Positions 1 through 33,132 of a DNA stretch of 33,132 nt are shown here, piece after piece (positions within the stretch are counted from its first letter, which is position 1; every line of letters starts with the position of its first letter). A program made the translations under genes and the position numbers. Under the pieces are notes generated by a model. That model ran no database searches. It had not been told where the DNA came from and saw only the letters and a program-made list of their open reading frames with translations. Source of the DNA: Candidatus Kuenenia stuttgartensis (GTDB lineage: Bacteria > Planctomycetota > Planctomycetia > Planctomycetales > Planctomycetaceae); assembly GCA_945861465.1 (NCBI GenBank), contig CAMAVB010000060.1, positions 1-33,132 of the forward strand, given 5' to 3'.

Positions 1-117
1 GTGCTCGTCGGTCACGACGGCTACGGCCTGATCACCTTCAGTCGTGAACGTCCACGGCTGCGATTCAGTTCGCATCGGGGAGAAGCAAGGGTAGGTCATC
101 ACAAAGTCGATCGTCAT
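1..117 (-). CDS. possible 5' part of an unrecognised gene, cut by the left edge
   Basis: A reading frame on the minus strand starts with ATG at 115-117 and stays open for 39 codons to the window edge. An AAGG-like Shine-Dalgarno sequence lies about 6 nt before the ATG. The peptide begins MTIDFVMTYPCF and later reads QPWTFTTEGDQAV, which looks protein-like but matches no family I recognise. The plus strand is also open across most of this stretch, so coding on minus is not certain. If real, it would be the next gene downstream of the DUF1549/DUF1553 gene, about 285 nt away. It does not look like the DUF1501 protein that usually accompanies that family. Confidence 0.3.
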   Translation of the reverse strand, partial: MTIDFVMTYPCFSPMRTESQPWTFTTEGDQAVAVVTDEH

Positions 118-192
118 GTGTGTGCCTTGTAGCAACGAACATTCCAGTAGCCCAGACTCAGTTTGGGGTAACACGCCCCTCTGGGATTTGGG

Positions 193-268
193 ATATTCAA
201 AACTGGAATCTGAATTTATCAAAACTCGAATTTCGCCGCAAGCGGTCACTGGTGCGAGTTTTGAATAT
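193..268. repeat. 12-bp perfect inverted repeat in an A/T-rich gap
   Basis: ATATTCAAAACT at 193-204 is the exact reverse complement of AGTTTTGAATAT at 257-268. A second pairing, AAAACTCG at 221-228 with CGAGTTTT at 255-262, competes with it. The 118-402 gap holds nothing else I recognise. The structure lies downstream of the minus-strand DUF1549/DUF1553 gene and could help end its transcript, but there is no U-tract. Confidence 0.4.
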
Positions 269-402
269 TACCGTAACGCCACGAGTCAACTGAAACTTGG
301 AGCCGACAGGGGAAGTCAGCCTGACGCATCCGCCTGGAGGATCTTATCCGCGTCCAAGAGAGAAGCAATCATGGATTTATGCAGGAAAGCTCGATGTGGT
401 AC

Positions 403-3400
403 TTATCGCTTCATCACACATTCGTCGTGATTGAGCAGTGCCTGAGCCAGTATCGTGGCGGCGGCGGTCTCGATGGGGGTGATGTTAGTGTCGTGGGGGA
501 ACTGGCCGATTTTGAGCAACTCATCGGCGTCGGTCGGGTGACTGCGGAAATGTTCCAGCTGTTCATTGTACAACAGTGTCAGGATCTCTGTTTCGCGTTC
601 ATCAGGCAGGCGGCTGAGACATCGCAGGCAACCTTGCTCAATCATCGATTCGACATTGCCTGATGCATCGCGGTGCAGTGATTCGCCGAGCACTCGGGCG
701 GCTTCAACGTACTGAATCCCGTTGAGCAGGATCAGGGACTGCAAGGGCGAATCGGTCCGTTCGCGTTTCGCGGCACAAACGGCCCGGCGCGGGGCGTCGA
801 AGGCAACCATCGCGGGGGGCGGACCGGTGCGACGCCAGTTCGTGTAGATGCTCCGGCGATAGACATCGTCGCCGTTGCTGGGAGCAGCCGGTTTGAATGC
901 TTCTGCCATTTCGTAAGGATTGACGGGGGGACCGCCGGTTGTGCGATTCAATAGTCCCGCAGCAGCCAGTGCATTGTCTCGAATCATTTCCGCAGGCAAC
1001 CGAAAACGTGGTCCGCGCGCCAGCCATTCGTTGTCCGGATCGTCGGCCATTGTCCTATCGTCGGCGATGCTGCGTTGACGGTATGTTTTCGACAGGACGA
1101 TCGAGCGTACAAGTCGTTTCATATCCCAGTTTGATTCGATCAACTGTAGCGCCAGAGAATCCAACACCTCCGGATACAACGGGCGACTTCCCTGACTGCC
1201 GAAATCTTCTGCCGTCTTCACCAGGCCACGTCCAAACAGACTCTGCCAGACTCGATTGACCGTCACACGCGCGGTCAGCGGGTGTCCTGGATCCGTCAGC
1301 CATGTTGCCAATCCCAATCGGTTCTTAGGGGAATTTTCGGGAAACGGCGACAACGCTGCCGGCGTTCCGGCGAAGACTTCTTCACGTCTCTGAGTGTACT
1401 CACCGCGATACAGCACGTACGCCTTTTTCGGTTCCGGTAGCTCGCGCATGACCATGATTTCCTTCAGACCATCATTGAACTGCGCGAGTGCTCCGCGCGC
1501 TGCCTGCAATGCGGCCAAATGTTGCATCCAGGCGTCGTCGGCTGTCATCAGGAAATGGTCAAAGAGAGTTGCACGCTGCGTGTTGCTCAGTTGATGGGCA
1601 GGTAACCTAGCGACATTGCTTGCGGCGGCTTCATCGAACGTGGCCAGTGCTTCGAGGTCGCTCAGTCGTCTTGAAAAGACGCGGAAATCATCGACCATTC
1701 CGCCTTTGAAGCCTCGATCCCGAAAGCGCTCCCCGAGGGCTATATTGTCGCCACCACCGCCCGTGATTTCGCGAGACAGATTGTCTTTCACGATTTCCAC
1801 ATCGGTTGTCGCACCATTGATGCTGACGCTCAATCCTGCCGCGCGGCTGCTGCCGTCGGATGACACGACGACATGCACCCATTCATTCAGCGGGAGAGGT
1901 GACTTCGCGGAGATTGACGCGGCATTTCCCGGCCAAAAGTGAATCAGCGACCATTTCAGTCGTCCGTCTTCGATCAGAAGTTCATATCCGCGACTTGCCG
2001 CATCGGTCCAGGCTCGGGAACGGTGAAAGACGACAGCCCGTTGCTTCACGTCCGGTGTTTTCAGCCACAGCGATACCGTGAACGATTCCTCGCGTTTGAA
2101 GTTTCCAAACGGCAGATCAATCGAGTCATCACCGGTGAATTCGACTGCGTTACCGTCACGTCCGGGAGCGAGTCTGTTTTCGCCTTTCAGCACGGCAGGC
2201 TTGTCAGCCGCCAGGGAATTCGCCAGCTTGTCACCTTCGAGCGTTTCGAACTGAAAACGGCCCAGTTCCGGCAACGACAATGGAGTCTTCTCGTTTCGAT
2301 CGGGTGAATTCAGCCATGACGCAAACTCGGGCTCGCGGCTTCGTCGAAGTTCTTCGCCATCAGTCTCGAGATTGGAGACTGCCAGGCGAAGTCCCGTCAG
2401 CTTCTGAAGCGACGACGTATCCTGCATCGTGAGTGCCGGTGTGGGCGGTGATGTGGTGAAGTACGAATACAATCCGGCTTCGTCGATGTTCTGAAACATG
2501 GCGAAGAACTGGTAATACTCTTTGTGAGTGAGCGGGTCGAATTTGTGATCATGGCAGCGGGCACATTCGAATGTCAACCCCAGAAAAGTGGTCGAGAATG
2601 TCTGCACGCGGTCGCAGACGTATTCAACGCGGTACTCTTCTTCCACACTGCCGCCTTCGGATTCCTGTTGATTGAGGCGGTTGAACGCCGTGGCCAGAAT
2701 CTGTTCGTCAGTCGCGTGCGGCAGCAGATCACCAGCGAGTTGCGAGGTGATGAAGTCATCGAACGGCATGTTGTCATTGTACGCCTTGATCACCCAGTCG
2801 CGCCAGGGCCACATGTCCCATGGCCGATCGACCTGAAACCCGAAACTGTCCGCGTAGCGTGCTGTATCCAGCCAATCGACTGCCATTTTTTCGCCGTATG
2901 CGGGTGATGCGAGCAGGCGATCCACCAGCTTCTCCACGGCATCCGGTGACTGATCTTCGACGAACGCACTGACTTCGGCAGACGTGGGTGGCAAACCGGT
3001 GATGTCAAAACTCATGCGTCGGATGAGCGTATTTCGATTGGCTTCAGGCTGCATCGGCAGGCTGCGGGCGGCGAGACCAGCCGCGACGACTTCGTCAATG
3101 CGGGGAGACACATCGCTGGCTGGATGAGTTCCCAAAGCCGTCTTTAAAAGCGACAGAAACGCCCAGTGCCCTTCGTATTCAGCACCCTGTTCAATCCACC
3201 GTCGCAACGTCGCAATTTCTGGTTCTGTGAGCTTCGCCAGCTTTGCCTTTGCGGGCGGCATTTGTACGTCCGGATCGTGGCTCAGAATGCGGCGCAGCAT
3301 CTCACTTTCATCGGGCCGGTCGGGAACAATTGCCCCCGAAGACACCGCGACGTCGCGCACATCCAGTCGCAGGTCTGCTTCTCGTTTAGCGCTGTCCGGC

Positions 3401-3561
3401 CCGTGACAGAAAAAGCATTTATCGGACAGGATCGGACGCACGTCGCGATTGAACGTGATCTGGTCCTCGGCGGTAGAGATTGTTGATGCAAGAACCAACG
3501 CCGCGAGGGCGGTGACGTACGCGGTTCGTGTGGAATTCAGCTTCGCTATGATCATTTGCAT
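403..3561 (-). CDS. secreted DUF1549/DUF1553 protein with cytochrome c-like and LamG domains
   Basis: This is a 1052-residue member of a large planctomycete family whose biochemical role is largely unknown. A signal peptide covers about residues 1-31. It is followed by a planctomycete cytochrome c-type domain with CFFCH at 49-53 and MPPAK at 101-105, which could bind haem c. DUF1549 covers about 155-370 and holds a second CARCH motif at 333-337. A LamG/concanavalin-like module, recognisable by DGNAVEFTGDDSIDLP, covers about 440-640. DUF1553 (NRLGLATWL...TVNRVWQSLFGRG) fills the C-terminal third. Family members are usually paired with a DUF1501 gene, and none is visible within 400 nt downstream. 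The start could also be the third codon. Extracytoplasmic location is inferred from the signal peptide; a link to polymer breakdown is family-level speculation. Confidence 0.93.
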   Translation of the reverse strand: MQMIIAKLNSTRTAYVTALAALVLASTISTAEDQITFNRDVRPILSDKCFFCHGPDSAKREADLRLDVRDVAVSSGAIVPDRPDESEMLRRILSHDPDVQMPPAKAKLAKLTEPEIATLRRWIEQGAEYEGHWAFLSLLKTALGTHPASDVSPRIDEVVAAGLAARSLPMQPEANRNTLIRRMSFDITGLPPTSAEVSAFVEDQSPDAVEKLVDRLLASPAYGEKMAVDWLDTARYADSFGFQVDRPWDMWPWRDWVIKAYNDNMPFDDFITSQLAGDLLPHATDEQILATAFNRLNQQESEGGSVEEEYRVEYVCDRVQTFSTTFLGLTFECARCHDHKFDPLTHKEYYQFFAMFQNIDEAGLYSYFTTSPPTPALTMQDTSSLQKLTGLRLAVSNLETDGEELRRSREPEFASWLNSPDRNEKTPLSLPELGRFQFETLEGDKLANSLAADKPAVLKGENRLAPGRDGNAVEFTGDDSIDLPFGNFKREESFTVSLWLKTPDVKQRAVVFHRSRAWTDAASRGYELLIEDGRLKWSLIHFWPGNAASISAKSPLPLNEWVHVVVSSDGSSRAAGLSVSINGATTDVEIVKDNLSREITGGGGDNIALGERFRDRGFKGGMVDDFRVFSRRLSDLEALATFDEAAASNVARLPAHQLSNTQRATLFDHFLMTADDAWMQHLAALQAARGALAQFNDGLKEIMVMRELPEPKKAYVLYRGEYTQRREEVFAGTPAALSPFPENSPKNRLGLATWLTDPGHPLTARVTVNRVWQSLFGRGLVKTAEDFGSQGSRPLYPEVLDSLALQLIESNWDMKRLVRSIVLSKTYRQRSIADDRTMADDPDNEWLARGPRFRLPAEMIRDNALAAAGLLNRTTGGPPVNPYEMAEAFKPAAPSNGDDVYRRSIYTNWRRTGPPPAMVAFDAPRRAVCAAKRERTDSPLQSLILLNGIQYVEAARVLGESLHRDASGNVESMIEQGCLRCLSRLPDERETEILTLLYNEQLEHFRSHPTDADELLKIGQFPHDTNITPIETAAATILAQALLNHDECVMKR

Positions 3562-3601
3562 CGCCTGTTTTGTGACAGCAGGAAGATATCCCGGGACCGA
3601 C

Positions 3602-3615
3602 GGACATGAATGTCC
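3602..3615. repeat. short hairpin GGACAT-GA-ATGTCC
   Basis: A perfect 6-bp stem with a 2-nt loop lies between the DUF1549/DUF1553 gene and gatB. The same 14-nt palindrome recurs at 7897-7910 inside a longer 10-bp stem, so it is a dispersed motif. It could sit in the gatB 3' region as RNA structure. Confidence 0.5.
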
Positions 3616-3661
3616 ATCCTACATATGAGCACAAAAAAACACATTTCTGTAGTATCACCTG

Positions 3662-3761
3662 GGACCGGAGCAGAAATAACTGTCGCCTTCCGGACGTGGA
3701 GCACGTTTTTAACGTGCTCGGCACGATGGAATCGTGCCCCACATTTTTCTGTCTCAGTCCT
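3662..3761 (-). mobile_element. MITE-like element, copy 1 (100 bp), overlapping the gatB stop codon
   Basis: The element has imperfect terminal inverted repeats. The left end reads GGACCGGAGCAGAAATAAC and the right end, on the opposite strand, GGACTGAGACAGAAA. Two hairpins lie inside: one built on AGCACGTT/AACGTGCT, the other on GGCACGAT/ATCGTGCC. It is closely similar, in inverse orientation, to copies at 11480-11578 and 25111-25209. The flanking triplets are CTG on the left and TTG on the right, an imperfect form of the 3-bp duplication seen at the other copies. The outer end covers the last two codons and the TGA of gatB. There is no coding capacity. Confidence 0.8.
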
Positions 3762-5256
3762 TGATTGCTGCAATCAGCAGATCGCGAACCTGTTTCGGGT
3801 CTGCGCCTGCCACTTGCTTCATAATCATCCCGATGAGCGGGCCGACAGCATTCTGTTTTCCTGAGCGAAAATCGCTCACAGCGTCCGGCTTCGCAGCAAT
3901 GGCCGCTGCGATCGCCGCATCCAGCGCTGCTGTATCGCGCACAATCTCAAGACCGCGTAGACTGATCAGCCTGTCAACATCCGATATCTGAATCGTCTGA
4001 TCACTGGCCGCCGCCTCTTTCAGTGCCGCGTAAATATCCCGTGCGCTCTTCGTCGTGATGCGTTCGGACGTGATACATTTCAGCAGCGTGCCGAGGATCT
4101 CAGCCGTAATCGGGAACTGATCGATCGTCAGGCTGTCGGCGTTCAGGTCGCGGAGAATGTCCTGAGTCACCCAGTTCGCGGCTGTTTTTCCGTCACCGCA
4201 GAATTGCGAGACCTGCTCGAACCATCCCGTGAGTTCCGGTCCCTGATCCAGAATTACCGATGCATCATATTCGCTCAAACCCAGGTGAGTTTGAAACCGT
4301 TCGCGCCGCGCCGTCGGCGTTTCCGGCAGAGACGTACGGATTGCTGCGATCTGTTCAATCGTGGTTGTGACGGGAAACAGATCCGGGTCCGGGAAGTAGC
4401 GATAGTCTGATGATTCTTCTTTTTCCCGCTGCGCGAAAGTGACGCTGCGTTCTGCATCCCAGCCTCGCGTTTGCTTAGGAGCTTCGCCGATTTTCTGTCC
4501 GGTCTTTTGCCATTGCACAGCCTGACGGCGCACTTCGTATTCCACGGCCAGTTCGACGTTGCGAAAGCTGTTCATGTTCTTCAGTTCGACAATCGGCGTG
4601 GCTGAGCGACTGCCGTCCGCGTTGTGAATGTGCAGATTCACGTTCGCATCGCACCGCAGACTGCCTTCCTGCATGTTGCAGTCAGATACTTCAATAAACA
4701 GCAGCAGGGAACGCAGATTCTCCAGATACCGGCGTGCTTCAGACGCAGATCGCAAATCCGGTTCGCTGACAATCTCGAGCAGCGGCGTGCCTGCTCGATT
4801 GAGATCGACTCGACTCTCCGCTCCGCGTCCACTTTCGTCGTGGACGTTTTTGCCTGCGTCTTCTTCCAGATGCGCCCGCGTAATCCGGATTCGTCGCGCT
4901 GGTTGTGTCGGATCATCAGCAGCGATATCGAGCCAGCCTTTGCTGCTGAAGGGCACGTCGTACTGGCTGATTTGATACGCCTTCGGCAGGTCGGGATAGT
5001 AATACTGCTTGCGATCCCAGCGCGTCCACGGCGCGATTTCGCAGTTCAGTGCGAGAGCCGTCGTCAACGATAGCTCAAAGGCATGACGATTCATCACCGG
5101 CAGCGAACCGGGAAGCCCCAGACAGACCGGACATGTTTGTGTGTTTGGATCATTCGGTCGGAACGCCGTGGAGCATCCACAAAACAGTTTCGATCGGGTC
5201 TTAAGCTGGGTATGAACTTCCAGCCCGATAATCACATCATATTCAAGATTCGACAT
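3754..5256 (-). CDS. gatB: Asp/Glu-tRNA amidotransferase subunit B
   Basis: GatB is the tRNA-binding kinase/transamidase subunit of GatCAB. The complex converts Glu-tRNA(Gln) or Asp-tRNA(Asn) to the amide form in the cytoplasm. The family signature is clear: [54 protein letters not shown] and a YRYFPDPDL segment, followed by the C-terminal helical/YqeY-like tail ending in LLIAAIKD. Length is 500 residues, normal for the family. I start it at the ATG at 5254-5256 (MSNLEYDVI) because the ten codons from an upstream ATG ([10 protein letters not shown]) do not resemble GatB. gatA and gatC are not in the window. The final codons and the stop lie inside a MITE-like element, so the original C-terminus may have been slightly altered. 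The 269 nt upstream, to 5525, hold nothing I recognise. Confidence 0.97.
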
Positions 5257-5525
5257 GTATTTTTTCCAGATCGCCCACTGCCGCAATTATGCAACCCTTT
5301 GATGCGGTGGAGTGTAGATTGGAAGTTCCAGTTTGTCGCCTCTCCCCCCCCCAATGTGCGCCAGCGACCGCAGGGATTATCGTTTTAATCGTGTAACAGC
5401 AGCCCGCAGACGACGTTGCCACGATCTGCCTGCGCCCGCGCCTTGCCGCTAAACGAAAATCCCAACCCTGGAGGCTTCCCAACCGGCGTGGCTCCAGATG
5501 CGGTCAAGGGAGGAATCTGCGGCGA

Positions 5526-7871
5526 TCATTCGTATCGCAGAAACCTGCGACGGCGGTTCAGAAATCGAGCCAGCTCTTCAGCCCAGAGTGGTTCGATTTC
5601 ATTCACGCTATGGCCAGCCTCAATCGCTTCGATTGTCTTCTGGCTGCAGAGAAGTCGATTGAGATTCTGCCTGTCCCACTCATCGCTGTGCAATGCTTTC
5701 AGGCTGCACATGAGCTGGATGCCAGTGGAAAGCGGGTGGAATCTGGCTCGATCCGTGACAATAATATTTACGCCGTTGCACGTTTCCGTGGAGTATTTTG
5801 ACGAAGTTGGAACAAATCGGACTGGCACGAATCGAACTCCGACCAGCCCGGCATTGTTCAGATGTGCGGCGAATCCGGGAGCATCGATCCACGGCGCGCC
5901 GACGACTTCAAACGGTGTGTCCGTTCCGCGCCCCACAGAGACATTGGTCATCTCAATCAGTCCCACACCCGGATACAGTATCGCTTGAGTCAGGCTGCGC
6001 ATGTTGGGCGAAGGATTGGTCCAGACGAGTCCTGTCTGATCAAACATTTGATTTCTCGTCCAGCCATCGACTGGAACAATTTCCAGGTCCACATCCAGCT
6101 TCAGCTCCGCGCGAATCATCGCAGCCAGTTCACCGGTCGTCATGCCGTGGCGCACGGGCAGGGAATGGAAACCCACAAAGGATTCGTCGCCTTCGTCCAG
6201 TACCGGTCCCTGCACATCGACACCGCTGATCGGGTTGACGCGATCCAACACCACGAACCGAATTTTATGTTCGCCAGCCGCCTGCATCGCGCTTCCCATC
6301 GTCGAAACGTACGTGTAGAAGCGACAGCCAATGTCCTGGATATCAAAGACCAGCGTGTCGATTCCTTCCAGACTCTCGGCGGTCGGGACTCGCGTCTCGC
6401 CGTACAGACTGAAGACTTTCAGGCCCGTCGCGGCGTCCTGCTGGTCCGCGATTTTCGGGATATCAAGTTTGCCTTCCAGCCCGTGTTCGGGGCTGAAGAG
6501 TGTTTTCAGGGTGACACCGTCTGCATCGTGAATCAGACGAATCGTGCTGACGCCGTCGCGGTTGAGTCCCGTTTGATTGGTGATCAGGCCGACATTGTGG
6601 CCCTTGAGCATCGTAAAGCCATTTCGCTGCAGAACATCGATTCCATTGAGCACATTCATGTTCGGTGCTGAGGCTGCTTCTCGGACCAACGTCTGGACAA
6701 TCGCCGCACTTGCGATCGTTCCGATGCGTCCAATGAGTGGATTCACGAGGCCCTTGCCGTCCGGATGAACTCGGTTCGACAGAAAAATGACATACAAATT
6801 CTGCACAGGGTCAATCCAGATTCCGGTGCCAGTAAACCCGCCATGTCCGAAGGCCTGCGATGACATTAGATCGCTGCGATTCGAAGAATATCCCGTCTTT
6901 GCATCCCAACCAAGAGCTCGCCTCCCGCGCGGAATCTCCACTGCCGTAGTCATCAGCTTATACGTCGATGCATCCAGGATCTGCACGTCGTGAAGCCGCC
7001 CGCCGCCAAGCATCATCGTGGCATAGCGCGCCAGATCGTTGGCCGTCGAGAACAATCCTGCATGGCCAGCGATGCCATTCAATGCGAAGGCTCGCGGATC
7101 GTGAACTTCGCCCTGCATCCAGTGTCCGTCCCGCTGTTCCGTGACGGCTGAACGGGCCTTGAGTTCATCGTTTGGCAAGTAACCGGTTTCCGTCATTCTC
7201 AGCGGTTCGAAAATATGTTCGTGGGAAAAATCATGCACATCCTTGCCACTGACAGCCTTCACCACCTGCCCGAGGACAATAAAACCGACGTCGCTGTAGG
7301 TGAAACTCTCACCGGGGGCGGCTGTTGGCTTGAGGCCGTAGATCCTGGCAAACGCCTCATCAGCTCCATCGACATAGTCGCTCATGGAGTTGTCGGCGAT
7401 GAGTCCGCCTGTGTGCGTCAGCAGATGACGGATGGTAATTGTCTCTTTGCCGTTCTGAGCGAACTCTGGCAGATACGTGGCAACAGTGGCATTCGGATCC
7501 AGTGTGCCCTGTTGAATCAACGCCATCACGCTCGTCGCTGTCGCGATGGGCTTCGTAAGTGACGCCAGATCGAACACCGTATCAACTGTCATATCGACTT
7601 TTTCCGGCTGCAACTGGCGAAACCCATAGACGCGACGAAACGCGATCCCCTCGCGGCGACCGATCAGCACGACACAGCCCGGCATCTTGTCCTGTTCCAG
7701 CCCTTCCTGCACGATGTCGTCGATCCGATTCAGGCGCGTGGTGTCCATGCCGACACTTTCGGGTGACAGCAACGGGATCTCGGGTGGCGATTGAGCATGC
7801 ACGCTCGCCGAAAGAAGAAAGCACAGCAGGAGAAAGAGCAGGTATTTCAGGTGGATGGATTTAGATACCAT
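5526..7871 (-). CDS. serine beta-lactamase-like / NamZ (DUF1343) exo-muramidase fusion
   Basis: This 781-residue exported protein has a signal peptide at about 1-27. A class C beta-lactamase/AmiE-type serine hydrolase domain follows at about 35-390, with the catalytic SLTK at 104-107, YSD at 192-194 and a GHGG motif near 340. The C-terminal half, about 400-781, is DUF1343, the NamZ exo-beta-N-acetylmuramidase family (GH171). It carries the family motifs VGLITNQTG, LFSPEHG, DIQDIGCRFYTY and the NPSPNMR region. In Bacillus subtilis the separate proteins AmiE and NamZ act with NagZ on cell-wall fragments. Here amidase-like and muramidase-like domains are joined, suggesting one enzyme that trims peptide and releases terminal MurNAc. 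The symporter gene lies 165 nt upstream on the same strand, across a repeat block. The domain calls are strong; substrate and reaction order are inferred. Confidence 0.93.
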   Translation of the reverse strand: MVSKSIHLKYLLFLLLCFLLSASVHAQSPPEIPLLSPESVGMDTTRLNRIDDIVQEGLEQDKMPGCVVLIGRREGIAFRRVYGFRQLQPEKVDMTVDTVFDLASLTKPIATATSVMALIQQGTLDPNATVATYLPEFAQNGKETITIRHLLTHTGGLIADNSMSDYVDGADEAFARIYGLKPTAAPGESFTYSDVGFIVLGQVVKAVSGKDVHDFSHEHIFEPLRMTETGYLPNDELKARSAVTEQRDGHWMQGEVHDPRAFALNGIAGHAGLFSTANDLARYATMMLGGGRLHDVQILDASTYKLMTTAVEIPRGRRALGWDAKTGYSSNRSDLMSSQAFGHGGFTGTGIWIDPVQNLYVIFLSNRVHPDGKGLVNPLIGRIGTIASAAIVQTLVREAASAPNMNVLNGIDVLQRNGFTMLKGHNVGLITNQTGLNRDGVSTIRLIHDADGVTLKTLFSPEHGLEGKLDIPKIADQQDAATGLKVFSLYGETRVPTAESLEGIDTLVFDIQDIGCRFYTYVSTMGSAMQAAGEHKIRFVVLDRVNPISGVDVQGPVLDEGDESFVGFHSLPVRHGMTTGELAAMIRAELKLDVDLEIVPVDGWTRNQMFDQTGLVWTNPSPNMRSLTQAILYPGVGLIEMTNVSVGRGTDTPFEVVGAPWIDAPGFAAHLNNAGLVGVRFVPVRFVPTSSKYSTETCNGVNIIVTDRARFHPLSTGIQLMCSLKALHSDEWDRQNLNRLLCSQKTIEAIEAGHSVNEIEPLWAEELARFLNRRRRFLRYE

Positions 7872-7892
7872 GAATGATGCTTTCTGGCAGGA

Positions 7893-7914
7893 GCTTGGAC
7901 ATGAATGTCCAAGC
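7893..7914. repeat. perfect 10-bp hairpin between symporter and muramidase genes
   Basis: GCTTGGACAT and ATGTCCAAGC pair perfectly around a GA loop. The core is the palindrome also found at 3602-3615. It lies 22 nt upstream of the muramidase start codon, so in RNA it could influence translation initiation or mark a processing point. Confidence 0.6.
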
Positions 7915-7997
7915 TACAGGAATCGCGCTCGACTCGGAGAGTCAAGCTACGGGAATTGCGTTCGACTCGGAGAGTCAAGTTACAGGAGTCGCCCTCC
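7910..7997. repeat. 33-bp tandem repeat, two full units and a partial third
   Basis: Units at 7910-7942 and 7943-7975 and a partial unit at 7976-7997 start CAAGYTACRGG and contain CTCGACTCGGAGAGT or close variants. The end of each full unit with the start of the next forms a small hairpin (CTCGACTC pairing with GAGTCAAG). An inverted, slightly diverged copy lies at 29079-29114. With two complete units it is not a CRISPR. It occupies the gap between the symporter and muramidase genes and may lower read-through between them. Confidence 0.75.
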
Positions 7998-8035
7998 TGT
8001 GAGGATAGCTATTCCTGAAAGTTGTTAAACCGATT

Positions 8036-9556
8036 CTATCGAACGTCGCTCAATGCCGCATCTCGCTTTGAATCAAACGCGATTGAGGCAATCAGTCCGA
8101 AGGTGATTGTGGCAAGTGCGCCGATCGGCGCGTACCATGGCCAGGCAATCGGAGTCCAGAATTTTACCATGCACAGCACCAATGTGCCTTCGAGCATGCC
8201 GATCATGGCACTCAGCTGACCGACACGCTTCGTCAGAACACCGAGTGCGAAAACGCCCACCAGAATCCCGCTGGAGAATCCGGCAATCGCCAGTGCATTG
8301 TCGATCACGCTGCGTTCCAGCTGAATGGCCGCAATTGCCAGACCGATCTGAAGGACACCAAACACCAGCGTCAGCAGGCGACTGAGCCGAAGCTGCGTGC
8401 GGGGCGTTCCGACATCTTTCAGAAAGTCATTGACGACCGCTCCGGCAGAAGAATTGAGTGAACTGCTGAGAGTCGACATGGCTGCGGAAAAGACTGCTGC
8501 CAGCATCAGACCCACCATTCCGACGGGCATCCTCTGGACGATGAAAGTGGCAAATACTTCATCACTGCGAGCAAACTTCGGACTGTTCGGCTGCGTGTCG
8601 TAAAACGCCGCGAGGGCGATACCAAGAAACAGAAACAGCGTGAACTGCAGGAACACAACCAAGCCGCTCACCACCACCGCTTTCGCAGCCCCGCGCTGAC
8701 TGTCCGTACACAGATAACGCTGCACCATCATCTGATCTGTGCCATGTGTTCCCAGTGACAGCAGGGAACCGCCGATTAATCCGGCGAGAAACGTATTGGC
8801 TTTCGTGAAGTTGACGAACAGGGAATACGGCCGTGAGGCATCAATGCCTGAATCGAAGAACGCCAGTTTGTTGTGACCTTTCGCAAAACTCATCATTTCT
8901 AACCAGCCACCTGGCAACATCTGGACAATGAGCACCAGCGCCACAATTCCGCCGCTCAGATAGATCAGCAGTTGAATACAGTCACTCCAGATCACGGCCT
9001 TCATGCCACCGACGAAGGTGTACGCGATCGTGCAAACACCGACAATTATGATGCTCTGTGGCAGTCCAACACCCGCCACTTTCTCAACAACGATTCCGGC
9101 CAGCAGCAGCCGCAGGCCGTCGCCAAGGTTGCGGGTCACCAAAAATATGAGAGACGCGGTCTTTTGCGTAATGCCGCCGAATCGCTGATGCAGCACTTCG
9201 TACGCCGTGAAAAGTTTGCCCTTAAAGTAGAGCGGGATCAAATGTGTGGCGACGATCACGCGACCGACACAAAACCCCAGAGCCAATTGCAGAAACTGCA
9301 GGTTGCCACCTTCAGCAAAAGCAATCCCAGGCACACTCAAAAATGTGGCTGTACTCGTTTCTGTAGCGACAATCGAACCCAACACGGCCCACCATGGCAG
9401 ACTGCGATCACCCAGCAGGTAGTCCGAAACGGTCTTATTGTCGCGTCCGATCCAGAAACCAATTCCCGTCACGATTGCGAGATAAACGGCCACAATCGCA
9501 GCGTCAAGTGACGAGATTCTAAGAGCGAGCAACTCAGGGAAGACATGATTCATCAT
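8036..9556 (-). CDS. sodium:solute symporter (SSS family)
   Basis: This is a 506-residue inner-membrane transporter with about 13 hydrophobic segments and SSS-family features: an N-terminal YLAIVTGIGFWIGR, SDYLLGDRSLPWW, ATETSTATFLSVPG, a GGMKAVIWSD segment and a LSSSLNSSAGAVVNDF motif matching the family's Na+-site region. SSS proteins use the Na+ gradient to import sugars, amino acids or sialic acid. The substrate cannot be read from the sequence, but position between a muramidase and envelope genes makes a cell-wall sugar or muropeptide a reasonable guess. I place the start at the ATG at 9554-9556, 11 nt after the cyclotransferase stop. An ATG three bases later, or one at 9587-9589 overlapping the upstream gene, is also possible. 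Confidence 0.93.
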   Translation of the reverse strand: MMNHVFPELLALRISSLDAAIVAVYLAIVTGIGFWIGRDNKTVSDYLLGDRSLPWWAVLGSIVATETSTATFLSVPGIAFAEGGNLQFLQLALGFCVGRVIVATHLIPLYFKGKLFTAYEVLHQRFGGITQKTASLIFLVTRNLGDGLRLLLAGIVVEKVAGVGLPQSIIIVGVCTIAYTFVGGMKAVIWSDCIQLLIYLSGGIVALVLIVQMLPGGWLEMMSFAKGHNKLAFFDSGIDASRPYSLFVNFTKANTFLAGLIGGSLLSLGTHGTDQMMVQRYLCTDSQRGAAKAVVVSGLVVFLQFTLFLFLGIALAAFYDTQPNSPKFARSDEVFATFIVQRMPVGMVGLMLAAVFSAAMSTLSSSLNSSAGAVVNDFLKDVGTPRTQLRLSRLLTLVFGVLQIGLAIAAIQLERSVIDNALAIAGFSSGILVGVFALGVLTKRVGQLSAMIGMLEGTLVLCMVKFWTPIAWPWYAPIGALATITFGLIASIAFDSKRDAALSDVR

Positions 9557-9566
9557 GGATTGCAGA

Positions 9567-10442
9567 CTACTTACGCAGTTCAATTTCATACAACGTCGGC
9601 CAGTTTTTTCCGGTCACGAAAAGGCGTTGAGCCTGATCGTCCCAGGCAATGCCATTCAACACGGCTTCGCGATCGTTTTTGACTTCGCGTGGTCGCAAGT
9701 GCGACATTTCAATCCACTCGGTCACCTTGCCAGACTCAGGATCGATGCAGGCGATGCGGTCTTCGTACCAGACGTTGGCAAGAATCCGACCGTTGGCAAA
9801 TTCCAGTTCGTTCAGTTTCGTGATCGCTTTCAGACCGGACTTGACACGAATAGTCTTCTCCACCTTGAAGGTTTCCGGGTTGATAAAACGCAGATCCGCA
9901 CTGCCGTCGCTGAGGATCAATGAATGGCCGTCGTGCGTGATTCCCCAGCCTTCAGCAAGTTTCGGGTCAATGTCGCTGTATCGCACATAGCCCTTGCTTT
10001 GCAGCGTCTTGACATCGTAGACCAGCATGTAACCGTTGCGCCAGGTGAGCTGATACACACGGTCTTTCCAGATCGTGACGCCTTCGCCAAATACGTCGTC
10101 CGTGTTTTTTTGATCGAGCACGGATCTGCCCGTATCGATGTCAACCAATCGCAAGCGTGAATTCTGATACTGACCTGTACCTTCCAGCAAGCGTCCTTCG
10201 TGCGTGACCAGACCCTGACAAAACGCCGTGCGGTCGTGGGGATATGCTTTGACCATGACCGCTTTTGTCACCGGTGGAGCGGCAGATTCAGCAGCTGGTT
10301 TTGGCAGCAGGAGGGCGGCACCTGCTGCCACCGAGGCAATGAACAGTGCGACAATCGGCATCACGGTCCTCCTTGACCGATGCGACCGGTTTTCCGCTCG
10401 CAGTGTTGAATCAGGTTTCGCCTGGATGTTGGCTGCAGGCAC
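9567..10442 (-). CDS. glutaminyl-peptide cyclotransferase-like beta-propeller
   Basis: This 291-residue protein belongs to the plant/bacterial glutaminyl cyclotransferase family, which closes N-terminal glutamine to pyroglutamate. Family motifs are plain: YPHDRTAFCQGL at 67-78, FGEGVTIW, YQLTWRNG, EGWGITHDG, LILSDGS, KLNELEFANG and FVTGKNWPTLYEIEL at the end. An N-terminal hydrophobic stretch at about 28-46 suggests a membrane anchor or signal peptide, with the propeller outside the cytoplasm. A start at residue 28 (MPIVALF) is possible and would give a more conventional signal sequence. It begins 17 nt after the lipoprotein gene and ends just before the symporter start, so the three are probably co-transcribed. 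A structural rather than catalytic role cannot be excluded. Confidence 0.9.
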   Translation of the reverse strand: MPAANIQAKPDSTLRAENRSHRSRRTVMPIVALFIASVAAGAALLLPKPAAESAAPPVTKAVMVKAYPHDRTAFCQGLVTHEGRLLEGTGQYQNSRLRLVDIDTGRSVLDQKNTDDVFGEGVTIWKDRVYQLTWRNGYMLVYDVKTLQSKGYVRYSDIDPKLAEGWGITHDGHSLILSDGSADLRFINPETFKVEKTIRVKSGLKAITKLNELEFANGRILANVWYEDRIACIDPESGKVTEWIEMSHLRPREVKNDREAVLNGIAWDDQAQRLFVTGKNWPTLYEIELRK

Positions 10443-10459
10443 GATGGAAGTTCTTTTGG

Positions 10460-10963
10460 CTAGTGGTCGTGATGATGCGGTTTGAGTTCGTACGAGAATG
10501 GCTGACCGTCCATTGTTGCTTTGAGATGTCCGTCAAGCTGTTCTTCGCCTTTGATCTCAGCCGGAAGATCGGCACCACTGACAATCCAGCGGGATGCCGT
10601 CGCGTCTGTCTCTCCATCCAGGGGTATTGGCCTGGAATCGAAATCCTTGTGACCATCACCGACATGCAGTTCCAGAGTCACCTTCAAAGCGGCCTTCGCT
10701 TCTCCGACTTCGGCTCCATAAAAATAGACGGTGATATCCCGCGAGGCGGTGTCGAATACCAGTTCGGCATGATGCGCGTGGGCATCATCCATTTCCAGGA
10801 CATGTCCGCCGTGCTTGCCAACTTCACCGTGATCGTGGTCGTGAACGTGCTCTTTCGTTTCACTCAGCGGAGCTTCTTTGTAATCCTGATACTCAGCATC
10901 TTCACAGCCAATCGCTCCCAACGCCACAAATGTCAGAGAGACGATCCAAATTCCATTACGCAT
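10460..10963 (-). CDS. histidine-rich lipoprotein, possibly metal-binding
   Basis: This 167-residue protein has a lipoprotein signal peptide ending LGAIGC, with Cys20 as the likely lipidated residue. A histidine/aspartate cluster (HVHDHDHGEVGKHGGH) at about 39-54 and a C-terminal HHHDH are probable metal sites. The middle (HAELVFDTASRDITVYFYG) resembles a small beta domain I associate with planctomycete proteins linked to heavy-metal efflux adaptors; that is from memory and unverified. It is the first gene of a likely minus-strand unit with the cyclotransferase and symporter, and no metal transporter is adjacent. Function is unassigned. Confidence 0.88.
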   Translation of the reverse strand: MRNGIWIVSLTFVALGAIGCEDAEYQDYKEAPLSETKEHVHDHDHGEVGKHGGHVLEMDDAHAHHAELVFDTASRDITVYFYGAEVGEAKAALKVTLELHVGDGHKDFDSRPIPLDGETDATASRWIVSGADLPAEIKGEEQLDGHLKATMDGQPFSYELKPHHHDH

Positions 10964-11119
10964 AAGACCTCATCCTTACTTCCGCCGACCGCAACTGCGA
11001 CTCGCGCGACCGTCAATTGTTCAAACCAAATTTCGCACCGGGATTCCCACTTCGGATCCATGGCGGATTTTAGGATCCAGCCCGGCGTCAGTACAGGCTG
11101 GCAACGAAAATCGTGCGTT

Positions 11120-11394
11120 TTAATTGGACAGCGCCACTTTGCCCCCCTCTCCCCCGATTTGTTTGCGGAGATTGCGTGGTTTTTCTTTGCAGTGTGGTCG
11201 CAAACAAATTGGGGGAGAGGGTTGGCGTGAGGGCGCTTTTTTCGCAAGTTGACATGCTGGACAGGCCCCTCATCCGGCCTGTCGGCCACCTTCTCCCCCG
11301 ATTTCGGGGGAGAAGGGAAGGTGGAATGACGAAACGTAAATCTGAACAATATCTTATGGCGAGTCGGACTCTCAAAGTGGCGGTGTCCAATTAA
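11120..11394. mobile_element. 275-bp non-coding TIR element at a TTAA site
   Basis: The ends are 22-bp inverted repeats (11120-11141 and 11373-11394) matching at 21 of 22 positions; the left begins TTAATTGGACAGCGCC. If the core begins TTGGAC, it is flanked by TTAA on both sides, as a 4-bp target duplication would be, though TTAA being palindromic makes this weak. Inside, 11145-11167 and 11199-11221 form another inverted repeat (22 of 23) built on CCCTCTCCCCCGATTTG. A C/G-rich hairpin (CTTCTCCCCCGA paired with TCGGGGGAGAAG) follows at about 11290-11316. No transposase is encoded. Interpreted as a MITE or a nested set of hairpins. Confidence 0.7.
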
Positions 11395-11479
11395 GCGACA
11401 ACGTCTGCTCTCCGACGCCTGCCTGCTCAGTAAACGTTGAGAGTTTTGTTTTCGAGAGAAGATTTTGCCCACCTGCTAA

Positions 11480-11578
11480 GGACTGCGGCAAAATTAAGTG
11501 GGGCACGATTCCATCGTGCCGGGCACGTTACAAACGTGCCCCACGCCCGGAAGACGACAGTTATTTCTCCGCCGGTCC
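11480..11578 (+). mobile_element. MITE-like element, copy 2 (99 bp), TAA on both sides
   Basis: The left end reads GGACTGCGGCAAAATTAAG. The right end, on the opposite strand, reads GGACCGGCGGAGAAATAAC. TAA at 11477-11479 and again at 11579-11581 forms an exact 3-bp direct repeat. Between the ends are two hairpins: GGGCACGAT with ATCGTGCC, and GGGCACGTT with AACGTGCCC. It lies in the gene-free block before the HEAT/TPR gene. No reading frame of interest. Confidence 0.85.
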
Positions 11579-11731
11579 TAACTTGTCGCAACGTGTTGCC
11601 GATGAGTCATGTTTTGGAAGCTGAGCGGCCCCTCCTCCTTCATGGCGTGACGTTACCCACATCTTTATCCGGCCCGCTGGGGTTCAGGGCGATCCCGTTT
11701 TCCATTACCTCGGGAGGGCCGCGATCGTTCT

Positions 11732-11832
11732 ATTTGAGATTTGAAATTTGAGATTTGAGATTTGAGATTCAAAATTCAAAGCGTGGGGCGTTGCCCACGC
11801 GGTGGAACGATTGTGCCATCCTCAACCGCCGG
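11732..11832 (+). repeat. ATTTGAR heptad array plus conserved GC-rich tail, copy 1
   Basis: Five 7-bp units of ATTTGAG/ATTTGAA run from 11732 to 11766, followed by two units of ATTCAAA. A tail follows with a hairpin (GCGTGGG ... CCCACGC, 11781-11800) and the sequence GTGCCATCCTCAACCG. The same array-plus-tail arrangement recurs at 16015-16121. Neither is coding. The shared order of two unlike parts argues that the whole unit was duplicated. Confidence 0.8.
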
Positions 11833-12038
11833 AGGTATCAAGAAAACCAGCGCCAGGTGTGGATTCATGTCTAAAGAAATTGCAGTTTTAGCATTCTGCG
11901 ATTCGCAGCGGCGTGCGGGATCGTTATGCTGCGAAACAGGGGGACTGTGGTCGGAATGATCGTGCGGACGAATGCCGCAGGTTGGTTCGATCCAGCAGGC
12001 GTCCGGAACGACCGTGGTTTGGGATTTGAGGTGAAGTG
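11833..12038. other. gene-free stretch before the HEAT/TPR gene
   Basis: Together with 10964-11119, 11395-11476 and 11582-11731 this makes a block of about 1 kb without a believable gene. Frames of 60-180 codons exist on both strands but run through repeats and show no family features. The promoter of the downstream gene should lie here; I see no confident -35/-10 pair. The last bases, GAGGTGAAGTG, supply a Shine-Dalgarno sequence for the ATG at 12039. Confidence 0.5.
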
Positions 12039-14891
12039 ATGCTTCGCAGGATTGTGAATCGAATAGTGATCGCGGTACTTCTGACGGGAAGTCTCGAACT
12101 GCCTGGATATCTGTGTGCGTCTCCGTGCGACGAGCAAGACGGCGCGAGGCCGGATGAAGTCGTCGCCTCGACACTCCTCGTCACCGTACCTGAGATTGAA
12201 TCGTCGTTGAACGTCGGGCGCGACGCACAGACATTTGCGCTGCGGCTGATGATTGCCGTGAACGTCGAAAATTCCTCGGACGCAGCACAGACGATGGCGC
12301 GTGAACAATTTCAATTGCTGGTCAATGGAGAAGTCGCAGAAATCGAGTCTGTCGATGCCCATCCCAGTTTCCCGCGCAGCACACTTGCACCCGGTCAGTC
12401 CGCAAAAGGCTGGGTTGGATTCGGCTCCATCGTGTACGACGGTAAAGAGCCGTCAATAATTCTTCGCTGGCAGCCGTCTGCCGTGGATGCGACAGATCAA
12501 AAACCAATCGACATTGATCTTAACGAGGAAGTTCGCAGGCAAAGCGGATTCAAACAGAGTCGCCTGGGTCCTGAGGGTTGCCTGCTTCAGATCACGACGA
12601 ATCGCAATCTGGATGTTCTTTCAATCTGGCCTGTTGCCAGTGTGCTCAAGTCTGCTGCGACTGCAGGGATCGAGCGCATTCTGATGTCATCGACGCGCAC
12701 TCAGCCACCGGTGGTCCATGAGGAATTCAATTTGTGGCTGAGCACAATGCTCGAAACCGACGCGACTGCGAATGATCCGAATATGCGGTTCATGCCCCGC
12801 CTCGTGCCACCATTTCCGCGTCAGCAGATTCAGTTTCAGCAGATTCTGGTGGGTGGCCTCACCGAAACTGTCAACCGGCAGTATGGAATGTTTCGACGTC
12901 CGATCGTAGTGCTGCCGACTGCTGAAGCCGCGATTGCCAACGCGCTGACTCCTGTCTATCGACACATTCCCCTGGACCTGGTTCTCGCCGATCTGCGACA
13001 TCCAATTCCCGGCATTCGGCGTGCGGCGACGGCAGGTGCGGCAGATCGCCTGACACCTGAACAGGCCGAAGTGATTATCGACGAAGCGTTGCAGGGATCT
13101 GCTGAATTGCAGATCGAAGTGGCTGGCTATCTGAGTCTGATTCCGGGCTCAAAATCTGTAAAGGCATTGCGGATTCTGAGTGAGAGCAGTCATCCGCAGG
13201 TCTCTCGCACTGCCTTGCGCTCACTCATCGGCAGCCTCGATCCCGCCGCAGAAACAGCAATGACGGAACTGTGGCAGGCTGGCAGGAGCAAGCCAGAAAT
13301 GCAGAACCAGATTCTGAGCGCAATCATTCAGCTCAACGGCGAACGCTGGACATCGCTGGTTGCCAGTTACGTGGCAGAGAAACTACAGGCGTCAGCGGTC
13401 GCAGTGAAGACTCCCGACGGTGCGAATGACAATCCAGACGCATTGTTGGAACCCGCAGGTGACGAGCCATCCGATGCGTTTGGTCCGCCCCCGCGATCGG
13501 CTCCGAGCCAGGACAGCCTGATGCGAAGCGCCGTGGCATTTCTCAGCCAGCAGCGACACACCGGGACGTTATACGTTCTGCGCCAGCATTTACTGCAGCT
13601 CTCCGATCCTGCATTCCAGGACATCGCGCTTGAGGCGCTGGTCGAAGCGGGAGATTCGGCGGATGATGCGATTATTCGTGAATGTCTTGATCAGCGAATT
13701 CGAGCGGAACAGATCAGCGACAGTGTACGCAGCGCGGTCGTTCAGTTGCCGTCGCACACATGGACAGAAATGCTGCTGCAGGATCTGAAGTCCGACCCGG
13801 AGTTGTCGCATCAACCTCTCTCTGCCCAGGCGATGCTGCGATGTGCATCGGCAGGACAACTGGACGAAATCATTGAGGACTTTCAATCACTTCCGCCTGC
13901 AGCCAGACAACAGACTCTGCGACATCTGGTCATGCTGGATCATCCTCGCTGGAAGCCGCTGGCTCAAACGCTGATCGAAGCTCCATTTCTGGACGCGACC
14001 GAACAGAACATCGCCGAACGCTCCATCGCGCGATCGATCGCTTCAGACACAATTCAACTGCTGGCGATTGATGCATCCGAAGAATCGATCGAAATGCTGA
14101 CAGCCCAATTGGCGAAAGCTGTCCTGGAGTCAGGCACGGCAGAGGACGTCCCGACTGAGATCAAAATGTACGCGATTCGATTGATTGAAACGATTGCGGT
14201 TTTTGCGCATCCGGAATGTCGCCGCAGTCTGAATCGCGTGGCCCGGTGCGAGAACAAAGACCTGCGAGACAAGGCATCGCAACAGATTCTGGAAGCCGGG
14301 CGGCGTTCTCCGGCCATCCAGCCGCTGGCTCAGCGCCTGATGATGCTGGGCAAGAATGAAGAGGAACTCGCAGACAATGAGGAGACGATCGCACTCTATA
14401 CTGAGTGCATCGAACAGGATCCTTTCCTGCCGCGAATGTACATCCGGCGATCTTCCGTGTTGATGCATCTGAATCGCTTTGATGAGTGCATGCGTGACCT
14501 CAAACTCTGCGATCGCCTGTGCCCGGAGAACATGGATATTGAAAGCATGATTGCCCTCTGTCAGATCCGTCTGGGCGATACTGAAGCTGGTCTGGAATAC
14601 GCTGAGAAGTTAGTGGTGACTGCCCCCAGAGACCTCTCCAGCCTGTATAACGGGGCGTGCTGCTATTCACGAGCCCTCGCGAATCCCGACGTATCGGACG
14701 AACAGCAGCAACGCTATGGCGATCGAGCAATTGAACTGCTGCGGCTGACGATTGCGACAGAATGGGGTGACTTTGAACATCTTCAGAAGGACGAAGACCT
14801 TGTCGCCATTCACACCCATCCAGATTGGTCGGCGGTCGTGGAGGAGACGAAAAAGATGCACGCCGAAAACCTGAAAAAGCCACCGGAATAG
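12039..14891 (+). CDS. secreted HEAT-repeat and TPR-repeat protein of unknown function
   Basis: This 950-residue protein has an N-terminal hydrophobic signal (about 5-27). A mixed N-terminal region follows to about residue 300. It holds a DUF4352/telomeric-like beta segment (FALRLMIAVNVENSS, SFPRSTLAPGQSAKGWVGF) of the kind seen in extracellular beta-sandwich domains. Residues about 310-780 are helical, HEAT-like repeats (DLRHPIPGIRRAATAGAADRL; SHPQVSRTALRSLIG). The last 170 residues contain TPR units (NEETIALYTECIEQDPFLPRMYIRRSSVL; FDECMRDLKLCDRLCPENMD). Such repeats usually serve as protein-binding scaffolds. The ATG at 12039 is preferred to an adjacent GTG because GAGG lies 7-8 nt upstream. 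It is separated from the catabolic cluster by 175 nt and need not be functionally linked. No enzyme motif was found. Confidence 0.9.
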   Translation: MLRRIVNRIVIAVLLTGSLELPGYLCASPCDEQDGARPDEVVASTLLVTVPEIESSLNVGRDAQTFALRLMIAVNVENSSDAAQTMAREQFQLLVNGEVAEIESVDAHPSFPRSTLAPGQSAKGWVGFGSIVYDGKEPSIILRWQPSAVDATDQKPIDIDLNEEVRRQSGFKQSRLGPEGCLLQITTNRNLDVLSIWPVASVLKSAATAGIERILMSSTRTQPPVVHEEFNLWLSTMLETDATANDPNMRFMPRLVPPFPRQQIQFQQILVGGLTETVNRQYGMFRRPIVVLPTAEAAIANALTPVYRHIPLDLVLADLRHPIPGIRRAATAGAADRLTPEQAEVIIDEALQGSAELQIEVAGYLSLIPGSKSVKALRILSESSHPQVSRTALRSLIGSLDPAAETAMTELWQAGRSKPEMQNQILSAIIQLNGERWTSLVASYVAEKLQASAVAVKTPDGANDNPDALLEPAGDEPSDAFGPPPRSAPSQDSLMRSAVAFLSQQRHTGTLYVLRQHLLQLSDPAFQDIALEALVEAGDSADDAIIRECLDQRIRAEQISDSVRSAVVQLPSHTWTEMLLQDLKSDPELSHQPLSAQAMLRCASAGQLDEIIEDFQSLPPAARQQTLRHLVMLDHPRWKPLAQTLIEAPFLDATEQNIAERSIARSIASDTIQLLAIDASEESIEMLTAQLAKAVLESGTAEDVPTEIKMYAIRLIETIAVFAHPECRRSLNRVARCENKDLRDKASQQILEAGRRSPAIQPLAQRLMMLGKNEEELADNEETIALYTECIEQDPFLPRMYIRRSSVLMHLNRFDECMRDLKLCDRLCPENMDIESMIALCQIRLGDTEAGLEYAEKLVVTAPRDLSSLYNGACCYSRALANPDVSDEQQQRYGDRAIELLRLTIATEWGDFEHLQKDEDLVAIHTHPDWSAVVEETKKMHAENLKKPPE

Positions 14892-14950
14892 GCGTCCGAG
14901 TTTCCTGAGTTCGGATCACCACGAACGCGCACCGACCAGGGCGGGCGGCA

Positions 14951-14985
14951 ATTTTTGATTTTTGTTTTTGGATTTTGGATTTTGG
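14951..14985 (+). repeat. T-rich heptad array (ATTTTTG / ATTTTGG)
   Basis: Five consecutive 7-bp units read ATTTTTG twice, TTTTTGG once and ATTTTGG twice. It shares the 7-bp period with the ATTTGAA arrays but not their sequence, and lacks their GC-rich tail. It lies 81 nt before the PTE-family gene and could affect DNA curvature near that promoter. Confidence 0.7.
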
Positions 14986-15066
14986 ATTGACCGGGCGACG
15001 ACAATGCCGCAGGGATTGTTTTCCTGACAGTTCGATACAGACATGTTCACAGCTGGAGAATGAACG

Positions 15067-16020
15067 GTGAGTGACGATTGGAATTCCCGGGAAGTGATTA
15101 CTGTCGATGGTATTATCCGGCCAGAAGAAATGGGAGTGACGTATCCGCACGAGCACTTGTTTCTCGACGCGATGGATCACTACAGCAGTTATGGCTATCA
15201 ACTGGTCATTGATGACGAAGATGTGATGGCTCAGGAGATTCTGGAGTTCACTAAACTCGGCGGGCGGACAATCTGTGATGTTACGCTCGATGAGATTGGA
15301 CGTGATCCGGAGCGGCTGGTTCGGTTTTCGCGCCGGACAGGAATCAATGTCGTGATGGGTTGCGGATGGTATCGCGATTTTGGGTATCCGCCGATCGTGG
15401 CGGAAAAGACGAGTCGAGAGCTTGCTGAAATTCTGGTGCGGGAGATTGAGATCGGCGTCGGTGATACCGGTATTCGAGCCGGGTTCATCGGAGAGATTGG
15501 TACAGGGCGACACTACATCAAGCCTGCGGAGGAACGCGTCTTTCGCGCTGCCGCCCTGGCTCAGGCTCGCACGGGCGTTGTGATCTCAACCCACACGACG
15601 CGCTGGGGAACGCTGGCGATGGAGCAGATCGCCATGCTGGACGAGTTTGGAGCCAACCTGTCGCGCGTGATCATCGGTCACCTCGGTGACCGAATCGGTG
15701 TGAAGCATCTGCTGCCGATCGCGGAGAAGGGCGTCTACCTTGAAGTCGATAATATCGGCTATCTCGACTATCAGCCGGAGTCTGTCCGCGCCGACAACGT
15801 GGCCGCGCTGGTCACCGAGGGATTCGTTGATCAGGTTCTGCTGTCGGAGGACATCTGCATGCTGAATCACCTCAAATACACCGGCGGTAAGGGTTACGAG
15901 TATCTTCTGAAGGTCTTTGTGCCGTTGCTGCGGGAACGCAGCGTGACGGATGAACAGATTCATCGGATGATGGTGGTCAATCCGGCAAATGCGTTTTCGC
16001 GGAGACGTCGCGAGATTTGA
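15067..16020 (+). CDS. phosphotriesterase-family (PHP/COG1735) metal hydrolase
   Basis: This 317-residue cytoplasmic TIM-barrel hydrolase of the amidohydrolase superfamily has all expected metal ligands: His28 and His30 (YPHEHLFLD), bridging Glu143 (IGEIGTG), His176 (STHTTR), His205 (IGHLGD) and Asp262 (LSEDIC). The Glu bridge, in place of the carboxylated lysine of true phosphotriesterases, places it with the PHP type. Characterised COG1735 relatives include sugar lactonases, so a lactone or ester substrate is more likely than an organophosphate. The GTG start follows a GGAGA sequence by 6-8 nt; the ATG 7 nt upstream is out of frame and stops at once. It is the first gene of a four-gene plus-strand cluster, 119 nt before the SelA-like gene. 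Its TGA stop lies inside the first unit of a heptad array. Confidence 0.93.
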   Translation: MSDDWNSREVITVDGIIRPEEMGVTYPHEHLFLDAMDHYSSYGYQLVIDDEDVMAQEILEFTKLGGRTICDVTLDEIGRDPERLVRFSRRTGINVVMGCGWYRDFGYPPIVAEKTSRELAEILVREIEIGVGDTGIRAGFIGEIGTGRHYIKPAEERVFRAAALAQARTGVVISTHTTRWGTLAMEQIAMLDEFGANLSRVIIGHLGDRIGVKHLLPIAEKGVYLEVDNIGYLDYQPESVRADNVAALVTEGFVDQVLLSEDICMLNHLKYTGGKGYEYLLKVFVPLLRERSVTDEQIHRMMVVNPANAFSRRRREI

Positions 16021-16121
16021 AATTTGAAATTTGAAATTTGAAATTTGAAATTTGAGATTTGAGATATCAATCGCGGGGCGTCGCCCACGCGGTTAAACGA
16101 ATGAGCCATCCTCAACCGCGC
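16015..16121 (+). repeat. ATTTGAA heptad array plus conserved GC-rich tail, copy 2
   Basis: Seven 7-bp units (five ATTTGAA, two ATTTGAG) fill 16015-16063. A tail follows with a CGGGGCGTCGCCCACG hairpin and ATGAGCCATCCTCAACCGC. It is the counterpart of 11732-11832; the tails match at most positions. The first unit contains the TGA stop of the PTE-family gene. The rest fills the gap to the SelA-like gene, so it lies inside the presumed operon mRNA. Confidence 0.85.
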
Positions 16122-16139
16122 GCGGTGTAAGCAGACAAC

Positions 16140-17339
16140 ATGTTGGAACAATTCGGCATTCGCCCCATCATCAACGCGGTGGGTTATGCGACCCGCGTGA
16201 GTGGCAGTTGCCCGCATCCGGAAGTCATCGCCGCTATGAGCGCTGCGAGCGCTCAGTATTTCGAAATTGACGATCTGCTGACTGCCGCGAGTACACTCAT
16301 CGCGCGATGCACTGGAGCGGAAGCGGGCGTGGTGACCTGTGGAGCCGGTGCGGCGCTGACGCTGGCTGCCGCCGCGTGCCTCGCAGGAAATCGCCCGGAG
16401 ATAATGGATCAGCTGCCGGATGTTTCCGCCTGTGCTCGTAATGAGATCATTTTCCCGGTGCCCGGACCGTTCGACTATGACCACGCGATTCGTCTTTCCG
16501 GAGCGAAACTTGTACTGATCGATTATCGAGCGGCCGATGCGCTGCGGCAGATCGAACGGGCGATCACTTCGAGGACGGCGGCCATCGGATTTGTGTGGTT
16601 GCGGGTGGACGAGCGGCCCGACATCACCGCCCTGACAGAGCTCGCTCATCAGCATGGGCTTCCGTTAATCGTCGATGCGGCCTGTGCTTTGCCTCCGATG
16701 GAGAACCTCATATCTTTCAGCCAATGCGGCGCGGATCTGGTCGCATACAGCGGCGGCAAGCATCTCGGCGGTCCTCAGGCATCCGGAATCCTGTGCGGTC
16801 GAGCAGATCTGATTCGGAGCGCGTGGGTTCAAATGGTCGATATGGACGTGCGGGAGGGAACTTGGTCGCTGCAGCACTGGATTGCGGCGGGCTGGCTGTC
16901 ACGACCGCCGCGACACGGAATTGGCCGGTCGATGAAAGTCAGCAAGGAGTCCATTGTCGGGGTCATGGCGGCACTGCAGCGCTACGCCACGCGAGACCAT
17001 GCGGCTGAGCATGAGAACTGGCAAGCCGCAATTGAAAAGATCTACCGCGGGATTTGCGAAGTCCCGGAACTGCACGTCACGCGACTCGCGCAAGGAATGA
17101 ACGGTCAACCCTATCCGAATTTGCAGATTGAATCAGGTTCAGCGGCGTTGGGCCTGAGTGTGCGGGATCTCCTGCTGGCACTCAGGAATCGTTCTCAGAA
17201 GATCATTCTGGCGGAGGACGAGCAGTCTCCCGACCGCGCGTTCCTGTACGCTCAATGCCTGCAACCAGGTGATGCCGAGGAGATCATCTCCGGCATTCGG
17301 CAAGTTGTCTCCTCTCACCGTGATCGGATCGTGCAATGA
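16140..17339 (+). CDS. SelA-like PLP-dependent enzyme (DgaE/COG1921 type)
   Basis: This 399-residue fold-type I PLP protein is related to L-seryl-tRNA(Sec) selenium transferase but probably not a selenocysteine enzyme. The PLP lysine is Lys207 in AYSGGKHLGGPQASGI, and the cofactor aspartate is in LPLIVDAACALPP. The N-terminus (FGIRPIINAVGYATRVSGS) matches the metabolic SelA-like branch, which includes D-glucosaminate-6-phosphate ammonia lyase DgaE. No selB, selD or tRNA-Sec is nearby. Its stop overlaps the start of the COG3964 amidohydrolase by 4 nt, showing translational coupling. The same pair, SelA-like plus COG3964 amidohydrolase, is known from Enterococcus (EF0837/EF0838 region), usually with a KDPG-type aldolase that is missing here. 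Likely reaction: ammonia elimination or transamination on an amino-sugar acid or similar 2-amino acid; inferred. Confidence 0.92.
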   Translation: MLEQFGIRPIINAVGYATRVSGSCPHPEVIAAMSAASAQYFEIDDLLTAASTLIARCTGAEAGVVTCGAGAALTLAAAACLAGNRPEIMDQLPDVSACARNEIIFPVPGPFDYDHAIRLSGAKLVLIDYRAADALRQIERAITSRTAAIGFVWLRVDERPDITALTELAHQHGLPLIVDAACALPPMENLISFSQCGADLVAYSGGKHLGGPQASGILCGRADLIRSAWVQMVDMDVREGTWSLQHWIAAGWLSRPPRHGIGRSMKVSKESIVGVMAALQRYATRDHAAEHENWQAAIEKIYRGICEVPELHVTRLAQGMNGQPYPNLQIESGSAALGLSVRDLLLALRNRSQKIILAEDEQSPDRAFLYAQCLQPGDAEEIISGIRQVVSSHRDRIVQ

Positions 17340-18505
17340 GTCCCAATGCTTCTCTGATTCGAAATGGCGACGTTTTTGACGGCACGGGCGGTCCGGCACA
17401 ACGCATCGATCTTCGTGTTGCCGACGGACTGATTCAGGAGATCGGTCCGAACCTCATGGCCAACGGTGAAGAGGTCGTCGAGGCCGATGGCCTGATCGTG
17501 GCTCCTGGATTGATCGATCTGCATGTGCATGTCTTCAGCGGCATTGGGCTGTATTCAATCGATCCGTTTGAAGCTGGCCTGCGAACCGGCGTAACGACGA
17601 TGCTTGACACCGGAACAGCGGGGGCATTGACTTATGCAAACATGGCCCGCTTTATCATGCCGGCCGCGCAGGAAGATGTCTTCGCTCTGCTGAACATTTC
17701 GATGATTGGCTGTATTCAGGGACACCCAAAGTTTCCGCCATATATGGGCGACCTGAATGACGGGCGGCACGCCCATGTTCCGTCAGCGGTGGAATGCGTC
17801 AAACGCTTTCCTGAACGGATTATCGGAATGAAGGTGCGGCTGACATCGGGATTGGCGAACTTCGAAGAAAAGAACGAGCTGGCCGGTTTTCATGGGGTAT
17901 TCGAGGCATCGGAGTTGACCGGCCTTCCGTGCATGATCCACCACATCGCTTCGAGGATTCCAGCGGAAACTGTTCTGAATGCGCTGCGTCCCGGCGACAT
18001 TTACACCCACCTCTATCATCCGCATCCGGATCACAGATTCGACGACCACGGTGCTCCGCTGGATGCGATGCTTGAGGCCCGTGCGCGCGGAGTTCTGTTC
18101 GATGTCGGCCACGGCGTCGGAGCGTTTGTGTGGAGAGTTGCGGAACCGGCCTGTCAGAATTTCGGTTTCTGGCCTGACACCATCAGCACCGACCTGCATC
18201 AATTCAACCTGCGTGGCCCGGTCGTCGATCTGCCCACAACGATGAGCAAGTTCCTGTATCTTGGCATGCCGCTCGCACAGATCATTCGTGCGACGACATC
18301 CGCTCCTGCCGCAGCCATGCGACTTCAGGATCGGCTGGGTGTGTTGCAGGCGGGACGCCAGGCTGACATTGTCCTGCTGCGACGAGAACGCGGAAGTTTC
18401 CCGCTGATGGATGTGGAGCATCAGACGCGGGTCGCACCGGAACGCATTGTCCCGATTTCCGTTTGCAAGCGTGGCCAATGGACAGCCTGTGGAGTGACCT
18501 CATGA
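17336..18505 (+). CDS. COG3964 amidohydrolase/deacetylase
   Basis: This 389-residue amidohydrolase-superfamily enzyme is often misannotated as dihydroorotase. Its metal site is intact: His63 and His65 (LIDLHVHVF), Lys166 (GMKVRLT) as the likely carboxylated bridge, His202 (MIHH), His225 (THLYH) and Asp286 (STDLH). The C-terminal beta-sandwich tail ends GRQADIVLLR...KRGQWTACGV. A characterised relative, Atu3266, hydrolyses acetyl-(R)-mandelate and N-acetyl-D-amino acids, so removal of an acyl group is the best guess. ATGA overlaps on both sides (with the SelA-like gene and the MFS gene) place it in the middle of a tight operon. Likely cytoplasmic, acting right after uptake by the adjacent transporter. 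Confidence 0.92.
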   Translation: MSPNASLIRNGDVFDGTGGPAQRIDLRVADGLIQEIGPNLMANGEEVVEADGLIVAPGLIDLHVHVFSGIGLYSIDPFEAGLRTGVTTMLDTGTAGALTYANMARFIMPAAQEDVFALLNISMIGCIQGHPKFPPYMGDLNDGRHAHVPSAVECVKRFPERIIGMKVRLTSGLANFEEKNELAGFHGVFEASELTGLPCMIHHIASRIPAETVLNALRPGDIYTHLYHPHPDHRFDDHGAPLDAMLEARARGVLFDVGHGVGAFVWRVAEPACQNFGFWPDTISTDLHQFNLRGPVVDLPTTMSKFLYLGMPLAQIIRATTSAPAAAMRLQDRLGVLQAGRQADIVLLRRERGSFPLMDVEHQTRVAPERIVPISVCKRGQWTACGVTS

Positions 18506-19950
18506 TGCGACCAACATCTATTCGTATCGTCGTTGTCGCACTACTGACAATCGTGGCTTGCTTGTTGTACCTTGACAGGTATGCCATGGGAATTGCAGCG
18601 GAGTCGATGCGCGTTGATCTCGGGATGACGCAGACACAGGTGAGCTATTCCTTTTTCGCATTCTTCATTTCCTATGCTCTGTGCCAGGTTCCCGCGGGCT
18701 GGCTTAGCGATCGATTTGGACCTCGAGTCATGTTGACAGCGTACATCCTTGGATGGTCGTTGTTCACGGGTCTGCTCGGAGTGACCACGCAGGTCGGAAT
18801 CCTGCTGCTGCTGCGATTTCTGTGCGGTGCAACTCAGGCGGGTGCGTACCCGGTCTGCTCCGGGATGATCCGCCATTGGTTTCCTGTCGCGCGACGAGGA
18901 CTTGCGAGTTCGATCGTCGCGATGGGCGGTCGATCAGGGGCCGTCCTCGCTCCAATCCTGACTGCCTCCCTCATGATCGCTTTCGCCGCAAACTGGCGAC
19001 CTGTTCTCATCCTGTATGGTCTGGTGGGAATTCTTGTCGCTTCTGTGTTTGCCTGGATTTGCCGCAATACGCCGCGCGATCATCCGCTGTGCAACGAAGC
19101 TGAACGCGAACTGATCTCGGGCCACAGCCCGGTTGTTTCCGGGATCGTTCCGGTCAGGGAAGCTCATAGACAATCCGGAGTTGATGAATCACATGGAGCA
19201 GGTAATCCGTATGCAGTGATTGAAGCAGCCCGCTCAAACGAGGCAGATGAAAGAAGTCGTTCAGAAAAAACAGATGAGTCCACCAATGAAAGCCTGGGGT
19301 TTCCCATAATTCCCGTGCTGACCAGCATCAGTTTGTGGGGAAACTCGCTGACACAGTTCTTCACGAATATTGGCTGGCTGTTTGTTGTGACATGGCTCCC
19401 TCGTTATCTGGGGAATGTGCATCAAGTGCCACTGCAGGAGCAAGCCGTGATGACCGCCATTCCAACTGCCGCCGGAATCGTCGGGATGCTCTTCGGTGGC
19501 TGGTGGACCGACGTTGCAGCCCGGCGCTTTGGCCTGAAATGGGGTCGATGCCTGCCAGTCACAGCCACACGATTCACAGCCGCCTGCGGTTACGGTCTGT
19601 GTCTGATCCTCGGTCTGCTCTATGTCCCGGATCCCGGTTCGCGCTGGCTGCCGTGGATGATTATCCTTGGACTCAGTATCGCCACCTTCAGTTGTGATCT
19701 GGGTGTCCCGGCGATGTGGGCGTATTCCCAGGATGTCGGTGGCAAGTACACCGCGTCAATTATGGGCTGGGCCAATATGCACGGCAACTTCGGTGCCGCC
19801 GTCGCCACCCCACTTTACGACGCAATCCTCGGTGAAACCCCATCTCTCTCGCAATGGAATACCCTATTCGCGTTCTGCACTGCGGTGTTTGCCCTGTCCG
19901 GCGTCACGGCATTGGTGATCGACTCAACAAAACCGATCGCACGCAAGTGA
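18502..19950 (+). CDS. MFS transporter, ACS (anion:cation symporter) type
   Basis: This 482-residue membrane protein has 12 predicted transmembrane segments. The ACS subfamily signature is clear near the N-terminus: YLDRYAMGIAAESMRVDLGM, then YALCQVPAGWLSDRFGPR between TM2 and TM3, as in hexuronate, galactonate and glucarate transporters. A hydrophilic central loop of about 60 residues between TM6 and TM7 (from HSPVVSGIVPV to the NESLGFP region) is longer than usual. The start is taken as the ATG at 18502, which overlaps the amidohydrolase stop as ATGA and has GGAG about 8 nt upstream. An in-frame TTG at 18463 would extend it into the upstream gene and is less likely. As the last gene of the cluster it probably imports the acid substrate processed by the three enzymes. 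Confidence 0.92.
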   Translation: MMRPTSIRIVVVALLTIVACLLYLDRYAMGIAAESMRVDLGMTQTQVSYSFFAFFISYALCQVPAGWLSDRFGPRVMLTAYILGWSLFTGLLGVTTQVGILLLLRFLCGATQAGAYPVCSGMIRHWFPVARRGLASSIVAMGGRSGAVLAPILTASLMIAFAANWRPVLILYGLVGILVASVFAWICRNTPRDHPLCNEAERELISGHSPVVSGIVPVREAHRQSGVDESHGAGNPYAVIEAARSNEADERSRSEKTDESTNESLGFPIIPVLTSISLWGNSLTQFFTNIGWLFVVTWLPRYLGNVHQVPLQEQAVMTAIPTAAGIVGMLFGGWWTDVAARRFGLKWGRCLPVTATRFTAACGYGLCLILGLLYVPDPGSRWLPWMIILGLSIATFSCDLGVPAMWAYSQDVGGKYTASIMGWANMHGNFGAAVATPLYDAILGETPSLSQWNTLFAFCTAVFALSGVTALVIDSTKPIARK

Positions 19951-19980
19951 CGAGTGCTGTGTCACACATCCCCTTGATGT

Positions 19981-20041
19981 GTGCCACTGGCTCTGCCAGT
20001 GCTTCATACCAATGGGGGAGCACTGGCAAAGTCAGTGGCAC
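19981..20041. repeat. 23-bp inverted repeat between convergent genes
   Basis: The arm at 19981-20003 (GTGCCACTGGCTCTGCC and six more bases) pairs with 20019-20041 at 21 of 23 positions, around a 15-nt loop. Each arm is itself partly palindromic (CACTGG/CCAGTG). It lies between the convergent MFS (ending 19950) and SGNH hydrolase (ending 20071) genes, where it could end transcripts from both sides, though no U-tract follows. Confidence 0.75.
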
Positions 20042-20070
20042 GCACCCATCAACGAATGCATGACAGAGCA

Positions 20071-20730
20071 CTACAAAATCGCTTCCAACGCGTTATTCCA
20101 GATCTGATAGCCGTCCGCATTCATATGCAGACCGTCTTTCAGCAGTAGCTCCGGTCGAGGCTGTCCGTTTACATCGAGCATTGGCGTCCAGATGTCAAGG
20201 AAATGCAGCCGATCATCCTTTTTGCAGTTGGTCTCGATGAGTTGATTTGTGGCTTTGATTGTGTCTGCCAGTGCCCAACGTTTGACGCTGGGTTTGATCG
20301 CCACATAAATCACTTTACGACATTCGGGCAGCTGTTCCTTCACTTTTGCTGCGAACTGGGCGAAGTCCTCGGCGACGGTCTGCGGCGACTTCTTCTGGGC
20401 AAGATCGTTGTCACCGGCGTAAATCACGATCACTGACGGCTTTACAGGGGCGACGATGCGTTCAAAGAAATGCACGCTGTCCGCCATTTGCGAACCACCG
20501 AAGCCATGATTTGATGTCACGTGCCTCGGGAATGACTCTTTCAGATTCCAGAGCCGGATACTGGAACTTCCCACGAACAGAATACTGCCCTGCGGCGATT
20601 CACCGGATTGAATCTTCGCTTCAATGGCGGCGATGTCCTTTTCCCACTTCGCGAAGGCCACATCATCAACGGTCGCAAAAGCAATCGTTCCGATGAACAG
20701 AACGATGAATGAGCAGATGATGGTCTTCAT
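20071..20730 (-). CDS. secreted SGNH/GDSL-family esterase or lipase
   Basis: This 219-residue exported hydrolase has a signal peptide at about 1-19. The SGNH blocks are present in order: ILFVGSSSIRLW (nucleophile Ser in GSSS), GFGGSQ (block II Gly), YAGDNDLA (block III Asn) and LKDGLHMNADGY (block V Asp and His). Family members remove acetyl or acyl groups from carbohydrates, lipids or peptides outside the cytoplasm. The substrate cannot be told. It is a single gene, with a convergent hairpin at its 3' end and a MITE-like element 39 nt upstream of its start, which may have displaced its promoter. Confidence 0.92.
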   Translation of the reverse strand: MKTIICSFIVLFIGTIAFATVDDVAFAKWEKDIAAIEAKIQSGESPQGSILFVGSSSIRLWNLKESFPRHVTSNHGFGGSQMADSVHFFERIVAPVKPSVIVIYAGDNDLAQKKSPQTVAEDFAQFAAKVKEQLPECRKVIYVAIKPSVKRWALADTIKATNQLIETNCKKDDRLHFLDIWTPMLDVNGQPRPELLLKDGLHMNADGYQIWNNALEAIL

Positions 20731-20769
20731 AGTTCGACTTTGGGAGATTCGCTTGTAGTCCCGGCTTTA

Positions 20770-20869
20770 GGACCGCTCGAGAAATAACTGTCTCTTTTTA
20801 TACCCCTCACCCTGCCCTCTCCCCTTCCAGGGGAGAGGAGGATGCAGTCAATTATTTCTCGAACGGTCC
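20770..20869. mobile_element. MITE-like element, copy 3 (100 bp), TTA on both sides, different interior
   Basis: The left end reads GGACCGCTCGAGAAATAACTG. The right end, on the opposite strand, reads GGACCGTTCGAGAAATAATTG. TTA at 20767-20769 and 20870-20872 is an exact 3-bp direct repeat. Termini and length match the other copies, but the interior has neither of their GCACG hairpins. It instead carries a C-rich run and one hairpin (CCTCTCCCC paired with GGGGAGAGG). Non-coding. Confidence 0.82.
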
Positions 20870-20972
20870 TTAGCCGAAAATTGGGATGAATGATTATGGA
20901 TCAGCAGAGTGGATTTCCGCTTGGAGGCGGGACTACGAACAAAATGAGACAGTCGAAATAGAAGGGATCGTG

Positions 20973-21629
20973 TCAATTGAAATTGAAGGTTTGATTGCTT
21001 TGTTGGCCATTGACGACTTCGTCCCATGCCTGGAACTGCTGGGTCACGTTTTTCGATCGTATAACAAAGAAGCCGACGGCTTCATAGATCTCCGCGAGTA
21101 CCAGTGCAAACAGACCAATCCCGATTGTGATCAAACTGACCGCCGCCGGTGACAGGGGAGTAACTCCAGCCGCCATTTGCTGTTGGAGCTGTTCGTGTTG
21201 AGCGATCAGGTTGATGCCCACGATGAACGGGCGAATGACCAATGATCCGACACAGTACGCGATAAGAGCACTGCGGCCTGCCATTGTGCCTCGCAAAACT
21301 CGAATGCCGCTGTAGATCAACCAGAATGTCAACAAAATCTGAATTCCCGTTCCAACCCATTGCAGAGGGCCAGGCATGGGAATGGGTTGCTTTGAGATTT
21401 TTTCAAAATATTCCCGCAGGAACAGGATACTGATGAGTCCGAATCCCTGCCCTATCAGCGATATCGCACCGAAGACGAGATTCAGGATCCCAAACACTGT
21501 CGCCATCGTGGGTTTTGAAGCCGGGCGTTGAGTGTTTTGAAGATTCTGAGGCAGTGAAAATGGATGAGTTGAATCGGGAGGTGAAAACGGATTATTTGAA
21601 TCAGGGTTCGATCCGAAGGGCTGGCTCAT
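20973..21629 (-). CDS. multi-pass membrane protein of unknown function
   Basis: This is a 218-residue protein. The first 40 residues are polar and rich in Asn, Pro and Ser (MSQPFGSNPDSNNPF). About four hydrophobic segments follow, at roughly 42-65, 90-115, 122-145 and 165-195, and then a polar tail. It resembles small planctomycete membrane proteins with Pro/Asn-rich cytoplasmic N-termini, without a known role. The ATG at 21627-21629 is preferred to a TTG six codons upstream because it has AAGG 9-10 nt before it. No operon partner; it is divergent from hrpB with 261 nt between starts, where the promoters of both must lie. Confidence 0.82.
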   Translation of the reverse strand: MSQPFGSNPDSNNPFSPPDSTHPFSLPQNLQNTQRPASKPTMATVFGILNLVFGAISLIGQGFGLISILFLREYFEKISKQPIPMPGPLQWVGTGIQILLTFWLIYSGIRVLRGTMAGRSALIAYCVGSLVIRPFIVGINLIAQHEQLQQQMAAGVTPLSPAAVSLITIGIGLFALVLAEIYEAVGFFVIRSKNVTQQFQAWDEVVNGQQSNQTFNFN

Positions 21630-21890
21630 CGCATACGGCCTTATCAAGCAAATGGACTGTCGAAAAATTGAGGGAAAGCTATACTTCGTGCGGCCAGAAA
21701 TGAGTCCGGCGAGCGGAGTGGCGTGAGTCCTTCGGTATCTCGTTGTTGTACGGACAAGCTGACGCCTGCCGCGCCAGGACTCTGAATCTTGACCACGTGG
21801 AATACAACATTTGAATCTTTAAGGTCAGCAAGTGACGGCACAGTCTGACATGTAGTACTCTTCGCGGCAAGGAAGTAGATCAGATTCAGC

Positions 21891-24455
21891 ATGCTCAGTC
21901 CGCTTCCAATTGATTTCGTTCTGCCACAGATCGTTGCCGCGTTACAGGATTCGAACTCAGTCGTACTGCGGGCTCCGGCAGGTGCTGGCAAGACGACGCG
22001 CGTGCCACCGGCGATCCTGCAGACATTATCCAGGCAGCTCGGGCAGATCGTGATGCTGGAACCGCGCCGGATCGCCGCACGCACCGCTGCCCGACGGATG
22101 GCGTTTGAACTCGGGGAACGTGTGGGTCAGACGATCGGCTACCGCGTTCGCTTTGAAGAATCCGTCAGCCGCGATACGCGAATTCTGGTGGTGACCGAGG
22201 GCGTGCTGCTGCGGCGATTGCAGGCAGACCCGTTTCTGGATGGGATTTCCGTCGTTGTCTTTGATGAGTTTCACGAGCGAAGCCTTGACAGCGATCTGGC
22301 GCTGGCGATGGTGCGGCGAGTCCAGCAGACCGTGCGTCCGGAGCTCAGAATCGTGGTGATGTCGGCGACACTCGATCCGACCGGAATCGCCCGCTACCTT
22401 GGTCATTGCCCGATCATTGAGAGCGAGGGAAGGCTGCATCCGGTTCGCATCAGCTACCTGCGTAAAATGGAACGTCAACAGATCACGGATCTGGTCAAGA
22501 ACGGCATCGAACAGGTATTGCAACAGACAGGCGGCGACGTGCTCGCGTTTCTTCCCGGAGTCGGTGAAATAATGCGAACACGCAGCGAGCTGGAACCCCT
22601 GATCCGGCGTCACAACCTCGCAGTCTTCACGCTGTTTGGTGACATGACACCCGAAGACCAGGACCGCGTACTGGCTCCCTGTGAGCAGCGAAAGGTTATT
22701 TTATCGACCAATGTCGCCGAAACGTCAGTGACAATCGAAGGTGTCACAGCTGTTGTGGATACTGGTCTGGCTCGCCAGATGCAGTTTGACGCGGATATCG
22801 GCCTGGATCGTCTGGAACTTTCGCCCGTATCAAAGGCGTCGACGGACCAGCGTGCTGGTCGCGCCGGAAGAACTCAGCCAGGAATTTGTCTGCGATTGTG
22901 GGAAGAAGCAACTCAACGCCGTCGTGCGGATTTCGAAGTTGCCGAGTTGCATCGCGTCGATCTGTCCTCTGCAGTTCTGCGACTTTACGACTGGGGTGAA
23001 ACCGATATCGCCGCATTCCCGTGGTTTGAAATTCCGCCAGCCGCATCCGTTGAGCATGCTCAAAAACTGCTGAAGTTGTTGGGGGCAATCGATGATCGCG
23101 GTATTACCAGTCTCGGTCGCCGGCTTGTAAGAATTCCTCTGGGGCCGCGCATTGCACGGTTGCTGGTGGAAGCTCAACGATTTGGCCCGTTTGACCGAGC
23201 CGCACTCATGGCAGCCGTGCTGTCTGAGCGCGACCCGTTTCTTCGCAGCCATCGTGATCTTCGCCCTGCCAGCAGCACAATCGTCAGAACAACTGCCATA
23301 CATCGGTCGCGGTCCGATGTGCTGGATCGCCTGCACGCTGTCGAAGATTACCTGGCCACAGGACAGAGTCATTCGCTCTGCGGGGAAATCAATCGCGGTG
23401 CGGTCAGGACGTTAACTCAGGTCGCGGAGCAATTGACATCGGCGCTGGGTGATATATCCGTGTCGGCACCTCAATCGGCGGAGCAAAGTGCGATCACTTG
23501 CGACGATCCGGATGAGGTTCTTTTGCGGGCTTTGGTTGCCGGCTTTCCTGATCGAGTTGCGAAACGGCGAGATGCGACCGGCGATAAAGGTCTGATGGTT
23601 GGTGGTCGAGGTGTTCGGCTGGGACCACGGTCAGCGGTTCAGAAATCACCGCTGTTCCTGTGCGTCGATATTGACGGAGCGGGATCAGATGCTACCGTGC
23701 GTCAGGCTTCGGAAGTCCTGCGTGAATGGCTGCCCGAGTCGTTGATTTGCGTGGGCGATGAATTGTTCTTTCATCCGACGCAGAAGCAGGTTGTCGCGCG
23801 GCGGCGTGTCTTGTTTGATGATCTGGTGCTGGAGGAGACACCTGCGTCGATTGTCGATCCGGTCGCGGCGGCGGGTGTCCTGTTTGAGGCAGCTCAAAGT
23901 CAGCTGAAAGTTGTGATGCCGCACGACGACGAAGAATTCAGCAGCTTTGTGGCTCGCGGGCGTTGTCTCCGTGACTGGATGCCGGAACTGACACTGCCAC
24001 TGTTCGACGACGCGCTGCTGCTGGATGTGCTGCGTGATCTGTGTCAGGGACGACGCGCGTTTTCCGAACTCAGGGCAGCCCCGTGGCTCGCCATGCTGCA
24101 ATCAAAACTTGACTACGCGCAGGTGCAGACGATTGAACGTGAAGCTCCGGAACGCATCACCGTCCCCAGCGGCAGTCGCATTCGCATGGTGTATGAGGCT
24201 GGTCGACCACCGGTCCTGCCAGTTCGGATTCAGGAAGTGTTTGGATTAAAGCAGACGCCGCGCATTGCCGGGGGTCGCATGCCTGTGCTGTTGCATTTGT
24301 TGGCCCCGAACATGAGACCTCAACAAGTAACTGACGACCTTGCCAGCTTTTGGGCGAACACTTATCCCGCCGTCCGAAAAGAACTCAAACGCCGTTACCC
24401 AAAACATGCCTGGCCCGAAAATCCACTGTCAGCACCCGCGGTGAAGAAGGGCTAG
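21891..24455 (+). CDS. hrpB: ATP-dependent RNA helicase HrpB
   Basis: This 854-residue DExH-box helicase has Walker A GAGKTT at 31-36, DEFH at 125-128, motif III SAT at 158-160 and the later helicase motifs (STNVAETSVTIEGV; DQRAGRAGRTQPG). The HrpB-specific C-terminal domain, with the KRRYPKHAWPENPL ending, confirms HrpB rather than HrpA. Full family length. HrpB proteins are cytoplasmic RNA helicases; their biological target is poorly defined in most bacteria. The ATG at 21891 has only a weak, distant Shine-Dalgarno sequence. The gene stands alone, and a long inverted-repeat element lies 43 nt past its stop. Confidence 0.97.
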   Translation: MLSPLPIDFVLPQIVAALQDSNSVVLRAPAGAGKTTRVPPAILQTLSRQLGQIVMLEPRRIAARTAARRMAFELGERVGQTIGYRVRFEESVSRDTRILVVTEGVLLRRLQADPFLDGISVVVFDEFHERSLDSDLALAMVRRVQQTVRPELRIVVMSATLDPTGIARYLGHCPIIESEGRLHPVRISYLRKMERQQITDLVKNGIEQVLQQTGGDVLAFLPGVGEIMRTRSELEPLIRRHNLAVFTLFGDMTPEDQDRVLAPCEQRKVILSTNVAETSVTIEGVTAVVDTGLARQMQFDADIGLDRLELSPVSKASTDQRAGRAGRTQPGICLRLWEEATQRRRADFEVAELHRVDLSSAVLRLYDWGETDIAAFPWFEIPPAASVEHAQKLLKLLGAIDDRGITSLGRRLVRIPLGPRIARLLVEAQRFGPFDRAALMAAVLSERDPFLRSHRDLRPASSTIVRTTAIHRSRSDVLDRLHAVEDYLATGQSHSLCGEINRGAVRTLTQVAEQLTSALGDISVSAPQSAEQSAITCDDPDEVLLRALVAGFPDRVAKRRDATGDKGLMVGGRGVRLGPRSAVQKSPLFLCVDIDGAGSDATVRQASEVLREWLPESLICVGDELFFHPTQKQVVARRRVLFDDLVLEETPASIVDPVAAAGVLFEAAQSQLKVVMPHDDEEFSSFVARGRCLRDWMPELTLPLFDDALLLDVLRDLCQGRRAFSELRAAPWLAMLQSKLDYAQVQTIEREAPERITVPSGSRIRMVYEAGRPPVLPVRIQEVFGLKQTPRIAGGRMPVLLHLLAPNMRPQQVTDDLASFWANTYPAVRKELKRRYPKHAWPENPLSAPAVKKG

Positions 24456-24497
24456 GAGTCTGTCCCGATACTCGAAATTTGTCAGCCGCGAGGCGCT

Positions 24498-24619
24498 AGC
24501 GGTCTGTTGATTTAGTGATTATCGAGGCTCAAAGTCATACTAACCCGAAGCGCCAGCGAGGAATTCAGCCGTTTCTGCCTCGCTGGCGCTTCGGGTTGGT
24601 ATTAAATCAACAGACCGCT
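24498..24619. repeat. nested inverted-repeat element between convergent genes
   Basis: Outer arms of 17 bp (AGCGGTCTGTTGATTTA at 24498-24514, its exact reverse complement at 24603-24619) enclose inner arms of 23 bp (24539-24561 and 24578-24600, 22 of 23 paired, core CGAAGCGCCAGCGAGG). The outer arms look like terminal inverted repeats of a 122-bp element; the inner ones would form a strong hairpin. It lies past the hrpB stop and could act as a transcript end for hrpB and for the small minus-strand gene. Non-coding. Confidence 0.75.
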
Positions 24620-24798
24620 CGCCGCGGGTAATTCGCCTGCAAAACCGGCGGCGAGCGCCTTGCCGCTCACAACAAAAGCGGTATTCAGACAGACTCCTGG
24701 GGACTGGCGTAACGTCCAATTGTCCCCAGACACGGTCGAGTGTTGACAGGCATGCGCGTCGTGGAGCGACGTCGTCGACGTAGCTCTGCGACTGTGAT

Positions 24799-24975
24799 TC
24801 AATTCGATTCGCGCAGCGCGGTGCCGATGCTGAAAAGTGTGATTCCCAGCAGAAGTAAGATCGGCATCACGATCAGCTGAAAGCCGTAACACAACTGGAA
24901 CAAAATAGTCAAGGGCAGCATGCTGAGCGTCAGCAGCTGAAGAAACATACCAAGCAAATGTTTTACCTGTTTCAC
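24799..24975 (-). CDS. 58-residue small membrane protein
   Basis: The frame starts at GTG (24973-24975) and ends with TGA at 24799-24801. It has two hydrophobic segments, LLGMFLQLLTLSMLPLTI and FQLIVMPILLLLGITLF, and a polar end TALRESN. A good Shine-Dalgarno sequence (AGGGAG) lies about 6 nt before the GTG. The order 'leucine-rich helix, YGFQLIVMP, short loop, second helix, RES' resembles small conserved planctomycete membrane proteins I have seen, of unknown function. The overlapping longer frame on the same strand (24602-25006) is not hydrophobic and has no family character. Probably a true gene that length cut-offs would miss. Confidence 0.72.
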   Translation of the reverse strand: MKQVKHLLGMFLQLLTLSMLPLTILFQLCYGFQLIVMPILLLLGITLFSIGTALRESN

Positions 24976-25013
24976 CAGGACTCCCTTCGTACCTGTCCAG
25001 AAACAAAACTGTA

Positions 25014-25064
25014 GAACGGGTCTCCAGGCCCGTTCAAAATCCGGTCGGGCCTGGTGACCCGACC
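25014..25064. repeat. two adjacent short hairpins
   Basis: GAACGGG at 25014-25020 pairs with CCCGTTC at 25029-25035. GGTCGGG at 25043-25049 pairs with CCCGACC at 25058-25064. Both loops contain CCAGG/CCTGG, so the two also partly pair with each other. They lie upstream of the small membrane protein gene and before the next MITE-like element. Non-coding repeat DNA. Confidence 0.6.
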
Positions 25065-25110
25065 TGCGAAAACGCGGCCGTGTTCCTGGACCGGTCCAGA
25101 CGTCGCATTA

Positions 25111-25209
25111 GGACTGAGACAGAAATAAGTGGGGCACGATTTCATCGTGCCGGGCACGTTAAAAACGTGCCCCACGTCCCAAAGACGACAGTTATTTCTG
25201 CGCCGGTCC
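25111..25209 (+). mobile_element. MITE-like element, copy 4 (99 bp), TTA on both sides
   Basis: The left end reads GGACTGAGACAGAAATAAG. The right end, on the opposite strand, reads GGACCGGCGCAGAAATAAC. TTA at 25108-25110 and 25210-25212 is an exact 3-bp direct repeat, and the second TTA is also the TAA stop of the minus-strand propeller gene. The interior hairpins (GGGGCACGAT/ATCGTGCC and GGGCACGTT/AACGTGCCC) match copies 1 and 2 closely. Confidence 0.85.
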
Positions 25210-26220
25210 TTAGCGCCGCAATTCAGGACCTTCGAGCGGTAATGCGACGCCATCGACTGCGAGGATTTGCGAATTGGTCAAGGAGTCACCGAAGCGATCG
25301 AAATCCTTGAAAGACCAGACGACTTTCTTTTCGCGATTGACTTCAATCAATTGAGGATTGTCTGGACCGGCATGGCAATTGTTGATCAGGATGTTACCGC
25401 TCGGAAGAACCTGCAGCGAAGTCACCCACGCCAATTGAATTCCTGGCAGATCGTTTTGATGCAGACTCCAGATGATCTGTGCGGCAGGCGTCACTTCCAA
25501 AATGCTGTGTCCGTTTCCGGTACCGATGAGCGTGTTACCACCGTCCAGTCGAATGGCAGAAAAGCATTGATTGCCGAACGCTTCCACACCGTGCCCGCCC
25601 GCAGGCTTGCGATCAAACAGCGGAACAGCATATTCCCACACCGTCTTTCCGCTCGAATCATATTCGCGAACGAGGCCATCCCCTTCATGGCAGACCAGAT
25701 AATTGCCGGATTCAAGTTTGCGAACCAGTCGAGTATCTCGATGAGCGTCCGGCTTGCTGACGTTTAACGCCATTGAATGCACGACTTTTAAGTCTTTGTC
25801 GAGTTCAATTATGTTGCCAGGCCCGGATTCGGCAACCATCGTCCGGCCATCGGCAAGTCGCTGAAATGCATGAATCTCCAGTCGTTTTCCGGCGTTCTCC
25901 GGTCGCTTCCCGGCATCATATTGCCAAAGTACTTCGTCGTTAGCCGGATTGATCTCAGCGACATTGGTCCATGAAGTCTGGAGCAACACATTGCCGCCTG
26001 GCAGCACTTGCAGATCATGCAATGGGCCGATCTTGTGCTCCCATTCCGTCTTGCCGGTTTCGTCAATCACTGCCACTCGGCTTTTCGATGAATCCGCCGC
26101 AATAAATCGTCGCCTCGGTTCATCCGCAGACGCCGCATGATTCGTAACAGAAGCAAACATTCCCGCAATCACCACGGCAATGATCCGGGATCTGCCACAG
26201 ATGAAGAGTGCCGTAACCAT
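25210..26220 (-). CDS. secreted PQQ-like beta-propeller protein
   Basis: This 336-residue protein has a signal peptide (about 1-30, MVTALFICGRSRIIAVVIAG to ASA) and then repeated propeller blades: VAVIDETGKTEWEH, LQVLPGGNVLLQ, VLWQYDAGK, LIEVNREKKVVWSF. Blades with 'W' and 'LPGGN' motifs resemble PQQ-like and arylsulfotransferase-type propellers; no catalytic set is evident, so a binding role is more likely. I use the ATG at 26218-26220, with AAAGGA about 8 nt upstream. A longer frame to 26457 would translate a perfect DNA hairpin and lacks a signal peptide at its start. The stop codon coincides with the target-site triplet of a MITE-like element. Confidence 0.88.
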   Translation of the reverse strand: MVTALFICGRSRIIAVVIAGMFASVTNHAASADEPRRRFIAADSSKSRVAVIDETGKTEWEHKIGPLHDLQVLPGGNVLLQTSWTNVAEINPANDEVLWQYDAGKRPENAGKRLEIHAFQRLADGRTMVAESGPGNIIELDKDLKVVHSMALNVSKPDAHRDTRLVRKLESGNYLVCHEGDGLVREYDSSGKTVWEYAVPLFDRKPAGGHGVEAFGNQCFSAIRLDGGNTLIGTGNGHSILEVTPAAQIIWSLHQNDLPGIQLAWVTSLQVLPSGNILINNCHAGPDNPQLIEVNREKKVVWSFKDFDRFGDSLTNSQILAVDGVALPLEGPELRR

Positions 26221-26341
26221 GAACGTGTTCCTTTGAAGCTGTTGCAACCCTGGCGTGGAAATGCCTCGCACCTGCAGTATGGGCAATCCAGCTTGCATTT
26301 GCCATCGAGCGCTTAGGCGAGCGGCAGAAGTGAATTTACCG

Positions 26342-26401
26342 GTACGACGGACTTCCAGTCCGTCGCATGGTGCTACTCGACGGACTGGAAGTCCGTCGTA
26401 C
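26342..26401. repeat. perfect 24-bp hairpin between two minus-strand genes
   Basis: The arm starting GTACGACGGACTTCCAG at 26342-26365 pairs perfectly with 26378-26401, leaving a 12-nt loop. Each arm also contains a smaller palindrome (GACGGACT/AGTCCGTC). It lies downstream of the phospholipase-like gene and upstream of the propeller gene, so it could end or stabilise the former's transcript. There is no U-tract. Confidence 0.8.
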
Positions 26402-26437
26402 AAATTGCGGATGGTAAGTTCTATCCTGCCGCTCTCC

Positions 26438-26791
26438 TTAGTAGTAAAACCCGCCAAACAACCTTGCTGCCGCGAAGTACTCGAATGCCTTCATCCTGCA
26501 GAGAAGTGGATGCGTGGAGCTCTCGCACACACAGTTCATGTGTTTATAGAACTGTCGATCACAATAGGCTCGGGGAGCGCCGGAGGCCAGACAGGCATCA
26601 TGGGTTGCACATGTCGGCCGGAAATCCACTCCGTAATATCCTTGCCCAACGAGTCGGTTTCCACCGAAGGAGTTGCCCGGGCCACAAGGACGCCAACGTG
26701 GACAGCCGCCAGGACCGTCGGCAAAAGCCGGTGTGGCGAGTGCAGCTGCGGCAAAGAAGATCACCAACAACGCGAATCGAGTCGTTTTCAT
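26438..26791 (-). CDS. secreted phospholipase A2-like protein
   Basis: This 117-residue protein has a signal peptide (about 1-24, ending AFA) and a cysteine-rich mature part of about 93 residues. The core CATHDACLASG at 61-71, with His64-Asp65, and CDRQFYKHMNCVCE at 77-90 match the catalytic helix pattern of prokaryotic/plant-type phospholipase A2. The preceding GQGYYGVDFRPTC is where the calcium loop would be. Such enzymes release fatty acid from phospholipids outside the cytoplasm; a non-catalytic role is possible because the loop is unusual. GAGG about 8 nt before the ATG supports the start. It lies between the propeller gene and the YTV-type gene, separated from the latter by a terminator-like hairpin. 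Confidence 0.82.
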   Translation of the reverse strand: MKTTRFALLVIFFAAAALATPAFADGPGGCPRWRPCGPGNSFGGNRLVGQGYYGVDFRPTCATHDACLASGAPRAYCDRQFYKHMNCVCESSTHPLLCRMKAFEYFAAARLFGGFYY

Positions 26792-26972
26792 GTCATGGCC
26801 TCATTGAATAGAATTCCGGAGTAACGTCACGCGGTGATTGATCGACCCTTAATCGGGATCCGCATGGCAGAAACATCTCATTCGGCCTATTTTGCTCAAT
26901 TTACCACTCGTGCTTCTCGGTAGTGCCTATTATTAGGGCCAAATTGCAGAATGGCCGAGATCCATCACGAAG

Positions 26973-27000
26973 ACAGCCCGACCGTTGTCGGTCGGGCTGT
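26973..27000 (-). terminator. strong stem-loop after the YTV-type gene
   Basis: ACAGCCCGACCG and CGGTCGGGCTGT form a perfect 12-bp stem with a 4-nt loop, 33 nt past the stop codon of the minus-strand YTV-type gene. The sequence after it on the minus strand (CTTCGTG) has no run of T, so it is not a classic intrinsic terminator. Position and strength still fit a transcript end. Confidence 0.7.
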
Positions 27001-27033
27001 CAGAGCGGTTCGATGTTATTTATAGGTTTCTAA

Positions 27034-28347
27034 TCACGGATTCAAGCCGGGATCAGCAACAGGGTAGACAGGACGAGCGGCATCAACCGTGACGCCCGAA
27101 CAGTTTCCGTTGGCACAGCCGCCAGTCATGATCCCCTGAGCACATGGAGCACACGTTGATGTGCAGCAGACGGGTTCAGGAACAAGGACGCTGCGAGTAT
27201 ACGGCACCTGTTTCATGACCTGACGAGCGACCATGCGTGTACATGTCTGTTGAACTTCACGCGGTACCGTCTTGCAGACTCGATGCGTTGTGGTGTACGG
27301 AACCTGTTTTGCAACACAATACGGGATCGAGCGAGTCTTTTGTTCGGTCACCATTCTGCAAATGGTTTGGGGAATCTGTCGAGTTCGTTGTTCAGTCACC
27401 ATCTTGCAGACCTGATAGGGAATCTGCTGCGTCTTTGTTTCACATTCCATGCGGCAAGTGCGATACGGAATCTTCTGCACGACTTCTTTGCAGACCATGC
27501 GTGTGACCTGGATCGGCACAGTCCTGACGACCACTTCAGGCACATAGCGCGTCACCTGAACGGGGCATTGCTGACGAACTACCTGTGGTACCATGACAGT
27601 GTACGGAATCTGCTGCTGCACAACCTGCGGGCACCAGACGCGCCGGCAAACCTGGCGCGGAGGGCATTGTGTCATGCAGACCCGAGGACCACAGGGTCCA
27701 CAAACAACACGCGGAATCACAGGGCCGGGAATCGATTGTGTCTGTGTGGTCCATTGACCAGTCATGCGCTGCACGCAGCGAGTTCGAGTCTCGGGACGCT
27801 GGACAGTGTAACATCGTTCCTGCTGTATCGTTTCCGTTACACATTTCATCACTGTGGAGCGGCATTCCTGCTGAATGGTCTCACAGACAGGCTGCTGAAT
27901 TGTGTAGCGTTGTTCGCGAACTTTGTCTTCCCAGACCGGACGCTGAACAGTGTACTTGCATTCGCGATAAAGTGTCTCAGTAACAGGTCGCTGAACACAG
28001 TACGTTTCTTCACGTACGGCAGTTTCGGTTACAGGTCGACAGACGGAATAGCATTCTTCGCGATATGCGGTTTCATTGACCGTGCGATAGCAGGTCTGCT
28101 GCACATCTTCGAAAGTATTCTCGTAGACCGTGCGACAGGATGTATATTCCTGCGGTTCGTAGACCGTCTCGCAGACTGTTCTATAGCAGGTCTCTGTCGA
28201 GACTCGGCAGGCCGTGTAGCATGAAGCAGGTGCGCACGCCACTGTCGGGCAGCATTTGTAAGACGGCACTCCACAGAGTCCCGCGAATGCTGATACCGGA
28301 AACGCGATCACCGCAACCAACGTGAGTAAAACAGTTCGCATCCGCAT
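27034..28347 (-). CDS. secreted cysteine-rich YTV-repeat protein
   Basis: This 437-residue protein has a signal peptide (about 1-22) and is very rich in Cys, Thr, Val, Gln and Arg. It belongs with the planctomycete YTV-motif proteins, considered candidates for the cell surface. Two repeat blocks keep an exact 16-residue period. In the first, units start at residues 100, 116, 132, 148, 164 and 180 (YTVQRPVWEDKVREQR is typical). In the second, units start at 293, 309, 325 and 341 (IPYQVCKMVTEQRTRQ is typical). The linker at about 205-250 is Pro/Cys-rich (CGPCGPRVCMTQCPPRQVC). Beta-strand-like repeats with cysteines suggest a disulfide-cross-linked fibre or sheet; inferred. The start at 28347 has GGAG about 9 nt upstream; the frame stays open to 28461 but those codons give no signal peptide. 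Confidence 0.9.
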   Translation of the reverse strand: MRMRTVLLTLVAVIAFPVSAFAGLCGVPSYKCCPTVACAPASCYTACRVSTETCYRTVCETVYEPQEYTSCRTVYENTFEDVQQTCYRTVNETAYREECYSVCRPVTETAVREETYCVQRPVTETLYRECKYTVQRPVWEDKVREQRYTIQQPVCETIQQECRSTVMKCVTETIQQERCYTVQRPETRTRCVQRMTGQWTTQTQSIPGPVIPRVVCGPCGPRVCMTQCPPRQVCRRVWCPQVVQQQIPYTVMVPQVVRQQCPVQVTRYVPEVVVRTVPIQVTRMVCKEVVQKIPYRTCRMECETKTQQIPYQVCKMVTEQRTRQIPQTICRMVTEQKTRSIPYCVAKQVPYTTTHRVCKTVPREVQQTCTRMVARQVMKQVPYTRSVLVPEPVCCTSTCAPCAQGIMTGGCANGNCSGVTVDAARPVYPVADPGLNP

Positions 28348-28734
28348 GAGTGAATCTCCACAATCATCCGGAAGTCTGCACATCCATTCGCGGACCTCGC
28401 ACCAAGGAACTCTCGGCATCCTCCCGAGCTTTTCAAAGAGTACCGACGCTGACCACGGCATTTCAAAGATTTTCTTCGATATTCAGCGTTTTCCCGGTCG
28501 AAAGCCATACGACTTCCGCTTGGTTAACAAGAGTAGCATAGGCAAGATGAATAACATGAGGGAAATAGATCGCTGTCAAAGATTGTCGGTGCAAAATATC
28601 AACATCGTGTTTCAACCCATATTCTCGATCGATTTGTGCTGGCGGAGCCTTCGCGGACATTTGCTGTCGGCGGGTTCGAATGTAGGATGGGCCGAACATG
28701 GATCGCAACTTTTTGAAATGATTACGAGTACCTC
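28348..28734. other. divergent intergenic region, promoters for the YTV-type and Rieske genes
   Basis: These 387 nt lie between two genes facing away from each other. No repeat, RNA gene or protein-like frame stands out; a frame of about 138 codons on plus has no family features. Both promoters should be here but no convincing -35/-10 pair was identified. Confidence 0.5.
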
Positions 28735-29082
28735 ATGACGGAGTTCCAGACGGTCGCGAAAGTCGGCGACATTCCTGAAGGACAGGGACGTTCATTTGCC
28801 GTGAACGGCACGATGGTCGGGGTTTTTCTATCGCAGGGGAAGTATCTTGCCATCAACGACTTTTGTCCTCACATGGGCGCTTCACTAGCCGAAGGTCACG
28901 TCGAAGACGACACCGTGATGTGTCCCTGGCACGCCTGGAGGTTCAGTCTGACCGATGGCACCTGGCTGGATAATTCGAAAAGCAAGATCAAGTCCGCCTG
29001 CTATGAAGTTCGGATCGAAGGCGATGAGATTCAGGTGAGTGTGCCACGCCCGACGGACAATGTACGGCCCCAATTGCCGTAG
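28735..29082 (+). CDS. Rieske [2Fe-2S] ferredoxin-like protein (NirD type)
   Basis: This 115-residue soluble protein carries a complete Rieske cluster site: Cys44 and His46 in CPHMGA, Cys63 and His66 in CPWHAW. It lacks a signal peptide or membrane anchor, so it is cytoplasmic and resembles NirD/dioxygenase ferredoxins, passing electrons to an oxygenase or reductase. No such partner gene is in the window. It is a single gene, convergent with the kinase. Its TAG stop lies at the edge of a repeat copy (29079-29114), as if the repeat had joined the gene's end. Confidence 0.94.
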   Translation: MTEFQTVAKVGDIPEGQGRSFAVNGTMVGVFLSQGKYLAINDFCPHMGASLAEGHVEDDTVMCPWHAWRFSLTDGTWLDNSKSKIKSACYEVRIEGDEIQVSVPRPTDNVRPQLP

Positions 29083-29114
29083 CTTGACTCTCCGAGTCGA
29101 GTCGCGATTGCCTG
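29079..29114 (-). repeat. inverted copy of the 33-bp repeat
   Basis: GTAGCTTGACTCTCCGAGTC and the bases following it correspond, on the opposite strand, to the unit repeated at 7910-7997, with two small insertions. It contains the CTTGACTC/GAGTCGAG hairpin. It overlaps the stop codon of the Rieske gene and ends 12 nt before the kinase stop, so it could serve as a two-way transcript end. Confidence 0.7.
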
Positions 29115-29125
29115 CCCCCAAAGGT

Positions 29126-30277
29126 CTATTGACCGGCAATCCGCGTTGTGCCATCGGGGATAACAGCCGCCCGATCCTGTTCTGTTCGTGGCTTGGCTTC
29201 CAGTTCAGCGATCCAGCGTCGAAGTTCAAGTCCGTATTCTTCGGCCATGTCGCTCTTCACCAATTCGCGAAGAAAGCCAGAAGCTCCTTTTTCTGACAAC
29301 TCTGCGTCTTCGGCTGTGGTAAATCGTTTTCGCGGATCTGGGTGCAGCAGGCCACGCAACAAATGAATCAGTGATTCGCTGAACTGAAATTCTTCTAGTG
29401 GCAACAATGCCGACAGGCGGTCAAGAATGTTCAGTTTCGCCTGCACAAGCTGATCGAAATGTAATCCGGCAAACGGACGTGACCCGGACAGCATTTCAAT
29501 GAGCATATAGCCCAAACTGGCAAGGTCGGACTGAGGCGTCGCGCGCTGCCCGGCCAGAATTTCCGGAGCCGCGTATTCGAGAGTACACGGCTGCCCTGCT
29601 GGCGGACGTCCGACCCAGTAGGCCGAACCGATGTCAATAATCTTCACCTGTCCCGTGCGTTTCACCATGATATTCGACGGCTTCAGATCGCAATGAATAA
29701 TGCCGCCGCGATGCAGTGCCGCAATCCCGACCAGACACTCACGCAGAATTGCGACAGCCATACCTGGCTTGAGGCGGCAATCGACTTCACCTGTTGTGAT
29801 CACTCTTTCAGTGATATTTGCCCAACGTGTTTCACTGACAGCATCCTGAACAATTGCCAGCGTTTCTCGCCGCAGAATGTGCAGTAGATCGAAACCGTCG
29901 ATCCATTCCATTTCCAGCACATAGATTCCACTATCGATCTGAAACGCATGGACGGAGACAAGGTGGTCCATCTGAATCCGCGCGACAATCGCCGACACCT
30001 CGGCCAAGCGGTGCATTTCCTGCTCGTAGTGCAGGTGCGACGCAAACGCCAATGGGGAAAAGAACTTGAGCGCCACAGGGATGCGGAAAGACGCCACTCC
30101 ACGTCGTTCGGCAAGCATCACGCATCCTTGACCGCCGATTCCCAGGCGTTTGATGAACGTGCGTTCGGAGGTCCAGTCGAGACCACGCCGCAATAGCAGT
30201 GCTGAGTAGAACTCATGCAAAGCCTGTAATTCAGCGGAGTTTGACGCAGCTTTTGGCGGGTGGCTTTGTGAAGTCAC
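29126..30277 (-). CDS. cytoplasmic serine/threonine protein kinase, non-RD type
   Basis: This 383-residue Hanks-type kinase has its elements in order: glycine loop GIGGQG at 46-51, Lys71 in VALKFF, the alpha-C glutamate near 86, catalytic HCDLKPSN at 195-202, metal-binding DIG at 215-217 (in place of DFG) and APE at 237-239. The catalytic loop has Cys where RD kinases have Arg, so activity may not depend on activation-loop phosphorylation. No transmembrane helix or sensor domain follows the kinase; the C-terminal 60 residues are helical and polar. An insert of about 35 residues after the hinge (RRETLAIVQDAVSETRW) is unusual. The start is a GTG just downstream of an in-frame stop. Substrate unknown. 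Confidence 0.93.
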   Translation of the reverse strand: MTSQSHPPKAASNSAELQALHEFYSALLLRRGLDWTSERTFIKRLGIGGQGCVMLAERRGVASFRIPVALKFFSPLAFASHLHYEQEMHRLAEVSAIVARIQMDHLVSVHAFQIDSGIYVLEMEWIDGFDLLHILRRETLAIVQDAVSETRWANITERVITTGEVDCRLKPGMAVAILRECLVGIAALHRGGIIHCDLKPSNIMVKRTGQVKIIDIGSAYWVGRPPAGQPCTLEYAAPEILAGQRATPQSDLASLGYMLIEMLSGSRPFAGLHFDQLVQAKLNILDRLSALLPLEEFQFSESLIHLLRGLLHPDPRKRFTTAEDAELSEKGASGFLRELVKSDMAEEYGLELRRWIAELEAKPRTEQDRAAVIPDGTTRIAGQ

Positions 30278-30448
30278 GGTTTCGGAGGCTCAGGAGATCA
30301 AGAGTGGTGACCCCGGATTATACGATAAATGGGTGCCGCAGTCCTCAGATTCCTTTCGCCAAACCCACCTATCAGAGAAAAAATGAAAACGAAGCAGACT
30401 TGTTCTCTGGCGAAATTCTCTTGAATTCCATTTGTTCTTGAATTCTCT

Positions 30449-30484
30449 CGAATTTGGCTACGAAACACGAATTCGGCTACGAAA
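30449..30484 (+). repeat. 19-bp direct repeat in an A/T-rich divergent promoter region
   Basis: CGAATTTGGCTACGAAA at 30449-30465 recurs as CGAATTCGGCTACGAAA at 30468-30484. Just upstream, CTTGAATTC occurs twice. The block lies 60 nt before the 733-residue protein gene and 172 nt before the kinase start, a position suited to an operator, though simple repeat DNA is equally likely. Confidence 0.55.
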
Positions 30485-30544
30485 AAGGTGCAAAGTTCCT
30501 AAACTCCGCAGATCTGGCATTTTGCGGAACGGAAAGCCTCAGCC

Positions 30545-32746
30545 ATGAACTTGCATTCTGATTTAAGATCACCGACCGATCCCCCTGCGAACATGTTCGA
30601 ACGAATTGTCGGGCTGCGATCCTGGCTGGTGTTCGCCGCACTGGGATTGATGCTGGCGCACGTCGATGTGCATGTCCAGGCCGACGAGCGCAGTCCGCGC
30701 TCCGAAGCTCGTGCAGATGAAGTGGAAGACTTCCCTGAATTCAAACTTGAACCGCTGCTTCCAACTGGGGATTCTTCTGAAAACTTTCTGCCGCCTGCTG
30801 ATCAGGGTGACAGCGGAGTGGTCCCGTGGCATCGGCGAAATCCCGTCGATTCTGACACGCGAGATTTTGATGGAAGCAACGGGATCGGGGCTCCGGGGGG
30901 CTCTGGGCGAAAGTCTGTTCGTCCTCCCTTGCGCGATGATCGTACGCCCATGCCCGATGAGCAAAGCCTTCCACTTCGTGATCCCTTTGATCCCGCACGG
31001 CCGCGTCGAACGGACAACCTCATTGATCCAGCATTGCCTGCCGAAGATGCAACATTTGGGGACGAATTTGACTGGAGACTTCAACCGGTGACATTGGCGG
31101 ATCTGGACGTCGGACATCCCTGGGCATTTGAGCACACGAAGCCAGGTCTGTCTGAAATGGAAACGGAAGACTACATCCGACTGATCCGCGCTGTCAGCGA
31201 CCGCAAGGCATCGATCGGGCTTTACCTGCCGGACGACGTCAACATCACCAGTGCGTGGGAATCGGCCTTTTACGGATTTGCAGAAGCGCGACAACAAGCG
31301 TGGCTGAACGGGACGCTGTTGATTCAGCCGTCTACCAGCGGATTGTCGAATCCGTTTGAAGTGGTATCGACGACCGATGATATTGTTCAATCCGCGAACC
31401 TGAAATCGTATTCCGTGACCGCCGATATGCAATCGCGGCCGTCTGATTTCGTCGGTCGCCCGGTCGTGTTGTATGGTCTGTTCACGCCGTCTGTTATCAA
31501 CCAACTGCAGGCGAAGCAGGCGTTGGGAGATGAAAAAAGTGTCTACAAACTGCAACGCGGTTTTCTCCGGAATCTCTCCGACACGGCGAACATCGCACTG
31601 GTTGATGCCGAGAGTTACGTTGATTACGACGCGCAGCAAAAAGCGGTTGAAGCATGGCCGACAGAGCAGCGGATCAGCTATCCAGTTCTGATAAAGGGCT
31701 GGTTCGTAAAGAAAATGGGCGAACAGCCGCTGGTGTATTGCGACGTCGTTCGTGTGCTGACGCCGCGGCCTTATGACAAGTACATTCGCGACAACGTTCG
31801 CAATCGACGTCGCGTTTCAGATGACGAAAGCTGGCTGTATTACGAAACTCTGCGTCAGCTCCAGATTACCAGTGCCAGAATTCAGGCCGGAATTGCGCTT
31901 GCGGATCAGCAACTGCGGGTCGAAACCCTGATGCGTGAAGTTGGTGAAAAAGCGACCGCAGACAGAACGTTACTGCACAATGCGTTGCGGGATGGAACTT
32001 TGGGTGACACGGATCCGCGGAATAACACGAAGTTCCAGGACGGACTGACGCGACTGGAACGGCAGATTGATCTTCGGCTCAATCGATACCGCGAATATCA
32101 GCAACAGCCCGAAAATTTCCCAATGTTTGTGGACGTTTTTCAGCACCCTGATCGATGGCAGGGCCACCTGGTGACGCTGCGCGGCCATGTGCGGCGAGTC
32201 ACGTCGCACGAAGGCGATCCCGCACTGTTCAACGGCCAGCCATTACACGAACTGTGGCTGTTCACGGACGATTCACAACACAATCCGACTGTGATTGTGA
32301 CACCGTCGCTCCCTGATGAGTTTCCCCGCAATGCCGACGTTGTCGATTCAGTCACGGTGACGGGATGTCTGTTCAAGATGTACGTTTACAAGTCTCAGAA
32401 TGACAACCGGATCGCTCCATTGCTGCTGGCGGGACGCATTGAGTGGAATCCGACCAATGATCAGATTCTGGCATTAGGAAAAGGTGGACATTTTGTTCAG
32501 GGGTCGCGGTTACTGGCGACTGCCAAAAAGAACTCCGGTCGTCCTGTGAGTGACACGATGCTGTTGCTGTTTGGTTTTGTAGCGCTGCTGGGCACCATGA
32601 CAGTTTGGGGTCGAGTCCAACGGGATCGGCGCGAACACCAGCGACTGATGCGGCTGGTAGACGAGCGACCGGATTTTCGTCAGACTTCACAGGACATGTA
32701 TTCCGGACCTTTCGCTGAATCCAGATTTGAGCCCACTCGCGGATGA
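30545..32746 (+). CDS. exported/membrane protein of unknown function upstream of purN
   Basis: This 733-residue protein has an N-terminal hydrophobic segment at about 25-45 and a C-terminal transmembrane helix at about 682-702 (MLLLFGFVALLGTMTVWG), followed by a charged cytoplasmic tail. The region at 50-165 is acidic and Pro-rich, probably disordered. Two stretches, about 305-400 (FVGRPVVLYGLF...YCDVVRVL) and 560-650 (WQGHLVTLRGHVRRV...LLLAGRIEW), look alike and suggest two OB-like beta domains. I recognise it only as a planctomycete-type conserved hypothetical. Its stop overlaps the purN start as ATGA, so the two are co-translated; a link to purine synthesis is not implied. Confidence 0.88.
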   Translation: MNLHSDLRSPTDPPANMFERIVGLRSWLVFAALGLMLAHVDVHVQADERSPRSEARADEVEDFPEFKLEPLLPTGDSSENFLPPADQGDSGVVPWHRRNPVDSDTRDFDGSNGIGAPGGSGRKSVRPPLRDDRTPMPDEQSLPLRDPFDPARPRRTDNLIDPALPAEDATFGDEFDWRLQPVTLADLDVGHPWAFEHTKPGLSEMETEDYIRLIRAVSDRKASIGLYLPDDVNITSAWESAFYGFAEARQQAWLNGTLLIQPSTSGLSNPFEVVSTTDDIVQSANLKSYSVTADMQSRPSDFVGRPVVLYGLFTPSVINQLQAKQALGDEKSVYKLQRGFLRNLSDTANIALVDAESYVDYDAQQKAVEAWPTEQRISYPVLIKGWFVKKMGEQPLVYCDVVRVLTPRPYDKYIRDNVRNRRRVSDDESWLYYETLRQLQITSARIQAGIALADQQLRVETLMREVGEKATADRTLLHNALRDGTLGDTDPRNNTKFQDGLTRLERQIDLRLNRYREYQQQPENFPMFVDVFQHPDRWQGHLVTLRGHVRRVTSHEGDPALFNGQPLHELWLFTDDSQHNPTVIVTPSLPDEFPRNADVVDSVTVTGCLFKMYVYKSQNDNRIAPLLLAGRIEWNPTNDQILALGKGGHFVQGSRLLATAKKNSGRPVSDTMLLLFGFVALLGTMTVWGRVQRDRREHQRLMRLVDERPDFRQTSQDMYSGPFAESRFEPTRG

Positions 32747-33132
32747 CCCCTTCGGCCGTCGATTCCACTTGCAGTATCGTGCCCTTCTCTGCAATCACCG
32801 ATCGCCCGATTCGGCTTGGTGTGCTGATCAGCGGTGGCGGCACAACGTTGCTCAATTTTCTGGACCAGATCCACTGCGGAAATCTTGCCGCTGAAGTGCC
32901 GCTCGTGATCGCCAGTAAAAGAAACTGCAAAGGAATTGATCGGGCGCGCAGCGCTGGTCTCGAATGTCTTGTGCTTCGACCTGGCGATTATGCGAACGTG
33001 CAGGATTTCAGTGAGGCCGTGTTCAGCGAATTGCGAAAAGCTCGCATCGATCTGGTGACGCTCGCCGGTTTCTTAAGTTTGCTGCACATTCCGGATGATT
33101 TCCTGTGGCGGGTGATCAACATTCATCCGTCT
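32743..33132 (+). CDS. purN: phosphoribosylglycinamide formyltransferase, 5' part
   Basis: PurN transfers a formyl group from 10-formyl-THF to GAR in purine biosynthesis. The visible 130 codons contain LGVLISGGGTTLLNFLDQI (the phosphate-binding loop, GGGT where E. coli has GSGSN), VIASKRNCKGIDRA and TLAGFLSLL...VINIHPS, which holds the catalytic Asn and His. The remaining third, including the catalytic Asp, lies beyond the window. The N-terminal 25 residues before the Rossmann strand are longer than usual. The ATG overlaps the upstream gene's stop. A slightly later start is possible; none is clearly better. Confidence 0.92.
   Translation, partial: MTPSAVDSTCSIVPFSAITDRPIRLGVLISGGGTTLLNFLDQIHCGNLAAEVPLVIASKRNCKGIDRARSAGLECLVLRPGDYANVQDFSEAVFSELRKARIDLVTLAGFLSLLHIPDDFLWRVINIHPS

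Follow-up and report, generated by a model that had tools for sequence, protein, structure and literature searches.

A conserved planctomycete operon for a PTE-family hydrolase, a SelA-like PLP enzyme and a COG3964 amidohydrolase: a candidate phosphate-free route for N-acyl amino-sugar acids

Which substrate is handled by four adjacent genes encoding a PTE-family hydrolase, a SelA-like PLP enzyme, a COG3964 amidohydrolase and an ACS-type MFS transporter in Candidatus Kuenenia stuttgartensis? The window that we analysed is a stretch of 33,132 nucleotides (contig CAMAVB010000060.1), and the operon at 15067-19950 is real: the open reading frames of the four plus-strand genes and both ATGA overlaps joining the last three were found as a preliminary description had claimed (Table 1). 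The first overlap, at 17336-17339, holds the stop of the PLP gene and the start of the COG3964 gene. The transporter reading frame had been listed from a TTG at 18463, and we took its start at ATG 18502, since this in-frame codon gives the second ATGA overlap (18502-18505). The PTE and PLP genes are 119 bp apart (16021-16139). A promoter and terminator scan returned sites no more numerous than in shuffled sequences, and no aldolase, kinase or dehydrogenase gene was found inside the operon.

Table 1. Features of the operon in the window
Feature	Position	Strand	Remarks
PTE-family hydrolase, PHP/PTER-like	15067..16020	+	317 aa, GTG start; PF02126 248.8 bits
AAATTTG tandem repeat in PTE-PLP gap	about 16020..16061		read from sequence
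SelA-like fold-type I PLP enzyme, outside DgaE/Cap15 branch	16140..17339	+	399 aa; SelA 32.8 bits
COG3964-type amidohydrolase, proposed deacylase	17336..18505	+	389 aa; Amidohydro_1/3 about 56 bits
MFS transporter, anion:cation symporter type	18502..19950	+	about 482 aa from ATG 18502; MFS_1 179.8 bits

The PTE-PLP-COG3964 order recurs in loci titled Planctomycetota and Acidobacteriota, and the PTE-PLP pair was also seen in one Verrucomicrobia bin. Of the 21 loci fetched, 19 have PTE directly before PLP and 18 have COG3964 after it, while the transporter is the next downstream gene in 7 and is thus outside the conserved core. This order, kept across phyla at 50-88% protein identity, is more than chance; conservation among relatives was one test on which the preliminary description had staked its reading, and the reading survived it. 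Pairwise distances of the three proteins correlate (r 0.85-0.95, 16 loci; permutation p 0.0005), so that they diverge in step, and branches of the operon tree cut across phyla and genera. Among the exceptions, L079 and L088 have no COG3964 after PLP, and an ortholog (77% and 64% identity, respectively) is found on another contig of the genome; G018, a complete genome, has the PTE-PLP pair but only a 40% COG3964 relative, and in L093 PLP has neither PTE nor COG3964 as a neighbour. A transporter gene was seen 6.3 kb upstream of PTE in L089. Our literature searches, whose coverage of subscription journals was poor, found no paper on this gene combination.

The PLP enzyme was compared with DgaE, whose residue roles (His163, Lys213, Arg226 and the phosphate-binding arginines) we took from the available part of a published study (PMC9529869). 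The PLP lysine, K207 (Lys213 in DgaE numbering), is kept in 22/22 orthologs, and the carboxylate Arg226 is kept in 21/22. However, the position aligned with the proton donor His163 is a gap in all 22, and the His162 position is a histidine in two of them; a histidine does occur in the shortened loop, a residue or two away from the gap, in L088 (HH), L090 (HG) and L091 (QH). The phosphate-binding Arg301, Arg332 and Arg346, present in the three DgaE rows aligned, are replaced throughout the 22 orthologs (by N/L/M/V/S, A/S and Q/L/S/T/M, respectively). Because of the His163 gap and the replaced arginine triad, the window enzyme is, judged by its residues, not DgaE, and its scores against the DgaE models are far below the cutoffs (TIGR01437, 172.5 vs 385.3 bits; NF047797, 152.6 vs 600 bits). 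In the tree its clade is separate from DgaE with 100/100 support. The SelA-like branch to which it belongs takes in planctomycete, acidobacterial, Mesorhizobium and haloarchaeal members, among which we found no tested one. A loop insert that had seemed unique to the window clade is carried by 13 more SelA-like rows, haloarchaeal and Mesorhizobium ones included, and was rejected as a hallmark.

The loss of the phosphate clamp argues for an unphosphorylated substrate, which lends support to the non-phosphorylated pathway suggested earlier, and we propose that the PLP enzyme is an ammonia-lyase whose substrate is a beta-hydroxy-alpha-amino acid without a phosphate group. It might instead work like Cap15 and use O2 to make a carboxamide, to be cleaved by one of the hydrolases, but this seems very improbable: when the AF2 model (pLDDT 88.5) was searched with Foldseek, Cap15 (8t7j) was the top match at TM 0.80, just above DgaE at TM 0.79, but Cap15 keeps the arginine triad and the His163 equivalent that are both missing in the window clade, and it groups with DgaE rather than with that clade.

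The metal sites of the two hydrolases are intact, as is the PLP lysine, in agreement with the earlier claim on catalytic residues. H28, H30, E143, H176, H205 and D262 are invariant in the 19 PTE rows aligned (a shortened L074 copy was left out), and so are H63, H65, K166, H202, H225 and D286 in 17 COG3964 rows (the contig-cut L074 and L080 copies being left out); we take both sets to be metal ligands. In the PTE-family enzyme Glu143 sits at the metal-bridging position, Arg179 is aligned with Arg204 of PTER and invariant in 19/19 rows, and the best profile matches were 4lef/1bf6, followed by 3k2g and 9efa. On these sequence features the enzyme belongs to the Glu-bridged PHP/PTER group, even though it scores 228.7 bits against a cutoff of 486 for the PHP equivalog NF007373. 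The preliminary description had pointed to sugar lactonases among COG1735 members, and lactonase stays one option, but its score with the sugar-lactonase model NF045706 is far below the cutoff (104.1 vs 630 bits), and the carboxylated lysine that this subgroup presumably carries is replaced by Glu143 in all 19 rows. The enzyme may thus be a lactonase or an amidase. PTE relatives at 33-38% identity in other gene contexts gave no lead.

The COG3964 enzyme scores 332.5 bits over residues 7-383 against NF006689 (PRK09237), whose cutoff is 371, and has full-length homology and fold in common with 8wzy, 8je0, 2ogj and 2ics, its best matches both by sequence and by fold, although the pLDDT of its AF2 model is only 80.2. 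Members of COG3964 prefer D-configured N-acyl substrates. The transporter is of the ACS/galactonate type; its 213.8 bits with TIGR00893 lie below the cutoff of 395, yet this was the best of 36 models. These assignments bear on the breakdown of N-acyl-homoserine lactones, in which PTE would open the lactone, COG3964 would strip the acyl chain and PLP would eliminate from homoserine. The chemistry matches in three steps, and PTE-like lactonases acting on such lactones are known, but those lactonases carry a carboxylated lysine where all 19 rows have Glu143, the preference of COG3964 is for D-configured substrates, and beta-hydroxy amino acids are the substrates of DgaE and Cap15, the structural relatives of the PLP enzyme, all of which makes this a long shot.

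COG3964 and SelA-like genes belong together beyond the window clade. Ten of 13 COG3964-positive genomes had a PLP match, compared with 36/392 overall (p 2.4e-8 with the genome of the window left out, a value that is too small because the genomes are related), and in 6 of the 13 plasmid records viewed the two genes are separated by about 5 kb or less. The seven remaining COG3964 plasmid relatives have no annotated SelA-like gene nearby, but annotation is incomplete and two of them share one Rhizobium arrangement; the Rhizobium COG3964 neighbourhoods that we inspected gave no lead. A Priestia operon reads COG3964-DgaE-KDGP aldolase-sugar kinase-GntR-gluconate:H+ symporter, and Klebsiella and Bartonella also have COG3964-DgaE-KDGP aldolase, in Klebsiella with a beta-propeller lactonase gene. 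A Granulicella operon reads RraA-SelA-like-RidA-PLP-COG3964-lactonase-BBE oxidase. The lactonase genes in the Klebsiella and Granulicella operons strengthen the case for the lactone step put forward earlier.

Some of these neighbourhoods would also suit the breakdown of acylated small peptides or N-acyl-D-amino acids, with PTE and COG3964 as two amidases or esterases that differ in specificity and PLP deaminating a D-amino acid (D-serine or D-threonine, for example). The Aureimonas and Sagittula order is ABC transporter-COG3964-RidA-SelA-like (the SelA-like identity was checked), and in three genomes of one planctomycete genus the COG3964/SelA-like pair is beside what appear, from the look of translated ORFs, to be ABC transporter genes. 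In a G023 cluster, MR/enolase and M81 genes accompany SelA-like, COG3964 and MFS genes, and the neighbourhood of a SelA-like gene in Mesorhizobium includes genes for M81, a dipeptide epimerase and an ABC transporter. The invariant Arg179 and the hydrolysis of N-acetyltaurine by PTER, described in the available part of PMC11374699, point the same way. However, the window transporter is of the ACS/galactonate type, lactonase and aldolase genes occur in the related operons, and sugar genes adjoin two Phycisphaerales copies (GFO/IDH and xylose-isomerase-like genes directly upstream of PTE, with a GH42 gene near one of them), so that we regard this reading as unlikely, though far from negligible.

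With moderate confidence we propose that the operon serves to break down, in the cytoplasm, an N-acylated beta-hydroxy-alpha-amino acid; the likeliest candidate is an amino-sugar acid (2-acylamino-2-deoxy-aldonate) or the lactone of one. Where present, the ACS transporter would import a small organic acid, the PTE-family enzyme would open the lactone (or cut an amide) and the COG3964 enzyme would remove the N-acyl group. The SelA-like enzyme would then form an aldimine with the free alpha-amino group and eliminate the beta-substituent, giving ammonia and a 2-keto-3-deoxy acid; since it has no DgaE proton donor, it would either let the enamine go or rely on a different residue, which is hinted at by the RidA genes found close to related SelA-like genes. 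The 2-keto-3-deoxy acid could pass to a kinase and KDPG aldolase, or to another aldolase, encoded elsewhere. KDPG aldolase is missing from the window, as had been stated earlier, but the same genome has it on contig C308, and 17/19 operon carriers searched have it as well. The pathway of the preliminary description is retained as a conserved catabolic operon, the transporter no longer belongs to its core, and the substrate, each reaction and the order of steps are what we infer.

More tentatively, with some doubt prevailing, the three conserved genes could make up a route, so far undescribed, that handles N-acyl amino-sugar acids or their lactones without phosphate, combining a Glu-bridged PTE lactonase/amidase, a COG3964 deacylase and an ammonia-lyase of the SelA-like branch. 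Some observations weigh against the amino-sugar acid reading: the PLP enzyme of the DgaE-type operons is DgaE proper, while that of the window is in another branch, and the PTE evidence points to the PHP/PTER group, in which the characterised member that we found is an amidase, not a lactonase. If the proposal is true, it would give roles at once to the SelA-like branch, the Glu-bridged PTE group (including E. coli PHP) and COG3964, and it would show how acylated amino-sugar acids could enter the Entner-Doudoroff route unphosphorylated in bacteria that lack LPMO. Because the residues differ from those of DgaE, the claim lends itself to a direct test with D-glucosaminate and its 6-phosphate.

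As for the source of the substrate, oxidised chitin from LPMO is unlikely, because AA10 LPMO (PF03067) was found in 0/19 operon carriers searched. Peptidoglycan salvage, in which the operon would cooperate with the genes for NamZ/beta-lactamase and SSF (5529-9589), is scarcely probable. The NamZ-beta-lactamase fusion and the symporter are in the window, in G403 the operon has a 56% relative of the beta-lactamase part as a neighbour, and relatives at 27-28% adjoin more distant SelA-like genes in G235, G280 and G291; but the other operon-bearing loci examined, some of them short, have no such neighbour, and among 59 relatives NamZ occurs in 3/7 operon carriers vs 28/52 non-carriers, counts that do not support a NamZ-based link.

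An unphosphorylated N-acetylglucosaminate route using other enzymes has already been published (PMC9537276). In this oxidative chitin (Ong) pathway of Pseudoalteromonas, as far as the accessible parts of PMC9537276 and PMC12017989 describe it, an N-acyl amino-sugar acid is likewise deacetylated and then deaminated unphosphorylated, with KDG as an intermediate, but OngB is D-aminoacylase-like and the transporter belongs to the SSS family. Between the window deacylase and PpOngB chains the match is confined to residues 4-97 (about E 1e-6), and this partial, weak match, together with the PF03067 count, places the operon outside the Ong pathway. For the putative haloarchaeal DGA in chitinase gene clusters, the part of PMC12343721 available proposes a CE14 deacetylase, a glucose dehydrogenase and a kinase step, not COG3964 and PTE. 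The SelA-like enzymes of three haloarchaeal plasmids have the long loop and the His163 gap of the window clade; PIG-L deacetylase, aldose epimerase and Rid or GFO/IDH genes lie near two of them, and the third has genes for heparinase and a dipeptide ABC transporter nearby. We liken them to those DGA genes by description, a likeness that does not establish that they are of the same kind.

PTER and E. coli PHP share with the window hydrolase the glutamate at the metal bridge, and the equivalent of PTER Arg204 is kept in the window enzyme; read from the alignment, PHP is without an Arg179 equivalent, and His300 of PTER aligns with Cys264 of the window. DgaE, as characterised in the part of PMC9529869 available, has its fold, PLP lysine and carboxylate arginine in common with the window PLP enzyme, which differs by the His163 gap, the missing phosphate-binding triad and a stretch between DgaE positions 226 and 242 that is longer by 26 residues. 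At the level of gene order the operon resembles the COG3964-DgaE-KDGP aldolase operons of Klebsiella, Bartonella and Priestia. These are presumably of the EF_0837 type, and in them too COG3964 directly adjoins a SelA-family PLP enzyme, with the gluconate symporter in Priestia and the lactonase in Klebsiella as extra genes. However, their PLP enzyme is annotated as DgaE and, in L114 and L115, the two rows tested, keeps His162/163 and the arginine triad, and the KDGP aldolase gene is inside the operon, whereas the window combines the other PLP branch with a PTE-family enzyme and has no aldolase. Our best reading is that the window operon would be a non-phosphorylated variant of this known COG3964-DgaE catabolic operon.

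The four-gene operon of the window, encoding a PTE-family hydrolase (PTE), a SelA-like PLP enzyme (PLP), a COG3964-type amidohydrolase (COG3964) and an ACS-type transporter, is real and conserved, and its distribution is patchy. The last three genes are linked through two ATGA overlaps (17336-17339 and 18502-18505), and PTE is separated from PLP by 119 bp with an AAATTTG repeat inside. A search of the operon's own genome gives a single match for PTE, a single one for PLP at E 1e-10 or better, and for COG3964 one full match and two weak partial ones.

Coordinates of the operon and of other features in the window
Feature	Position	Strand	Remark
Beta-lactamase-fold domain fused to exo-N-acetylmuramidase NamZ	5529-7871	-	
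SSF (sodium:solute) symporter	8039-9589	-	beside NamZ fusion
Glutamine cyclotransferase	9570-10442	-	
AT-rich short tandem repeat, TTTTGGA-like	about 14950-14990		gap before PTE
Four-gene block	15067-19950	+	PTE, SelA, amidohydrolase, MFS by Pfam
AT-rich tandem repeat AAATTTG	about 16020-16061		gap before PLP

When we searched 84,980 species genomes with nine PLP orthologs, in a scan that relied on two peptide patterns of the window clade (the close PLP orthologs) and would miss more distant kin, 21 loci were recovered. All are metagenome bins whose taxon labels can be wrong, and their record titles name Planctomycetota, Acidobacteriota (4), Verrucomicrobia (1) and Spirochaetaceae (1). The four-gene order proposed in the preliminary description holds for PTE, found directly upstream of PLP in 19 of the 21 loci, and for COG3964, downstream of PLP in 18, but not for the transporter, which is directly downstream in 7/21 and in L089 lies 6.3 kb upstream of PTE. 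One locus without a PTE call (L073) has merely 162 bp of sequence upstream of PLP; in L093 PTE is missing, though the available upstream sequence should fit part of it, and the COG3964 copies present are less similar ones only. Among the 18, the COG3964 copies of L074 and L080 are cut by the contig end, and the PLP-COG3964 spacing is about 0.6 kb in L086 and 0.3 kb in L087. L079 and L088 have a COG3964 ortholog on a separate contig (77% and 64% identity), and in L079 a 2-hydroxyacid dehydrogenase gene occupies the usual COG3964 place downstream of PLP. L074 (same as L054), counted among the 19, has a PTE copy (8532-8981) without residues 61-226, and short COG3964 pieces are scattered over four contigs of its bin (G014); these reflect either decay or an assembly artefact. 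Of 59 relatives, 7 carry PLP with at least 65% identity, and six of these seven (own genome included) belong to the window's genus, where 18 genomes were sampled. At the same threshold it is present in 4/392 genomes of the phylum, all four with PTE beside it. Several of the 21 loci are apparently the same genomes as in these two sets.

The operon is apparently mobile. Across 16 loci the correlations between the pairwise distances of PTE, PLP and COG3964 are 0.85 to 0.95 (permutation p 0.0005). A joint tree of these loci places the four Acidobacteriota copies, the window and L075-L077 in a clade of eight (100/100), outside which fall L082 and L089, apparently G004 and G003 of the window's genus; the operons of these two are very close to one another. 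The simplest reading would be that the operon moved as a block, and binning errors are a possible alternative source of the cross-phylum tree. The direction of such a block transfer is not given by the tree, since the branch separating the Acidobacteriota rows has support of only 93/91 and the tree is midpoint-rooted.

The best profile matches of PLP are DgaE (7lc0), the D-glucosaminate-6-phosphate ammonia-lyase reference, and the PLP oxygenase Cap15 (8t7j), and its AF2 model (pLDDT 88.5, pTM 0.87) compares with Cap15 at TM 0.80 and with DgaE at 0.79. PMC9529869 identifies His163 as the DgaE proton donor; its manual docking has Arg301/332/346 close to the phosphate and Arg226 close to the carboxylate. 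In all 22 window-clade rows the three arginines are replaced and the His163 position is a gap, whose placement is alignment-dependent because the surrounding loop is shortened; Lys213 is retained in 22/22 and Arg226 in 21/22. L088, L090 and L091 retain a His one or two residues from that position and L078 and L092 somewhat further along, while 17 rows have none in that loop segment. Cap15 keeps the Arg triad and one His. A tree built from 43 rows (L064, L070 and L101-L103 excluded) places DgaE and Cap15 in a group apart from every other row (100/100); in it the window clade is a single group (100/100) that shares a loop longer by 26 residues with 13 other rows, including haloarchaeal and Mesorhizobium plasmid proteins. 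Given the lost His163 and Arg triad, the retained Lys213 and Arg226 and the separate branch, PLP is, to judge by its sequence, not DgaE, and its substrate is likely an alpha-amino acid without a 6-phosphate. In Granulicella, Haloprofundus, Aureimonas and Sagittula, SelA-like genes have RidA-family genes in their vicinity, which fits enamine release as reported in PMC9529869 for the DgaE H163A mutant; the window operon contains no RidA gene.

COG3964 has its best structure matches in 8je0, 8wzy, 2ics and 2ogj and an AF2 model with low stretches (pLDDT 80.2), and the six positions that we take to be metal ligands are invariant among 17 aligned rows. It occurs at E 1e-30 or better in 13 of the 392 phylum genomes, and ten of these have a PLP match at E 1e-10, versus 36/392 overall; the p value (2.9e-9, or 2.4e-8 when the own genome is dropped) is too small, because the genomes are related, scoring was limited to four candidates per genome and the weakest PLP matches may be true SelA. 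The COG3964/SelA-like link extends beyond the window clade. We viewed 13 plasmid records, picked for variety from 202 with a COG3964 relative, and in six of them (Priestia, Klebsiella, Bartonella, Granulicella, Aureimonas and Sagittula) a SelA-like or DgaE gene is annotated no more than about 5 kb away, its protein 28-33% identical to PLP. No SelA-like gene is annotated nearby in the other seven, where annotation is incomplete and two show the same Rhizobium arrangement. DgaE and KDGP aldolase stand beside COG3964 in Priestia, Klebsiella and Bartonella; a beta-propeller lactonase is additionally present in the Klebsiella and Granulicella operons, the latter further having a BBE-type oxidase and an RraA-type aldolase.

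A planctomycete cluster (L067, G023:C184, 5852-15076) with two SelA-like, two COG3964, MFS, MR/enolase and M81 genes is a second cluster type. In L101, L102 and L103, which belong to a single genus of the phylum, COG3964 is flanked by ORFs resembling ABC transporter genes of the dipeptide type, and SelA-like and SDR-like genes are close by; L101 additionally contains genes of the hydantoinase A and URO-D families. In genus g39 (L027/L071, L029, L031) we observed beta-lactamase-fold hydrolase genes, 27-28% identical to that domain of the window's NamZ fusion, in the vicinity of more distant SelA-like genes. In many relatives NamZ lies within a long open frame (about 780-965 aa), which suggests that this fusion is common in the group.

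PTE belongs to PF02126 and is closest by profile to E. coli PHP, 3k2g and the N-acetyltaurine hydrolase PTER (9efa); it scores 104 of 630 bits against the sugar-lactonase model. Its metal-bridging residue is Glu143 (19 rows). Arg179 (19/19 rows) aligns with PTER Arg204 once the numbering is shifted by seven, an offset that follows from PTER Glu169; by reading of the alignment, PHP lacks an equivalent and PTER His300 corresponds to Cys264. According to PMC11374699, Arg204 is one of several residues in possible contact with N-acetyltaurine. PTE plausibly takes an anionic substrate and could act on either a lactone or an amide.

KDPG aldolase had been thought absent; we found it (PF01081) in the own genome, where it lies on contig C308, and in 17 of the 19 carriers searched, out of 23 known (those of L080, L086, L088 and L093 excluded). 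Its presence is permissive rather than diagnostic, since 8/14 control genomes have it too. AA10 LPMO was found in 0/19 of these carriers. In two Phycisphaerales copies (L091, L092) a GFO/IDH gene and a xylose-isomerase-like gene lie directly upstream of PTE, both assigned by Pfam in L091, and in L092 by Pfam for the isomerase and by 57% identity to L091's for the oxidoreductase; a GH42 gene is near the L091 operon.

The operon is probably catabolic and would work like the COG3964-DgaE operons. A comparable phosphate-free route, with other enzymes, is already described in PMC9537276. Compared with the COG3964-DgaE operons, that of the window differs in that its PLP falls outside DgaE and in that a PTE-family enzyme is added.
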